Assembly: GCF_029773605.1 (NCBI RefSeq)
Contig: NZ_CP103807.1
Coordinates: 992,001-1,056,000, forward strand
DNA: 64,000 nt
From: Actinobacillus genomosp. 2
GTDB taxonomy: Bacteria > Pseudomonadota > Gammaproteobacteria > Enterobacterales > Pasteurellaceae
Reading direction: 5' to 3'
Shown piece by piece: positions 1-64,000 of the stretch. The notes below the pieces were generated by a model that was not told where the DNA came from, made no database searches, and saw only the letters and a program-made list of their open reading frames with translations. How positions within the stretch are numbered: position 1 is the stretch's first letter; each line of letters begins with the position of its first letter. Position numbers and translations under genes: made by a program.

Positions 1-932
1 AATAAAACCGCTTTGTTATCTTGTGCAAAGAGAGCATTAAACGGCGACAATAATTCGCTACATTGCCAAGTTTGAGCAAAATCAGCTAAGAGCGCCGGTA
101 ATTTATAATCTGAAAAAAGCAGTATTTGTTTTTTTAATCGCATTTTTTCGGCATAGGCTAAGGTATGTAATGCAGTTTGATACGAAAAATGAACTTGATG
201 AAAGTAGTCTACTTTTGCTCCAACAACAATTTTATATTCAGTATTACGCGTAATATCCGGTAATAATGACAATAAATTCCGTTCTTTATAGAGATGGTTA
301 AATTCATCTTCGCTCATCAAAACAACCAATTTATCTAAATCAACTACGGCAAGTGCAAGATGTCTTGTATTTGCTTCTATATGGTTAAGCAAGCGTTGCA
401 GTTTTTCAGAATCCGGCTGGTTTATCTTAACCATCAAGGTTATCGGTGCGTGACAAAAATCTAATTGAAAAAAGACCGCTTGTTGCTTAACTTCTGCTTC
501 GCTTAAATTACCTCGCAAAAGTTGACGAATAAATTCTTCTTTATAACGCTGTTGCCAACGTTCCTGAGCGAGTAATACTGACTGCTCTACAATGAGTTCC
601 GCTGCCATTTTGACTAACTCACCATACTGACGCACCTCATTAGGTTTACCGGAGATACCGATAACCCCGATAATATTTCCCAAATAAGAAATTGGTAAAT
701 TAAATCCCTCTCTTGCCTCATAATTCCACTGCTTTACAAGATGTTCATCAATTTCAACCGCCTGTTTATTACGTAGTACGATAATGGCTCCAGTATGACG
801 CTCGCCTAAACGAGAGGGATTGCCCGATGCGATAATTATTCCATTCTCATCCATAACATTCACGGAATTAGGAATAATCTGCATAGTACGTTTTACAATC
901 GCTTGTGCGGTAGGAATATCAAGTTTTAACAT
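1..932 (-). CDS. cdaR: CdaR-type sugar diacid regulator, 3' end cut by window edge
   Basis: The reading frame is open on the minus strand from an ATG at 932 to the window edge, about 310 residues. The N-terminus (MLKLDIPTAQAIVKRTMQII) and the following stretch containing VNVMDENGIIIASGNPSRLG match the sugar-diacid-recognition domain of CdaR (SdaR), the activator of glucarate, galactarate and glycerate use in E. coli. A central GGDEF-like region follows. The C-terminal PucR-type helix-turn-helix, which the family uses to bind DNA, would lie beyond the edge, since E. coli CdaR is about 385 residues. Its targets, probably a glycerate kinase or permease cluster, would lie to the left and are not visible. 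The family call is firm; the ligand is inferred. Confidence 0.85.
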   Translation of the reverse strand, partial: MLKLDIPTAQAIVKRTMQIIPNSVNVMDENGIIIASGNPSRLGERHTGAIIVLRNKQAVEIDEHLVKQWNYEAREGFNLPISYLGNIIGVIGISGKPNEVRQYGELVKMAAELIVEQSVLLAQERWQQRYKEEFIRQLLRGNLSEAEVKQQAVFFQLDFCHAPITLMVKINQPDSEKLQRLLNHIEANTRHLALAVVDLDKLVVLMSEDEFNHLYKERNLLSLLPDITRNTEYKIVVGAKVDYFHQVHFSYQTALHTLAYAEKMRLKKQILLFSDYKLPALLADFAQTWQCSELLSPFNALFAQDNKAVL

Positions 933-1279
933 GGTTTTATGATCCTCTAATGATAGGAATTACCTTTTATTGTAACTAAATCAAAAGAAAAATGATTTAG
1001 GGCATCACGCTATAAAGTGGAATAAAGCATAGATAAGCGTCTATATATTCCTAAAACTTTAGAATAATATTCTACCTTATAGCAAAAACAAGCATTTTCC
1101 AGCTTCTTAAACAGCATAAAACACGCCATTTTTTATAAAAATAGCATTTTACATTCAAATAGTTAACGGTTATATTCCTTTACACCAGCGGTTGCTTTAC
1201 ACAAAAAGTAACAAATGTAACCGCACTTAATTCAAAATTAATTGCATTCACAATATTCATTTTAGAGTTGGACAATATT
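933..1279. promoter_or_regulatory. Divergent intergenic region, cdaR / leuC
   Basis: About 347 bases with no gene, strongly AT-rich, between the start of the CdaR-type gene and leuC. It must hold both promoters, but no strong -35/-10 pair stands out. An H. influenzae-type uptake sequence on the minus strand (ACCGCACTT, 1220-1228) is out of place among the ACAAGCGGT-type signals elsewhere. CACAATAT at 1249-1256 could pair weakly (one G-U) with the GcvB seed. No leucine-codon leader peptide was seen. Confidence 0.5.
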
Positions 1280-2689
1280 ATGGCAAAAACACTATACGAA
1301 AAACTATTTGACGCACACGTGGTATATGAAGCTGCAGGTGAAACGCCGATTCTTTATATTAACCGCCATTTAATCCACGAAGTTACTAGCCCACAAGCGT
1401 TTGACGGTTTACGTGTAGCTGGTCGCCAAGTACGCCAAATTGGAAAAACTTTCGGTACAATGGATCACAGCATTTCAACCCAAGTACGAGATGTTAATAA
1501 ACTAGAAGGTCAGGCGAAAATCCAAGTTTTAGAATTAGCCAAAAACTGTGAAGCAAGCGGTATTTCGTTATTCGATATGCAAACCAAAGAACAGGGTATT
1601 GTCCACGTAATGGGACCGGAGCAAGGCTTAACCTTACCTGGTATGACCATTGTATGCGGTGACTCGCATACTGCCACACACGGTGCATTTGGTGCATTAG
1701 CTTTCGGTATCGGTACTTCTGAAGTGGAACACGTACTTGCAACGCAAACCTTAAAACAAGCACGTGCGAAAAGTATGAAAGTGGAAGTGCGTGGTAAAGT
1801 AAACTCGGGTATTACCGCCAAAGATATTGTATTAGCGATTATCGGCAAAACTACTATGGCAGGTGGTACTGGTTATGTGGTGGAGTTCTGCGGTGAAGCG
1901 ATCCGTGATTTATCCATGGAAGGTCGTATGACGGTATGTAATATGGCAATCGAATTTGGTGCAAAAGCCGGTCTAGTTGCACCGGATGAAACCACATTCG
2001 CTTACTTGAAAGGTCGTCCGTACGCACCAAAAGGCAAAGATTGGGATGATGCCATTGAATATTGGCAAACCTTAAAATCAGACGATGATGCAGTCTTTGA
2101 TGCGGTCGTCACATTGGAAGCGAAAGATATTGCACCGCAAGTGACTTGGGGAACCAACCCGGGTCAAGTAATCGGTATTGACCAAATTGTGCCAAACCCA
2201 CAAGAAATGGCAGATCCGGTCACAAAAGCCTCGGCAGAAAAAGCATTGGCATACATCGGTTTAGAAGCCAACACCGATATGAAAGATATCCCAGTGGATC
2301 AAGTATTTATCGGTTCTTGCACTAACTCTCGTATCGAAGATTTACGTGCAGCAGCAGCAGTAATGAAAGGCCGTAAAAAAGCAGATAACGTAAAACGTGT
2401 ATTAGTTGTTCCAGGTTCAGGTTTAGTGAAAGAACAGGCGGAAAAAGAAGGCCTAGATAAGATCTTTATCGAAGCCGGCGCAGAATGGCGTAATCCGGGC
2501 TGCTCAATGTGTTTAGGTATGAACGATGACCGTTTAGGCGAATGGGAACGTTGTGCTTCAACCTCTAACCGTAACTTTGAAGGTCGCCAAGGTCGTAACG
2601 GTCGTACCCACTTAGTTAGCCCAGCAATGGCAGCTGCAGCAGCAATGTTTGGTAAATTTGTCGATATTCGTCACGTGGAATTAAATTAA
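1280..2689 (+). CDS. leuC: 3-isopropylmalate dehydratase large subunit
   Basis: LeuC with LeuD isomerises 2-isopropylmalate to 3-isopropylmalate in leucine synthesis, in the cytoplasm. The protein is 469 residues from the ATG at 1280 (E. coli 466). A TTG four codons upstream is less likely because [13 protein letters not shown] is the usual family start. The cysteines that hold the [4Fe-4S] cluster are visible in SCTNSR and [10 protein letters not shown], and the aconitase-type [12 protein letters not shown] motif is present. leuD follows after 10 bases, so the two subunits are co-transcribed. leuA and leuB, which precede leuCD in E. coli, are not next door here: the upstream neighbour is a divergent regulator. 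Confidence 0.97.
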
Positions 2690-2699
2690 GGATAAAAAA

Positions 2700-3302
2700 A
2701 TGGCAGGATTAAAACAACACTCAGGTTTGGTCGTTCCGCTTGATGCGGCGAATGTGGATACTGACGCAATCATTCCAAAACAGTTCTTACAAGCGATTAC
2801 TCGTGTCGGCTTCGGTAAGCATTTATTCCACGAATGGCGTTATTTAGATGCGGAAGAAACCCAATTAAATCCGGATTTTGTGTTAAATTTCCCACAATAT
2901 CAAGGGGCAACTATTTTACTGGCTCGTAAAAATTTAGGCTGTGGTTCTTCTCGTGAACACGCACCTTGGGCGTTAGCCGATTATGGTTTCAAAGTGATGA
3001 TTGCACCAAGCTTTGCAGATATTTTCTATAACAATAGCTTAAACAATCATATGCTCCCAATTCGCTTAAGCGAAGAGGAAGTGGAAGAAATCTTCCAATG
3101 GGTATGGGCGAATGAAGGCAAACAAATCCATATTGATTTAGAAGCAATGACGGTAACGGTAGGTGACAAAGTTTACCATTTTGAATTAGACGAATTCCGC
3201 CGTCACTGTTTATTAAATGGGTTAGATAATATCGGCTTAACCCTACAACACGAAGATGCAATCGCAGCTTACGAAAGCAAGATTCCGGCATTTTTGCGTT
3301 AA
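2700..3302 (+). CDS. leuD: 3-isopropylmalate dehydratase small subunit
   Basis: The 200-residue swivel subunit of the LeuCD dehydratase, the same length as in E. coli. [12 protein letters not shown] near the N-terminus and [13 protein letters not shown] near residue 80 are hallmark motifs; the serine and arginine of the latter belong to the active site in the aconitase superfamily. An AAGGAT-like ribosome site lies in the 10-base gap after leuC, and an intrinsic terminator follows at 3313-3339. The leuCD unit is therefore a two-gene transcript. Confidence 0.97.
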
Positions 3303-3312
3303 TATTACATAT

Positions 3313-3339
3313 AAAAAACGGCTTAAATGCCGTTTTTTT
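3313..3339 (+). terminator. Intrinsic terminator of leuCD
   Basis: CGGC/GCCG core flanked by A-run and T-run arms around a TTAAAT loop, ending in seven T. It sits 10 bases after leuD. The flanking A-run means it can also serve the convergent gene at 3345-3851. Confidence 0.85.
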
Positions 3340-3344
3340 ATTAC

Positions 3345-3851
3345 TTAAATCTGAAACTTAGTCTTATCGCCAATATCAAAATGTAACGGCATTCGCCATT
3401 TTTGAATACTAAGTACCACTAATAATACTCCGCTTATCGTACTAACCACTTGGTATAATAATACCTGCTCCAACAATAATGCCAACCAAAGTACCGCCAC
3501 AAGAAACGGTTGAAAATTTAAGCCGAATACTCTAAAACAAAAATATTCTTTATAACTCAAACCACCAATCACAAATAACATCGCCCCTAAAGCAAGCATT
3601 GGAAAACAGAAGATTTGGCAAAGTAAACCTATCCATGCAACAAATTGAAAAATAAAACGAAATTGTTTTAAATAAAGATGAAGTGAAGAAGCTAGCATTG
3701 CCCCAGCAACAAATAAGCCGGATGAAACCAATTCGGTTTGATAGGGTAACAGTAACACCATAATACTTGCTACCACAAATCCTAGACGATAGATAATAAC
3801 AGTTAGATAATCCCAAAAATCCATAGGTGATTGAATATGTGGATCAGCCAT
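3345..3851 (-). CDS. Small integral membrane protein, possibly DUF2301 family
   Basis: 168 residues with four to five hydrophobic helices and almost no soluble part, so an inner-membrane protein. The N-terminal motif VIIYRLGFVVAS and the overall pattern recall the DUF2301 family of uncharacterised Pasteurellaceae and cyanobacterial membrane proteins; this is from memory and not certain. It lies downstream of pyrG on the same strand but is separated from it by an inverted uptake-sequence pair that probably terminates pyrG. It is convergent with leuD. No function can be assigned. Confidence 0.6.
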   Translation of the reverse strand: MADPHIQSPMDFWDYLTVIIYRLGFVVASIMVLLLPYQTELVSSGLFVAGAMLASSLHLYLKQFRFIFQFVAWIGLLCQIFCFPMLALGAMLFVIGGLSYKEYFCFRVFGLNFQPFLVAVLWLALLLEQVLLYQVVSTISGVLLVVLSIQKWRMPLHFDIGDKTKFQI

Positions 3852-3872
3852 TTTTTACTCCTTTTATAAATA

Positions 3873-3920
3873 ACAAGCGGTCAATTTTTCGCAAAATTTT
3901 GCAAGAAATTGACCGCTTGA
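3873..3920. terminator. Inverted uptake-sequence pair, pyrG terminator
   Basis: ACAAGCGGTCA at 3873-3883 and its complement (TGACCGCTTG from 3910) flank a short AT-rich spacer, giving a stem of more than 12 pairs 20 bases past the pyrG stop. This is the usual double use of DNA uptake sequences in this family: uptake signal and transcription terminator. Confidence 0.8.
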
Positions 3921-3939
3921 GAAAGAAAAACCTTACAGC

Positions 3940-5882
<1,943 letters not shown>

Positions 5883-6932
5883 ATGAAACTCAAAAAACTT
5901 GCTTTATCTGCTGTGCTTTCTATAGCGGTTTCAAGTGTGTATGCGGCGGAATTGCCGAATATTACGATTTTAGCAACCGGTGGAACGATTGCCGGCAGCG
6001 GACAAAGTGCCGTGAGTTCAGCCTATCAAGCAGGGCAATTAAATATTGATACGTTAATCGAAGCCGTACCGGAAATGAAAACGTTGGCAAACATTAAAGG
6101 CGAACAAGTAGTCAAAATTGGCTCACAAGATATGAGTGACGAAGTATGGCTAAAATTAGCGAAAACCATTAATAATCAATGTACCAATACGGACGGCTTT
6201 GTGATTACTCATGGTACAGATACGATGGAAGAAACCGCATATTTCCTCGATATGACGGTAAAATGCGATAAACCGGTGGTTTTAGTCGGTGCAATGCGTC
6301 CAGCAACGGAGAAAAGTGCAGATGGTCCGTTGAATTTATATAATTCAATTGTAGTGGCTAAAGATAAAAAATCGGCAAAACGTGGTGTGTTAGTCGCAAT
6401 GAATGATGAAGTACTAGGGGCAAGAGATGTGACTAAAACCAGCACCACCGCTGTACAAACCTTTCACTCACCGAATTTCGGTACTCTCGGCTATATTCAT
6501 AACAGTAAAGTCGATTACGAACGTGCTCCGGAAAGCAAACACACGCTAAATACCCCATTTAAGGTTGATAATCTGAATGAACTGCCGAAAGTCGGTATTA
6601 TCTACGCTTATGCCAATATGCCGACTGAGCCGCTTAAAGCCTTATTAGATGCGGGTTATCAAGGTATTGTGGTTGCTGGTGTCGGTAACGGTAATATGAA
6701 TGCTGCAAATTTAGCGTTACTTGAACAAGCAGCGAAAAATGGTGTTGCGGTGGTTCGCTCCTCACGTGTGCCAACCGGCTATACTACTCGCGATGCGGAA
6801 GTAGATGATTCTAAATATGGTTTTGTGGCATCCGGCACACTCAATCCACAAAAAGCACGTGTATTATTACAACTTGCCTTAACTCAAACCAAAGATATCA
6901 ATACTATCCAGCAATATTTTGAAGACTTCTAG
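5883..6932 (+). CDS. ansB: Periplasmic L-asparaginase II
   Basis: Hydrolyses asparagine to aspartate and ammonia. The 349-residue precursor begins with a Sec signal peptide (MKLKKLALSAVLSIAVSSVYA, shown by the lysines, a hydrophobic core and an AXA-like end), so the enzyme is periplasmic, like the high-affinity type II enzymes. Catalytic motifs are ILATGGTIAGSG near residues 29-39 and THGTDTMEET near residue 110, which supply the two threonines and the Asp-Lys relay of the family. The ribosome site is a strong AAGGAG 6 bases before the ATG. Asparaginase II activity feeds aspartate to fumarate metabolism when oxygen is low, which fits the anaerobic nrf genes elsewhere in the window. Confidence 0.95.
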   Translation: MKLKKLALSAVLSIAVSSVYAAELPNITILATGGTIAGSGQSAVSSAYQAGQLNIDTLIEAVPEMKTLANIKGEQVVKIGSQDMSDEVWLKLAKTINNQCTNTDGFVITHGTDTMEETAYFLDMTVKCDKPVVLVGAMRPATEKSADGPLNLYNSIVVAKDKKSAKRGVLVAMNDEVLGARDVTKTSTTAVQTFHSPNFGTLGYIHNSKVDYERAPESKHTLNTPFKVDNLNELPKVGIIYAYANMPTEPLKALLDAGYQGIVVAGVGNGNMNAANLALLEQAAKNGVAVVRSSRVPTGYTTRDAEVDDSKYGFVASGTLNPQKARVLLQLALTQTKDINTIQQYFEDF

Positions 6933-6947
6933 TTTTCAGCCATAAAT

Positions 6948-6995
6948 ACAAGCGGTCTATTTCTTGCAAAAAATTGCGAAAAATAGACCGCTTGT
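6948..6995. terminator. Inverted uptake-sequence pair, bidirectional terminator
   Basis: ACAAGCGGT at 6948-6956 and ACCGCTTGT at 6987-6995, with CTATTT/AAATAG extending the stem. It lies between the convergent ansB and DUF3108 genes and ends in CTTTTT on the plus strand. Confidence 0.85.
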
Positions 6996-7012
6996 CTTTT
7001 TGTAACTATCGC

Positions 7013-7657
7013 TTATTTTACAAAGCTATCAAAGGTTAACTCATAGTTATCTCCATCACGATTATATGAAATATAACGAGGGAATTTTTCACCTACATAT
7101 TTTTTCACAGTAATCGCTTTGTTATCACTGGTTTTAAAACTATAAGTAATTTCTTGATAAGTCTGCCCTTTTACCGTTACCGCTTTTTGTACTTTATTGA
7201 GTTTTACATTTGGCGTCGGATATAATTTTTTACCATTGGTTGTTTGAAAACTATTCGGTAAACGATCGTAATAACTTAATTGAAAAGCAGTAGTAAATAA
7301 ATCAAAAGTCGGCATCGTTAACGCCTCTTGTTTTAATGGATCTTTCGCTTTTCCATATTTAATTGTACTTGAATCAATCTCCGCTAACGCATAGGTTTTA
7401 CCATTACGTGTATCGCGGTAGCTCAACATATTAAATTGCCCGTTACGCTCTGTTCCTTTCGCAGAGAAAACAATGTTATACAGTGGCACGTTAATTTTCG
7501 ATTGAATCGAATACTGACCCGCTCCATTTTTAAAATGCACATAAGCCGGCATTAAATAATTCGAACTATATTTAATATTGAAATCCTCAGCCCAAGCGGT
7601 TGAAATTAACGATAAAATTGCAAAGAACGAGAGTGCGACTTTTTTAAAAAAATTCAT
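7013..7657 (-). CDS. Secreted protein of DUF3108 type
   Basis: 214 residues with a Sec signal peptide (MNFFKKVALSFFAILSLISTAWA), then a beta-rich domain with alternating polar and aromatic residues, such as FNIKYSSNYLMPAYVHF and the ending NRDGDNYELTFDSFVK. The layout resembles DUF3108 proteins, periplasmic or outer-membrane-associated proteins of unknown role. It starts at the base next to the cysB stop, so it is the last gene of the gcvA-yjjG-cysB operon and is translated by coupling. What links a secreted protein to CysB is unclear. Confidence 0.65.
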   Translation of the reverse strand: MNFFKKVALSFFAILSLISTAWAEDFNIKYSSNYLMPAYVHFKNGAGQYSIQSKINVPLYNIVFSAKGTERNGQFNMLSYRDTRNGKTYALAEIDSSTIKYGKAKDPLKQEALTMPTFDLFTTAFQLSYYDRLPNSFQTTNGKKLYPTPNVKLNKVQKAVTVKGQTYQEITYSFKTSDNKAITVKKYVGEKFPRYISYNRDGDNYELTFDSFVK

Positions 7658-9320
<1,663 letters not shown>

Positions 9321-9321
<1 letters not shown>

Positions 9322-10211
9322 TATTTATAACTTCCTTCTATTTCATGCATAATCCATTCCACAAAATGTTGCACTTTCGCAACTTCTTTCATTTGCGGAG
9401 GATATACAACATAAAATGCTTTTTCATCATAGACATCTGTAGCAAACGGCTCAATCATCGAGCCTTCTTCAATTTCATCTTGAGCAAGAATTCGATTAGC
9501 AACCACTACACCTTGACGATGCTTCGCCGCTTGAATCCCCATTGAAGTATTCGGGTACATCGGACCGGATTCAACTTCTAAATGGTTTAATCTCAGGTGT
9601 TCCGCCATTTGCTTCCATTTAGTATGTGAACAAACGTGAATCAAATTTTTACCTTCTAAATCTTGCGGTTTACTAATAGGATTATCTCGCAAATATTCCG
9701 GTGCAGCCAAAATCATAATTCTAGCCTGAACAAGTTCAATCGCTTCAAGATTCTGCCAATTACCTGTTCCGTAGTAAATTGCGACATCAATATCTTTACC
9801 TAATAACCCTTCATCTTGTGAAGCCGTAGTCAGCCGCACTTCAATATCCGGATATTTATTGTGAAACTCGTTTAAGCGAGGTACAAGCCAGTGCATACCG
9901 AATGATGGTGTCGTACTAATTGAAAGAATTTGTCGGCTACTTTTTAACTTAACTTTTTCAGTAGCCATCGCAATTTGTTCCAAAAGCGGTTGAATATCTT
10001 CAAAATATTGCTGACCGGCTTCAGTTAATTCTAATAAGCGATTTCTGCGATGAAATAATGACACGCCGAGAAAATCTTCTAATAATTTTATCTGATGACT
10101 TACTGCCGCTTGCGTTACAAATAAATCATCCGCCGCTTTAGTAAAATTTAAATGGCGAGCTGCCGATTCAAATGCTTTTAATGCATTTAATGGAGGGAGT
10201 CTTTTGTTCAT
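9321..10211 (-). CDS. gcvA: LysR-type regulator GcvA
   Basis: 296 residues. The N-terminus RLPPLNALKAFESAARHLNF and the helix-turn-helix LFVTQAAVSHQIKLLEDFLG are diagnostic of GcvA, the glycine-sensing regulator of the glycine-cleavage operon and activator of the small RNA GcvB. The C-terminal half keeps GcvA features such as DVAIYYGTGNW and HRQGVVVANRILAQDEIE. The gene is divergent from the GcvB RNA gene, as in E. coli, which supports both calls. It is the first gene of an overlapping operon with yjjG, cysB and a DUF3108 gene, so glycine status and sulfur regulation may share a transcript here. Confidence 0.95.
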
Positions 10212-10318
10212 AGTAATTAATTATTCTTGGTTAATTTGGTTAAATAATGGGCTTTGACCTTAAAGGTAGAATGGTTATTCCATTATTTTTTTTGATAGTT
10301 AGAATTAAAATTTTTAGT

Positions 10319-10347
10319 TTGCGTTACTGGTCCAACATCAATATAAT
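10319..10347 (+). promoter_or_regulatory. Predicted gcvB promoter
   Basis: TTGCGT at 10319-10324 and TATAAT at 10342-10347, 17 bases apart, predict a start near 10354. The perfect -10 and weak -35 fit a promoter that needs an activator; GcvA would bind in the roughly 100 bases between here and its own gene. Confidence 0.65.
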
Positions 10348-10353
10348 TCGTGC

Positions 10354-10536
10354 CGTACTTAGACAGATAGTGATAGCTGAGATAGACTCTCCGCTATTTC
10401 AGATTTTTAAGTATGATGTTGTGTTTGCATATTGGTCTAGGAAACTAGGCTAGAGTAACCTTGAGTTACTCGTTTCACTTCCTGTATATTTTGAACCCTT
10501 TTGGTTTATCAACCGCCCTATTTGGGCGGTTTTTTT
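10354..10536 (+). ncRNA. gcvB: GcvB small regulatory RNA
   Basis: A Hfq-dependent trans-acting small RNA that represses peptide and amino-acid uptake and synthesis genes. Support: it is divergent from gcvA as in E. coli; the GU-rich seed region R1 (GATGTTGTGTTTGC, 10415-10428) is near identical to E. coli GcvB; it is followed by an ATTGGTCT-type segment, a perfect 7-bp hairpin (GAGTAAC/GTTACTC), the conserved TTTCACTTCCTGTA region, and an intrinsic terminator with a GC-rich stem and seven T's (10512-10536). A 5' hairpin (CTGAGATAG/CTATTTCAG) precedes R1. Total length about 183 nt. The exact 5' end is estimated from the promoter. A short open frame at 10247-10453 overlaps it and is not a gene. 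Confidence 0.93.
10512..10536 (+). terminator. gcvB terminator
   Basis: ACCGCCC / GGGCGGT stem with a TATTT loop and a run of T's. It forms the 3' end of GcvB, where the U-tail is the usual Hfq contact. The remaining bases to 10739 are AT-rich and must hold the rsgA promoter; nothing else was seen there. Confidence 0.9.
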
Positions 10537-10739
10537 CGTTTATATCTTATCTATTGTATCAGAATCGATAAATCCTGCCAGTATTTGGCAACTATTTTCA
10601 TTAAAATTTCTTATCCCAGACCATAAATTATAAATTTTTTATTCATAAACGAAAACAGCATCATTACGCCGGTACTACATAAATCCTGTAATTTATAGTA
10701 TCCTTCCGTCTTATTTTGATTATCTAATAGAGAGCTCCC

Positions 10740-11774
10740 TTGAGTAAACGCAGACTGACCCAAAACCAACAACGTCGCATCAAATCGAATCATCATAAAA
10801 AAATCGCAAAGCCTGAATTAGAATGGCAAGACGAAATGCTTGGCGAAATTCAGCAAGGTATTGTGGTGACTCGCCATGCAAAACACGCTGATGTTGAAAC
10901 TGAACAAGGTGAAATTTATCGTTGTAATCTCCGCCGTACCCTCAAAAATGTCGTAGTTGGTGACTGCGTATCGTGGCGTAAAGGTAACGAGCAATTACAA
11001 GGTATCAGCGGTGTAATTGAAGCGATTTATCCGCGTAAAAACGAACTGAGCCGTCCTGATTACTATGACGGAATCAAAGTCATGGCGGCAAATATCGATC
11101 AAATCATTATTGTTTCTGCCGTATTACCTACTCTTTCACTCAATATTATTGACCGCTATTTAGTCATTTGTGAAACAGCTAAAATTCCTGTGCTTATCGT
11201 GTTAAATAAAATTGATTTGCTTTCGGAATCAGAACAACAAGCAGTGCAAAAGCAATTAGCTATTTATGAAAATATCGGTTACGAAACCCTTTGTCTGTCT
11301 GCCGATACTGGTGAAAACATGGATAAATTAGATCGCTATTTGTCACGTGGTACTTCAATTTTTGTTGGTCAATCCGGAGTAGGAAAATCGAGTCTTATCA
11401 ACCAATTATTACCGGAAGTCAACGCATTGACAGGCTCTGTGAGTGATATTTCAGGCTTAGGGCAACATACGACCACCTCTTCTCGCTTATATCATTTACC
11501 GCAAGGAGGTAATTTGATTGATTCACCAGGAATCCGTGAATTTGGTTTATGGCATTTAGAGCCGGAGCAAATCACGCTTGGTTATCGTGAATTTCAATCG
11601 GTATTAGGCACATGTAAATTCCGAGATTGTAAGCATAAATCGGATCCGGGCTGTGCGGTAAGAGAAGCGGTCGAAAAAGGTGAAATTAATGCAATTCGCT
11701 TTGAAAACTATCATCGACTAATTGAAAGCCGTGATGAAACCAAAAGTCAGCGTCATTTTAGAACAGAAGAATAA
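10740..11774 (+). CDS. rsgA: Ribosome small-subunit GTPase RsgA
   Basis: 344 residues. A circularly permuted GTPase that helps mature the 30S subunit. The order of motifs shows the permutation: an N-terminal OB-fold, then G4 (VLNKIDLL), then G1 (GQSGVGKSS) and G3 (DSPGIREFG). The C-terminal zinc finger is visible as [14 protein letters not shown]. The start is a TTG at 10740, giving [17 protein letters not shown], a basic N-terminus typical of the family; no ATG fits. rnhB follows after 22 bases. Confidence 0.95.
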
Positions 11775-11796
11775 AATCAAATAAGAATCAATAGCA

Positions 11797-12390
11797 ATGA
11801 GTACAAGTTTCATTTATCCTAATGCCCACTTGATCGCAGGTGTGGACGAAGTCGGTAGAGGCCCGTTAGTCGGTGCAGTAGTAACCGCCGCCGTGATTTT
11901 AGATCCAAATAATCCCATTGAAGGATTAGCCGATTCTAAAAAACTGTCGGAGAAGAAGCGTTTGCTTTTAGCGGAGGAAATTAAAGCAAAAGCGCTTTGT
12001 TGGTCTTTAGGGAGAGCCGAACCGGAAGAAATCGATCAATTGAATATTTTACACGCAACGATGCTTGCCATGCAGCGAGCGGTTGCCGGATTAAATATTC
12101 AGCCCGATTTCGTGCTAGTTGACGGTAACCGTATTCCAACTTTACCGATGCCGGCACAAGCGGTCATAAAAGGAGATAGTTTAGTTGCCGAGATCAGTGC
12201 CGCTTCGATTTTAGCTAAAGTTGCCCGAGATCAGGAAATGGATGAATTAGATGTGCAATATCCAGAATATGGTTTTGCAAAACATAAAGGCTATCCGACT
12301 AAACTACATTTTGAAAAACTGGAACAATTTGGGGCAACCCCTTTTCACCGAAAGAGCTTCGCCCCAGTGAAGAAAATCTTAGGTTTATAA
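11797..12390 (+). CDS. rnhB: Ribonuclease HII
   Basis: Cuts RNA in RNA-DNA hybrids and starts removal of misincorporated ribonucleotides. 197 residues (E. coli 198). The catalytic DE pair lies in [13 protein letters not shown] around residues 17-18, further acidic residues in LVDGNRIP and [20 protein letters not shown]. An intact uptake sequence (ACAAGCGGT, 12156-12164) lies inside the gene. Its stop codon abuts the ATG of a metal permease, so it is in an operon with genes of unrelated role. Confidence 0.96.
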
Positions 12391-13245
12391 ATGTTAGAAC
12401 TACTACTCGAACCATTCCAATATAACTATATGCAAAAAGCGATTTTTGTCAGTATGGGCGTTGGTGTGGTTTGTGCTTTTCTCTCTGCCTTTTTAATGCT
12501 AAAAGGCTGGTCTTTAATTGGCGATGCTCTTTCTCATGCTGTAGTACCGGGCGTTGCTATCGCTTATGCGTTAAAACTTCCTTATGCTTTCGGTGCATTT
12601 TTTTCCGGTATTCTTGCCGTACTTTCGATTTTATGGGTAAAAAGTATGACTCGTATAAAAGAAGATGCGATTATCGGCTTTATTTTTACTACATTTTTTG
12701 CACTGGGTATGTTTATTGTGTCACTCAACCCGACATCGGTTGATGTGAATGCGATCATTATGGGCAATATTCTTGGTATTGCGGATGAAGATTTATGGCA
12801 AGTTGCAATCATTATCGGATTATCGTTGCTCGGTCTTATCCTGTTCTGGAAAGATTTACTGCTCACTTTTTTTGATGAACATCACGCATTATCCGTAGGA
12901 CTTTCTCCTCTACGTTACAAAATCTTATTCTTTACCTTATTAAGTGCTTGTGTCGTGGTGGCATTACAAACCGTTGGTGCAATCTTAGTGATTGCAATGG
13001 TTGTTACGCCAGGTGCAACCGCCTATTTACTGACAGACAGATTCCCTCGTTTAGTCATCATTGCCATTCTTATTGGTAGTTTAAGTAGTGGAGTCGGAGC
13101 CTATCTCAGTTACTTTTTAAATGGTGCGACCGGCGGTGTGATTGTGAGCTTACAAACCTTTATCTTTTTATTGGCATTTTGCTTTGCACCTAAATACGGT
13201 TTAATCAGCCAAAAACGTAAGCGTTTGGAGGCAATCAATGAATGA
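12391..13245 (+). CDS. Metal ABC transporter permease, YfeC/SitC type
   Basis: 284 residues with about eight to nine transmembrane helices, an ABC-3 family permease for iron or manganese. The segment LKGWSLIGDALSHAVVPGVA is the family hallmark, and the C-terminal half has the VGAILVIAMVVTPGATAY motif. It resembles YfeC of Yersinia and HI0359/HI0360 of H. influenzae. The gene starts at the base after the rnhB stop and overlaps the next permease by 8 bases. The ATPase and periplasmic binding protein that the transporter needs are not in this operon, so they must be elsewhere on the chromosome. Confidence 0.85.
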   Translation: MLELLLEPFQYNYMQKAIFVSMGVGVVCAFLSAFLMLKGWSLIGDALSHAVVPGVAIAYALKLPYAFGAFFSGILAVLSILWVKSMTRIKEDAIIGFIFTTFFALGMFIVSLNPTSVDVNAIIMGNILGIADEDLWQVAIIIGLSLLGLILFWKDLLLTFFDEHHALSVGLSPLRYKILFFTLLSACVVVALQTVGAILVIAMVVTPGATAYLLTDRFPRLVIIAILIGSLSSGVGAYLSYFLNGATGGVIVSLQTFIFLLAFCFAPKYGLISQKRKRLEAINE

Positions 13246-14068
13246 ATTGATACAATGGTTTGTTACACCTTTTGAATTTGAATTTATGCAAACCGCTCTT
13301 TTTACAGCTGTCTTAGTCGCTTCTATTTGTGCGGTACTTTCCTGCTATTTAATTTTAAAAGGTTGGTCATTAATGGGCGATGCAATTTCTCATGCTGTAT
13401 TGCCGGGTGTCGTCATCTCAAGTCTATTAGGACTACCTTTAGCTATCGGTGCATTTACTTCAGGATTATTTTGTTCGATTTCTGTGGGCTATCTCAAAGA
13501 AAACTCTCGCTTAAAAGAAGACACCATTATGGGCATTATGTTTTCTGGCCTATTTGCGTTCGGTATCGTGTTATTTACCGCCTTACCGACCGAACAACAT
13601 CTTACCCACTTACTATTCGGTAATTTGCTCGGTGTGACTCAATCCGAATTAATGCAAACCATGATTATTTGTGCGATAACCTTTAGCATCATTATCTTTA
13701 AACGCAAAGATTTCTTACTCTATTGCTTCGATAGTAGCCATGCTAAAGTAATTGGTTTACCGGTCAAATGGCTACACTACGGATTGCTTGCACTCTTAGC
13801 ATTAACCATCATTAGTGCAATGCAAGTTGTTGGTGTGATTCTAGTTGTTGCAATGTTAATTGCTCCAGGGATTACCGCCTACCAACTATCAAACCGCTTT
13901 GACTATATGTTGGTTATTGCGATGATCATTGCGATTAGCTCATCTGTTTTTGGGACGATATTAAGCTATCATATTGATGCGGCAACGGGTCCAACAATTA
14001 TTTTAATTCAATCGATTGTTTTTATAGTGACACTAGTAAATAAACAATATCAACAATACAAGCGGTAA
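13238..14068 (+). CDS. Metal ABC transporter permease, YfeD/SitD type
   Basis: 276 residues, paralogous to the preceding gene: LKGWSLMGDAISHAVLPGVV and VGVILVVAMLIAPGITAY repeat the same two motifs in the same order. ABC-3 permeases of the Yfe/Sit class are often encoded as such a pair and act as a heterodimer. The start overlaps the end of the first permease by 8 bases, indicating translational coupling. An uptake sequence (ACAAGCGGT at 14058-14066) spans its last codons. Iron/manganese specificity is from family knowledge only. Confidence 0.85.
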   Translation: MNELIQWFVTPFEFEFMQTALFTAVLVASICAVLSCYLILKGWSLMGDAISHAVLPGVVISSLLGLPLAIGAFTSGLFCSISVGYLKENSRLKEDTIMGIMFSGLFAFGIVLFTALPTEQHLTHLLFGNLLGVTQSELMQTMIICAITFSIIIFKRKDFLLYCFDSSHAKVIGLPVKWLHYGLLALLALTIISAMQVVGVILVVAMLIAPGITAYQLSNRFDYMLVIAMIIAISSSVFGTILSYHIDAATGPTIILIQSIVFIVTLVNKQYQQYKR

Positions 14069-14139
14069 ATTTTTTTGCAAAATTTTCTAAAAAATTAGAG
14101 AATTATTACTTCTAAGCAACTCATTCATAAGGAATATTT

Positions 14140-14505
14140 ATGTCAAACACTACATTTGAAGAAACGATTTTCAGTAAAATTATCCGTAAAGAAATTCCGG
14201 CAGCAATTGTCTATCAAGATGAACTCGTAACGGCTTTCCGTGATATTTCTCCACAAGCACCGACTCACATTTTAATCGTGCCGAATAAATTAATTCCAAC
14301 CGTAAACCACGTTGAAGCAGAAGACGAATTAGCCTTAGGTCGCTTATTTACCGCTGCGGCGAAAATTGCAAAAGAAGAAGGTATCGCAGAAGATGGTTAC
14401 CGCTTAATCATAAATTGTAACGTACATGGCGGTCAGGAAGTATTTCATATCCATATGCATTTAGTGGGTGGTGAACCTTTAGGCAAAATGTTAAACAATA
14501 AATAG
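14140..14505 (+). CDS. hinT: HIT-family purine nucleoside phosphoramidase
   Basis: 121 residues (E. coli HinT 119). The histidine-triad motif HIHMH lies at residues 103-107 within [13 protein letters not shown]; the N-terminal [11 protein letters not shown] and [14 protein letters not shown] stretches are family typical. It hydrolyses adenosine phosphoramidates in the cytoplasm. It begins the hinT-ycfL-thiK run, the same order as in E. coli except that lpoB, which stands between ycfL and thiK there, is absent. Confidence 0.95.
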
Positions 14506-14506
14506 A

Positions 14507-14881
14507 ATGAAACGATTAAAATCTTATTGGCTATTGGCAAGTTTTTCGCTTTTTTTAACCGCTTGCGGCAGTAATCCGCAAAGTTATATCAAAGGAAAAT
14601 CAGAACCGATTGTAAATATTGAAGCTCAAATTGCTCCACTTATACAAGTTGATGCTGAAATCGATAAACTTTCTATCACGAATCTGAGTGAACAGCCGCT
14701 TAATTTATCCTACAAGTTATTTTGGTATGATAGTCAAGGCGTTACCCAAACTGCAAATGACATATCAGAGCAATCTTGGTTACAGTTGTGGTTAAATAGC
14801 AAACAGTCACAAACACTACCGTTTGAAAAGCCAACTAATGAAAGCAGCAATTATCGTATCTATTTACGTGGTAGCCGATGA
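14507..14881 (+). CDS. ycfL: Lipoprotein of YcfL (DUF1425) type
   Basis: 124 residues with a lipoprotein signal peptide ending in the lipobox LTAC (Cys20). The mature part includes LSYKLFWYDSQGV and YRIYLRGSR, matching the immunoglobulin-like YcfL family of unknown role. Position between hinT and thiK supports the call. It starts one base after hinT stops and overlaps the next gene by ATGA. The lipobox codons ACC GCT TGC form an uptake-sequence core (14558-14566), as in the lipoprotein at 23064. Confidence 0.8.
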   Translation: MKRLKSYWLLASFSLFLTACGSNPQSYIKGKSEPIVNIEAQIAPLIQVDAEIDKLSITNLSEQPLNLSYKLFWYDSQGVTQTANDISEQSWLQLWLNSKQSQTLPFEKPTNESSNYRIYLRGSR

Positions 14882-15630
14882 ATGTTTTTGATTGGCTTGC
14901 AAGGCAACAACAAGCGGTCGTTTTTCGCAAAAATTTATCAGGATTGACCGCTTGTAGCCAACAGATTCAGCTCGCCTCTGGCGAGCGTTTTGTTTTACGC
15001 CAACAAAATGAGCGAGCAACCGCTTTCGGGATTAGTTATACTCAAGAGGTACAAATTTTACGCTATTTAACTCACTTACCTTTTACGCCAAAGGTCTATT
15101 ACCATAATGAAAATGCTAGTTTATTAACTTGGGTTGAAGGTAATATACCTAGCCACTTCAGCTCATCATTACTAAGCAAGCTGGCGTTACAACTTGCTGA
15201 ATTGCATCTTTTTCCTATTACTCAACCCCTTCCAAAGCTGGAACTTGCTGAGCGTTGTCAATTTTTATGGGACAAGCTCTCAGAACAGCAACAAGCCACA
15301 TTAAGATTCCAGCCCCCATTTCAAACGATCCAGCCTTTTACATTAGCAATCTGTCACCACGATCTGCATTTAGGTAATTTTATTGAAAAAAATGACCGCT
15401 TGTATCTGATTGATTGGGAATATAGTGCCGTGTCGGATCCAGCATTAGAGATTGCGATGCTTTTTAGTGCGAATGCTAAAATACTCAACGAACAACAACA
15501 AACTAAGTTTCTTCGATTGTATCTACAAGCAACAAAATTTAATCAGAAAGGCTTTAAACAAAAAATGGCAGAATATCATTCTGCCATTAATCAGTTAAAT
15601 CAATTATGGTTTGCGATTCTTGAACCATAA
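14878..15630 (+). CDS. Small-molecule kinase of ThiK/choline-kinase fold
   Basis: 250 residues. The phosphotransferase active site is plain: HHDLHLGNF supplies the catalytic Asp and Asn, and LIDWEYSAVSDPALEIA supplies the metal-binding Asp. By gene order (hinT-ycfL-here) it corresponds to E. coli thiK, thiamine kinase of the salvage route, but LicA-like choline kinases share the fold, so the substrate is not certain. The 5' end contains a complete inverted uptake-sequence pair (14910-14955) that is translated as part of the protein. A third copy sits at 15395-15403. Confidence 0.75.
   Translation: MNVFDWLARQQQAVVFRKNLSGLTACSQQIQLASGERFVLRQQNERATAFGISYTQEVQILRYLTHLPFTPKVYYHNENASLLTWVEGNIPSHFSSSLLSKLALQLAELHLFPITQPLPKLELAERCQFLWDKLSEQQQATLRFQPPFQTIQPFTLAICHHDLHLGNFIEKNDRLYLIDWEYSAVSDPALEIAMLFSANAKILNEQQQTKFLRLYLQATKFNQKGFKQKMAEYHSAINQLNQLWFAILEP
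14910..14955. repeat. Inverted uptake-sequence pair inside a coding region
   Basis: ACAAGCGGT at 14910-14918 and ACCGCTTGT at 14947-14955, in reading frame within the first 30 codons of the kinase gene. Elsewhere in the window such pairs act as terminators; here the mRNA would form the same stem just after the start codon. Confidence 0.85.
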
Positions 15631-15633
15631 AAA

Positions 15634-16263
15634 CTATTCTAAGAATGGATTATGCAGTTTCTCACGTCCAATTGTGGTGTGGGGGCCATGACCAGCAACG
15701 ACAATAAAATCATCATCTAAATCAAACATTTTAGTGCGAATTGTATTGAGTAACACCTCTAAACTGCCTAGATAAAGATCAGTACGTCCAATGCTGTCTT
15801 TGAATAAGACATCGCCACTAAAAGCGATTTTATTTTCAAAATCAAAGAAACCAATATGTCCTGGTGCATGCCCTGGTAAATGGCGAACGCTAAAACGTAA
15901 CGAACCTACTTCAACTACATCATTTTCATTTAACCAATAATCCGGTAAGAATGCTTTTACTGGCGGAAGGCCGAACATTTCACACATTTGCGGTAGTTGT
16001 TCAAATAACGGTTTATCATCAATATGAGAACCATACACTTCTACACCAAAGTGATCCCGAACTTTTTCAACCGCCATAATATGATCTAAATGACCATGTG
16101 TAAGTAACAATTTTTGTACATTCAAGTTTTGTGATTCAACAAACTGAATGATTTTATCTGCATTATCGCCTGCATCAACAATAGCGGCATTTTTATTATC
16201 ATCCCAAATAATACTGCAGTTTTGCTGAAAAGCACTTACTGGGATAATTTGTAAATTAAACAT
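15634..16263 (-). CDS. ycbL: Metallo-beta-lactamase-fold hydrolase YcbL (glyoxalase II-like)
   Basis: 209 residues from the ATG at 16263, which aligns with the E. coli YcbL start; an upstream ATG at 16293 would add ten residues and overlap mepK. The zinc motif THGHLDH lies at residues 55-61, with further ligands in LPGHAPGHIGF, FSGDVLF and AGHGPHTTIGRE. YcbL-type enzymes hydrolyse S-lactoylglutathione in vitro. It follows mepK on the same strand, as in E. coli. The gene is convergent with the kinase gene, with only three bases between the two stops. Confidence 0.9.
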   Translation of the reverse strand: MFNLQIIPVSAFQQNCSIIWDDNKNAAIVDAGDNADKIIQFVESQNLNVQKLLLTHGHLDHIMAVEKVRDHFGVEVYGSHIDDKPLFEQLPQMCEMFGLPPVKAFLPDYWLNENDVVEVGSLRFSVRHLPGHAPGHIGFFDFENKIAFSGDVLFKDSIGRTDLYLGSLEVLLNTIRTKMFDLDDDFIVVAGHGPHTTIGREKLHNPFLE

Positions 16264-16280
16264 AAAATTTAACCGCTTAC

Positions 16281-16835
16281 TTAACCACGCCACGTACGAA
16301 CTGGGCCGGTATCTACATGAACAAAATTACTGCGAGGATAATAACCCACACCGCCATTATGCAAACTTTCCGCAGCCGCTTTTACTTTTGCCAATGGCAC
16401 ACCTGATACTTGGAAATCAATCGCCTGACCACGGATATGGAAGCTATTACTTGCCACACCACGATATATACGACGCATTCTCGCATTAGTTTGTGCCGAA
16501 CGATAACCACTTAGCACCAAAATTTCAGCATTGCGAAAACCTAAACGTTGCTGAATTTGATTCAATTTAACAAATAACATCGGATCAATACGCTTCACTT
16601 GATTTGTATGACGATCTCTCATTAAATAATTAAGCTGACCTAAATCCGCAGTAGATAATCCTCCACCACTAAATTTTGCCGCATAAGTATCACCGGTATT
16701 CACATTACGAAAACGTAATGCTAATGGTGTTGGCGTTGAAAGTGCTGCCATCACTTTGCTCGGCAATAAACTTGCGCCTAAAACAAGACCACCGAGTGAT
16801 AACCACTTACGGCGTTGAACATTTATTTGATTCAT
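16281..16835 (-). CDS. mepK: Peptidoglycan endopeptidase MepK (YcbK)
   Basis: 184 residues. The N-terminus has a twin-arginine-like signal (RRKWLSLGGLVLGA, then SKVMAA). The DUF882 metallopeptidase domain shows zinc ligands in HIRGQAIDF and NFVHVDTGPVRTW, and the conserved LSGYRS and GGVGYYPRSN stretches. E. coli MepK cuts the 3-3 (meso-DAP to meso-DAP) cross-links made by L,D-transpeptidases. Its neighbour upstream is such a transpeptidase, and ycbL lies downstream, the same order as in E. coli. Two hairpins separate it from ldtD, so it may have its own promoter. Confidence 0.93.
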   Translation of the reverse strand: MNQINVQRRKWLSLGGLVLGASLLPSKVMAALSTPTPLALRFRNVNTGDTYAAKFSGGGLSTADLGQLNYLMRDRHTNQVKRIDPMLFVKLNQIQQRLGFRNAEILVLSGYRSAQTNARMRRIYRGVASNSFHIRGQAIDFQVSGVPLAKVKAAAESLHNGGVGYYPRSNFVHVDTGPVRTWRG

Positions 16836-16911
16836 TGGTATTCCTCATTCTTCACGAGTAATGATTGATAGTAGATGACTCAAACTAAATTATTTACTAT
16901 CAGCCATAAAT

Positions 16912-16989
16912 AAAGGCTTATTATTAATAAGCCCTTTAGTCTAACTCTAAAAAAGAAAGTTCCGAGAAGCAAGCAAAAACTTCTCGGAA
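16912..16989 (-). terminator. Two hairpins between ldtD and mepK
   Basis: Read on the minus strand, the first hairpin (TTCCGAGAAG/CTTCTCGGAA, 16960-16989) is followed by a CTTTCTTTTTT tract and looks like the ldtD terminator. A second hairpin (GGCTTAT/ATAAGCC, 16912-16937) follows. Confidence 0.75.
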
Positions 16990-17005
16990 ATCGTCAGTTT
17001 GTGAA

Positions 17006-18592
17006 TTAGATCACACTTCTAACCTTGCTCCAATTCACAGCATTTTTCGGAATTGCAACATCGAGTTTATAAATATCCGGTAAGGTATAAACTTTTCCAT
17101 TTTCAACCCAAGAAGTCACATAATATAAATAAACCGGATTATCCGAACGAATATTCGCTGAAGTTGTTTTTTCACTCGCTAATACTTGTTGTTTTTTATC
17201 CATACTCCAACCGGCTTCTTTTAATAAAATACTCGCCAATTCATCCGAACGTTCAACACGAACACAGCCAGAACTTAATGCTCGATCCGTCTTACTGAAT
17301 AAACCACGGTTCGGTGTATCGTGTAAATAAATCGCATCTGAACTTGGCATATTAAATTTAAAACGACCTAACGCACTATCGTCCCTGGCTTTTTGACGAA
17401 TACGATATGGTAAACTTTTACTATTCACATATTGTGACCAATTCACGCTACGAGGATTAATTTTATTACCTTTTCCATCAAAAATTTCATAACCTGCCGC
17501 TTCCGCAAAGCCTGGATTTCTCGCTAATTTTGGCACAATATCTTTGGTTAAAATTGTTGGCGGAATATTCCAAGGCGGATTTACTACTACATTACTTAAT
17601 TTGCTGTACATTACTGGTGTACGACGATCATCACGTCCGACAATCACTTTTGATTGTAATGCAAGCTGACCGTTTTTAAAGTAATAAAGTTGATAGCTTG
17701 GAATATTTACAAAAATACCATTATTAAAACTTGGAATAATACGTAAACGTTGTGTATTTAACGCCAATTTGTAAAATGCTTCACTACCTGCAGAAGCTAC
17801 AGGGGCGTTATCTGATGCTGAATTTTTAGCTTTCTTCTCTGTTTTAGCTTTCTTCGCTCCACCTGCCGACATTGAAAGTACTCGTTGAGCTGTTTCCTGA
17901 TAAATATGGTTGCGTGGCACTAAATTTGCAACAAACTGACCTGAGCTACCATTTTTAGTTGATTTTACCCACTGGCTGATTTGCTCAGTACTCGGCGATT
18001 TAGGCGAATAGCTACCTAAATTGTATAACCATTGATTTGCATTTTTATACACATTTTTGTTGTAGTATAAATAATCTAAAAAACCATCAGTTAATAGCAT
18101 ATCTCGTGCTAATCCTTCCGGCTGGTTTAAAATTTGTTGTAATGCTCTCGCAGATTTACCTGAAACGCCACTTGCAGCAAATAAAGCATATTCTTTTAAG
18201 AACTGCTTCTCTGCATTCTTATCTACCCACATCGGGGCAAACTCATTATCCAAATAAATTTGAGTAACCGTTTTACCTAATAACAACGGGCTGTTTCCCA
18301 CTGTCTGTTTTACTTTAGCTTCTGCCTCGGCAAATTTACGTGCTTCTTCTTGGCGAATTTGTTCTTGTTCAAGAGCATAATCCGCTTGTTTTGCCAATGC
18401 AGCGGCTCTTGCCTGCTGAGCACTAAAACTTAATTGAGGTAGAATTGCATCAGATACTACATTATTTTCAACAACAGGTCTTGCTGTAACATTCGCTACA
18501 TTCTCTTGTTGAACATTTGTCGTCGTTTCAGCAAATGCCATACTTGAAAGCATTACTAACGGTAGTAATTGAAAGGTTTTCACCTTATTCAT
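17006..18592 (-). CDS. ldtD: L,D-transpeptidase LdtD (YcbB)
   Basis: Makes 3-3 cross-links between meso-DAP residues of peptidoglycan in the periplasm. 528 residues against about 615 in E. coli. A signal peptide (MNKVKTFQLLPLVMLSSMAFA) is followed by an Ala/Glu/Lys-rich linker, a peptidoglycan-binding-like region, and the YkuD catalytic domain with HDTPNRGLF and the nucleophile Cys in SSGCVRVE, around residue 440. It lies directly upstream of mepK, which cuts the same bond, and close to prc. Confidence 0.93.
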   Translation of the reverse strand: MNKVKTFQLLPLVMLSSMAFAETTTNVQQENVANVTARPVVENNVVSDAILPQLSFSAQQARAAALAKQADYALEQEQIRQEEARKFAEAEAKVKQTVGNSPLLLGKTVTQIYLDNEFAPMWVDKNAEKQFLKEYALFAASGVSGKSARALQQILNQPEGLARDMLLTDGFLDYLYYNKNVYKNANQWLYNLGSYSPKSPSTEQISQWVKSTKNGSSGQFVANLVPRNHIYQETAQRVLSMSAGGAKKAKTEKKAKNSASDNAPVASAGSEAFYKLALNTQRLRIIPSFNNGIFVNIPSYQLYYFKNGQLALQSKVIVGRDDRRTPVMYSKLSNVVVNPPWNIPPTILTKDIVPKLARNPGFAEAAGYEIFDGKGNKINPRSVNWSQYVNSKSLPYRIRQKARDDSALGRFKFNMPSSDAIYLHDTPNRGLFSKTDRALSSGCVRVERSDELASILLKEAGWSMDKKQQVLASEKTTSANIRSDNPVYLYYVTSWVENGKVYTLPDIYKLDVAIPKNAVNWSKVRSVI

Positions 18593-18637
18593 ATAAAAAT
18601 CCTTAAAACCGAGATTGTAAAATATTCATAAAAACAA

Positions 18638-18661
18638 GCCGCTTAACTCGCGTTAAGCGGC
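18638..18661 (-). terminator. prc terminator
   Basis: Perfect 10-bp stem GCCGCTTAAC / GTTAAGCGGC with a 4-base loop; on the minus strand it is followed by TTGTTTTTATG. It lies 30 bases past the prc stop. Confidence 0.85.
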
Positions 18662-18691
18662 AGTTGATTTAATACATTATAAGCTATTTTA

Positions 18692-20701
18692 TTACTTCTT
18701 ATCAATTTCTAACCAATCAACCATCATTTTTTCAGCTTCCTTCAAGAAAAAGTCCGGAGCTTCATAGTCTTTTGGTAGAGCATCAATATTCTTAATCGCT
18801 TTCTTGCCTTCCCTTGCAAAACGTGCATTTAGGTCTTTTAAGCGTTTAGCTTCATCTGTACGATCTTCTTTTAAACGTTCTGCTAAATTCAGAGATGTAT
18901 ATTTACGAGCATCTCTTTCCTTTCTAATCGCAATATCCTCATTTAAGGTCATAAATTCCGGCTCTTTTGCAATACGTTCTTCATGTTTAGTTGTCAACGT
19001 CGCTACAGCATCCCTTGCATGACCTGCTTCTTGATAAGTTGCAGCTGGGATTTTATCCCATGGTAAGGCATTATCTTCAAAACTTTCGCCAGTTTTCGCT
19101 GCATTAATAATTTCAGGGAATTTAATATCTGCATCAACGCCTTTTAGCTGAGTACTTCCACCATCAATGCGATAGAATTTCTGAATCGTATATTGGATAA
19201 AACCTAACGGTTCCTGATCCAAATCATATACGAAATTCAATGAACGACTTTGCTGAACAGTCCCTTTGCCAAAAGTTTGCTGACCGACAATAATCGCACG
19301 GTTATAATCTTGCATTGCCGCTGCAAAAATTTCCGATGCAGATGCACTATGGCGGTTAATCATCACCATAATTTTACCATCATATAGTGATTTATCCGCT
19401 TCTGGATCTTCATGAACTTTAATACGATTAAACGCATCACGTACTTGAACAACAGGACCTTCTTTAATGAATAAGCCTGTTAACTCAACAACTTCTGTTA
19501 ATGAACCGCCACCGTTTTCACGTAAATCAATAATTAAACCGTCCGCTTTTTTAGTTTTCATTTGTTCTAAAAGTTTACGAACGTCATTGGTTAAACCGAT
19601 ATAGAAAGTCGAAATTTTGATAACAGCAACATTTTTACCATTCACTTTTTCAACGGTAAGTTTCGCCGCACTATCTTCCAAACGCACTTTATCACGAGTA
19701 AGCGTAATTACTTTGGTTTTACCACCTTTTTCCGGCTCAATTTCTAAACGAACTTTCGTGCCTTTTTTACCTTTAATCTTGTCAACAACATCATCTAAAC
19801 GCCAACCAATCACATCTTCGATCTCGCCTTGCTCTTGACCAACCCCGACAATTTTATCACCTACGCCAATTTTTTTACTGCGTGCAGCTGGGGCCCCAGG
19901 AACAAGGGATTTGATCGTAGTTACATCATCTTCCATTGCAAGTGTTGCACCAATCCCCTCCAAAGAAAGATTCATACTCTCTTGGAATGCCTTCGCTGCT
20001 CTAGGCGATAAATAACTGGTATGCGGATCAATTTCACGAGCAAAAGCATTGAGATAGGTTTGTAAAATATCGTCCGCTTTCACTTGCGTTAAACGTTTAA
20101 TTGCTAAGTTATAGCGTTTCGTTAATGTTTTCTTAATTTCAGGCCATTTTTTATCTTTAATATACAAACTGATCACATCATTTTTAACACGTTGCTCCCA
20201 TAGCTGATTAGCTTCTTCAAGAGAAGTTGGAAACGGTGCTTTTTCACGATCATTTTCAATTTGATCAGAACCTTTTAAATTTGGCTCTTTATCTAATAAC
20301 GATAGTGCATACTTATAACGTTCATAACGACGTTTAGTCATTAAATCATAGATTTCAAACGCTGAATCTAACTTACCTTCATAAAGCTCATCATCTAATT
20401 TAGTCGCATATTTTGCTCGTAACTCATCAATATCCGATTGTAAGAAGGTATTATGTGCACCATCTAACCAATCCATATAACGATTAAAAATTTTACTAGC
20501 AAATTCATCATCTAAGTTGAATTTATGATAATGAGATTGTGTTAAACGAGCCGTAACACGTTTAGTAGATAAACTATGCTGTTCTGTCGGTTTTGGCGTC
20601 ATTAAAGCACTTTCTTTAATTTGCGGCTCTACTGCAAATGCAGTGCTTACCAATGTACCTAAACAAAGTGCAATGAGTCGGCTAAGTTTGTTTATTTTCA
20701 T
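18692..20701 (-). CDS. prc: Tail-specific periplasmic protease Prc
   Basis: 669 residues (E. coli Prc 682). A signal peptide (MKINKLSRLIALCLGTLVSTAFA) directs it to the periplasm. A PDZ domain is visible around the GIGATLAMEDDVTTIKSL segment, and the S41 protease dyad as Ser in NRHSASASEIF and Lys in QTFGKGTVQQS. Prc degrades or trims envelope proteins by their C-termini and controls peptidoglycan hydrolases such as MepS in E. coli. proQ lies upstream on the same strand, as in E. coli. A long hairpin at 20733-20772 between the two genes has no T-run, so they may be partly co-transcribed. Confidence 0.96.
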   Translation of the reverse strand: MKINKLSRLIALCLGTLVSTAFAVEPQIKESALMTPKPTEQHSLSTKRVTARLTQSHYHKFNLDDEFASKIFNRYMDWLDGAHNTFLQSDIDELRAKYATKLDDELYEGKLDSAFEIYDLMTKRRYERYKYALSLLDKEPNLKGSDQIENDREKAPFPTSLEEANQLWEQRVKNDVISLYIKDKKWPEIKKTLTKRYNLAIKRLTQVKADDILQTYLNAFAREIDPHTSYLSPRAAKAFQESMNLSLEGIGATLAMEDDVTTIKSLVPGAPAARSKKIGVGDKIVGVGQEQGEIEDVIGWRLDDVVDKIKGKKGTKVRLEIEPEKGGKTKVITLTRDKVRLEDSAAKLTVEKVNGKNVAVIKISTFYIGLTNDVRKLLEQMKTKKADGLIIDLRENGGGSLTEVVELTGLFIKEGPVVQVRDAFNRIKVHEDPEADKSLYDGKIMVMINRHSASASEIFAAAMQDYNRAIIVGQQTFGKGTVQQSRSLNFVYDLDQEPLGFIQYTIQKFYRIDGGSTQLKGVDADIKFPEIINAAKTGESFEDNALPWDKIPAATYQEAGHARDAVATLTTKHEERIAKEPEFMTLNEDIAIRKERDARKYTSLNLAERLKEDRTDEAKRLKDLNARFAREGKKAIKNIDALPKDYEAPDFFLKEAEKMMVDWLEIDKK

Positions 20702-20782
20702 AAAAATCCTGATTCACAATAGGTATACACAAGCTGCCAAAATCAAATCCCAACTAGAGGGGTGATGGCAGCAAAATGAAAA

Positions 20783-21331
20783 TTATTTATTACCTTTACC
20801 AAATTTGCTGGTAAGAGCGGCCAAACTTTCAGCGGTCGCTTTTGCCGACTTATCTTTTGCTACTCTTGGGGCTTTTTTCAGTCGTGCATCTGTACTTTTC
20901 TTCGCATTTTCTTCACGTGCTTTTTTCTTGAAAAATTCTTTACGCTGTTCTTTCTTCTGCTCCGCTTTACGTGCAGCATATGCTTCTTTAGCCACAGATA
21001 ATGACTGTGCGGCGTGTTCCGCTTGAGCTTCATCTACGATGCCAGCTTCTTCGCCTTGTAAACCGACACGTTGCGCATTTACTTTACAACAAGCAAGATA
21101 ACGCCAACTCATTGTATATGTACGTAATGCTTGACGTAATAATGTTTTACTGATTTTTTCATCATTCGCCAATGCTTCAGCTAACTCTTGGAAAAGACCA
21201 ACTTTTAACGGTTTAGCTTCACCTTCAACACTGAAGCAAAGTGGAAATTTATCGGCTAAATAAGCGATCACTTCTTTTATGCTCGGATTTGTTCTATTGC
21301 CATTTTGCACATTGACTTGTTGTTCTGACAT
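20783..21331 (-). CDS. proQ: RNA chaperone ProQ, short form
   Basis: 182 residues. The N-terminal FinO/ProQ domain (about residues 10-125) is complete, with IKEVIAYLADKFPLCF, LRQALRTYTMSWRYL and YAARKAEQKKEQRKEFF, and is followed by a very basic Lys/Ala linker. The C-terminal Tudor-like domain found in E. coli ProQ (232 residues) is missing: the protein ends SLAALTSKFGKGNK. ProQ binds structured small RNAs and mRNA 3' ends. Upstream of prc, as in E. coli. Confidence 0.93.
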   Translation of the reverse strand: MSEQQVNVQNGNRTNPSIKEVIAYLADKFPLCFSVEGEAKPLKVGLFQELAEALANDEKISKTLLRQALRTYTMSWRYLACCKVNAQRVGLQGEEAGIVDEAQAEHAAQSLSVAKEAYAARKAEQKKEQRKEFFKKKAREENAKKSTDARLKKAPRVAKDKSAKATAESLAALTSKFGKGNK

Positions 21332-21695
21332 ATTATTTTCTCTTTTAAAATTTGGGCCAAAATAGATGTTTACTCAATACAGAGCCATAACTTGTTACTA
21401 TATTTTATTTACCGATTTTCGTCTATATAAAATCAAGCCTTTCTATGATTTTGTTGTTGAGCGATATATATGTGTTTCAATTTGTGTAAATAAGTTCAAA
21501 AAACATTTGCTTTAATAATTTTTTAGTGTTCTAATCACTTCCGCTTCTCGTAGCGTTCTTGAGTACGATTGCTTTATCGATGTTTTCCTTTCTATAAAAT
21601 CTTATGATTTTCCGAGAGTTTTCACGAATAAATCTCTAATCTCCAACCAAACGTGTAGCAACTCTTTTCAATTTATTTTTTATAAGGAAAATCCT
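21332..21695 (+). promoter_or_regulatory. Promoter region and probable long 5' leader of cold-shock gene
   Basis: About 364 bases with no gene between the divergent proQ and csp genes. It is AT-rich and contains a TATATAAAAT stretch near 21424. Cold-shock genes usually have a leader of over 100 nt that refolds in the cold, and the distance here allows it. No clear cold box could be assigned. Confidence 0.4.
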
Positions 21696-21905
21696 ATGTC
21701 TAAAGCAACAGGTATCGTTAAATGGTTCAATTCAACTAAAGGTTTTGGTTTCATTACTCCAGATCAAGGCGGTAAAGATATTTTTGTTCACTTTTCAGGT
21801 ATCGTAGGTTCAAACTTCCGTACTTTAGAAGAAGGTGCAAAAGTTGAATTTGAAGTACAAGATTCTGAACGTGGCCCATCAGCGGTAAACGTAAAAGCAC
21901 TTTAA
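21696..21905 (+). CDS. Cold-shock domain protein
   Basis: 69 residues, a single cold-shock (OB-fold) domain. RNP1 is KGFGFI and RNP2 is [25 protein letters not shown] is typical of CspA-family RNA chaperones that melt mRNA structure. It cannot be assigned to CspA, C, D or E by sight. A strong ribosome site (AAGGAAAATCCT) precedes it and an intrinsic terminator follows. Divergent from proQ, so two RNA-binding proteins share the intergenic region. Confidence 0.95.
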
Positions 21906-21931
21906 TTTAAATTGCTTGTATAAAATTTTAA

Positions 21932-21954
21932 AGCCAGCTCTCGCTGGCTTTTTT
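21932..21954 (+). terminator. Terminator of the cold-shock gene
   Basis: AGCCAGC / GCTGGCT stem, TCTC loop and six T's. It ends two bases before the bioB stop on the other strand, and the upstream A-rich flank could serve bioB as well. Confidence 0.9.
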
Positions 21955-21955
21955 C

Positions 21956-22963
21956 TTATTCATGAGGTTCATACGCTAGAGGATATAAATCCAGTTTATC
22001 CATTAATAAGCGGTCGGAATCCTCTTCTGGATTACAAGTCGTCAATAATTTCTCACCATAGAAAATTGAATTAGCACCAGCCATAAAACATAAAGTTTGC
22101 ATCGCTTCCGGCATTGCAGTTCTACCGGCTGATAACCTTACATAACTTTTCGGCATTGTAATACGGGCAACCGCTATCGTTCTTACAAATTCCGTCCAAT
22201 CCAAATCTTCCGCATTTTCCAATGGCGTACCTTCAACTTTAATTAATTGGTTAATCGGTACACTTTCAGGTTGCGGATCAAGATTAGCTAAACTGGCGAT
22301 AAGTCCGGCACGTTCCGGACGGGTTTCATTCATACCGACAATACCGCCACAGCACACTTTTAAACCCGCGTGACGCACTTTACCAAGCGTATCCATCCTA
22401 TCATTATGATTACGTGTATGCACAATTTTACTATAACGTTCCGGATCAGTATCTAAATTATGATTGTAATAATCCAAACCTGCTTGCTTTAAATCTTCTG
22501 CCATTCCTTCTTCAAGTAAACCGAAAGTACCACAAGTTTCTAAACCTAATGCTTTGACTGCTCCTATAATTTCAGATACAACTTTAATGTCTTTCGGCTT
22601 AGGTCCACGCCAAGCAGCCCCCATACAAAAACGGCTTGCCCCTCTCGCTTTCGCTATTTTTGCTTTCTCAACGATTTCTTCAACATTCATCATTACTTGT
22701 TTTTCAAGCCCCGTATCATAGCGAGCAGATTGTGGACAATATTCACATTCTTCCGGGCAGCCACCAGTTTTAATTGATAGTAATGTTGAGAGTTGAATCG
22801 CTTGCGGATCAAAATTTTCTCGATGAACTTGTGCCGCTTTAAAAACTAATTCCATAAAGGGCATCGCAAACAATTCTTCCACTTGGCATTTACGCCAATA
22901 TTGTGCTGTAGGATGAGGTGTTAATTCGTTTTTTGCTTTCAAGCGTAAATTATAGGTAGTCAT
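21956..22963 (-). CDS. bioB: Biotin synthase
   Basis: Radical SAM enzyme that inserts sulfur into dethiobiotin. 335 residues from the ATG at 22963; the ATG three codons earlier sits one base from the AAGGAG ribosome site and is less likely. The SAM-cluster cysteines form CX3CX2C at residues 69-76 ([10 protein letters not shown]). Ligands of the second [2Fe-2S] cluster are in RFCMGAAWR and [11 protein letters not shown]. The other bio genes are not adjacent, so this is a stand-alone bioB. An inverted uptake-sequence pair lies just upstream and ends the lipoprotein gene on the same strand. Confidence 0.97.
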
Positions 22964-22990
22964 AAATTCCATTCTCCTTAATTATAAAAA

Positions 22991-23044
22991 AAGCGGTCAA
23001 TTTCCTTGTATTTTTTACAAAAAATGAGGAAAAATTGACCGCTT
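22991..23044. terminator. Inverted uptake-sequence pair between lipoprotein gene and bioB
   Basis: AAGCGGTCAATTT at 22991-23003 pairs perfectly with its complement at 23032-23044 (13 bp). It lies after the stop of the minus-strand lipoprotein gene and before bioB. Confidence 0.85.
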
Positions 23045-23063
23045 ACATAAGTGATAATCTCAG

Positions 23064-23639
23064 TTACTTAGCTAATTTTTTTGTTTTTACAGCTTTTTTC
23101 ACTTTAGCTTTAGTTTTCACCTCAGCTTTATTTTCATCTTCTACCATGGTTTTCACGCAAAGATGAAGAATCTGTTCTACACCGTTTTTAATATATTCAT
23201 CACTACGCACCGTATTCTTTTGAATATCAAGCATAGCATCGTGGATACCTTGGCTCATGCTTGGCGTTTGCACAAAGCTCCAGCAATTCGGATCAAGATG
23301 GTTAAAGTTACCCTGTAAATCTGCCGCATAAAGCACGCCGCTATAATATGCGTAGATATTATGATCCATCATTCTATTCAAGATCATTGCTCTGATCTGC
23401 TCCACCGGCATATTCACTTTCTTGTTATACCAAGCATCCACCCCATTCATAAATGAGTTAATATCATAACTTTCATTTACTCGATCAGCGTAAGTCTGTG
23501 CCGTTGCACCATAAGCAATTGCATAAGATTTTTGGTCCACTTCCGAATCATTTAAACGAGTCCAACTACTTTTGCTCGAACAAGCGGTTAACACCGCTAA
23601 CGTTAAGCAAACTAAAATCGGTTTAATTAGCGTTTTCAT
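23064..23639 (-). CDS. Lipoprotein of unknown function with Lys-rich tail
   Basis: 191 residues. The signal peptide MKTLIKPILVCLTLAVLTAC ends in a lipobox with Cys20. The mature part has motifs such as SYAIAYGATAQTYADRVNES and MILNRMMDHNIYAYYSG, probably helical, with two further cysteines. The last 25 residues alternate Lys, Val and Ala (KTKAKVKKAVKTKK), a very basic tail that could touch nucleic acid, LPS or peptidoglycan. I do not recognise the family. The lipobox codons ACC GCT TGT are a perfect uptake sequence (23580-23588). It is divergent from thyA. Confidence 0.75.
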   Translation of the reverse strand: MKTLIKPILVCLTLAVLTACSSKSSWTRLNDSEVDQKSYAIAYGATAQTYADRVNESYDINSFMNGVDAWYNKKVNMPVEQIRAMILNRMMDHNIYAYYSGVLYAADLQGNFNHLDPNCWSFVQTPSMSQGIHDAMLDIQKNTVRSDEYIKNGVEQILHLCVKTMVEDENKAEVKTKAKVKKAVKTKKLAK

Positions 23640-23725
23640 ATTGCACTCCTGATTGCTTTATAAAAATTTGTTATCCATTTTACCGAATAAATGGCAAAAT
23701 TACTTCTATTTTTTAAGAGGTAAGT

Positions 23726-24577
23726 ATGAAACAGTATTTGGATTTATGCCATCGTATCGTAAACGAAGGAAAATGGGTAGAGAATGAACGTACAGGTAAG
23801 CATTGCTTGACTGTTATTAATGCAGATTTAACTTATGATGTGGCTAACGGTGAATTTCCTTTAGTAACTACTCGCCGTAGTTTTTGGAAAGCTGCAATTG
23901 CGGAATTACTCGGGTATATTCGTGGTTACGATAATGCGGCAGATTTCCGTAAGCTAGGTACTAAATCATGGGACGCCAATGCAAATCAAAATGCCGCTTG
24001 GTTGGCAAATCCATATCGTAAAGGCGAAGATGATATGGGATTGGTTTATGGTGCGGTTGGTCGTCATTTCCCTAAACCTGACGGTGGTTCGGTTGATTTA
24101 TTACGTCAAATTGTCGATGATCTTAAAAAAGGCATCGATAATCGTGGTGAGATTTATACTTTTTATCACCCGGGAATATTCCATATGGGCTGTTTGCGTC
24201 CTTGCCTATACAGCCATCATTTCTCGCTTTTAGACGGCACGCTTTATTTAAACAGTACGCAACGTTCTGCCGATGTGCCGTTAGGCTTAAACTGGAACAT
24301 GATCCAATGTTATACCTTCTTAGCTTTAATGGCACAAATTACCGGGCACAAAGCAGGTCAAGCGTATCATAAGATTGTCAATGCTCATATTTATGAGGAT
24401 CAGTTGGAATTAATGCGTGATGTGCAACTCAAACGGGAGCCGTTAAATGCACCTAAACTTTGGATTAATCCGAAAATTAAATCACTTGAAGATTTAGAAA
24501 CTTGGGTAACGTTAGAGGATTTTAAAGTGGAAGGCTATGAATATCATCCAAGTATTCAATATCCATTTACAGTATAA
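23726..24577 (+). CDS. thyA: Thymidylate synthase
   Basis: Makes dTMP from dUMP with methylene-tetrahydrofolate. 283 residues, longer than E. coli ThyA (264), of the type also found in H. influenzae. Folate and dUMP motifs include [20 protein letters not shown], the nucleophile Cys in [31 protein letters not shown] and [10 protein letters not shown]. The active-site flanks differ from the common PPCH pattern, which marks this subfamily. An intrinsic terminator follows, shared with the convergent hup gene. Confidence 0.95.
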
Positions 24578-24586
24578 AATATCGAT

Positions 24587-24615
24587 AAAAAAGCCTAGAT
24601 TAATCTAGGCTTTTT
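24587..24615. terminator. thyA / hup bidirectional terminator
   Basis: AAGCCTAGAT / ATCTAGGCTT stem with a 2-base centre, A-run before and T-run after, between two convergent genes. Confidence 0.88.
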
Positions 24616-24630
24616 ATTGTATTCAGAGAA

Positions 24631-24903
24631 TTATTTTACTAAATCTTTTAATGCTTTACCTGCAACGAATGCCGGTACTTTAGATGCTTCAATTTTAATT
24701 TCTTCGCCTGTACGTGGGTTACGACCAGTACGAGCATTACGTTCGTTTACTTTAAAAGTACCGAAGCCGATTAATTGAACGGTATCGCCATTTTTTAGGC
24801 TTTCAGAGATCGCGTTTAAAGTCGCTTCTAATGCTGCTTTCGCATCTTTCTTGCTTAATTCTGCACCAGCAGCGATAGCATCGATTAACTCAGTTTTGTT
24901 CAT
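24631..24903 (-). CDS. hup: DNA-binding protein HU
   Basis: 90 residues, the full HU length. [39 protein letters not shown] and the final [11 protein letters not shown] are typical; the [12 protein letters not shown] arm carries the DNA-intercalating proline. HU is a nucleoid protein that bends DNA. The chain is nearest HU-alpha. Downstream of yjaG and hemE on the same strand, as hupA is in E. coli. Confidence 0.95.
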
Positions 24904-25038
24904 AATTGTATCCTCTAAGATTTATTTTAGATTAAATGACGTTACACGCCTGAAATAATTGCGTAAAACGATTGCTAGCTTAATTCAAACTTGCTATTTC
25001 GCAAAGGAGATTCGTATCAAAATCACGGATAATTTACT

Positions 25039-25629
25039 TTATTGATTAAATTTTAACCCAATATTACTAATTCCATTCGTGCGAATCTCATTTTTTAGAC
25101 CGGAAATTAACTCTATATCACGTTCGTCACATTCATTCAGCAGACGGTAAATTTGCCATTGAACATCAAGCTCATCTTGAATTTCTTCGGCATTTTTTAG
25201 CTCTTGCTCATTTAATTCACGCTCTTGTTGCATTTCTAAATAGCTTGCTACTGTTCCTAATGAGATTTGGCTAATACGAATTGCTTGTTCTAAGGTCGAA
25301 CCGGCAATTAAGCTATGTAATAATTCCGAAAGTGCTTCACAAGCTTCTTGTGCAGGTAGAACACCGAAAAAATCATAGTCGTTCACATCCGGAATGATTT
25401 CTTCTAATTTTTCTAGCTGATTATCGAAGTTTATCTTTGCTCCTTTAACGGTCAAAAACTCCCAAACTAAATTGAGAATATTTTGAAAAACCTTCTCTTT
25501 GTCAGTTTGTTCAGTTACTTCACAAAATAGCTGATAATTTGGATACATTCTTTCACAAAGACACGCCATAAACGTTAAATGTTGCCAAGACTCAAAACGT
25601 TCCATACGTTTATGAATAGGATTTCTCAT
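25039..25629 (-). CDS. yjaG: DUF416 family protein YjaG
   Basis: 196 residues from the ATG at 25629, equal to E. coli YjaG; an ATG five codons upstream would overlap the GAGG ribosome site. The start MRNPIHKRMERFESWQHLTF and the segment ACLCERMYPNY are hallmarks of DUF416, and the C-terminus keeps ERDIELI and SNIGLKF. The family has no known function; it is all-alpha and cytoplasmic. The order hemE-yjaG-hupA is conserved with E. coli, where nfi intervenes. Confidence 0.9.
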   Translation of the reverse strand: MRNPIHKRMERFESWQHLTFMACLCERMYPNYQLFCEVTEQTDKEKVFQNILNLVWEFLTVKGAKINFDNQLEKLEEIIPDVNDYDFFGVLPAQEACEALSELLHSLIAGSTLEQAIRISQISLGTVASYLEMQQERELNEQELKNAEEIQDELDVQWQIYRLLNECDERDIELISGLKNEIRTNGISNIGLKFNQ

Positions 25630-25668
25630 TTTTGCCTCTTTCATTAAGCTAAGCGGATTTTCTCAAAA

Positions 25669-25726
25669 ACAAGCGGTTGAATTTCCGTCAGTTTTGGCAA
25701 ACTTTTAGTGAAATTGAACCGCTTGT
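25669..25726. terminator. Inverted uptake-sequence pair, hemE terminator
   Basis: ACAAGCGGTTGAATTT opposite AAATTGAACCGCTTGT (through 25726). It follows the hemE stop on the minus strand and precedes yjaG. Confidence 0.85.
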
Positions 25727-25738
25727 TTAACGATTAAA

Positions 25739-26803
25739 TTACTTATGGTACTGTTTGGAATACTCGTGAATCGCATCCACAAATACTTTCGGACTTTCTA
25801 CCGGAACATCCTGATGAATACCGTGCCCAAGATTAAATACATGACCGGAGCCTTGACCAAAACCGGCTAAAATTTGTTGTACTTCTTGCTCGATACGTTC
25901 CGGTTGAGCATATAATACGCTCGGATCCATATTGCCTTGTAATGCAACTTTATGTCCGACACGACGACGAGCATCAGCGATATCAATTGTCCAGTCTAAA
26001 CCTACCGCATCACAGCCGGTTTCCGCAATCGCTTCCAACCATAAACCGCCGCCTTTGGTAAATAAGGTGACCGGCACTTTTCTACCGTCATTTTCACGAA
26101 TTAAACCGTCCACGATTTTGTGCATATAACGTAGCGAGAACGCTTTATATTCGTTATGTGCTAATACACCGCCCCAAGTATCGAAAACCATCACTGCTTG
26201 CGCACCGGCTTTAATTTGTGCATTCAGATATAAGATCACACTATCGGCTAATTTATCTAATAATGCGTGTAGAATTTGCGGATCGGCATACATCATTTTT
26301 TTGATTTTAGTGAACGCCTTGCTTGAGCCGCCTTCCACCATATAGGTTGCTAATGTCCACGGACTGCCTGAGAAACCGATTAACGGCACTTCGCCTTTTA
26401 ATTCACGGCGAATGGTACGTACCGCATTCATCACATATTGTAATTCGCCTTCTGGATCCGGAATCGGTAAGTTTTCTACCTGTGCTTTATTTTGAATCGG
26501 ACGAGCAAATTTAGGGCCTTCGCCAGCACCAAAACTTAAACCTAAGCCCATTGCATCCGGAATAGTTAAAATATCAGAAAATAAAATCGCTGCATCCAAC
26601 GCATAACGACGTAATGGTTGTAACGTCACTTCACAGGCTAAATCCGCATTGCGACATAAAGACATAAAATCGCCGGCTTCTGCGCGTGTTGCTTTATATT
26701 CCGGTAAATAACGCCCTGCTTGACGCATCATCCACACCGGTGTCATATCTACAGGTTCACGTAAGAGTGCTTTTAAATAGCGATCATTTTTTAATTGATT
26801 CAT
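25739..26803 (-). CDS. hemE: Uroporphyrinogen decarboxylase
   Basis: Fifth common enzyme of haem synthesis; it turns uroporphyrinogen III into coproporphyrinogen III. 354 residues, the E. coli length. Conserved features are [12 protein letters not shown] with the two catalytic arginines near residue 27-32, [13 protein letters not shown] with the key aspartate, and the C-terminal [12 protein letters not shown] histidine. So the organism can carry out at least this step even though some relatives need external haem. Confidence 0.97.
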
Positions 26804-26906
26804 TGTATTCCTCGTATATCAGTTCAAAATAGAAAAGCGGTTAAATTTTATTTAAAATTTGTAAAATATTGCCATAAAGTAACCACTTGTATATAACTCA
26901 TCAGGA

Positions 26907-27458
26907 TTAATGAATTTGAGGTTTTTCGCTTTTATTGACATTTAGCGCAAAATGGCTGTGTAGGAATAAAGTTAATACTCGAAGATATTCAACCACTTCC
27001 TCTCCTGCTTCCAACAATTCATTATTCTCATCTTCTTCATTGTACCCTAATTTAGAGATTTCTTCTAAATCATCTAGAGCCTCGCCGATTTCATCCGTTT
27101 CACGGCTTAATTTAGGTTGTGCTAATCCTAATCCTAGCAAAAATTGACTGGTCCATTCCGCTATCGCATCCGCTAAAGCAAAACCGTCTTCATTATTCGG
27201 CATCCAAAGTGAAAATAAGGTATTTGCTTCATCAAAACTTTCCGTTAGTTGTTGATAAAAATCACTCAATGTTGCTAAAGGCACTTGAGAAAAAGCATGA
27301 CCGTCATTTAAAAATTGATAGGTAAGCGTTTTCCAAGATTCGTCTTGTACACCGCCAGCAATTAATCCGCTTAAAAAACCGTGTACTTCCGCGGCCGTAT
27401 CTGTAATTTGTAACTGTGAAATTAATTGATTAAATTCATTTGATTGTGTAATAGCCAT
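26907..27458 (-). CDS. ygfB: YgfB family (UPF0149) protein
   Basis: 183 residues, all-alpha. TDTAAEVHGFLSGLIAGG near the N-terminus and the EVVEYLRVLTLFLH segment near the C-terminus are the family marks; the middle is acidic. No biochemical role is established in this group. It diverges from zapA, and the block ygfB-zapA-ssrS-fau has the E. coli order. An imperfect pair of uptake sequences at about 26834-26892, after its stop, may end it. Confidence 0.9.
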   Translation of the reverse strand: MAITQSNEFNQLISQLQITDTAAEVHGFLSGLIAGGVQDESWKTLTYQFLNDGHAFSQVPLATLSDFYQQLTESFDEANTLFSLWMPNNEDGFALADAIAEWTSQFLLGLGLAQPKLSRETDEIGEALDDLEEISKLGYNEEDENNELLEAGEEVVEYLRVLTLFLHSHFALNVNKSEKPQIH

Positions 27459-27534
27459 AGTGTCTTATTTGTGATTCTGTCAAAGAATGGCATAATAGCA
27501 AAAAATTTATATTACTTGTGAGGATTTCACGACT

Positions 27535-27855
27535 ATGTCGGCAAATTATATTGAAGTTCAAATTTTTGGACAGGTACTTCGTTTACACTGTCCACCGGAA
27601 CAACAGGAACATTTACTTGCATCCGCAGAACGTTTAGAAGAACGTGTGGCGCTTTTGAAAGATCAATCCGGAATTATCCAACTTGAAAAAGTGTTGGCGA
27701 TTGTTGCATTAAATCTCAATTACGAGCTTGAGCAAGAAAAACAAAAAAATGCGAATAATAAAGCTGTATTAGAATCCTGTATTCAGCAACTTGATAGCTC
27801 TCTCAATAAATTACTGACAAATACATCGGTTGAGATTAATCAAGAAAACGTTTAA
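27535..27855 (+). CDS. zapA: Cell division protein ZapA
   Basis: 106 residues (E. coli 109). ZapA binds and bundles FtsZ filaments at the division ring. The N-terminal VQIFGQVLRLHCPPEQQEHL and the central LEKVLAIVALNLNYELEQEK heptad region, which forms the tetramerisation coiled coil, are clear. A GAGGATTT ribosome site precedes the ATG. The 6S RNA gene follows. Confidence 0.93.
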   Translation: MSANYIEVQIFGQVLRLHCPPEQQEHLLASAERLEERVALLKDQSGIIQLEKVLAIVALNLNYELEQEKQKNANNKAVLESCIQQLDSSLNKLLTNTSVEINQENV

Positions 27856-27917
27856 AAGCTGATCATTTGTGAATTTTTCTAAATTCAAGACTAGGAAAAA
27901 TCATTAATTTCCGTTAG

Positions 27918-27923
27918 TATAAC
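27918..27923 (+). promoter_or_regulatory. -10 element of 6S RNA
   Basis: TATAAC seven bases before the predicted 6S 5' end. No strong -35 was assigned. Confidence 0.45.
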
Positions 27924-27928
27924 TCTTG

Positions 27929-28106
27929 CCTGAGGTGTACGTTGTTAGTTACGTCCCTGAGCCGATAATTTAAAACTTTGAGTTGGACATCTAGTCGCTG
28001 GTGAGCAGGCTTACCTTGAGTAAGAAGCCTAAAGGCAATTAAGTTCGATTCCCTTGAACCTTTTGGTTCAAGGACCATCACTGATAACGGCACTTCGGGT
28101 TCTTTT
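27929..28106 (+). ncRNA. ssrS: 6S RNA
   Basis: Binds the sigma-70 RNA polymerase holoenzyme and represses transcription in stationary phase. Support: location between zapA and fau as in E. coli; conserved GTCCCTGAGCCGATA and TGGTGAGCA segments; and a closing stem in which CCTGAGGTG (27929-27937) pairs with CACTTCGGG (28091-28099). The hairpin CCTTGAACC/GGTTCAAGG near 28052-28074 matches the upper arm in E. coli. The bubble and long bent hairpin shape can be traced. About 178 nt; ends approximate. A T-run (28102-28108) follows. Confidence 0.93.
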
Positions 28107-28127
28107 TTGCATTAAGGTGGTTTTACT

Positions 28128-28706
28128 ATGCAAACTCATCAAATGCCACTTCGTAAGCAACTTCGCCGAATGGTTCAAACTGAACGAGCAAAATTATCTC
28201 CGAATCAACAACTTACTGCCTCTTTAAATCTTATTCCGAAAGCATTAGCTTTAATTAATCATTATCGTGCTGAACATATTGCTCTTTACTTACCTTTTAA
28301 TCACGAAATCTCCCCGTTACCCCTTATCGATAACTTGCTTGCATTAGGAAAATCCGTTTATCTTCCTGTTCTACACCCTTTTGCTAAAGGTCATCTACTC
28401 TTTTTAAAATATGATTCTTCCTGTGTCTTAGAAACACATCGCTTCGGAATGTTGCAACCCAAACTTGATGTTCGCAATGTCAAACCATTAACTGAATTGG
28501 ATATGATCTTTACACCGTTATTGGCTTGTGATTTGGCAAAAAATCGCTTAGGGTATGGTGGCGGATTTTATGACAGAACCCTTGCAATGGCATCAGCAAA
28601 AACAATAAGCGTAGGTTTGGCACATCAATGTCAATTAATTGAACGAGTGCCAACAGAGCCTTGGGATATGCCACTTAATCATTTGATTATTGGAGAGATA
28701 ATATGA
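28128..28706 (+). CDS. fau: 5-formyltetrahydrofolate cyclo-ligase
   Basis: 192 residues (E. coli YgfA 182). It converts 5-formyl-THF to methenyl-THF with ATP. MPLRKQLRRMVQTERAKL at the start, LYLPFNHEISPLP for the substrate and GYGGGFYDRTLA for the phosphate-binding glycine loop are family motifs. It lies directly after 6S RNA, with which its E. coli homologue is co-transcribed. The AAGGTGG ribosome site is right after the 6S 3' end. Overlaps the next gene by ATGA. Confidence 0.92.
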   Translation: MQTHQMPLRKQLRRMVQTERAKLSPNQQLTASLNLIPKALALINHYRAEHIALYLPFNHEISPLPLIDNLLALGKSVYLPVLHPFAKGHLLFLKYDSSCVLETHRFGMLQPKLDVRNVKPLTELDMIFTPLLACDLAKNRLGYGGGFYDRTLAMASAKTISVGLAHQCQLIERVPTEPWDMPLNHLIIGEII

Positions 28707-29488
28707 CAGAAAAGGAATCAGCAGGAAGCCAAACACTCATTCGTGGGCTTAAATTACTTGAATTGCTTTCCCAATATCCAAACGGTTGCCCACTCGCCCA
28801 ACTGTCAGAACTCGCTCATTTAAATAAGAGTACCGTTCACCGGTTGTTACAAAGTTTACAACAAGAAGGATTTGTTCGCCCTGCCCCAACGACTGGTAGC
28901 TATCGCTTATCCACTAAATGTTTAGCTATCGGGCAAAGGGCATTAAGTTCACTCAATATTCTACATATTGCTGCACCTCATTTAGAAGCCCTTAATTTAA
29001 AATTAGGTGAAACAGTAAACTTTGCGATGAGAGAAGAGCATCACGCAATTCTTATCTATAAATTAGAGCCAACTATCGGAATGATGAAAACGCGAGCTTA
29101 TATCGGGCAAAGATTACAACTGTATTGCTCTGGTATGGGGAAATTATTTCTTGCTTATGATCAACCGGACTATATCCCACATTATTGGCAACTAAAACAA
29201 GATGTAATACAACAGCTAACCCCAAATACGATCACTACCATTCCGGCAATGAATATCGAATTGGAAAAAATTCGTTCTCAGCAATTTGCAATGGATGATG
29301 AAGAAAATGAAATAGGAGTTTCGTGTATTGCTTGTCCGATTTTTGATCATCAAGGAAAAGTCATCTATGCTATTTCAGTTTCGCTTTCTACTGCAAGATT
29401 AGCCCAATCTGGATTTAATACTTTGTATTCTGAAATCCAATCAACTGCGGCAAAAATTTCGGAAGAATTGGGTTGGCATCAAGTATAA
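28703..29488 (+). CDS. IclR-family transcription regulator
   Basis: 261 residues. An N-terminal winged helix-turn-helix (LAQLSELAHLNKSTVHRLLQSLQQEGF as two adjacent pieces) is followed by an IclR effector domain with the YCSGMGKLFLAYD and GVSCIACPIFD motifs. It is closest in feel to KdgR, which controls ketodeoxygluconate or pectin breakdown, but the target is not settled. It overlaps fau by four bases. A perfect inverted repeat TATCCACA-N5-TGTGGATA lies 70 bases after its stop and could be an operator for it or a DnaA-box pair. Confidence 0.85.
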   Translation: MTEKESAGSQTLIRGLKLLELLSQYPNGCPLAQLSELAHLNKSTVHRLLQSLQQEGFVRPAPTTGSYRLSTKCLAIGQRALSSLNILHIAAPHLEALNLKLGETVNFAMREEHHAILIYKLEPTIGMMKTRAYIGQRLQLYCSGMGKLFLAYDQPDYIPHYWQLKQDVIQQLTPNTITTIPAMNIELEKIRSQQFAMDDEENEIGVSCIACPIFDHQGKVIYAISVSLSTARLAQSGFNTLYSEIQSTAAKISEELGWHQV

Positions 29489-30063
29489 GCGGTTAGATCT
29501 ACACCGTTTTTTGCAAAATCTCAGCAAAGATCTGATCATATTGTCAGGCATTTTTTCTATCCACAAAAGCTGTGGATAACTTTGTGGATTTCTTTATCAA
29601 AAACCGGCTAACCCTAGACAGGATCTAGATCCTTTATCTATCATACCTAATTGAACACAAAATAACTTTTATAACAAAATCAATAACTTATATTTTGGCT
29701 AGCCATTTTATATAAAAATACTTAATTTTTTTAATGTAAAAATGCTTGACAACATTTGCCTGTGTAAAAGTTATTTTTCTCTCGCCTATAATTCATAAAA
29801 ACTCATAATTGAATTTAACATTATTTTAACCTTTAAAACATTTTATTAAAAAAATAGGTTGCAAGCTCCTATTTTTTCCGCTATGTTCCGAAATAATCAA
29901 ATCTTCCGTAATCTGCTGAAAATTTGATTTAACTCGTAAGTACTACATAAAAATAAGTGAATTTTTGCTAAAAATTCATTTCCATCCTATCTTTTGCTAT
30001 AATTTTCGACTTTTGCACAAAGTTAATAAAATTAGCAACATGGAAAGAATAAGAGGAATAACT
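29489..30063. other. Gene-free AT-rich region with DnaA-box-like palindrome and GATC cluster
   Basis: 575 bases with no gene. At 29557-29565 lies CTATCCACA, and at 29571-29579 a perfect DnaA box complement TGTGGATAA, giving an inverted pair; a poorer copy is at 29583-29591. Five GATC sites occur in 136 bases (29496-29631), two in the palindrome GGATCTAGATCC. A very AT-rich stretch follows (29640-29760), with TTGACA at 29746-29751. No second gene, tRNA or terminator was seen. The flanks (IclR gene, putP) are not those of a usual oriC, so this may be an operator, a datA-like site or the putP promoter region. Confidence 0.45.
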
Positions 30064-31578
30064 ATGTTCAACTTCGATCCAACAACAATTACATTCCTGA
30101 TCTATATTATTGGAATGATTGCGATTGGTTTTATTGCCTATCGTATGACCAATAATTTATCAGACTATATTCTAGGCGGTCGCCGTTTAGGCAGCTTCGT
30201 GACAGCTTTATCTGCCGGTGCATCGGATATGTCCGGTTGGTTACTGATGGGATTACCCGGTGCAGTTTATGCCGGAGGGTTAATTGAAGGCTGGTTAGCT
30301 ATCGGTCTGACTATCGGTGCATATCTAAACTGGAAACTAGTTGCAGGTCGTTTACGTTCACATACAGAACATAGTGGTGATGCACTCACTCTTCCCGAAT
30401 ATTTTCATAATCGTTTTAATGACGAAACCCGAATTATCAAAATTTTATCAGCACTTATTTTTTTGCTGTTCTTTGCCGTATATTGTGCATCAGGTGTCGT
30501 AGCTGGAGCGAGAGTATTTGAGAATCTTTTTGGTGTACCTTATGAAAATGCAATTTGGTATGGTGCAATCGCAACTATTCTTTATACTTTCATCGGCGGA
30601 TTTTTAGCTGTAAGTTGGACTGATACCATTCAAGCATCATTGATGTTATTTGCATTAATTTTAACGCCAGTTTTCGTGATAATTAATGTAGGTGGCTTTG
30701 AAGTGATGCAAGAAACCATAGCCAGAGCCGGCGAATTAGCACAGAAAGATTATAACGATATCTTTACCGGTACAACCGTATTCGGTGTATTAAGTCTATT
30801 AGCTTGGGGATTAGGTTACTTCGGACAACCGCATATCGTTGTACGTTTTATGGCGGCGGAGAGTGTAAAATCGCTAGAAAAGGCTCGCCGTATCAGTATG
30901 ACTTGGATGATTATTTGCTTAGCTGGTGCTATCGGTATCGGTTATTTCGGTATGGCTTACTTCTTTACTCATCCGGAACAAGCCGCTATTGTTAATCAAA
31001 ATAAAGAACAAATCTTTATCGAATTAGCGAAACTGTTGTTTAATCCTTGGGTTGCCGGTGTCTTACTTTCCGCTATTTTAGCTGCGGTAATGAGTACCCT
31101 TTCGGCACAGTTATTAATTTGTTCAAGTGCGATTACCGAGGATCTCTATAAAGGTATTTTACGCCCATCTGCAACAGATAGAGAACTAGTTTGGTTAGGT
31201 CGAGTTATGGTATTAGCGGTTGCGGCATTAGCGATCTATATTGCACAAGATCCGAATAGCCAAGTATTCGGCTTAGTAAAAGATGCTTGGGCTGGTTTTG
31301 GTAGTGCATTTGGGCCGGTCGTATTACTGTCATTATTTTGGAAACGTATGAATGGTTTCGGTGCTATTAGTGGTATGTTAATCGGAGCATTAACAGTTTA
31401 TTTCTGGAAAGACATTACTGTTTGGGCAAATTTACCGGAAGTTTATTCAATGATTCCGGGATTTATTTTCGCAACATTGGCAATTATCTTTGTTTCGCTC
31501 ATTACTCCCCCACCAAGCCAAAAAGTGGCCGAAACATTTGAGCGTGCAGATAAAGCCTATTTAGCAGAGCTTAAATAA
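30064..31578 (+). CDS. putP: Sodium/proline symporter
   Basis: 504 residues (E. coli PutP 502) from the ATG at 30064, preceded by GAGGAAT; an earlier in-frame ATG adds a non-homologous extension. A 12-13 helix SSF-family transporter with the conserved LSDYILGGRRLGSF, ASDMSGWLLMGLPG, the FIGGFLAVSWTDTIQ signature and FGQPHIVVRFMA. Imports proline with Na+ across the inner membrane for nitrogen, carbon or osmotic needs. putA is not adjacent. A terminator follows. Confidence 0.95.
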   Translation: MFNFDPTTITFLIYIIGMIAIGFIAYRMTNNLSDYILGGRRLGSFVTALSAGASDMSGWLLMGLPGAVYAGGLIEGWLAIGLTIGAYLNWKLVAGRLRSHTEHSGDALTLPEYFHNRFNDETRIIKILSALIFLLFFAVYCASGVVAGARVFENLFGVPYENAIWYGAIATILYTFIGGFLAVSWTDTIQASLMLFALILTPVFVIINVGGFEVMQETIARAGELAQKDYNDIFTGTTVFGVLSLLAWGLGYFGQPHIVVRFMAAESVKSLEKARRISMTWMIICLAGAIGIGYFGMAYFFTHPEQAAIVNQNKEQIFIELAKLLFNPWVAGVLLSAILAAVMSTLSAQLLICSSAITEDLYKGILRPSATDRELVWLGRVMVLAVAALAIYIAQDPNSQVFGLVKDAWAGFGSAFGPVVLLSLFWKRMNGFGAISGMLIGALTVYFWKDITVWANLPEVYSMIPGFIFATLAIIFVSLITPPPSQKVAETFERADKAYLAELK

Positions 31579-31611
31579 AAACGATTTACGATTAAAATTA
31601 GCTCACTATTT

Positions 31612-31644
31612 ATCCCCTTAGCGACAAACTAAGGGGATTTTAAT
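31612..31644 (+). terminator. putP terminator
   Basis: ATCCCCTTA / TAAGGGGAT stem, 9 bp, with a 9-base loop and a T-rich tail. Confidence 0.88.
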
Positions 31645-31744
31645 TTTCTGTTTAGCAAGTCATTTACTTTTCAGCTATAATGCACCGACTATCCCGTGAG
31701 GTAGTGTTTACATATGTTAATTCAAACCGAGAGTTGAAACAAAA

Positions 31745-32971
31745 ATGACAAATCAAACTATCAGCACACCTAAACAGGTGTTTGTTGGCTTACAAATGCT
31801 ATTTGTGGCATTTGGTGCTTTAGTATTAATGCCGTTAATTACCGGCTTAGATCCTAATACAGCCCTCCTTACTGCCGGCATCGGTACCCTACTTTTCCAA
31901 ATTTGTACTAAAGGTCAGGTGCCTATCTTCCTCGCCTCTTCCTTCGCATTTATCGCTCCTATTCAATACGGTGTACAGCAATGGGGAATCCCAACCACTA
32001 TGGGCGGTTTGGTATTTACCGGTTTCGTTTACTTCGTATTAAGTTCGTTAGTGAAATGGAAAGGGGCAAATATCCTCGAAAAACTTTTCCCACCGGTGGT
32101 AGTTGGGCCGGTAATCATTATTATCGGCTTAGGTTTAGCCCCGACTGCGGTTGATATGGCGCTAGGTAAAGGTACAACTATTGAACCGAATACCGCCTTA
32201 CTGATTTCAATGGCAACTTTAATCACTACGCTTATCGTAGCGGTCTTTGCCAAAGGTTTAATGAAATTAGTCCCGATTATGTTCGGAATTGTGGTTGGTT
32301 ATATCCTTTCGCTCGTGTTCGGCATCATTGATTTTAACCCGGTAACTAATGCCGCTTGGTTTAGCTTACCGAAACTCACCACGCCGGAATTTAAGTTAGA
32401 AGCGATTCTTTACTTATTACCAATTGCCCTTGCGCCGGCAGTCGAACACGTCGGCGGCATTATGGCGATCAGCTCGGTAACCGGTAAAGATTTTATGACG
32501 AAACCGGGTTTACACCGCACCTTATTAGGTGATGGTGTTGCAACCTCTGCCGCAGCATTCTTAGGTGGTCCACCGAATACTACTTATGCCGAAGTTACCG
32601 GTGCGGTTATGCTCACCAAAAACTTTAACCCACGTGTAATGACCTTTGCCGCTGTTTGGGCAATCGCCATTTCATTCTGTGGTAAAGTCGGTGCATTCTT
32701 ACAAACTATTCCGGGCGTAGTGATGGGCGGCATTATGATGTTAGTTTTTGGTTCTATTGCAGCAGTCGGGATGAGTACCTTAATTCGTGCCAAAGTCGAT
32801 ATGGGAGAAGCTCGTAACCTCTGTATCGTTTCCGTAGTAATGACCTTTGGTATCGGCGGTATGTTGATCAATGTCGGCGAATTTTCATTAAAAGGCATCA
32901 GCCTCTGTGCTATTGCGGCAATTATTATGAATTTACTACTCCCAAAAGAAGCGAGTAAAGAAGCAGAATAA
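31745..32971 (+). CDS. uraA: Uracil permease
   Basis: 408 residues (E. coli UraA 429). NCS2-family proton symporter with about 14 helices. Marks are FVGLQMLFVAFGALVLMPL at the start, the AFIAPIQYG half-helix and the signature PIALAPAVEHVGGIM, whose Glu binds uracil, plus GGPPNTTYAEVTG. Brings uracil into the cell for the pyrimidine salvage route. No upp gene lies next to it. An inverted uptake pair ends the transcript. Confidence 0.94.
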   Translation: MTNQTISTPKQVFVGLQMLFVAFGALVLMPLITGLDPNTALLTAGIGTLLFQICTKGQVPIFLASSFAFIAPIQYGVQQWGIPTTMGGLVFTGFVYFVLSSLVKWKGANILEKLFPPVVVGPVIIIIGLGLAPTAVDMALGKGTTIEPNTALLISMATLITTLIVAVFAKGLMKLVPIMFGIVVGYILSLVFGIIDFNPVTNAAWFSLPKLTTPEFKLEAILYLLPIALAPAVEHVGGIMAISSVTGKDFMTKPGLHRTLLGDGVATSAAAFLGGPPNTTYAEVTGAVMLTKNFNPRVMTFAAVWAIAISFCGKVGAFLQTIPGVVMGGIMMLVFGSIAAVGMSTLIRAKVDMGEARNLCIVSVVMTFGIGGMLINVGEFSLKGISLCAIAAIIMNLLLPKEASKEAE

Positions 32972-32991
32972 TTTACAATTTCTTATAATAA

Positions 32992-33056
32992 ACAAGCGGT
33001 CAAATTCTGTTAAACATTTGCAAATTGCAAAAGATTTTTAGAATTTGGCCGCTTGT
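32992..33056. terminator. Inverted uptake-sequence pair, uraA / cnoX
   Basis: ACAAGCGGTCAAATTCT at 32992 onward pairs with AGAATTTGGCCGCTTGT ending at 33056, a long stem with one wobble, between convergent genes. Confidence 0.85.
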
Positions 33057-33079
33057 TTTTGTTTTTTAGTATAACGACA

Positions 33080-33925
33080 TTAGTACAACAATGAATAAAG
33101 CTGTCGTCTAAATTTCGGCACAATAGGATCATTACCTAAAGCGGAAAGAATCGCTAAAAATTGGTTTTTGACTTCCCCATTGGCAACATTTAAATCCGTT
33201 TTAAGCCAATCGAAAAGTAACTCCAACGCATCTTCATTCTTATGTGCCTGATGCAATTGATTTGCTAAACGAATTGCAATTTCCGGCGTTTTGTTATTCG
33301 CATAATCGGCTTGCAATTGCTGTAATTCAGGCGATTCATTTGCTTGTTCTAACAGTTCAATCTGTGCCTGTAAACCGTTCCAACGGCTATCACGATCTTG
33401 AATCGGAATCTGCTTTAAGATCTCTCGAGCGTCTTCTACTTTTTTCATCACAATAAAAGTTTCTGCATAAAGCAAAGCAAAATCGCTGTTTTTCTTATCG
33501 GTCATCTCCCAAGCTGATTTAAGTAACGGTAATGCCTCTTCATAACGCTGATCTTGCAATAATTCCAAAGCCTGATTGAATTTAAGCTCTTCTTCTTTCG
33601 GCAGAATATTTGCCAAACGTACACGCATTTCTTGCTCAGAAATCGCCCCTTGAATCATATCAACCGGTTGTCCGCCTGCGAAAAGATACATCGTTGGAAT
33701 CGTTTGAATCCTAAATTGAGCTGCCAATGCTTGTTGTTCATCGCAATTTACCGTAGCCAATAAAAATTGTTCAGGATTTTCATCCGCCAAACGGCGTAAT
33801 AATGAATCCATTTCCAATGAAGCAACTTCTATCGGCGAGATAAAACTAAATACAACCGGCACTTGTGCCGCTGCATTCCACACTTCACTAAAATTACTTT
33901 CAGTCACATTGACAAAATAATTCAT
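33080..33925 (-). CDS. cnoX: Thioredoxin-fold co-chaperone CnoX (YbbN)
   Basis: 281 residues: an N-terminal thioredoxin domain (about 1-110) and four TPR-like repeats (LKFNQALELLQDQRYEEAL and on). E. coli CnoX is a holdase that hands clients to GroEL. At the place of the thioredoxin active site, E. coli has SXXC and this protein has SPIEVAS with no cysteine at all, so redox chemistry at that site is ruled out while the holdase role may remain. The C-terminus FRRQLYSLLY matches E. coli. glpE lies just upstream on the same strand. Confidence 0.9.
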   Translation of the reverse strand: MNYFVNVTESNFSEVWNAAAQVPVVFSFISPIEVASLEMDSLLRRLADENPEQFLLATVNCDEQQALAAQFRIQTIPTMYLFAGGQPVDMIQGAISEQEMRVRLANILPKEEELKFNQALELLQDQRYEEALPLLKSAWEMTDKKNSDFALLYAETFIVMKKVEDAREILKQIPIQDRDSRWNGLQAQIELLEQANESPELQQLQADYANNKTPEIAIRLANQLHQAHKNEDALELLFDWLKTDLNVANGEVKNQFLAILSALGNDPIVPKFRRQLYSLLY

Positions 33926-33968
33926 ACTCTTTTCCTAATCTAAAAAATCAGCAAATTATACCTTATTT

Positions 33969-34295
33969 TTAGTAAGCCGTTTCAATCGGTAAACTATTTC
34001 TTTCCCAAGCATCAAAGCCACCTTTTATGCTATATACACGATCAAACCCTTGTTCGACTAAAAACTGAGCGGTATTCCGACTACTTACGCCATGATAACA
34101 AACGACAATAACCGGCTCCTCATAATCCACTTCATCTAAAAAACGTCCATAACTTTCATTCGTTAAATGAAACGCATCTTGTGGATGACTATAAACATAA
34201 CGGCGTGCATCACGAATATCTGCTAAAGTCGCACCTTCATTTTCCATTAATTCCCATGCCTGTTGTGGGCTGATTTCAGTAAATGTTTCACTCAT
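33969..34295 (-). CDS. glpE: Thiosulfate sulfurtransferase GlpE
   Basis: 108 residues, the E. coli length: a single rhodanese domain. The catalytic Cys66 lies in [16 protein letters not shown], the loop that binds the sulfane sulfur; [11 protein letters not shown] is the C-terminal signature. It moves sulfur from thiosulfate to cyanide or a thiol such as thioredoxin. The glp genes are not adjacent. It is read toward cnoX with a gap of 43 bases. Confidence 0.93.
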
Positions 34296-34480
34296 AAATA
34301 ATTTCTCGAATAGCTAGTCATAAAAATTGGGCGAATATAGCATAATCTATAAAATAAAAATAAACGAGAATACCTATTATTACAAGTTGAATTTTTTGGT
34401 TCTCTTAGTATAATTACGAACCATTTTCATTTCACAGAATTATCTGTTTTCTTTATATTTAGATCGTTTCCGAGGATTTT

Positions 34481-34930
34481 ATGGAACAAATGCTTGAACT
34501 GTTACAAGGCCATGTCGATTATATTATTTTAGGTTTATTATTATTAATGAGTGTCGTATTAGTATGGAAAATCATTGAGCGAATCCTGTTTTATAAACAA
34601 CTTGATGTTACACAATACGACACTATTCACGATTTGGAAATTGACGTAACTCGTAACCTCACCACGATTTCTACTATCGGTGCTAATGCACCTTATGTCG
34701 GCTTATTAGGTACGGTATTAGGTATTTTATTAACCTTTTATCATTTAGGCCATTCTGGCGGTGAAATTGATGCAGCATCGATTATGGTGCATTTATCACT
34801 TGCACTAAAAGCAACTGCGGCAGGTATCTTAGTTGCGATTCCAGCAATGATGTTCTACAGCGGCTTTAACCGCAAAGTGGAAGAAAGCAAACTTAAATGG
34901 CAAGCTATTCAAGCTCGCAAAGCCAATTAA
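34481..34930 (+). CDS. exbB: TonB-system proton channel subunit ExbB
   Basis: 149 residues, short ExbB as in H. influenzae. Three membrane helices are visible: [38 protein letters not shown] and [20 protein letters not shown]. With ExbD it makes the proton-driven motor that powers TonB-dependent uptake of iron sources across the outer membrane. The order exbB-exbD-tonB is compact: gaps of 12 and 9 bases. No clear Fur box was found in the 185 bases upstream. Confidence 0.94.
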
Positions 34931-34942
34931 TAGGGCGTTGTT

Positions 34943-35332
34943 ATGAAAAAGTTTGATGAAATTAATATTATTCCGTTCATTGATATTATGTTGGTGTTGC
35001 TAGCAATTGTATTAGTTACTGCTTCGTTTATTTCGCAAGGAAAAATTCCGGTAAACGTGCCTAAAGCAACAACAACTCAAGCCATGAAAGCGGATGAATT
35101 AGCAAAATTACTTACGATTACGGAAAATAATGAGTTCTATTTCAATGACAAACCGATTACAAAAGAAGCATTAACTACAGAAGTCGCAGCTTGGGATAAG
35201 ACTCAAAAAGTTACCTTAAAAGTTGATGGTGCAGTTGCATTTGAGAAATTTGTTGAACTGACTGATATTCTCGCTGCTAACGAAATTAAAAATGTCGCTA
35301 TTGTAACGAAAAAAGATACAGTTAAGAAATAG
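34943..35332 (+). CDS. exbD: TonB-system subunit ExbD
   Basis: 129 residues. One N-terminal membrane helix ([19 protein letters not shown]) whose Asp is the proton-carrying residue of the ExbD family, then a periplasmic domain ending in a typical [20 protein letters not shown] stretch. Partner of ExbB and TonB. The gene overlaps nothing but is spaced for co-translation. Confidence 0.94.
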
Positions 35333-35341
35333 GATACGAGT

Positions 35342-36232
35342 ATGAAGAAAAAACATTCTCGTATCGGTTTAGTCGGTTCTATTGCTTTCCATTCTCTTAT
35401 TTTTGCCGGTATTACTTCTGTTGTTATCAATTCTCACTCCGATATAAAACCTCAAGAAGAAGCCTTATCTATTGAGATGGTTGCCGCATTATTGGAGCAG
35501 CCTCAAGTTGCTGTATCACAAGAAGTATCAACCCCACCGGAAGTTGAACCACAAATAGAGAAAGAACCTGAAGTTCTACAACAAGAAGCTGTTCCTGAAC
35601 CGAAACCGCTTCCCAAACCTAAACCGAAAGAAAAACCAAAAGAGAAGCCAAAGGAAAAACCTAAAGAACCACCAAAGCCTAAAGAAAAACCCAAAGAAGT
35701 TGAAAAACCAAAAGACAAGCCTAAAAAAGAAAAACCGAAAGAAATCGTTAAGCCGATTAAAGCCTTAGAGAAAGGCCCTGAAACTAAACAAGGTATTGTC
35801 GCTAAAGCAGTACCAAATGCTTTCCAAGGTACTCAAGTTCGTGCAGGTATTCCAAACGGTAAACCGGAAGGAAATCCAAACGGCATTGCTACAAACGGTG
35901 CTAAAAATGGAACAATAGCTGGTAATAACAACGGTGGAAGTTCTGCAAGTGAAATAGGAGCTTATAAAGCAGCACTACAACGCGCTTTACAGCGTCGCGC
36001 AAGTAGTTCCTATCCAACTCGGGAAAAAATGATGCGTAAGACCGGAACCGTTACTATCGGTTTTAGCGTTTCCTCATCGGGACAACTGACCAATGTACAG
36101 GTACTGAACAGCTCAGGGAACAGTAATTTGGACAGCGCTGCGGTAAAAGCGGCACAAAGTACCAAAGTTGAACCACCTCCGGCCGGATTCCCAAGTAATG
36201 TTACCGTTCCGGTAAGATTTTCGATTGAGTAA
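35342..36232 (+). CDS. tonB: TonB energy transducer
   Basis: 296 residues. A short cytoplasmic start, one membrane anchor (IGLVGSIAFHSLIFAGIT), a long Pro/Lys/Glu region (about residues 70-135) with repeats of the type KEKPKEKPKEK that spans the periplasm, a Gly/Asn-rich stretch, and the TonB C-terminal domain (about 205-296) ending VPVRFSIE, with the GTVTIGFSVSSSGQL and SGNSNLDSAAVKAA motifs. It carries the ExbBD energy to outer-membrane receptors. A. pleuropneumoniae has two such systems; this one stands alone, not next to tbp genes. Confidence 0.94.
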   Translation: MKKKHSRIGLVGSIAFHSLIFAGITSVVINSHSDIKPQEEALSIEMVAALLEQPQVAVSQEVSTPPEVEPQIEKEPEVLQQEAVPEPKPLPKPKPKEKPKEKPKEKPKEPPKPKEKPKEVEKPKDKPKKEKPKEIVKPIKALEKGPETKQGIVAKAVPNAFQGTQVRAGIPNGKPEGNPNGIATNGAKNGTIAGNNNGGSSASEIGAYKAALQRALQRRASSSYPTREKMMRKTGTVTIGFSVSSSGQLTNVQVLNSSGNSNLDSAAVKAAQSTKVEPPPAGFPSNVTVPVRFSIE

Positions 36233-36241
36233 ATCTTTTCT

Positions 36242-36271
36242 AATAAGCTCCCATTCGGGAGCTTATTTTTT
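36242..36271 (+). terminator. exbB-exbD-tonB terminator
   Basis: TAAGCTCCC / GGGAGCTTA stem, ATTC loop and T-run, 10 bases after tonB. A degenerate inverted uptake pair (36281-36336) follows it. Confidence 0.9.
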
Positions 36272-36403
36272 TATTCTATGCAAGCGATCATTTTCTACGA
36301 AATTTTTGCAAAAAATCGCCAAAAGATAACCGCTTGCCTAAAGCAGAGTGCTTAAGTAAAATAAGTCGTTTCTGTTTTTATTATACAATTTGAGGAAAAT
36401 GTA

Positions 36404-36733
36404 ATGTTTGGAAAAGGCGGCTTAGGCGGTTTAATGAAACAAGCTCAGCAAATGCAAGAGCGTATGCAAAAAATGCAAGAAGAAATCGCACAACTTGAAG
36501 TAACCGGCGAATCCGGTGCAGGTTTAGTAAAAGTAACCATCAATGGTGCACATAACTGCCGTCGTATCGAAATCGATCCATCATTAATGGAAGACGATAA
36601 AGAAATGGTTGAGGACTTAGTCGCCGCTGCATTCAATGATGCCGTTCGCCGTGCGGAAGAAATGCAAAAAGAAAAAATGGCAAGCGTGACTGCCGGTATG
36701 CAATTACCACCGGGTATGAAATTCCCATTCTAA
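36404..36733 (+). CDS. ybaB: Nucleoid-associated protein YbaB/EbfC
   Basis: 109 residues (E. coli 109). Met/Gln-rich coiled N-terminus ([20 protein letters not shown]) with the [16 protein letters not shown] core of the YbaB family; binds DNA as a tweezer-like dimer. recR follows, the conserved E. coli partner, though dnaX, which precedes ybaB there, is not here. Confidence 0.95.
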
Positions 36734-36740
36734 TTTAGCT

Positions 36741-36793
36741 ATAATGGATAGATGCTCTGGCAACTATCCATTATTAATTTTCAACTATCCATT
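36741..36793. repeat. Hairpin plus direct repeat between ybaB and recR
   Basis: ATAATGGATAG (36741-36751) pairs perfectly with CTATCCATTAT (36764-36774), an 11-bp stem without a T-run. CAACTATCCATT occurs at 36761-36772 and again at 36782-36793, so the second copy can compete for the left arm. Possibly a switch in front of recR. Confidence 0.6.
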
Positions 36794-36800
36794 CCTATTT

Positions 36801-37406
36801 ATGCAAATTAGCCCTTTACTCGAAAACCTTATGGAAGCCCTGCGTGCATTACCCGGTGTCGGTCCGAAATCCGCACAGCGTATGGCATATCATTTATTAC
36901 AACGCAATCGTTCCGGTGGTGTGAACTTATCTAAGGCATTGAACGAAGCAATGACGCATATCGGTCATTGTAACTCTTGCCGTACATTTACCGAAGAGGA
37001 TGAATGTAATATCTGTAAAAACCCTCGCCGCCAAATGAGCGGTCAACTTTGTGTGGTTGAAATGCCGGAAGATATTCAAGCCATTGAACAAACCGGACAG
37101 TTTTCAGGGCGTTATTTTGTATTAATGGGACATCTTTCACCACTAGACGGTATTGGACCAAGAGAAATTGGCCTAGATCTATTACAAAGCCGTTTAGAGA
37201 ATGAATCTTTTCACGAAGTTATTCTTGCCACTAATCCGACGATTGAAGGCGATGCAACGGCTAATTATATTGCGGAAATGTGTCATATCCACAATGTGAA
37301 AGTCACTCGCATTGCGCATGGGATTCCGGTTGGCGGCTCATTAGAAATGGTAGACGGCACAACCCTTTCTCACTCTTTTGCCGGTAGACGAGATATTTCG
37401 CTATAA
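36801..37406 (+). CDS. recR: Recombination mediator RecR
   Basis: 201 residues from the ATG at 36801, the E. coli length; an upstream start would add unrelated residues and overlap the hairpin. Helix-hairpin-helix [17 protein letters not shown], a zinc finger [16 protein letters not shown], and a Toprim domain with [13 protein letters not shown] and [14 protein letters not shown]. With RecFO it loads RecA at gaps. Confidence 0.96.
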
Positions 37407-37477
37407 GATGAAAAGGTTATTTGGCTAGCTATAAAAGTCTGATACAATTACTCAAGTATTAATCACTAGAGGTTATC

Positions 37478-37810
37478 ATGGAAACTATCGATACTATTGA
37501 AAAAATCAAAAAACAAATCAGCGAAAACCCAATTCTTCTTTATATGAAAGGTTCGCCGAAATTCCCTTCATGCGGTTTCTCTGCTCGTGCGGTGGAAGCG
37601 GTAATTAACTGCCAAGTACCATTCGGTTATGTTGATATTTTAACAAATCCGGATATTCGTGCTGAATTACCAAAATTCGCAAATTGGCCAACTTTCCCAC
37701 AATTATGGGTAGAAGGCGAATTAGTTGGCGGTTGTGATATCGTATTAGAAATGTTCCAAAAAGGTGAACTACGAACCTTATTAAAAGAAGTCGCGGCTAA
37801 ACACGCTTAA
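37478..37810 (+). CDS. grxD: Monothiol glutaredoxin
   Basis: 110 residues (E. coli Grx4 115). The CGFS active site at residues 32-35 (FPSCGFSARAVE) is the monothiol signature; WPTFPQLWVEGELVGGCDI supplies the glutathione pocket. These proteins carry [2Fe-2S] clusters with glutathione and BolA. An intrinsic terminator follows. Confidence 0.95.
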   Translation: METIDTIEKIKKQISENPILLYMKGSPKFPSCGFSARAVEAVINCQVPFGYVDILTNPDIRAELPKFANWPTFPQLWVEGELVGGCDIVLEMFQKGELRTLLKEVAAKHA

Positions 37811-37827
37811 TTCTTTAACAAACATTC

Positions 37828-37855
37828 AGCCCAAGCCATTCGCTTGGGTTTTTTT
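37828..37855 (+). terminator. grxD terminator
   Basis: CCCAAGC / GCTTGGG stem with a CATTC loop and seven T's. Confidence 0.9.
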
Positions 37856-37941
37856 CTGCAAAAAATGCCATTTTGCTCTTACATTCTTATTCGTTTTTGG
37901 CTTACAATGTAAAAATTCATTGGTAAGAAATAACAATAAGG

Positions 37942-37949
37942 ACACAACA
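37942..37949 (+). promoter_or_regulatory. Predicted GcvB site in ilvE leader
   Basis: ACACAACA just before the ilvE ATG is a perfect 8-nt complement to the GcvB R1 region and overlaps the AAGGA ribosome site. Same position and near-same sequence as in ilvG. Confidence 0.55.
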
Positions 37950-37951
37950 AC

Positions 37952-38989
37952 ATGGCTTTAAAAGATTTAGATTGGGCTAATTTAGGCTTTTCCTACATTA
38001 AAACAGATTATCGCTTCATCGCACATTGGAAAGATGGTAAATGGGATGAAGGTCAATTAACTACCGATAACACTCTCCATATTCACGAAGGTTCAACTGC
38101 ACTTCACTACGGCCAACAATGTTTCGAGGGCTTAAAAGCCTATCGTTGCAAAGACGGTTCTATCAATTTATTCCGCCCTGAAGAAAATGCAAAACGTATG
38201 CAAGGTACAGCACGCCGTCTATTAATGGCAGAAGTGCCGACCGAGTTATTTGTGCGTGCTTGTAAAGAAGTAGTCAAAGCAAACCAAGATTGGTTAGGCC
38301 CATACGGTTCAGGCGCTACACTTTACTTACGTCCGTTCTTAATTGGTGTCGGTGAAAACATTGGTGTTAAAGCCGCTCCGGAATACATTTTCTCCGTATT
38401 CTGCTGTCCGGTGGGTGCGTATTTCAAAGGTGGTTTAGCACCGTCTAACTTCATCACAACCGACTACGACCGTGCCGCACCAATGGGAACCGGCGGTGTT
38501 AAAGTGGGTGGTAACTACGCGGCAAGTTTATTACCGCATGAATTGGCGGCAGCACAAGGCACAGCAACACGTAAATTTGCCGATGCGATCTACCTTGATC
38601 CGAAAACTCATACTAAAATTGAAGAAGTGGGTGCAGCAAACTTTTTCGGTATTACCAAAGACAATAAATTTATTACCCCAGCGTCAGAATCGATCTTACC
38701 AAGTATTACCAAATACTCGTTATTACATATTGCTAAAGAGCGTTTAGGTATGGAAACGATTGAAGGCGACGTATATATTGATCAGTTAGATCAATTCGCC
38801 GAAGCCGGCGCTTGCGGTACAGCGGCGGTAATTACACCGGTTGGTGGTATTCAGCATAAAGGTAATTTCCACGTATTCTATTCAGAAACGGAAGTTGGTC
38901 CGGTAACAAAACGCTTATATGCAGAGCTGACCGGTATCCAATTTGGTGATGTAGAAGCACCAGAAGGCTGGATTGTTAAAGTAGAATAG
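37952..38989 (+). CDS. ilvE: Branched-chain amino acid aminotransferase
   Basis: 345 residues, the longer class IV aminotransferase form. It makes valine, leucine and isoleucine from their keto acids. The PLP lysine is in the [15 protein letters not shown] stretch; [13 protein letters not shown] and [15 protein letters not shown] are the cofactor-binding segments. It stands outside the ilvGM and ilvD group at 52.6-56.4 kb. The next gene is a RidA-type protein, which protects IlvE from 2-aminoacrylate. Confidence 0.95.
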
Positions 38990-39001
38990 GCTAATTTTGT
39001 G

Positions 39002-39047
39002 ACAAGCGGTAAAATCTTGCAATTTTTTGCAAATTTCTACCGCTTGT
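39002..39047 (+). terminator. Inverted uptake-sequence pair, ilvE terminator
   Basis: ACAAGCGGTA at 39002 onward and TACCGCTTGT ending at 39047, followed by TCTTTTTT. The T-run gives it clear terminator shape on the plus strand. Confidence 0.85.
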
Positions 39048-39071
39048 TCTTTTTTAAAGATAGGGAATATT

Positions 39072-39416
39072 ATGATTCAACGTATTGATGTTAGTAAACG
39101 TTTCTCTGAAGTGACAATTTATAACGGCGTGGCTTATCTAGCCGGTCAAGTACCGACTGACGATAGCCAAGATGCTTATCAGCAAACCAAACAAGTGCTT
39201 GCGGAAATTGATAAATTTTTAGCGAAAGCTAATACCGATAAAAGTAAGATCTTAATGGCAACCGTTTATCTTGCGAATATGGCTTATTATGATGAGATGA
39301 ACCGTGCTTGGGACGAATGGGTTGCAGAAAATAATGCACCGCCACGGGCTGCGGTGGAAGCAAGACTCGCAAATCCCAACTGGAAGGTTGAAATCGTTGT
39401 CACTGCCGCCATTTAA
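39072..39416 (+). CDS. RidA/YoaB-type imine deaminase
   Basis: 114 residues from the ATG at 39072 (AGGGAA ribosome site); an upstream in-frame ATG at 39027 runs through the terminator stem and is rejected. The fold signature is PPRAAVEARLANPNWKVEI, with the substrate-binding Arg, and the start MIQRIDVSKRFSEV matches E. coli YoaB. RidA-like proteins hydrolyse reactive enamines such as 2-aminoacrylate that would damage PLP enzymes. Its place right after ilvE, a known RidA-protected enzyme, fits. Confidence 0.88.
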   Translation: MIQRIDVSKRFSEVTIYNGVAYLAGQVPTDDSQDAYQQTKQVLAEIDKFLAKANTDKSKILMATVYLANMAYYDEMNRAWDEWVAENNAPPRAAVEARLANPNWKVEIVVTAAI

Positions 39417-39473
39417 TGAGTAAGGCGTAACTATTTGCTTACGCCTAGCGTGCTTAATCGAATAGGAGGAAAC

Positions 39474-40106
39474 ATGAGATCATTTAATCGACACGCTCAT
39501 ATTTTCTTTATTGGTGGTGCAGCTGATCTTGAACCCTACTATTTTGTAGGACCTCTGAATAATATCACAATTGCACAAAAAAGATTCGCTAGAAAAATCC
39601 ACAGATATTTAGCAAATTATTCAAATATTCACTTCCATTCTCTTGGCTATAACCATATTTATCATTTAAGTGATATTGAGTTAAATGTCTTACTCAAAAT
39701 TCAACCGCAGGATCTTATTTATATTATCGGACACAGTTTAGGTGGTTGGAATGCACCGCATTTAGCCAAAATACTAAAAGACAAAGGCTATAGAGTACGT
39801 ATTCTTGCTACACTTGATCCAGTTGGAGAGGGAACATTAGTTTGGCTCGGCTCAAATATCTATAAAACACCGCAACCCCAACCAGATGCTGATTTTTGGA
39901 TTAATATTCGAGCAGAAAACGAGAACTTAGATCTTTCCGATATTGTGGCTCAGATAGGTCAACAATGGTTACTGACTGATGAACCAAATATCAATGAAAC
40001 ACTCCATATTCATCATTTCGATGCTCAACAAATGTTAAGACATAAATTACATACGGGAAAATCAATTATGGATTACATTATCGACAATATTCAGCAACTC
40101 TTATAA
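39474..40106 (+). CDS. Alpha/beta-hydrolase of unknown substrate
   Basis: 210 residues from the ATG at 39474, which has a perfect AGGAGG ribosome site. A nucleophile elbow GHSLGGWNAPHLA places the catalytic Ser near residue 95, LATLDPVG supplies a possible Asp, and a His-rich HIHHFD near the C-terminus a possible His. I know no close namesake. The product looks cytoplasmic: there is no signal peptide. It may be a phospholipase or esterase. The gene is AT-rich and sits between ridA and psiE with its own leader hairpin (GGCGTAA/TTACGCC, 39424-39444). Confidence 0.7.
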   Translation: MRSFNRHAHIFFIGGAADLEPYYFVGPLNNITIAQKRFARKIHRYLANYSNIHFHSLGYNHIYHLSDIELNVLLKIQPQDLIYIIGHSLGGWNAPHLAKILKDKGYRVRILATLDPVGEGTLVWLGSNIYKTPQPQPDADFWINIRAENENLDLSDIVAQIGQQWLLTDEPNINETLHIHHFDAQQMLRHKLHTGKSIMDYIIDNIQQLL

Positions 40107-40183
40107 TGCTTCTGATTGTGACTTTACGAAAATCGATCTATTATTTTAGGACATAAATTAAATTCTATAATAAAGGATAAAAA

Positions 40184-40594
40184 ATGAATCTCACAGAAGC
40201 ATTACCTGAAACCATTACCAAACTATTACGCAATATTTTAAGTTCATTACTCATTATTCTTGCTATTGTATTAATCATCGCTTTGGTTAAAGTGACTTAC
40301 GGACTATGCATAATGATTTTAACTAGTGGAACTACTGTCCCCTATGCCTTAGCCGAACAAATCGTAATGTTCTTTCTCTACTTCGGTTTTTTAGGACTCA
40401 TTTCGCAATATTTTAAGAGCGGTTATCATTTCCCATTACGCTATTTTATTTATGCTGGGATCACTGCGATGTTACGCCTAATCATTGTTGACCACGAAAG
40501 TGCTACAAACACAATTCTATTCGCAGGTGCCATCTTACTCATGGTGATCGCACTTTGCTTAGTACTTTATTCGGATAAACTCAGAAATATCTAA
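40184..40594 (+). CDS. psiE: PsiE-type membrane protein
   Basis: 136 residues with four membrane helices (for example [18 protein letters not shown] and [17 protein letters not shown]). The central [23 protein letters not shown] segment is the PsiE signature. PsiE is phosphate-starvation-inducible in E. coli; the role is unknown. No pho box was found in the short leader. Confidence 0.85.
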
Positions 40595-40644
40595 ATTATC
40601 CGTGTATTACGTAGTTAAATTTTCTAAATATTCTACCGCTTATA

Positions 40645-40709
40645 AATAAAAAACCACGGAAAGCAATGATCACATAGGATAACTTCCAAGTAATCAGAGT
40701 ATTCCGTGG
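40645..40709 (-). terminator. Terminator of the dpp operon
   Basis: Read on the minus strand: CCACGGAA ... TTCCGTGG with a 40-base loop that itself can fold (GATTACT/AGTTATC), then TTTTTT. It lies 18 bases past the dppF stop. Confidence 0.75.
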
Positions 40710-40726
40710 CTAACATTCCTCTTAAA

Positions 40727-41716
40727 TTATTCCACCATAAAACAAGCAATTTTAGTGTCGTTTTCGTAGCTTTTTAACTGCGGCTGTTCAGCTTTACATT
40801 TTTCGGTCGCCAAACGGCAACGAGCGTGAAATGCACAACCTTTCGGCGGATTTAACGGGCTTGGTAATTCACCGGTTAATTTAATTCGCTCACGACGTTG
40901 CTCCGGATTTAAGCGAGGTGTCGCCGAAAGTAACGCTTGGGTGTACGGGTGGCGAGGATTACTGAAAATCGCTTTGGTTTCGCCTTGCTCCACCACTCGT
41001 CCTAAGTACATCACCATCACTTCATCGGCAATATGCTCAACCACCGACAGATCATGCGAAATGAAAACATAGGAAAGTCCCATCTCGTCTTGCAGATCCA
41101 TCATCAAATTAAGCACTTGCGCACGCACCGATACGTCCAATGCCGAAACCGGCTCATCCGCTACCACTACATCAGGGTTAAGCATTAAGCCTCGAGCAAT
41201 CGCAATACGCTGGCGTTGTCCGCCGGAGAACATATGCGGATAACGGTCATAAAACTCAGGTTTTAAGCCGACTTTGCCCATCATTTCCAACACTTTCGCT
41301 TTACGCTCTGCTGCCGATAAATCGGTATTGATTAATAACGGTTCTTCTAAAATGCTGCCCACTTTTTTACGTGGATTCAGCGAGCTATAAGGGTTTTGGA
41401 ATACAATCTGAATTTTTTTACGGCGTAATGCAGCGGTATCTTTATCATTGACTAAGAAATTCTGCCCTTTATAAAACAGCTCGCCTTCAGTTGGGCTTTC
41501 AATCATGGTGAGCATTCTCCCCAAGGTTGATTTACCGCAACCGGACTCGCCGACCACCGCTAGCGTTTTACCTCGTTCCAATTGGAATGACACGCCATCT
41601 ACCGCTTTAACTGTTTTCGGTTTAGCAAACATACCTTGCTTAACCGGATAATATTTTTTCAGATTTTTCGCATCAAGAAGCGGTACGTTTTGTTCATTTT
41701 TTTGCAAATCAGTCAT
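40727..41716 (-). CDS. dppF: Dipeptide ABC transporter ATPase DppF
   Basis: 329 residues (E. coli 334). Walker A is GESGCGKST, the ABC signature FSGGQRQRIAIA, Walker B VVVADEP; the C-terminal oligopeptide/dipeptide-type extension has CAFHARCRLATEKC, cysteines that may hold a [4Fe-4S] cluster. Last gene of the dpp operon. With DppBC(D) it powers peptide uptake, and in relatives haem too. It is 12 bases after the dppD reading frame. Confidence 0.94.
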   Translation of the reverse strand: MTDLQKNEQNVPLLDAKNLKKYYPVKQGMFAKPKTVKAVDGVSFQLERGKTLAVVGESGCGKSTLGRMLTMIESPTEGELFYKGQNFLVNDKDTAALRRKKIQIVFQNPYSSLNPRKKVGSILEEPLLINTDLSAAERKAKVLEMMGKVGLKPEFYDRYPHMFSGGQRQRIAIARGLMLNPDVVVADEPVSALDVSVRAQVLNLMMDLQDEMGLSYVFISHDLSVVEHIADEVMVMYLGRVVEQGETKAIFSNPRHPYTQALLSATPRLNPEQRRERIKLTGELPSPLNPPKGCAFHARCRLATEKCKAEQPQLKSYENDTKIACFMVE

Positions 41717-41728
41717 TTCGCTTCTCCG

Positions 41729-42714
41729 TTATTGTTGGATCGTTGGCACGCCATTTTCATCTAACGGAAAATGACACTTCACTTGGCGACCGTTTAAAAC
41801 CCGTAATTCAGGCTCACTGGTTCGGCATTTATCCGTTGCATACGGACAACGAGGATTCAGCAAACAGCCTTGCGGTCGGTCGTATTTACCAGGAACCACA
41901 CCGGGCAGCGATTGTAAACGAGATTTACCTTCGGCAAATTCAGGCAACGCTTTAAGCAATGCTTGAGTATAAGGGTGAAGTGGTGCTTTAAAGATTAATT
42001 CTGCTTTGCCCTCTTCCACTACTTGCCCTGCATACATCACAATAATGCGATGTGCCAATTCTGCAACCAATGCTAAATCGTGGGTAATCAGAATCAACGC
42101 CATATTTTCTTTACGTTGCAATTCCAGCAATAAATCAATAATTTGTGCTTGAATCGTTACGTCTAATGCGGTGGTCGGTTCGTCCGCAATCAATAGTTTC
42201 GGATTACACGCAATCGCCATAGCGATCATCACACGCTGGCTCATACCACCTGAAAGCTGATGCGGATAAACCTCTAAACGAGATTGCGGATCAGGAATCC
42301 CCACCATGGTTAATAATTCAATCGCACGTTCACGGCGAGCCGCTTTTGAGCCGCCTTGATGCACTTTCAACGCTTCCATAATTTGGAAACCAACAGTATA
42401 ACTCGGGTTAAGACTGGTCATCGCATCTTGGAAAATCATCGATACGTCCGCACCAACAATTTTTTGTTTTTCTTTCGGTTTTAACGCTAATAAATCATTA
42501 CCATTAAACTCAAGCGAATTTGCTGTCACACGACCAGGAAGTCAATTAAACCCATAATCGCTAACGAGCTGACCGATTTACCCGAACCTGACTCACCGAC
42601 AATGCCTAACACTTCACCTTCGTTAATCGTATAACTAATACGATCTACCGCTTTGAAAGGGGCTTTCTCATCACCGAAATGGACAGAAAGCTGATCTACC
42701 GTTAATAAAGCCAT
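41729..42714 (-). pseudogene. dppD: Dipeptide ABC transporter ATPase DppD, frameshifted
   Basis: The gene is read in two pieces. The first (42714 to 42526) encodes [20 protein letters not shown] and the Walker [10 protein letters not shown], then after GLIDF runs into LVV and a stop. The second (from 42529) begins [14 protein letters not shown] and continues with the signature [11 protein letters not shown], Walker B LLIADEP and CPYATDKC to the usual end. Adding one C in the run near 42537 (plus-strand AGG to AGGG) restores [12 protein letters not shown] and a 328-residue protein, the normal length. So one base has been lost, in the cell or in the assembly. An ATPase with a split nucleotide site would not work. 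Confidence 0.92.
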
Positions 42715-42724
42715 CTTGCTCTCC

Positions 42725-43615
42725 TTATTGTTTCAATTTTGGATCGAGTGCATCACGTAAGCCGTCACCCATTAAGTTAAACGCTAATACAAGTAATAAA
42801 ATTGCTAGTCCTGGAATGGTTACTAACCAGTTTGCCGATTGCATAAAACCACGAGATTCCGCTAACATCGTGCCTAATTCCGGTGTTGGTGGCTGCGCAC
42901 CAATACCTAAGAAACCAAGTGCGGCAAGTTCTAAAATCGCATTGGAAATCCCCATCGTCATTTGTACGATTAATGGTGCTAGACAGTTTGGTAAAATGAC
43001 GACAAACATTAAACGTAATACACCGGCACCGGCAACTCGGCTCGCCACCACATAATCACGATTCTTTTCGCTCATCACCGAAGCACGAGTTAAACGTACA
43101 TAGCTTGGAATCGAAACAATCGCAATCGCAATCGCCGCATTAATCAAGGAAGGTCCTAAAATGGTGACCACGCCAATGGTGAGAAGTAAGCTCGGAATGG
43201 CTAACATAATATCGACAAAACGCATAATCACGATATCAATCACACCGCCGTAATAGCCGGCAAGTAAGCCTAAAATTACGCCGAATACGCAAGATAAAAT
43301 CACGATAACTAAGCCGATAAACACCGATAAACGCGCACCGTAGATAATGCGAGAAAGAATATCACGTCCAATATCATCAGTTCCTAACAGATAAGCGGAA
43401 TTACCACCGTCCATCCACGCCGGAGGTAGTAATAAGGCACTACGATTTTGCTCAATCGGATCAAAAGGGGCGACCCAACCTGCAAATACCGCAGCGAAAA
43501 AGACAATCGTAATAAAGGCAAGCCCGATAACCGCACCACGGTTTTGGCAAAAGTAATACCAAAACTCTTGTAAAGGTGTCTTCGGAGCCGGTGCCGAAAG
43601 GGTTGTTGAAGACAT
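42725..43615 (-). CDS. dppC: Dipeptide ABC transporter permease DppC
   Basis: 296 residues from the ATG at 43615 (E. coli 300); an ATG 33 bases earlier has poorer homology. About six membrane helices, with the permease loop [21 protein letters not shown], the EAA-type coupling motif, and the [15 protein letters not shown]-terminal signature. Partner of DppB in the inner membrane. Confidence 0.94.
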
Positions 43616-43692
43616 TATGTATCTCACTCCATTCAAATCATTTTGCAAAATGTTGCGTAAATTTAACCGCTTGTGAAAGCTGAAAAATAGGC

Positions 43693-44697
43693 TTAGTTAT
43701 GGCGAATTCTTGGATTAACAACACCATAAATTAAATCAACGGTTAAGTTCACTAAAATAATAATCGTCGCAATAATTAGTACTGAACCTTGTAAAACCGG
43801 ATAGTCACGAGCATTAATCGCATCGATAATCCATTTACCGATCCCTGGCCACGAAAAGATATTCTCGGTAAGTACAGCACCGGAAAGTAACTGCCCCACA
43901 ATTAATCCCACAACGGTAACTACCGGAATCAAAGCATTGCGTAACGCATGGACAATCACAATACGAGTGGTATTCAAACCCTTCGCTTTTGCGGTACGAA
44001 TATAATCTTCACCTAACACTTCCAGCATTGAAGAACGAGTCATACGTGTCACCACCGCCAATGGAATAGTCCCTAATACGATTGAAGGTAAAATCAAGGA
44101 TTTGATAGCGGCAAGAAAAGCACCCGGTTCCTCTGAAATCCAAGTGTCATACAACATAAAGCCACTTTCCGCTTCAATCCAATATTCGGAAGGTAAACGC
44201 CCAGAAGCCGGTAAACCTAACGGCGTAGAGAAATAGAGAATTAAGATTAACCCCCACCAGAAAATCGGCATCGAATATCCAGTTAAAGATAAAGTGGTTA
44301 CTGTATGTGAAATCCACGAATCTTTCTTCACAGCGGCAATCACACCGAGGAAAATCCCAAATATCAGCGACCATAACAACGCAAAAAACGCTAATTCAAC
44401 CGTTGCTGGGAAAAGTGTAAAAAACTCTTTTAACACCGGTTCATTGTTACGGAATGAATTGCCGAGATCGCCCTGAAAGATTCCCTTAATATAATTAAAA
44501 TATTGTTCAGGTAAGGGTAAATCTAAACCAAGCTGAGCCATCATCTGAGCGTGAACTGCCGGATCTAGACCTCGTTCCCCCATACGAATTTCAATCGGGT
44601 CGCCCGGAATTAAATGCACTAAGGCAAAAGTAATTAACGTTATCGCCAGAAAGGTTGGGATAACCATCAAAAGACGTTTAAGAATAAATGAAAACAT
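43693..44697 (-). CDS. dppB: Dipeptide ABC transporter permease DppB
   Basis: 334 residues (E. coli 339). First helix MFSFILKRLLMVIPTFLAIT, the loop RTAKAKGLNTTRIVIVHALRNALIP (two adjacent pieces of the EAA motif) and AVLTENIFSWPGIGKWI are typical of Dpp/Opp permeases. A 127-base gap with a CACGGCA/TGCCGTG hairpin separates it from dppA upstream. Confidence 0.94.
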   Translation of the reverse strand: MFSFILKRLLMVIPTFLAITLITFALVHLIPGDPIEIRMGERGLDPAVHAQMMAQLGLDLPLPEQYFNYIKGIFQGDLGNSFRNNEPVLKEFFTLFPATVELAFFALLWSLIFGIFLGVIAAVKKDSWISHTVTTLSLTGYSMPIFWWGLILILYFSTPLGLPASGRLPSEYWIEAESGFMLYDTWISEEPGAFLAAIKSLILPSIVLGTIPLAVVTRMTRSSMLEVLGEDYIRTAKAKGLNTTRIVIVHALRNALIPVVTVVGLIVGQLLSGAVLTENIFSWPGIGKWIIDAINARDYPVLQGSVLIIATIIILVNLTVDLIYGVVNPRIRHN

Positions 44698-44738
44698 TAG
44701 GTAATACTCATTATTTGAACCACGGAAAATATGAAAAA

Positions 44739-44800
44739 CACGGCATTAAGCGGTAAAATTCAGCGGATTTTTTACAAATTGCTAATAACTTTCTGCCGTG
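44739..44800 (-). promoter_or_regulatory. Hairpin in the dppA-dppB gap
   Basis: CACGGCA at 44739-44745 and TGCCGTG at 44794-44800, followed on the minus strand by TTTTTCAT. It looks like a partial terminator that would let more binding protein than permease be made, as is common in such operons. Confidence 0.5.
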
Positions 44801-44824
44801 CTTTTCAATGGTTAATAAGAGAAC

Positions 44825-46426
44825 TTATTTTGCCTCTAAATCAACCCCGTAGAAATTATGTAAGCTAAATGGGCTGATCACATAACCTTTTACTTCCTTA
44901 CGAACCGGGAAATAAGTGGTTGAGTGAGCAATGGTTACCCATGGTGCTTGTTCTTTGAAAAGTACTTGCGCTTGTTTATAAAGCTCGGTACGTTTTGCTT
45001 TATCAGTTGTTTGAACTGCATCGGTCATTAACTTATCAAAATCTTTATGACAGAATTTGGCATAGTTAGAACCTTGTTTTACTGCCGCACAACTTAATAA
45101 AGTATTCAGGAAATTATCCGGATCGCCGTTATCACCGTTCCAGCCCATCATACCGGTGGTATGTTCGCCGTCACGCATACGATTGAGATATTCACCCCAT
45201 TCGTAACTCACGATTTTGGCATTCACACCCACTTTTTTCCAATCTTCTTGGATAAGCTCCGCCATACGACGTGCATTCGGGTTATACGGACGAGAAACCG
45301 GCATTGCCCACACTTCAGTATCAAAACCTTTTTCCAATCCGGCTTCTTTTAACAAGGCTTTGGCTTTTTCCGGATTATAGTCATAATCCTTCACTTCATC
45401 GTTATAACTCCACATTGTCGGTGGAATCGGATTTTTCGCTTTTTCACCGGAACCTTGATAAACAGACTGAATAATTGCATCTTTATTAATCGCATAGTTT
45501 AACGCTTGACGCACTTTCACATCATCAAACGGTTTTTTCTGCGTATTGAAATGTAAATAGCCGATATTTAAACCCAGCTTGGTCATTAAATTGATATTCG
45601 GATCTTTTTTCAATGCTTCAAGATCAGCCGGATTCGGATAAGGTGCGGCGTGACATTCACCTTTTTGTAATTTCGCCATACGCACCGAAGCATCCGGTGT
45701 AATCGCAAAGACTAAACGGTCGATCGCCGGTTTACCTTCCCAATATTGCTCAAAACCTTTATAACGAATCTGAGCATCTTTTTGGTAATCAACAAATTGG
45801 AATGGTCCCGTACCAACCGGATTTTGATCTAATTTTTCAGGCGTACCCGCTTTTAATAATTTATCCGCATATTCCGCAGAGAAAATCGAAGCAAAATCCA
45901 TCGCAATATTCGCTAAGAAGGGTGCATTCGGTACTTTTAGATTAATTTTAACCGTATAATCATCCACTTTCTCAACATTTTGAATAATGTTGCCCATATC
46001 CATACCGATAAAATATTCATAGTTACCACCAGATACTTTATGATACGGATGATTCGGATCTAATTGACGATTGAATGAGAACACTACATCGTCCGCATTA
46101 AAATCACGGCTCGGTTTAAAATCTTTAGTCGAATGGAATTTCACCCCTTTACGTAAATAAAAGGTATAACTTTTGCCGTCTTCCGACACTTCCCATTTTT
46201 CCGCTAAGGATGGTACAACTGTTGTTTCGCCTTTAGCAAAGTCAACTAAACGATTAAAAATCGCTTGGCTGGTTGCATCAAGCGTACCGCCGTCTGTTGC
46301 AAATTGCGGATTTAAATAGGTAGGAGAGGCTTCTAAACAATAAACAAATGTTTTAGGTGCAGCAAAAGCCGAACTTGAAGCGGCAATTGCCAATGAGAGC
46401 AGAGAAAGTTTTGTTAGTTTATTCAT
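44825..46426 (-). CDS. dppA: Periplasmic dipeptide/haem-binding protein, copy 1
   Basis: 533 residues (E. coli DppA 535). Signal peptide MNKLTKLSLLSLAIAASSSAFA, then an SBP family 5 domain: FVYCLEASPTYLNPQFATDG, FYLRKGVKFHSTKDF, TGPFQFVDYQKDA, NIGYLHFNTQKKPFDD and MGWNGDNGDPDNFL. The two Cys common in DppA (FVYCLE, GECHAA) are kept. In H. influenzae a DppA-like protein, HbpA, also binds haem and glutathione. It heads the dppABC(D)F run. Its leader carries GCAAACACAA, a perfect complement to the GcvB seed. Confidence 0.93.
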   Translation of the reverse strand: MNKLTKLSLLSLAIAASSSAFAAPKTFVYCLEASPTYLNPQFATDGGTLDATSQAIFNRLVDFAKGETTVVPSLAEKWEVSEDGKSYTFYLRKGVKFHSTKDFKPSRDFNADDVVFSFNRQLDPNHPYHKVSGGNYEYFIGMDMGNIIQNVEKVDDYTVKINLKVPNAPFLANIAMDFASIFSAEYADKLLKAGTPEKLDQNPVGTGPFQFVDYQKDAQIRYKGFEQYWEGKPAIDRLVFAITPDASVRMAKLQKGECHAAPYPNPADLEALKKDPNINLMTKLGLNIGYLHFNTQKKPFDDVKVRQALNYAINKDAIIQSVYQGSGEKAKNPIPPTMWSYNDEVKDYDYNPEKAKALLKEAGLEKGFDTEVWAMPVSRPYNPNARRMAELIQEDWKKVGVNAKIVSYEWGEYLNRMRDGEHTTGMMGWNGDNGDPDNFLNTLLSCAAVKQGSNYAKFCHKDFDKLMTDAVQTTDKAKRTELYKQAQVLFKEQAPWVTIAHSTTYFPVRKEVKGYVISPFSLHNFYGVDLEAK

Positions 46427-46440
46427 TGAATACTCCAGTA

Positions 46441-46450
46441 TTGTGTTTGC
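46441..46450 (-). promoter_or_regulatory. Predicted GcvB site in dppA copy 1 leader
   Basis: Minus-strand GCAAACACAA, a perfect 10-nt complement to GcvB R1 (TTGTGTTTGC), 15 bases before the start codon, next to the GGAG ribosome site. dppA is a proven GcvB target in enterobacteria. Confidence 0.75.
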
Positions 46451-46517
46451 TTTTTATTTTTATGAATTATTTGAATATACAAGTTTTTCAATGAAGTTCA
46501 ATACTTTTTCCATAAAA

Positions 46518-46570
46518 AGCGGTCTAAATTTAGCGAAAATTTGAAAATCTTTCACTAAATTTAGACCGCT
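46518..46570. terminator. Inverted uptake-sequence pair between the two dppA genes
   Basis: AGCGGTCTAAATTTAG (46518-46533) is a perfect complement of the arm 46555-46570, a 16-bp stem. It would stop transcripts of the second dppA copy and separate it from the first. Confidence 0.85.
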
Positions 46571-46609
46571 CATCATATCAATTGCAATCTATCCAATATA
46601 AATTTTAAA

Positions 46610-48208
46610 CTATTGGGAATTTTCTAGTTCAATGCGATAAAAATTATGTGATAAAAAAGGACTGACCGTATAGCCTTTTACTTCTTTACGTATTGGAAAA
46701 TAAGTTGTCGAATGTGCAATCGGCAACCAAGGCGCTTGCTGTTTAAAAATTACTTGAGCCTGTTTATAAAGTGCTTCTCGCTTTACCTTATCTGGCTCTT
46801 GCGCTGCTTGCGTAACTAAATCATTGTAAGATTTATCACAGAAATGTGCATAATTTGAGCCTTGTTTGACCGCATTACAACTTAATAAAGTATTTAAGAA
46901 ATTATCCGGATCACCGTTATCGCCAGTCCAGCCCATCATACCGGTTGAATGTTCGCCTTGTTCCATTCGCTTGAGGTATTCTCCCCATTCAAAACTAACA
47001 ATTTTGGCATTCACCCCGATTTGCTTCCAATCTTCTTGAACCATTTCAGCCATACGACGTGCATTCGGATTATACGGGCGAGAAACCGGCATTGCCCATA
47101 ATTCCGTTTCAAAACCATTTTCCAAGCCAGCTTCTTTTAATAACGCCTTCGCTTTCTCCGGATTATATTCATAATCCTGAACCTGATCGTTATAGCCCCA
47201 AATTGTCGGCGGCATCGGATTTTTGGCAACAGAACCTGTACCTTGATACACCGATTCTAAAATTGCCTGCTTGTTTACCGCATAATTGAGAGCTTGACGT
47301 ACTTTCTGATTATCTAACGGTTTCTTATCCAAATTAAAAGTAATATAGCCGATATTTAAGCCGGATTTTTCTAATACTTGTAAGTTAGTATCCGCTTTCA
47401 TCTGAGCAATATCAGCTGGGTTTGGATACGGCATTGCCTGACATTCGTTTTTCTGCAATTTGGCATAACGTACCGTCGCATCGGGTGTCACACTAAACAC
47501 TAAGCGGTCTAATTTTGCCCTCCCCTGCCAATAATCATCAAATGCTTTAAAACGCACATAAGCATCTTTTTGTAAACCGGCAAACTCAAACGGTCCAGTA
47601 CCAATCGGTGCAGTATCGACTTTTTCCGGTGTGCCAGCTTTTAACATTTGGTCAGCATATTCTGACGAGGAAATTGACGCGAAATCCATCGCAAGATTAG
47701 CTAAAAACGGGGCATTTGGCACTTTTAAGTGGAATTTAACTACATAAGTATCCACTTTCTCTACTTTCTCAATAATATTAGGCATATCCATACCTAAGAA
47801 AAACTCGTAGTTACCGCCCGACACATTATGGAAATAGTTATATTTATTTAATTGGCGGTTAAAAACGAATAGCACATCATCGGCATTGAAATTACGAGAT
47901 GGGGTAAATTCTTTATTTTTATGAAATTTAACCCCTTTACGTAAATAAAAGGTATAAGTTTTACCATCCGCAGAAATATCCCATTTTTCAGCTAAGGAAG
48001 GAATAAGATTTGTCGTACCCGGCTCAAAATCAATTAAACGATTATATAACGCCTGTGCTACATCTAATGTTGCACCGTCTGTACCGATTTGCGGATTTAA
48101 AAAGGTGGGAGAAGATTCAATACAATAAGTAAATGTTTGCGGAGCCGCCAGAACAGAGCCGGAAAAAGTTGCAATAGCAAACGCAGATAAGGCAGAGAGT
48201 TTTTTCAT
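46610..48208 (-). CDS. Periplasmic dipeptide/haem-binding protein, copy 2
   Basis: 532 residues, a close paralogue of the downstream dppA: the two share long identical runs such as MPVSRPYNPNARRMAE, YNPEKAKALLKEAGLE and FCVIES-type starts, and differ more in the middle. Signal peptide MKKLSALSAFAIATFSGSVLA. It is separated from copy 1 by an inverted uptake-sequence terminator, so it is probably a monocistronic unit with its own ligand range (peptide, haem or glutathione). Its leader also carries a GcvB-complementary site (48219-48228). Confidence 0.9.
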   Translation of the reverse strand: MKKLSALSAFAIATFSGSVLAAPQTFTYCIESSPTFLNPQIGTDGATLDVAQALYNRLIDFEPGTTNLIPSLAEKWDISADGKTYTFYLRKGVKFHKNKEFTPSRNFNADDVLFVFNRQLNKYNYFHNVSGGNYEFFLGMDMPNIIEKVEKVDTYVVKFHLKVPNAPFLANLAMDFASISSSEYADQMLKAGTPEKVDTAPIGTGPFEFAGLQKDAYVRFKAFDDYWQGRAKLDRLVFSVTPDATVRYAKLQKNECQAMPYPNPADIAQMKADTNLQVLEKSGLNIGYITFNLDKKPLDNQKVRQALNYAVNKQAILESVYQGTGSVAKNPMPPTIWGYNDQVQDYEYNPEKAKALLKEAGLENGFETELWAMPVSRPYNPNARRMAEMVQEDWKQIGVNAKIVSFEWGEYLKRMEQGEHSTGMMGWTGDNGDPDNFLNTLLSCNAVKQGSNYAHFCDKSYNDLVTQAAQEPDKVKREALYKQAQVIFKQQAPWLPIAHSTTYFPIRKEVKGYTVSPFLSHNFYRIELENSQ

Positions 48209-48218
48209 TAGGATTCCT

Positions 48219-48228
48219 GATATTGTGT
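48219..48228 (-). promoter_or_regulatory. Predicted GcvB site in dppA copy 2 leader
   Basis: Minus-strand ACACAATATC pairs with GATGTTGTGT of GcvB R1 at all ten bases with one G-U, 11 bases before the start codon. Confidence 0.6.
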
Positions 48229-48308
48229 CATATTATTAGTATATTCAGATATTATCAGGATATATCTTTGCTCTCAAATGAATAGATATAAATTTTTAAA
48301 TAGATATA

Positions 48309-48339
48309 AAAAAAGTCCTAATATTAATTAGGACTTTTT
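48309..48339. terminator. nrf operon terminator
   Basis: AGTCCTAAT / ATTAGGACT stem flanked by A-run and T-run, 16 bases after the nrfD stop on the minus strand. Confidence 0.88.
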
Positions 48340-48354
48340 GTTTTTAATCTGAGT

Positions 48355-49323
48355 TTAACTTGCTACGGTTAATTGTCCGCCATAGAGGATGAAATAACGT
48401 AAACACAATACACCGATTAAATCAAGAATTGAAACGAAAATGATAAATTTAACATTATGTTTCAAACTATGGCTACCTAGAATATTTGCCACTAATGGAA
48501 TTAAGATACCGATAAAGAATACCCCAACCCAGAAAATAGTTCCCCAGAAGCCCGATAACGCATTATGTAATGCAAGTTGTTTATCCGCCCCACCGAAATG
48601 TAAACCAACAAAGAATGCCACTAACAAACCTAGTTCAGTCACCATTACTGGAACTTCAAATTTATGGATAAAGTGTACTTCGTTGCTTTCACCGGATAAT
48701 TTACCAGCAATTAAGATCATTAAGAATGTCGCAGCAATACCGGATGATGTACCTGATGCTAAGAATAACGCTGGTAATACAGGGTTATTTAACATTGGAT
48801 AGCTGATTAAAGCAGAAAGTAGGAAACCAGTATAAGCCCCTAATACGGCCGCTAACACAAAGAGTACGAACTCTACCAATTTTAGCAAACGGGTTTCTGC
48901 AAAATCCACTAACGGTAAAACAAACTTCAGTGCCGGAATATAACGGTTAATTAAAACTGCTAACCAGTCTTTAAACATAATTGCTATCCAAACGACTAAA
49001 ACCGCCATATAGATTTGGAATAGCATTACCCCCATCGACATAACGGAAGTACCGCTATAGTTAAACATTAATTTCCAGAATGTCCACGGTTTAGTCAGAT
49101 GGAAGATCAATAATGTTAAACCGATAAGCGTCGGTAACGTACCTAAAATAGCCGCACTACGAATAATCCAGTTTTCGCTATTTTTTTCGATTTTATTACC
49201 GCTATTACGGTAAGCGATCGCTAACTGCACCGCACCTGATGAAATACCTAATAAGAAAAGGTAAATCGCAATGGTGCTGTCCCACACTAAATTCGGGGTT
49301 TGGAATGGAATATAGTCGTTCAT
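48355..49323 (-). CDS. nrfD: Nitrite reductase membrane quinol oxidase subunit NrfD
   Basis: 322 residues (E. coli 318), eight to nine membrane helices. NrfD takes electrons from menaquinol and passes them to NrfC. Marks are TPNLVWDSTIAIYLFLLGISSG at the start (as two pieces), a conserved GAYTGFLLSA helix and the LFLASGTSSGIAATF segment. It overlaps nrfC by one base. Last gene of the nrf operon. Confidence 0.94.
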   Translation of the reverse strand: MNDYIPFQTPNLVWDSTIAIYLFLLGISSGAVQLAIAYRNSGNKIEKNSENWIIRSAAILGTLPTLIGLTLLIFHLTKPWTFWKLMFNYSGTSVMSMGVMLFQIYMAVLVVWIAIMFKDWLAVLINRYIPALKFVLPLVDFAETRLLKLVEFVLFVLAAVLGAYTGFLLSALISYPMLNNPVLPALFLASGTSSGIAATFLMILIAGKLSGESNEVHFIHKFEVPVMVTELGLLVAFFVGLHFGGADKQLALHNALSGFWGTIFWVGVFFIGILIPLVANILGSHSLKHNVKFIIFVSILDLIGVLCLRYFILYGGQLTVAS

Positions 49324-50000
49324 TATCTATGTTCCCCCTTGCCAAATGGAATGTGGTATAAGTTCGGCTCTGTACCTAAAGATACTTTAGTACGATATAC
49401 AGGATTTTCACGTACTTTTTTGTACACTTCACTATTATGATCGTTCATATCACCGAAAGTTAACGCTTTGGTCGGACAAGCCTCTACACAAGCAGGCTGT
49501 TTACCTTCCGCAAGATTGGTATCACGACAGAAGTTACATTTATCTGCTGATTTTTTCTCCGGATGAATAAAACGTACACGGTATGGACAAACTGCGATGC
49601 AGTATTGGCAACCAACACATAAGTCTGAATGTACATCAACGATACCAGTTTCCGGATCAACGAATGATGCACCGGTCGGACAAACCGCTACACAAGGTGC
49701 GTTTGTACAATGTTGGCAAGATTGACGGAAAAATTCATACTCGACATTCGGAAATTCGCCATATGGCTCGCTACGGATAATTTCTAAACGAGAAACACCT
49801 TCAGGTACTTTATTCGTTGTACGGCATGCGTCCATACAAGCGGTACAACCGATACAAGATGCTTCATCGTGCACCATCGCATAGCGAATTTTTTTCTCTT
49901 CTTTCTCAGTAGCAAGAGTTACTGAGGTAGCAAGCCCGGTGCTTGCTACGACAGCGATAGCACCTGCCCCTGAGACGAAGTCTCTACGGGTGCAAGTCAT
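49323..50000 (-). CDS. nrfC: Nitrite reductase iron-sulfur subunit NrfC
   Basis: 225 residues. A twin-arginine signal (TCTRRDFVSGAGAIAVVAS) exports it folded to the periplasm. Four ferredoxin-type cysteine clusters are visible: [40 protein letters not shown] and CNFCRDTN with CVEACP, for four [4Fe-4S] centres. It carries electrons from NrfD to NrfB. An uptake sequence is embedded (49836-49844). Overlaps nrfB and nrfD by one base each. Confidence 0.95.
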   Translation of the reverse strand: MTCTRRDFVSGAGAIAVVASTGLATSVTLATEKEEKKIRYAMVHDEASCIGCTACMDACRTTNKVPEGVSRLEIIRSEPYGEFPNVEYEFFRQSCQHCTNAPCVAVCPTGASFVDPETGIVDVHSDLCVGCQYCIAVCPYRVRFIHPEKKSADKCNFCRDTNLAEGKQPACVEACPTKALTFGDMNDHNSEVYKKVRENPVYRTKVSLGTEPNLYHIPFGKGEHR

Positions 50001-50653
50001 TATTTAGTTTCCTTTGCTTTGAGTGAATCCATTTCACGAGTTTTAAATTCGCCTGAATGGATTTTTGTGTGACAATCCGTACAAAGTTTAATACGTTGTT
50101 TTTCAGGAATGTCTTTCATCGGTTCTTTTTCCGGGTGAAGTTCATGACAATTTGTACATGAAATTTTCGCTGCATGAGTATCATGCGCCCAGAATTTTTC
50201 ACGTAATTTATCCGCCGTATGACAAGCTACACACACTTGGTTTTGTTCATTTACAGAACGTTCAAGCGAAGGATTGCTTGCTTTACCATGCGGATTAAAA
50301 CGCATTACGTCTTTTACACCTTTACGGTGATTTTCAGAAATATTACCATGACAACTTACGCAAGTAATTTGTTCGCCACTATTCGGACTTTTCACATTTT
50401 TTTGGAAATGTTTACCCGCATGATGGAACGGTTTACCTGTTGCGTTTGCTGATTCGTGACACTGTACACAGTATTTATTCGGATCACGGCGTGCATCTTC
50501 TGCAATTTGTGCATCACTTGCTTGCTCACTCCACAATGGTTTCGGTGGTTGTGGCATTTCCGCTTGGGAAGCGGTTGAAATTGCAAAGAAACTTGCAAAA
50601 GCGACCGCTTGGAGGGCGATTGCTCGCCCTACTTTTGAGATAATGTTTTTCAT
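50000..50653 (-). CDS. nrfB: Pentahaem cytochrome NrfB
   Basis: 217 residues (E. coli 188). Signal peptide to about residue 31. Five CXXCH haem motifs are present: CVQCH, CVSCH, CVACH, CTNCH and CTDCH. It passes electrons from NrfC to NrfA in the periplasm. One-base overlap with nrfC. Confidence 0.95.
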   Translation of the reverse strand: MKNIISKVGRAIALQAVAFASFFAISTASQAEMPQPPKPLWSEQASDAQIAEDARRDPNKYCVQCHESANATGKPFHHAGKHFQKNVKSPNSGEQITCVSCHGNISENHRKGVKDVMRFNPHGKASNPSLERSVNEQNQVCVACHTADKLREKFWAHDTHAAKISCTNCHELHPEKEPMKDIPEKQRIKLCTDCHTKIHSGEFKTREMDSLKAKETK

Positions 50654-50673
50654 AATTTCACCTCAAGCTTCTA

Positions 50674-52179
50674 TTATTTCGCTTCTGCTTTTGGTGCTGT
50701 AACCGCTTTCGGTTCTTCTACTGCAGGTAATAAACCTTTTTCACGAGCTTGAGCTTCCCATTGTGGAACGACTGTACGTAAAAATTCTGCTTTATCTGCC
50801 TCTAATTTTGGCATATTTAAACCAATCGCTTTTTGTGCTTTTTCTCTCGTAGAAATATCTGGAATAGCAACCGGTGTTGTTACACCATGTTTCGCTAATA
50901 CTACACCGAGTTTCGCACGAGCATCCGCTGCACGGTCAATACCTGTTGCAATTACATGCAGCATTACATCCGGAGCGTGCATATGGCTACCGTGACCCGC
51001 TGCTGAGTAATCCCAACGCCATTGAGCGTGACGAATTGCTGTTAACACATCTTTCATTTCTTCTTGAGTTGCACCAGCATCCCAAGCTGCTTTCGCTTCA
51101 AAGTGTGCTTTCACTAATTGATCTTCAAGTTTGATCATTGCTTCTTTAACTTGATGTTTATGCTCTTTTACACGTTTTTGTAATGTTTCTTTGCTTTGTT
51201 CATGACACGTTTTACAAGTCACATCAAATTGATCGAATGGATTACCAATTTTGTGATCCGTATAAACTTTACCATCTTTATCTTTCACTTTCGGCATATG
51301 GCAGTCGATACAAGTTACGCCATTTTTACCATGTACACCTTGAGACCAAACTTCAAAATCTGGGTGTTGTGCTTTTAACATAGGTGCTTTAGATAAAGCA
51401 TGAGTCCAGTCAGTAAATTGAATTTCATCGTAATATTTCTCAATACTATCGACATCCACACCTTTTTTCCAAGGGAACGTTACGTCCGTTTTATCTTTAA
51501 AGTAGTACTCAACGTGACAGTTTGCACATACCGCAACACGTTTACCATGTTTATCTAAATCTTCAAATTTCCAACCTACAGTTTCTAATGCACGTAATAC
51601 GTGTGGACGAGCAACGCGTAATGCTGGTTTGCCTTCTTCAAACTCTTTAGATTTTGTATCATGACAGTCTGCACAACCGATTGAGTTTACGATTTCAGCA
51701 CCGTATTTTGCCCATTTCGGATCAAAGTAACCACGCTCGCCTTTTTCTTCGATTAAGCGAGGTACATCCGGACCTTTACATGTCCAACAAGCCATTGGCT
51801 GAGGGCCATCATTTTCATCTTTTGGTGCACCAGTACGTAAAATTTCACGTACGTCTGTTACTGCATAATAGTGACCACGAGGTTTGTTATACTCTGCGGA
51901 AAATAAATAACCCGCCCATAACACAACATAACGAGGATCTGCTTCTAATGCACTACCACGATCCGTTGATTCTGAAGTGGCTTTCCATGAGTTATATTGA
52001 AGCGGATATTTTTCAGCAAATTTATGGTTTGCCGATTCTACTACTACACCTAGTTTTTCATGTTTTAATGCTTTATCTGTTAAAGATGGAGCTTTCGCTT
52101 CCTCTGCCCATGCTGATGATGATAAACACCCCAACATCGCAATGGTCGCCATTGCTAATTTTTTAGTTAAACGTTTCAC
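50674..52179 (-). CDS. nrfA: Periplasmic cytochrome c nitrite reductase NrfA
   Basis: 501 residues from the GTG at 52179, which has a GGGGG ribosome site eight bases before it; an in-frame GTG at 52194 would lie in that site. Signal peptide to about residue 26 ([20 protein letters not shown]). The active-site haem is bound by the special CWTCK motif; the other four by CADCH, CANCH, CIDCH and CKTCH. Catalytic and calcium-site residues lie in CIDCHMPKV. It reduces nitrite to ammonium with six electrons from formate by way of NrfBCD. First gene of the operon; an FNR box and a NarL/NarP-type site lie upstream. Confidence 0.96.
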
Positions 52180-52308
52180 GTTGTGTCCCCCCACAAAATG
52201 TAGATAGAAATGATAACTTTTCTTATTAAAACAATAAGATAAACTTTAAGTTTCATTAATGAGAATAGAACAAAATAACTAAAATTTTTAGTTCGATTTT
52301 AACTTTTA

Positions 52309-52322
52309 TTGAAATAAATCAA
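52309..52322 (-). promoter_or_regulatory. FNR box of the nrf promoter
   Basis: TTGAA-ATAA-ATCAA against the consensus TTGAT-N4-ATCAA: nine of ten. If it sits at -41.5, transcription starts near 52274, leaving a leader of about 95 bases before nrfA. Confidence 0.75.
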
Positions 52323-52337
52323 CAAAAAATCCACAAA

Positions 52338-52353
52338 TACCTCTTTAGCGGTA
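52338..52353 (-). promoter_or_regulatory. NarL/NarP-type 7-2-7 site of the nrf promoter
   Basis: TACCTCT-TT-AGCGGTA is the inverted heptamer pair (TACYYMT, N2, AKRRGTA) with one mismatch. Its centre is 30 bases upstream of the FNR box centre; in E. coli nrf the two are 33 apart. So nitrate or nitrite control by NarP is likely. Confidence 0.65.
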
Positions 52354-52587
52354 TCTTATTTTGCACATAAATAACAATCATTTTTATCTATTTATGCCAT
52401 TCATAAAATCTTTAGTAACGATAACGTTTGCTTCGAGCTGATAATATGGCTTATCCGTATTTATTCAGGTAGATAAAGATCGTATTAATTACAATTATTT
52501 TAATCTATAAGGTTTAAAAAAATCAGAATCTGTGTTATCAATAACAATCTTTTATTTTATAAATTTAACTAAATAAATAATATAAGG

Positions 52588-52596
52588 ACACAACAT
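52588..52596 (+). promoter_or_regulatory. Predicted GcvB site in ilvG leader
   Basis: ACACAACAT just before the ilvG ATG is a perfect 9-nt complement of GcvB R1 and lies next to the AAGGA ribosome site. Confidence 0.65.
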
Positions 52597-52599
52597 ACA

Positions 52600-54252
52600 A
52601 TGAACGGTGCAAATTTAGTCATTGAAAGTCTGAAAGCACAGGGCGTGACTACACTATTTGGTTACCCTGGTGGGGCGATTATGCCTACTTATGATGCGCT
52701 TTATGACTCAGGATTAGATCATTTATTAGTTCGCAACGAGCAAGGTGCGGCAATGGCTGCTATTGGCTATGCACGTGCAACGGGTAAAGTTGGGGTATGT
52801 ATTGCGACTTCCGGTCCTGGTGCAACGAATTTGATTACCGGATTGGGCGATGCAGCGTTAGATTCTATTCCTGTGGTTGCTCTTACTGGACAGGTAGCAA
52901 GTCATTTGATCGGTACAGACGCTTTCCAAGAATCCGATGTTTTAGGCTTATCACTCGCTTGTACTAAACACAGTTTCATTGTCCAAAATATTGAAGAATT
53001 ACCGGAAATTATCGCTCGAGCGTTCCAGATTGCACAAAGTGGTCGTCCTGGTCCGGTATTAGTCGATATTCCTCGTGATATTCAACTCGCTCCAACTTCA
53101 GCCAAACCGATTGTTTATGAAAAACAGCCTGTTGGCCCACAAGATCCATACTTACTCAGTGAAGCAAAAGCTCTATTGGCTAATGCTAAACGTCCGGTAC
53201 TTTACGTCGGTGGCGGTGTCGGTATGGCTGGCGGTGTACAAGCGGTCAGAAATTTCCTAAAAGTCACAAATATTCCGTCTGTATCAACCTTAAAAGGGCT
53301 AGGCACAATTACCGTTGATGATCCACTTTATATGGGTATGATCGGTATGCACGGTACTAAAGCAGCAAACTATGCGGTACAAGAATGTGATCTTTTAATC
53401 GCGTGCGGAGCACGTTTTGACGACCGAGTAACCGGTAAATTAGACACTTTTGCGCCACACGCTAAAGTGATTCATATTGATATTGATATTGCTGAAATTA
53501 ATAAGTTACGCAAAGTACAGGTGGCATTACAAGGTGATTTAATTGAAGCAGTTAATGCTTTGGCACAACCGTTAGATATTGAGCCTTGGCGTGAAGATGT
53601 AAAACGCTTAAAAGCAGATTTGGATTTCCACTATATTGATAATGCCGGAGAAGGCGATATTGATGCTAAGGCATTACTAAACACGCTTTCACAACGCAAA
53701 CCGAAAAATGCGATTATCACGACTGATGTAGGCCAACACCAAATGTGGTCTGCACAGCATTTACAACATTTTGCCCCGGAAAACTTCATCACTTCGGCAG
53801 GTTTCGGTTCAATGGGCTTCGGTTTACCGGCAGCGGTGGGTGCGGTAAAAGCTCGTCCACAAGATCCTGTGATATTAGTCACCGGTGACGGCTCAATTAT
53901 GATGAATATCCAAGAATTCGGCTCAATCAAACGTGGCAAGTTACCCATCAAAATTTTATTACTAGATAACCAACGTTTAGGAATGGTACGCCAATGGCAA
54001 TCACTCTTCTTCCATGGTCGCCACAGTAATACGATTTTAGATGATAATCCCGATTTTGTGGTATTGGCTTCAGCGTTTGGAATTGAAGGTGAGCGTATCG
54101 AAAAAGCAAGCGAAGTATCTGACGCATTAGATCGTTTGCTCAATGCCAAAGAAGCTTATCTACTACATGTTTGTATTCCGGAAGAAGATAACGTATGGCC
54201 GCTTGTGCCACCGGGTGCGTGTAACGCCGATATGCTTGATGATGAAGTGTAA
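52600..54252 (+). CDS. ilvG: Acetolactate synthase II large subunit
   Basis: 550 residues (E. coli 548). It condenses two pyruvates, or pyruvate and 2-ketobutyrate, in the first common step of Val/Leu/Ile synthesis. The ThDP site is visible as GDGSIMMN with the [12 protein letters not shown] tail, the catalytic Glu in [11 protein letters not shown], and the FAD region [23 protein letters not shown] identifies the IlvG isoform, and ilvM follows in 18 bases. An uptake sequence lies inside it (53238-53246). Confidence 0.95.
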
Positions 54253-54270
54253 GAATAGGGAGAAATAAAT

Positions 54271-54489
54271 ATGCAACGTTACGATCTAACTATTACGGCA
54301 GAGAAACGCCCTGAAACACTTGAGCGAATTTTACGAGTTGTACGTCATCGTGGATTTGAGATTTTAACGATGAATGTCAGTAGTGATACACAACATTTTG
54401 AAATGACACTTCATATACAAAGTACACGAGCGATTGAATTGCTGACGCATCAATTAAGCAAACTGATCGATGTAAAATCGATTCGCTAA
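54271..54489 (+). CDS. ilvM: Acetolactate synthase II small subunit
   Basis: 72 residues, shorter than E. coli IlvM (87). A single ACT-like domain (MQRYDLTITAEKRPETLERI, then FEMTLHIQSTRA). IlvM activates IlvG; isozyme II is resistant to valine feedback in E. coli. It is followed by an inverted uptake pair (54510-54567) that may weaken read-through into ilvD. Confidence 0.9.
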   Translation: MQRYDLTITAEKRPETLERILRVVRHRGFEILTMNVSSDTQHFEMTLHIQSTRAIELLTHQLSKLIDVKSIR

Positions 54490-54509
54490 TCAACTAAAAA
54501 GCAAATTTC

Positions 54510-54567
54510 ACAAGCGGTTGTTTTTTATTTGTTTCTGGTAAAATATCAAATAAATGCAACCGCTTAT
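54510..54567. terminator. Imperfect inverted uptake-sequence pair, ilvM / ilvD
   Basis: ACAAGCGGTTG at 54510 and CAACCGCTTAT ending at 54567 with ATTTG/CAAAT inside; no long T-run, so perhaps partial. Confidence 0.6.
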
Positions 54568-54581
54568 ACATTGTTCAAAAT

Positions 54582-54591
54582 AACACAACAT
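54582..54591 (+). promoter_or_regulatory. Predicted GcvB site in ilvD leader
   Basis: AACACAACAT is a perfect 10-nt complement of GcvB R1, 21 bases before the ilvD ATG. Confidence 0.65.
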
Positions 54592-54611
54592 AGCCTAATT
54601 TGGAGAAATAT

Positions 54612-56447
54612 ATGCCTATTTTACGTTCTGCAACCTCAACGCAAGGTCGCAATATGGCAGGTGCACGTGCATTATGGCGTGCAACAGGAATGAAAGAAAA
54701 CGACTTCGGCAAACCGATTATTGCCGTCGTAAACTCATTTACTCAATTTGTACCGGGTCACGTTCACTTACGTGATATGGGTAAACTGGTAGCTGAACAA
54801 ATTGAAGCTGCCGGCGGTGTTGCAAAAGAATTTAATACAATCGCAGTGGATGACGGTATCGCAATGGGTCACGGCGGTATGCTTTACTCACTACCAAGCC
54901 GTGATTTAATCGCTGACTCGGTTGAATATATGGTCAATGCACACTGTGCCGATGCAATGGTGTGTATTTCAAACTGTGACAAAATCACTCCGGGAATGTT
55001 AATGGCAGCAATGCGTTTAAATATTCCGGCAATTTTTGTTTCCGGCGGCCCAATGGAAGCTGGCAAAACCAAACTCTCGGATCAGCTGATTAAATTAGAT
55101 TTAGTCGATGCCATGGTACAAGCAGCAGATAAAAATGTATCGGATGCAGATGTTGCTGCTATCGAACGTTCAGCTTGCCCTACTTGCGGTTCTTGTTCGG
55201 GTATGTTTACTGCTAACTCCATGAACTGCTTAACCGAAGCATTAGGTTTATCTTTGCCAGGTAACGGTTCAATGTTAGCTACCCACGCTGATCGTAAAGA
55301 ATTATTCTTAAAAGCCGGTCGTCAAATTGTTGAGCTTTGCAAACGTTACTACGAGCAAGACGATGCGAGCGTATTACCACGTTCAATCGCCACCAAAGCG
55401 GCATTTGAAAATGCAATGAGCTTAGATATCGCGATGGGCGGTTCAACCAATACGGTTTTACATTTATTAGCAGCGGCACAAGAAGCGGAAGTAGATTTCA
55501 CTATGGCGGATATCGATCGTTTATCACGTGTAGTTCCTTGCTTATCAAAAGTTGCCCCAAATACCAATAAATATCATATGGAAGATGTACACCGTGCCGG
55601 CGGTATTATGGCGATTTTAGGCGAGTTAGATCGTGCAAAATTATTACATAACGACACAAATACTGTACTGGGTATGACGATTGGTGAACAAATTTCACAA
55701 TACGATATTATGTTAACCAAAGACGAAGCAGTACATAAATTCTTCCGTGCCGGCCCAGCGGGTATTCGTACCACACAAGCATTCTCACAAGATTGTCGTT
55801 GGGATACGGTAGATAACGACCGCCAAAACGGTTGTATTCGCAGCAAAGAACACGCATATAGCCAAGACGGTGGTTTAGCAATGCTTTCTGGTAATATCGC
55901 ACTGGACGGTTGTATCGTAAAAACTGCCGGTGTAGATGAAAGTATCTTGAAATTTACCGGCGAAGCCATTGTATTTGAAAGCCAAGAAGATGCGGTTGCA
56001 GGTATTTTGGGCGGTAAAGTACGTGCTGGTCATGTCGTTGTGATTCGTTACGAAGGTCCGAAAGGTGGTCCGGGTATGCAAGAAATGCTTTATCCGACCA
56101 GTTACTTAAAATCAATGGGGTTAGGTAAAGCCTGTGCATTATTAACAGACGGTCGTTTCTCTGGCGGTACATCAGGTTTATCAATCGGTCACTGCTCGCC
56201 GGAAGCAGCGGCAGGCGGTTTAATCGGTGTGGTAAAAGACGGCGATACGATTGAAATCGATATTCCAAACCGCCGTATTGAGTTAAAAGTGGCAGAAGAA
56301 GAACTAGCACAACGTCGTACAGAACAAGATGCGAAAGGTTGGAAACCAGCAAATCGCCAACGTGAAGTATCATTCGCCTTAAAAGTGTACGGACATTTTG
56401 CAACTTCTGCGGATAAAGGTGCAGTACGCGATAAAACCAAAATCTAA
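54612..56447 (+). CDS. ilvD: Dihydroxy-acid dehydratase
   Basis: 611 residues from the ATG at 54612, placed by GGAG and by the family start [18 protein letters not shown]; a TTG four codons upstream overlaps the ribosome site. It removes water from dihydroxy acids in Val/Ile synthesis. Cys ligands of the Fe-S cluster are in [12 protein letters not shown] and [12 protein letters not shown] terminator follows, so ilvD is the end of the ilvGM-ilvD group. ilvA and ilvC are elsewhere. Confidence 0.97.
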
Positions 56448-56464
56448 TAAAGGCTAATTAGCAT

Positions 56465-56490
56465 AAATGGACACCCTTGGGTGTCCATTT
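56465..56490 (+). terminator. ilvD terminator
   Basis: AAATGGACACCC / GGGTGTCCATTT, 12 bp stem, then T-run. Confidence 0.9.
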
Positions 56491-56649
56491 TTATTAGGAT
56501 CTAATATTCTTAATGGCAAGCGGTCAATAATGGGGTTATTTTTTGCAAAAATTGATTGAATAGTAAAAAATTAAGCTACATTTAAAACAACATTAACTAA
56601 CAAAAATTTGTTAAAATTCAACCGCCATTATTTTTTATTCGTGAAAGCT

Positions 56650-57480
56650 ATGTACGATTATTTTTTATCTTTACACCCAGTAGCACAAGCGTTTATCGCG
56701 GGGTTATTTACTTGGGGCTGCACTGTCTTTGGTGCGGCGTTTGTCTATTTCTTTAAAACGGTCAACCGTAAATTACTGGATGTAATGATGGGTTTTGCCG
56801 CCGGTGTAATGATTGCCGCCTCTTTTTGGTCGCTCCTAGCCCCTGCACTTGAATATGCCGAGCCAAGCTATGGTTCTCTGGCGTGGATACCAGCTGCGTC
56901 CGGTTTTCTTGCCGGTGGTTTTTTCTTACGACTCATTGATAAAATTGTGCCTCACCTACATTTAAGTAAGCCGCTTTCAGATGCAGAAGGTATGCCTCAA
57001 TTTAAAAAAGGTTTATCTAAAAGTATGCTGCTTTTTTTAGCGATTACCATTCATAATATTCCAGAAGGTCTTGCTCTCGGAGTGACATTCGGTGCTTTAG
57101 CTTCAAATGTTGCCGATCACCAAGCAATGTTAACCGGTGCGATAGGTTTAGCAATAGGAATTGGCTTACAAAATATTCCGGAAGGGTCATCTTTATCGTT
57201 ACCGATTCGTGGCGAAGGTAAAAGTCGTAAACAAGCCTTTTTATGGGGAGCAATGTCTGCGATCGTTGAACCAATTGCAGCGATATTCGGTGCTGCTTTT
57301 GTACTTTCGATGACAGCCATATTGCCTTATGCACTCGCTTTTGCTGCTGGTGCGATGATTTTCGTGGTGGTGGAAGAACTGATTCCCGAATCACAAAGCG
57401 GTGGCAACACCGACATTGCTACTTTGGGATTAATGGTAGGATTTGTAATTATGATGGTATTAGATGTCGCTTTAGGCTAA
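56650..57480 (+). CDS. ZIP-family metal transporter
   Basis: 276 residues from the ATG at 56650; an upstream TTG frame is less likely. About eight membrane helices. Metal-binding helices IV and V show HNIPEGLALGVTFG and GLQNIPEGSSLSLPIRGEGKS, the GufA-type ZIP signature, and VVEELIPESQ follows in the last third. It probably brings in zinc or another divalent metal. No Zur box was identified. The next gene is a DUF805 protein. Confidence 0.88.
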   Translation: MYDYFLSLHPVAQAFIAGLFTWGCTVFGAAFVYFFKTVNRKLLDVMMGFAAGVMIAASFWSLLAPALEYAEPSYGSLAWIPAASGFLAGGFFLRLIDKIVPHLHLSKPLSDAEGMPQFKKGLSKSMLLFLAITIHNIPEGLALGVTFGALASNVADHQAMLTGAIGLAIGIGLQNIPEGSSLSLPIRGEGKSRKQAFLWGAMSAIVEPIAAIFGAAFVLSMTAILPYALAFAAGAMIFVVVEELIPESQSGGNTDIATLGLMVGFVIMMVLDVALG

Positions 57481-57511
57481 TGATATAACTCTTCATCTAA
57501 AAAGGATTGAT

Positions 57512-57934
57512 ATGATTTGGTATAAAGCACTATTTTCGTTTCAAGGACGACTTAATCGCCAAGGCTTTTGGATCGGCTTTGCGATTAACTTTATTTTCTT
57601 ATTTATTGCTGCAAACTTTTGGTTAAATTCTACCGCTTTTAATCTGCTCAGTTTGCTTCCGCTTACATTATCGCTATATAGCTTATCTGCGGTCATTATT
57701 AAACGCCTACACGACCGAAACCGTTCCGGCAAAGCGGTTATCATGGCATTTGTACCGGTTGTGTGCTATGGTGTATCCCTCTCAGCTCAAGGTACAATGG
57801 CATGGCTACTGGGGATGATGATGCCGATGTTTATCGGTACGATGTTGTTGCTAGAATGGGGTGTATTTAAAGGTAATCCGCAAGCGAACCAGTATGGGGA
57901 AAAGGGGCTAAGTGTAAAATTCCTAGCACGCTAG
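57512..57934 (+). CDS. DUF805 membrane protein
   Basis: 140 residues. FQGRLNRQGFWIGFAINF and KRLHDRNRSGKAVIM are the two DUF805 marks, with three to four helices between and after. The family is common in inner membranes and of unknown function. It lies 31 bases after the ZIP gene and before a structured repeat. Confidence 0.85.
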   Translation: MIWYKALFSFQGRLNRQGFWIGFAINFIFLFIAANFWLNSTAFNLLSLLPLTLSLYSLSAVIIKRLHDRNRSGKAVIMAFVPVVCYGVSLSAQGTMAWLLGMMMPMFIGTMLLLEWGVFKGNPQANQYGEKGLSVKFLAR

Positions 57935-57941
57935 ATCAATG

Positions 57942-58167
57942 TTACTTTTCTTTGCGTTGCCAAAGAAAAGTAACCAAAAGAAAAGCAACCCTATTTCACC
58001 GCTTATCTTCGCTTAGTTGAAATTTGCTTAACGGAACATTTTAGATTCGCTTCGGCTCAAGAAAAATGTTCCTACAAATTGCAACACGCTCAGGCGGTTC
58101 AGAAGGGAACCCAGATCAGACTGCCTAATATAACTTTCTTTAGTAACGCAAAAGAAAGTAGGCAAAA
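57942..58167. repeat. Structured repeat element with related palindromes at both ends
   Basis: The left end TTACTTTTCTTT / AAAGAAAAGTAA (57942-57973) forms a perfect 12-bp stem with loop GCGTTGCC. The right end ACTTTCTTT / AAAGAAAGT (58133-58159) is a 9-bp relative. Inside are GGAACATTTT / AAAATGTTCC (58033-58072) and a weaker AGGCGGT / ACTGCCT stem (58092-58125). Nothing codes for protein. It resembles the ACTTTCTTTTG...CAAAAGAAAGT dispersed repeats seen in many proteobacteria, probably a mobile or transcribed structured element. Confidence 0.6.
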
Positions 58168-58212
58168 CTTTTTAAAGATGCTCAACTTCTTAAATTAAAA
58201 GAAACACTAATA

Positions 58213-58833
58213 ATGCTCAAACTAAACTATCACAAAACTCATTTTTTAACTTCCGCACCAGATATCCGTCATTTACCGGAAGATAGTGGTGTGGAAATTG
58301 CCTTTGCCGGTCGTTCAAATGCCGGTAAATCTACTGCGCTCAATGCGTTAACTAATCAAAAAAACTTAGCAAGAACTTCAAAAACACCAGGGCGCACCCA
58401 GTTAATTAACTTATTTGAAGTCGAGCCGAATTGTAAGTTGGTCGATTTGCCGGGATACGGTTATGCGGCGGTACCGGAGCAAATGAAGCTCCAATGGCAA
58501 AAAGCGTTAGGCGAATACCTACAAAAACGTGAATGTTTACGCGGTGTGGTGATCCTAATGGATATTCGCCACCCATTAAAAGATCTCGACCAACAGATGA
58601 TCGAATGGGCAGTATCCGCACAATTACCGGTATTATTACTATTAACTAAAGCGGATAAACTCAGCCAAAGCGCAAGAAGTAAAACGGTAAAAATGGTGCG
58701 AGAAGCGATTTTACCGTTCCAAGGCGATATTCAAGTCGAAGCCTACTCTGCACTCAATAAAATTGGTATTGATAAACTTTCCGACAAATTAGATAGCTGG
58801 TTTGCCGAACAATTCCTCAATCAAGGAGCATAA
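58213..58833 (+). CDS. engB: Ribosome-biogenesis GTP-binding protein EngB (YsxC/YihA)
   Basis: 206 residues (E. coli 210). G1 is [10 protein letters not shown]3 DLPGYGYA and G4 LLTKADKLS. Needed for assembly of the large ribosomal subunit and for division. rraB follows at once; the AAGGAG ribosome site of rraB overlaps its last codons. Confidence 0.95.
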
Positions 58834-58834
58834 A

Positions 58835-59275
58835 ATGTACGATTTTAATGAATTACGTCAAGAAACAGATGAGATCATCGAAAACTTATTAAAAGATGGT
58901 TCGGATCCGGAAGCACTTTATATTATCGAACACCACGTGGCACACCGTGATTTTGATAAACTGGAAAAATTAGTAGTTGATGCTTATAAACTCGGCTATG
59001 AAATTTCAGAGGCGGAAGAAGTTGAAGAAGAAAATGGCAAGGTGATCTTCGTGTGCGACATCGTGAGCGAAGTCAACTTAAATGCCGACATCATTACCGC
59101 CCAACAAAAAGAATTACTGCCGCTGATTGAAAAAGTCGGTGCGGAATATGAAGGCTGGGGCACTTATTTTGAAGATCCGAATGCGGAAGATGATGAATAC
59201 GGTGAAGACGGCGAATTTTTCGATGACCAAGATGAAGATTTTGAGTTTGACGAAGAAGAAATCAGGCGTCACTAA
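58835..59275 (+). CDS. rraB: Ribonuclease E inhibitor RraB
   Basis: 146 residues from the ATG at 58835 (E. coli RraB 138). The motifs SDPEALYIIEHHVA, AYKLGYEISEAEE and YEGWGTYFEDPNAEDDE are family marks; the tail is very acidic (about 20 Asp/Glu in the last 30). RraB binds RNase E and changes which mRNAs it cuts. A hairpin terminator follows. Confidence 0.93.
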   Translation: MYDFNELRQETDEIIENLLKDGSDPEALYIIEHHVAHRDFDKLEKLVVDAYKLGYEISEAEEVEEENGKVIFVCDIVSEVNLNADIITAQQKELLPLIEKVGAEYEGWGTYFEDPNAEDDEYGEDGEFFDDQDEDFEFDEEEIRRH

Positions 59276-59284
59276 TGTTTAAAA

Positions 59285-59312
59285 AATCCCCCATACGCTC
59301 GTATGGGGGATT
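59285..59312. terminator. engB-rraB / tusA terminator
   Basis: AATCCCCCATAC / GTATGGGGGATT stem, 12 bp, GCTC loop, flanked by A-run and T-rich tail, between convergent genes. Confidence 0.88.
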
Positions 59313-59324
59313 ATTTTATTGTGC

Positions 59325-59564
59325 TTAAAGCCCTTTTTTGACCCAGTAACGATATGGGGTGTTTTCCGTTTCGCTATTTAGCAATTGGTGATCCATAAAT
59401 TCACAAAAACTTGGAATATCTCGCGTGGTAGCCGGATCGTCCGCCACAATTAATAATACCTCGCCTTCCGCCATATTGCGGATGGTTTTGCGAGTGAGCA
59501 TTACTGGCTCTGGGCAACGTAGCCCAAGCGTATCTAATGTTTGGTCAATTTTTATATCCGTCAT
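59325..59564 (-). CDS. tusA: Sulfur-carrier protein TusA
   Basis: 79 residues (E. coli 81). The carrier Cys17 lies in [10 protein letters not shown]. TusA takes sulfur from IscS to TusBCD for the thio group of tRNA wobble uridines. The gene starts 23 bases from the divergent pepQ start. Confidence 0.95.
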
Positions 59565-59587
59565 ATTTTTCTCTTATTTTTTCTTTT

Positions 59588-60919
59588 ATGAAACAATTAT
59601 TTACACAACATATCAAGCGACTACAACAAGTCGTTCAAACCATTTTAGAAAGTAACTTTCTCAGCGGTTTATGGATTCACTCCGGCACGGCTCGCTATCA
59701 TTTTTTAGATGATCAAACCGCCCCCTTTAAAATAAGCCCACATTTTAACTACTTCTTCCCTTTTCCGACAGCAGAAAATTGCTGGCTGTTTTTAGACGGC
59801 AAAAATAAACCGACCGTCTATTTCTATGCACCAAACGATTATTGGCACTCGTCGCCGACCGTCCCGACAGACGCTTTTTTTGCAGATGAATTTCAATGGG
59901 TGATTTTGCAAGATGCCCAAGAAATTGCAAAATTTATCCAAAATCCGACCGCTTGTGCCTTTATCGGTGAGGATAAAAACTTGGCAGAATCACTTGGTTT
60001 TAACCAAATCAATCCGCAAAAAGTGCTAAATCAGCTCCACTTCGAACGTTCGATAAAAAGTGAATTTGAAATCGAAGCAATCTATCAAGCACAATTTGCG
60101 GCATTAAAAGGGCATCAGGCGGCAAAACAAGCCTTTTTTGAGGGGAAGAGTGAGTTTGAAATTAACCTCGCTTACCTAAAAGCCAGTCAGCAATCCGACT
60201 TAAACGTGCCTTACGGCAATATTGTCGCCATTAATCAACATTCGGCTATTTTACACTATACTCAGTTTGATTACGCCCCTAATCCGCAACTGCAGAGTTT
60301 TCTGATTGATGCCGGTGCAACCGTACACGGCTACGCTTCCGATATTACTCGCACTTATGTGGTTGATTCTAAGAGCGAATTTGCAGCAATGATTAAGCAA
60401 ATGGAACAATACAAATCTCGCATTATTGAGCAACTCACAGTTGGGGTGAACTATCTGAGTTATCATACGCAAATACAGCAATGGATTGCGGAAATGCTGC
60501 ACGAATATGATTTTGTTCGCCTTACACCGGAACAAATTTTTGAAGAAGGGATTTCCAGAGCCTTTTTGCCACACGGTTTAGGACATTTGCTTGGACTACA
60601 AGTACACGATGTCGCCGGTTTCCAACAAAATCATCGTGGTACTCGTAAATCACCGCCGGAAGTTTATCCAAGCCTGCGTTGTACTCGTGATTTGGCGGAA
60701 AATATGGTGCTGACGATCGAACCGGGCTTCTATTTCATTGATATGTTACTGAATCCGTTGCAAAATAGCCCTCTTGCACGTCATATTAATTGGCAAAAGA
60801 TCGCTGAATTTAAACAATTCGGCGGTATCCGCACCGAAGACAATATTGTGATGCGTTCACAAGGAGCGGAGAATTTAACCCAAAAAGCGGAAATTGAACT
60901 CCAACTTTCCGATAGTTAA
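59588..60919 (+). CDS. pepQ: Xaa-Pro dipeptidase
   Basis: 443 residues from the ATG at 59588, the E. coli length; an earlier ATG at 59537 would overlap the start of tusA and has no homology. M24 peptidase with the two-metal ligands in [39 protein letters not shown] and LTIEPGF (pieces). It splits dipeptides with C-terminal proline. The leader is pyrimidine-rich with no clear ribosome site. An uptake sequence lies in the coding region (59948-59956). Confidence 0.94.
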
Positions 60920-60941
60920 AAAATTCAAATAAGGAACTGCT

Positions 60942-61406
60942 ATGTCATTTCTTTTTATCTTATTCGGCATTTTTCTGTATATCTATTTCGAGATCTCACT
61001 ACTGGTCTCAATCGGCTCCCAAATCGGGGTACTACCGCTGATTTTGTTACTGATCGGTATTTCGGTATTAGGCTTATGGTTTGTGAAATTACGTGGGTTA
61101 TATACCATTTATTCAATTCGTAGTGAATTAAGCCAAGGCAAAATCCCGACACAAGCGGTGATCGGCTCACTTCTGTTTATTTTAGCCGGCGTTTTTTTAA
61201 TTATTCCTGGTTTTTTAAGCGATATTATTGCGATTTTATTAATGTTGCCGGTGACTCGTCAGATTGCCGAACGCTATTTAATGCGTTTCTTTAAATCGAA
61301 AGTGCGTTTCAACCATTTTTCAAGCGGTCAATTTTCACAGCAAGATAACAATACCTTCGATGCCGAATTTGAACGTAAACAAGATCAAGATAAATGGATT
61401 AAATAG
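60942..61406 (+). CDS. fxsA: FxsA-type membrane protein
   Basis: 154 residues. Three to four helices (YFEISLLVSIGSQIGVLP, LLLIGISVLGLWFVKLRGL) and a polar C-tail with Gln/Asp-rich end match FxsA (suppressor of F-exclusion of phage T7). Its role in the cell is unknown. Two uptake-sequence copies are in frame (61152-61160 and near 61321). One-base overlap with the next gene. Confidence 0.88.
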   Translation: MSFLFILFGIFLYIYFEISLLVSIGSQIGVLPLILLLIGISVLGLWFVKLRGLYTIYSIRSELSQGKIPTQAVIGSLLFILAGVFLIIPGFLSDIIAILLMLPVTRQIAERYLMRFFKSKVRFNHFSSGQFSQQDNNTFDAEFERKQDQDKWIK

Positions 61407-62254
61407 TGGATAAACATACGCTCGCACTATTGAAAGTGCATTTTACCGCAATCCTTTTTGGTGCATCCAGTATTTTCGGTGCATTAATTGAAAGTAGCCC
61501 GGATACACTTGTGCTTGGGCGAGTGATGATTGCGCTTGTTTGTATCTCTTTGTATTTTATATGGAAAAAACAACCGCTTGTAAAACTCACTCGCCAAGCA
61601 TTCTTTAACCAAGTGCTTTCCGGCGTCTTACTTACCGCCCATTGGGTGACATTTTTTACTGCTGTGCAAGTAGGCGGTGTCGCCTTAGCAACCTTAGGCT
61701 TCGCCAGCTTTCCTGCTTTTGTCGCGTTATTTGAAATGCTCTTTTTTAGAGAAAAACTCAGTTATCGTGAAGGCTTTTTACTTGTGGCGATCACTATCGG
61801 CTTAATTTTGGTCACACCGGAATTTACTTTTGGCAATCAAGCAACATTAGGGCTTTTATGGGGTGTTTTATCCGCTTTGGTCTATGGCGTGTTGGCAGTT
61901 GTAAACCGGAAAAACATGAGCAAATTATCCGGTACACAAATGAGCTGGTGGCAATATTTAGTGGCAATGCTGATCCTGTTACCTTTTTCAACAAAAGGCT
62001 TAATAAACGCACCTGCCCTCGATTGGTTTTGGATTTTCTGTATCGGTTTTTTCTGTACCACATTGGCATATACGCTATTTGTCTCCAGCCTTGATACGAT
62101 CAACGCCCGAACCGCTTCGATGATTATCTCGCTTGAACCGATATATGCCATTGCGATTGCATGGCTATGTTTTAACGAAGTACCAACTATCAAAATGTTG
62201 ATTGGCGGTGCGATTATTTTACTCTCAGTCGCTTGGGCTAACTTAAAGAAATAA
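61406..62254 (+). CDS. EamA/DMT-family transporter
   Basis: 282 residues with ten helices in two EamA halves (LKVHFTAILFGASSIFGALI and LLWGVLSALVYGVLAVVNRK are the two starts). The start is a GTG that overlaps the fxsA stop by one base. Drug/metabolite exporter family; substrate unknown. The next gene starts at the base after its stop. Confidence 0.85.
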   Translation: MDKHTLALLKVHFTAILFGASSIFGALIESSPDTLVLGRVMIALVCISLYFIWKKQPLVKLTRQAFFNQVLSGVLLTAHWVTFFTAVQVGGVALATLGFASFPAFVALFEMLFFREKLSYREGFLLVAITIGLILVTPEFTFGNQATLGLLWGVLSALVYGVLAVVNRKNMSKLSGTQMSWWQYLVAMLILLPFSTKGLINAPALDWFWIFCIGFFCTTLAYTLFVSSLDTINARTASMIISLEPIYAIAIAWLCFNEVPTIKMLIGGAIILLSVAWANLKK

Positions 62255-62956
62255 ATGATGTTTAAAGCTAAATTTAATCAAAAAAATAAACCTCGTTCTG
62301 CAACAACCAAACCGAACTTGCAAAATAGAACCCAAAAACGACCGCTTAAACCACAGTTTTCGTTTGAAGATACTGTGGTTGTGTTGTTTAACAAGCCGTT
62401 TGACGTGTTAACCCAATTCACTGATGAACAAGGGCGACAAACGCTGAAAGATTTTATTCCGATTCCACAGGTTTATCCGGTTGGCCGTTTAGATCGTGAC
62501 AGCGAAGGCTTATTGTTACTGACTAATAACGGTGAAATTCAGCATCGCTTGGCAAATCCCAAATTTGAAAAACAGAAAACGTATCTCGCACAGCTGGAAG
62601 GGATTCCGCAAGCTGCCGATTTAGCCAAGTTAGAGAAAGGTGTTGAACTGAAAGACGGCTTAACTAAACCGGCAAAAGCAAAAGCAATTTCCGCCCCGAA
62701 TTATGAATGGCAAACCGCCCCAAAAATTCGAGAGCGAAAAACCATTCCAACCAGTTGGATCGAGCTAAAAATTCACGAAGGGAAAAACCGCCAAGTACGC
62801 CGAATGACCGCACACATCGGCTTTCCGACTCTTCGCTTAATCCGTGTTGGTTTAGGGCAATTTCAGCTAGGCGATTTAGATAGCGGCGAATACCGAGTTT
62901 TAGATGAAAAAGAAAAACGCCAATTATTTCAACAAATTGACTTAAAAATTGAATGA
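62255..62956 (+). CDS. rluE: 23S rRNA pseudouridine synthase RluE
   Basis: 233 residues with a basic tail of about 40 residues at the N-terminus, longer than E. coli RluE (217). The catalytic Asp is in [16 protein letters not shown]; the RsuA-family signature ends in [15 protein letters not shown]. RluE modifies U2457 of 23S rRNA. A second ATG right after the first could also serve. nudC follows. Confidence 0.9.
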
Positions 62957-62970
62957 TTTCGGGAGCAAAT

Positions 62971-63741
62971 ATGAAAAGTTATTGGGTATTAGTACATCAA
63001 TTTGAGATTGCTTTAAAAGATGATGAGATTCCTTTCGGCACCGCCGAACAATTAGGTTTAGCCGGATTTGCTAAATTACAGGTTGGAAAATACCAAAACT
63101 CACCGGTTTTTCTGGTGCAACTGGATGAACAAGCGGTCGAAAATCTGCAAAATTTTACGATGGTAAACCTACGCTCACAGATTGCTCGCCTGGCGGAATT
63201 AGCTCATCTGTTACACCGAGCGGTTTCACTTAATCATTTCCTCAATACACATAAATTCTGCGGCAAATGCGGAGCTCACACCGAACTTGCTAACAACGAA
63301 ATTGCCGTACATTGCCCAAATTGCCAACATCGTAGCTACCCGACCATCAGCCCGTCTATTATTGTAGCGGTACGCCGTGGACAACAAATTTTACTCGCCA
63401 GCCACTTACGTCATAAAGGCACGATTTACACCACATTAGCCGGTTTTGTTGAAGCTGGTGAAGCAATCGAAACCACCGTTCAACGTGAAGTATGGGAAGA
63501 AAGCGGTTTAAAAATCAAAAACATCCGCTATTTCGGTAGCCAACCGTGGGCATTCCCAAACTCACTGATGCTAGGCTTTCTCGCCGATTACGAAAGTGGT
63601 GAAATCACGCTACAAGAGGAAGAAATCTTCGATGCTAAATGGTTCGACTGCGATCAACCGCTCCCGGAACTGCCACCGGAAGGTACAATTGCATTAGAAC
63701 TAATCAAAGAAACGTTGAAGATTTGTCGAGAGGAAAGATAA
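62971..63741 (+). CDS. nudC: NAD(H) pyrophosphatase NudC
   Basis: 256 residues from the ATG at 62971, after GGGAGC; an ATG at 62953 overlaps rluE and lacks such a site. A zinc ribbon has Cys97, Cys100, Cys115 and Cys118 (CGKCG, CPNC). The Nudix box is GFVEAGEAIETTVQREVWEE then SGL, and SQPWAFPNSLM is the NADH-type motif. NudC hydrolyses NADH and removes NAD caps from RNA. An uptake sequence lies at 63129-63137. Confidence 0.95.
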   Translation: MKSYWVLVHQFEIALKDDEIPFGTAEQLGLAGFAKLQVGKYQNSPVFLVQLDEQAVENLQNFTMVNLRSQIARLAELAHLLHRAVSLNHFLNTHKFCGKCGAHTELANNEIAVHCPNCQHRSYPTISPSIIVAVRRGQQILLASHLRHKGTIYTTLAGFVEAGEAIETTVQREVWEESGLKIKNIRYFGSQPWAFPNSLMLGFLADYESGEITLQEEEIFDAKWFDCDQPLPELPPEGTIALELIKETLKICREER

Positions 63742-63780
63742 CAATAATTTTATAAAGGGCTAATTATGCCAAAACAAAAA

Positions 63781-63808
63781 CAGGGAGAATTAAATTCTCC
63801 CTGTTTTT
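63781..63808. terminator. nudC / yidB-like terminator
   Basis: CAGGGAGAA / TTCTCCCTG stem with a TTAA-type loop and T-run, between nudC and the convergent partial gene. Confidence 0.88.
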
Positions 63809-63813
63809 TAATA

Positions 63814-64000
63814 TTAACTAAATAGCTTACCTAATACACCTTTCGCCGCTTGTGCTAATAGGTCATTAGTATTTAAATTTTGCAGATCCGGTAATTGACC
63901 GTCTGGTGTTAACGTATCAACGATTTTCGGTAAAAATTCCGCTAATAAATCACCCGCATCTTTTTCTTCTACACCCGCTTCTTGTGCTGCTGCTTGCAGA
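63814..64000 (-). CDS. YidB-like (DUF937) protein, 5' part cut by window edge
   Basis: Minus-strand frame open to the right edge, about 62 residues of the C-terminus, with stop at 63814. The sequence GDLLAEFLPKIVDTLTPDGQ followed by LPD matches the YidB/DUF937 C-terminal region, a small alpha-helical family of unknown function. An uptake-like core (CCGCTTGT) lies near 63857. Confidence 0.75.
   Translation of the reverse strand, partial: LQAAAQEAGVEEKDAGDLLAEFLPKIVDTLTPDGQLPDLQNLNTNDLLAQAAKGVLGKLFS

Follow-up and report, generated by a model that had tools for sequence, protein, structure and literature searches.

Predicted GcvB seed-pairing sites before branched-chain amino acid and dipeptide-binding protein genes of Actinobacillus genomosp. 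2 and their recurrence in the Pasteurellaceae

In enterobacteria, the R1 region of the small RNA GcvB base-pairs with C/A-rich mRNA elements that lie within or next to the ribosome-binding site, and initiation is blocked; dppA is a major target, and gcvB is activated by GcvA under excess glycine (passages of PMC3879156). In Vibrio alginolyticus, an IlvG-GFP fusion rises in mid-log phase when gcvB is missing, that is, GcvB lowers ilvG, and effects of GcvB on ilvA, ilvC, ilvD, ilvE, leuBCD, and brnQ are also described (passages of PMC9409037). The GcvB regulon and its seed-binding region are reported to have been determined in Pasteurella multocida, which belongs to the same family as the organism studied here but to another genus (Gulliver et al. 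2018, RNA 24:704, as described in citing papers). For Actinobacillus pleuropneumoniae, excerpts of three papers report that GcvB (Arrc01) is expressed, with ilvE, ilvC, lrp, and serA as predicted targets (PMC4986893), that it is Hfq-bound (PMC9577009), and that its transcript maps upstream of gcvA (PMC4809551). This species carries the same genus name as ours, and ilvE and serA are common to that prediction and the candidate targets here; by term counts, ilvG, ilvD, and dppA are absent from the main text of PMC4986893 ("ilv" twice, "dppa" 0). GcvB control of branched-chain genes is already published and not new in kind. What is new here, as read from sequence, is a set of predicted sites in a new genome and more candidate targets, which would extend the known type of control to further genes.

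The window analyzed is a stretch of 64,000 nucleotides from Actinobacillus genomosp. 2, whose genome comprises 1.88 Mb on one contig and is listed as 81.9% complete. Compared with V. alginolyticus, where ilvGMEDA is one operon, ilvE is separate and of type II in this genome, and two dppA copies have sites of their own. The difference from enterobacterial dppA likewise lies in the two tandem copies, whose sites have diverged.

The gcvB gene and R1 complements in five leaders

The GcvB gene occupies positions 10353 to 10538 on the plus strand and matches Rfam RF00022 over its full length (model positions 1 to 204 of 204), with a score of 98.7 bits against a cutoff of 42 and an E value of 1.3e-20. 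It adjoins the divergent gcvA (9321 to 10211, minus strand), whose product is a LysR regulator scoring 400.9 bits with the NCBIfam model NF008352 GcvA (cutoff, 288). The R1 seed, GATGTTGTGTTTGC, lies at 10415 to 10428 on the plus strand, nucleotides 63 to 76 of the Rfam match. Its mean unpaired probability is 0.61, against 0.42 over the whole GcvB RNA; in the lowest-energy fold it is partly paired, with a weak 4-bp hairpin inside and just after R1. RF00022 was found at an E value of 0.001 or lower in all 61 family genomes searched, our own included, and above the cutoff in 60. The 11-nt R1 core ATGTTGTGTTT is present in all 61 of these GcvBs, and the match to R1 extends over the full 14 nt in 49, over 13 nt in 9, and over 12 nt in 3. 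An ordinary feature of the window is a 6S RNA gene at 27924 to 28105 (RF00013, 118.6 bits).

An earlier note on this DNA had listed complements to R1 in the leaders of ilvE, ilvG, ilvD, and two dppA genes. All five were measured again and are present. They are C/A-rich and 8 to 11 nt long, each contains ACA, and all fall from -30 to -3 relative to the start codon, within or next to the ribosome-binding site. The ilvE site, ACACAACA, lies at 37942 to 37949 on the plus strand (-10 to -3), immediately 3' of AAGG. The gene itself (37952 to 38989, plus strand) encodes a type II branched-chain aminotransferase, with 482 bits for TIGR01123 ilvE_II (cutoff, 250). This IlvE scores under the cutoff of the type I model, presumably the enterobacterial one, yet its gene has a GcvB site of the same kind. 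The ilvG site, ACACAACAT, also directly follows AAGG, at 52588 to 52596 on the plus strand (-12 to -4); ilvG (52600 to 54252, plus strand) encodes the acetolactate synthase II catalytic subunit (NF006524, 936 bits; cutoff, 738).

The ilvD site, AACACAACAT, at 54582 to 54591 on the plus strand, is an exact 10-nt match. It lies at -30 to -21, counted from the ATG at 54612 that we took as the start (the open reading frame [ORF] list has TTG 54600). The reported distance of about 25 bases from the start therefore applies to the other four sites and is slightly exceeded in ilvD. The dihydroxy-acid dehydratase encoded there (54612 to 56447, plus strand) scores 1,199 bits with NF009103 (cutoff, 710). 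The P. multocida consensus is reportedly 5'-AACACAACAT-3', identical to this ilvD site; a literature text search for that motif together with GcvB returned no match.

The two dppA genes stand in tandem on the minus strand, each with its own R1 site. Copy 1 (44825 to 46426) has GCAAACACAA at 46441 to 46450 (-24 to -15), and copy 2 (46610 to 48208) has ACACAATATCA at 48218 to 48228 (-20 to -10). The latter, with one G-U pair, had been described as 10 nt long (48219 to 48228); it is there, and its length is 11 nt. For both dipeptide-binding proteins, NF043070 DppA_dipep is the best model, with 867 and 823 bits, respectively, yet under its cutoff of 1,005. When G-U pairs are allowed, contiguous runs with the R1 region reach 10 nt in ilvE, 12 nt in each dppA copy, and 11 nt in ilvG.

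A few other features lie near these sites. A small plus-strand ORF between ilvG and ilvD (54271 to 54489, seen as a translated ORF) is taken to be ilvM-like from its operon position. The leader of nrfA, which is divergent from ilvG, has a 7-nt R1 complement (ACACAAC) at 52195 to 52201 on the minus strand, directly before the GTG start and below the 8-nt threshold used here. Just 5' of the ilvD site, GTTCAAAATA at 54573 to 54582 is a perfect 10-nt complement to another part of GcvB (nucleotides 135 to 144, at 10487 to 10496), a pairing that is possibly due to chance. Away from cataloged starts, further exact plus-strand copies of ACACAACAT are found at 51921 (antisense to nrfA), 54388 (inside the ilvM-like ORF), and 59603 (inside the ORF at 59537 to 60919).

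The anatomy of the locus fits established GcvB biology, from which we infer repression. We consider it highly likely that GcvB R1 pairs with the ilvE, ilvG, ilvD, and both dppA mRNAs at, or immediately 5' of, their ribosome-binding sites and lowers synthesis of the encoded proteins. GcvB would be made from the gene beside gcvA, its G/U-rich R1 would pair with the C/A-rich elements at or just 5' of the ribosome-binding sites of the five mRNAs, and the pairing would block ribosomes, so that less of the branched-chain enzymes and dipeptide-binding proteins would be made when amino acids are plentiful. Very probably, then, GcvB targets all five genes and represses them because pairing masks the ribosome-binding site. 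In this organism, GcvB would be expected to alter the levels of DppA, IlvD, IlvE, and IlvG; by analogy with the described systems, GcvA would activate it and Hfq would help, and the repression, its growth conditions, and its physiological sense would be similar.

Controls in the window and recurrence in relatives

Exact R1 complements of at least 8 nt occur in 4 of the 66 leaders in the window, dppA copy 2 not being among the four. The 144 other 14-mers of GcvB find such complements in 0.50 leaders on average and in 3 at most, while four leaders are also reached by 1 of 79 distinct dinucleotide shuffles and by 1 of 1,000 mononucleotide shuffles of the seed. The excess over chance is no more than moderately firm in the window alone; the matches themselves guided the choice of the five genes, which leaves the test there weak and partly circular. 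We also carried out the interaction prediction over all leaders, compared with shuffled R1, that the earlier note had proposed. The mean duplex energy is -17.6 kcal/mol for the five leaders and -12.4 kcal/mol for all 66, a difference matched by none of 300 shuffles, and dppA copy 2 has the best energy of the 66. Duplex energy, computed without accessibility, thus sets the five apart as a group but not ilvD singly, which ranks 25th of 66. Counting the leaders that reach -10 kcal/mol or lower gives an unremarkable 47 (mean with shuffled seeds, 43.1; 70 of 300 shuffles gave as many).

We collected leaders (-45 to +9) from the family for ilvD (59), ilvE (59), ilvG (56), and dppA-like genes (45). 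The ilvG leaders of two genomes, where the protein matches lacked the N terminus, were left out, and IlvI-like matches stayed outside the set. For the DppA family, 46 leaders were taken from 105 matches and one was dropped for want of an N-terminal match; the 59 matches left out, the window's own copy 2 among them, were more distant paralogues except for one. The dppA set mixes copies, and one retained leader lacks a start codon where the start was set. In some ilvD leaders, our own included, the TTG of TTGGAG served as the start, which shifted the stretch by about 12 nt. Eighteen enterobacterial dppA leaders, taken from 80 loci related to DppA copy 2, had exact R1 complements of 5 to 10 nt and included several stretches that missed the true start, and were for these reasons not useful as a positive control.

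Exact R1 complements of at least 8 nt were found in 23 of 59 ilvD, 24 of 59 ilvE, 19 of 56 ilvG, and 17 of 45 dppA leaders. With the 144 other GcvB 14-mers, the same leaders gave means of 0.12 to 0.35 and maxima of 3 to 5, and none reached the R1 counts. At 8 nt, the R1 count was not equaled for any gene by 79 dinucleotide or 400 mononucleotide shuffles, so that the shuffled-seed check proposed earlier came out in favor of R1. Other thresholds are less clean, and many shuffled seeds share part of the R1 seed. Dinucleotide shuffles equaled R1 for ilvE at 7 nt (1 of 79), 9 nt (3 of 79), and 10 nt (4 of 79) and for ilvG at 7 nt (10 of 79) and 10 nt (2 of 79); at 7 nt, 1 to 3 of 400 mononucleotide shuffles equaled R1 for the three ilv genes, and 2 of the 144 other GcvB 14-mers did so for dppA.

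When each genus contributed a single leader for each gene, R1 complements of 8 nt or longer turned up in 53 of 148 leaders; the reversed seed scored 5, and 2,000 shuffles averaged 2.47 in these pooled leaders, with one shuffle reaching 53. At 10 nt, the pooled numbers are 23 for R1, 0 for the reversed seed, and a shuffle mean of 0.12. The matches are also positioned: complements of at least 8 nt were found in 83 of 219 leaders when the 54 nt from -45 to +9 were considered, and in 1 of 219 when the 25 nt from -70 to -46 were. The last 13 nt before the start hold most of the matches in ilvE (12 of 16) and ilvG (10 of 12), and those of ilvD and dppA lie 8 to 40 nt upstream of the start. In many relatives, as judged by eye, the flanks vary widely around a complement that stays close to the Shine-Dalgarno sequence or start codon, as expected of selected target sites. 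The earlier proposal that GcvB coordinates branched-chain synthesis with peptide uptake gains support from this recurrence and from the genome-wide excess described below; since the sites recur at a kept position and the controls are beaten at 8 nt, such coupling is the best reading of the predicted sites.

The sites are far from universal. At least one site of 8 nt or more is present in the collected leaders of 38 of the 61 genomes, and all four genes have one in four genomes, namely, the three that belong to the window's genus plus one more. The remaining 23 genomes have none in the leaders collected, even though 16 of them carry the full 14-nt R1; two of the 23 had no match for the three ilv genes. 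We therefore discarded the idea of a universal ancestral regulon, against which the 23 genomes speak as well as the dapD sites, which are confined to 4 of 30 dapD loci (see below). The three GcvBs whose R1 match ends at 12 nt, with the last GC changed, all occur in genomes without a site in the four genes; a link between the shortened R1 and the absence of sites is suggestive only, because just two genera are involved. Our genome has IlvG as its sole acetolactate synthase catalytic subunit (at an E value of 1e-100 or lower), and most relatives, including both other genomes of the genus, have an extra IlvI-like copy; its absence here may be a gap in the incomplete assembly or a real loss.

Patchiness within the family bears on the alternative that only some of the five genes are real targets, with, for example, dppA copy 2 or ilvD being neutral. 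The site of dppA copy 2, with its G-U pair, has an exact core of 6 nt and no exact R1 match of 7 nt or more, and sites are patchy in the second or more divergent dppA leaders of relatives. The energy rank of ilvD points the same way. Yet dppA copy 2 heads the energy ranking, and among relatives long matches are proportionally commonest in ilvD, with at least 10 nt in 17 of 59 leaders. A partial set is plausible, if somewhat less than probable, and we favor all five genes as targets.

Motif survey of the whole genome and a wider candidate regulon

In the whole genome, there are 36 places where ATG follows ACACAACA within 28 nt. Read backwards, the entire pattern occurs at 19 places; the reversed motif ACAACACA stands before ATG at 20 places. 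We filtered 33 of the 34 distinct places of the forward motif, omitting one that lacked a start-proximal ORF. This ORF filter leaves ACACAACA in front of 10 plausible genes. Applied to the reversed motif, it leaves 2, a tatC-like gene and serA, and in both cases the motif is nested in an R1 site. The reversed-seed comparison over the genome thus agrees with the earlier proposal. Seven of the 10 genes belong to amino acid synthesis or uptake (ilvE, ilvG, ilvD, hisG, serA, dapD, and a MetQ/NlpA-family lipoprotein gene). The others are a PanS/BASS-type transporter gene, under both cutoffs, and two genes that we take from their sequences to be TatC-like and ParD-like.

The motif CAAACACAA is in excess as well (46 places, against 22 backwards) and adds asd, lysA, a napC-type gene, and argE, in which the site lies just inside the coding sequence. 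With a looser ORF filter, 20 of 91 distinct sites in the loci examined pass, some of them with ORFs that look spurious or hold the site in their coding sequence. Genome-wide overrepresentation of the 9-mer ACACAACAT was rejected (17 places, against 15 backwards).

The predicted R1 regulon is wider than the five genes. The start-proximal motifs suggest asd, lysA, serA (whose site extends over 12 nt), dapD, hisG, and the MetQ/NlpA-type gene as further R1 targets, so that the lysine, serine, and histidine routes may be controlled too. Among the best 30 of 58 dapD matches, the three genomes of the window's genus and one further genome have the dapD site AACACAACA, and the other 26 of these 30 loci have no R1 match of at least 8 nt; dapD is a lineage-specific predicted target. 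The result is a specific list of candidate GcvB targets for an Actinobacillus-type bacterium, which can be tested. With the seed nearly invariant and the target set changing across one family, turnover of a small-RNA regulon becomes measurable from sequence. Restraint of amino acid synthesis would be of practical interest with regard to A. pleuropneumoniae (excerpts of PMC4986893), and the accepted view of the role of GcvB is unchanged by these sites.

Composition offers another explanation: as ACA motifs, the C/A-rich elements might be maintained because they enhance translation, and their complementarity to GcvB would be incidental. In Salmonella, ACA motifs at GcvB target sites, that of dppA included, boost translation (passages of PMC3879156), and ACA is found within all five sites here. 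An enhancer built on composition should not, however, distinguish the seed from its own letters in another order: the same-letter reversed motif precedes just the 2 nested genes, against 10, and letter shuffles at 8 nt matched R1 neither per gene nor, with one exception in 2,000, in the pooled leaders. The two functions coexist in the published Salmonella case, so they are not exclusive; an enhancer role could accompany pairing, whereas a pure enhancer role is disfavored and appears improbable. It is very improbable that AT-rich leaders produced the five matches by chance and that a searching reader singled them out: the occasional window shuffles with four leaders, the exact copies away from starts, and the ordinary genome-wide frequency of ACACAACAT fit this view, but it is largely refuted by the start-proximal excess over the genome and by the return of the sites in the corresponding leaders of other genera, both independent of how the sites were chosen.

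gcvB and ilvE as neighbors

Of the Pasteurellaceae genomes, 59 contain both gcvB and ilvE, and in 50 of these gcvB is the immediate upstream neighbor of ilvE, with both genes on one strand and a gap of 110 to 226 nt (median, 168 nt); in a 51st genome the gap is 630 nt. The two genes do not adjoin in the window's genus (3 genomes, 27 to 90 kb apart) or in five other genomes. A narrow search of the text available on gcvB, ilvE, and Haemophilus returned no mention of this adjacency. Because of the adjacency in 50 of 59 genomes, the ilvE site in 24 of 59, and, in the window's genus, the full four-gene set together with the lysine branch (dapD, asd, and lysA), Pasteurellaceae gcvB might be tied both physically and functionally to branched-chain synthesis, GcvB in the window's genus might act mainly as a brake on amino acid synthesis, and read-through from gcvB into ilvE might form a second link where the genes adjoin. 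We put this forward as a speculative and rather unlikely extension. The set of ilvE, ilvG, ilvD, and dppA is nearly covered by R1 sites in several genera in which gcvB and ilvE adjoin.
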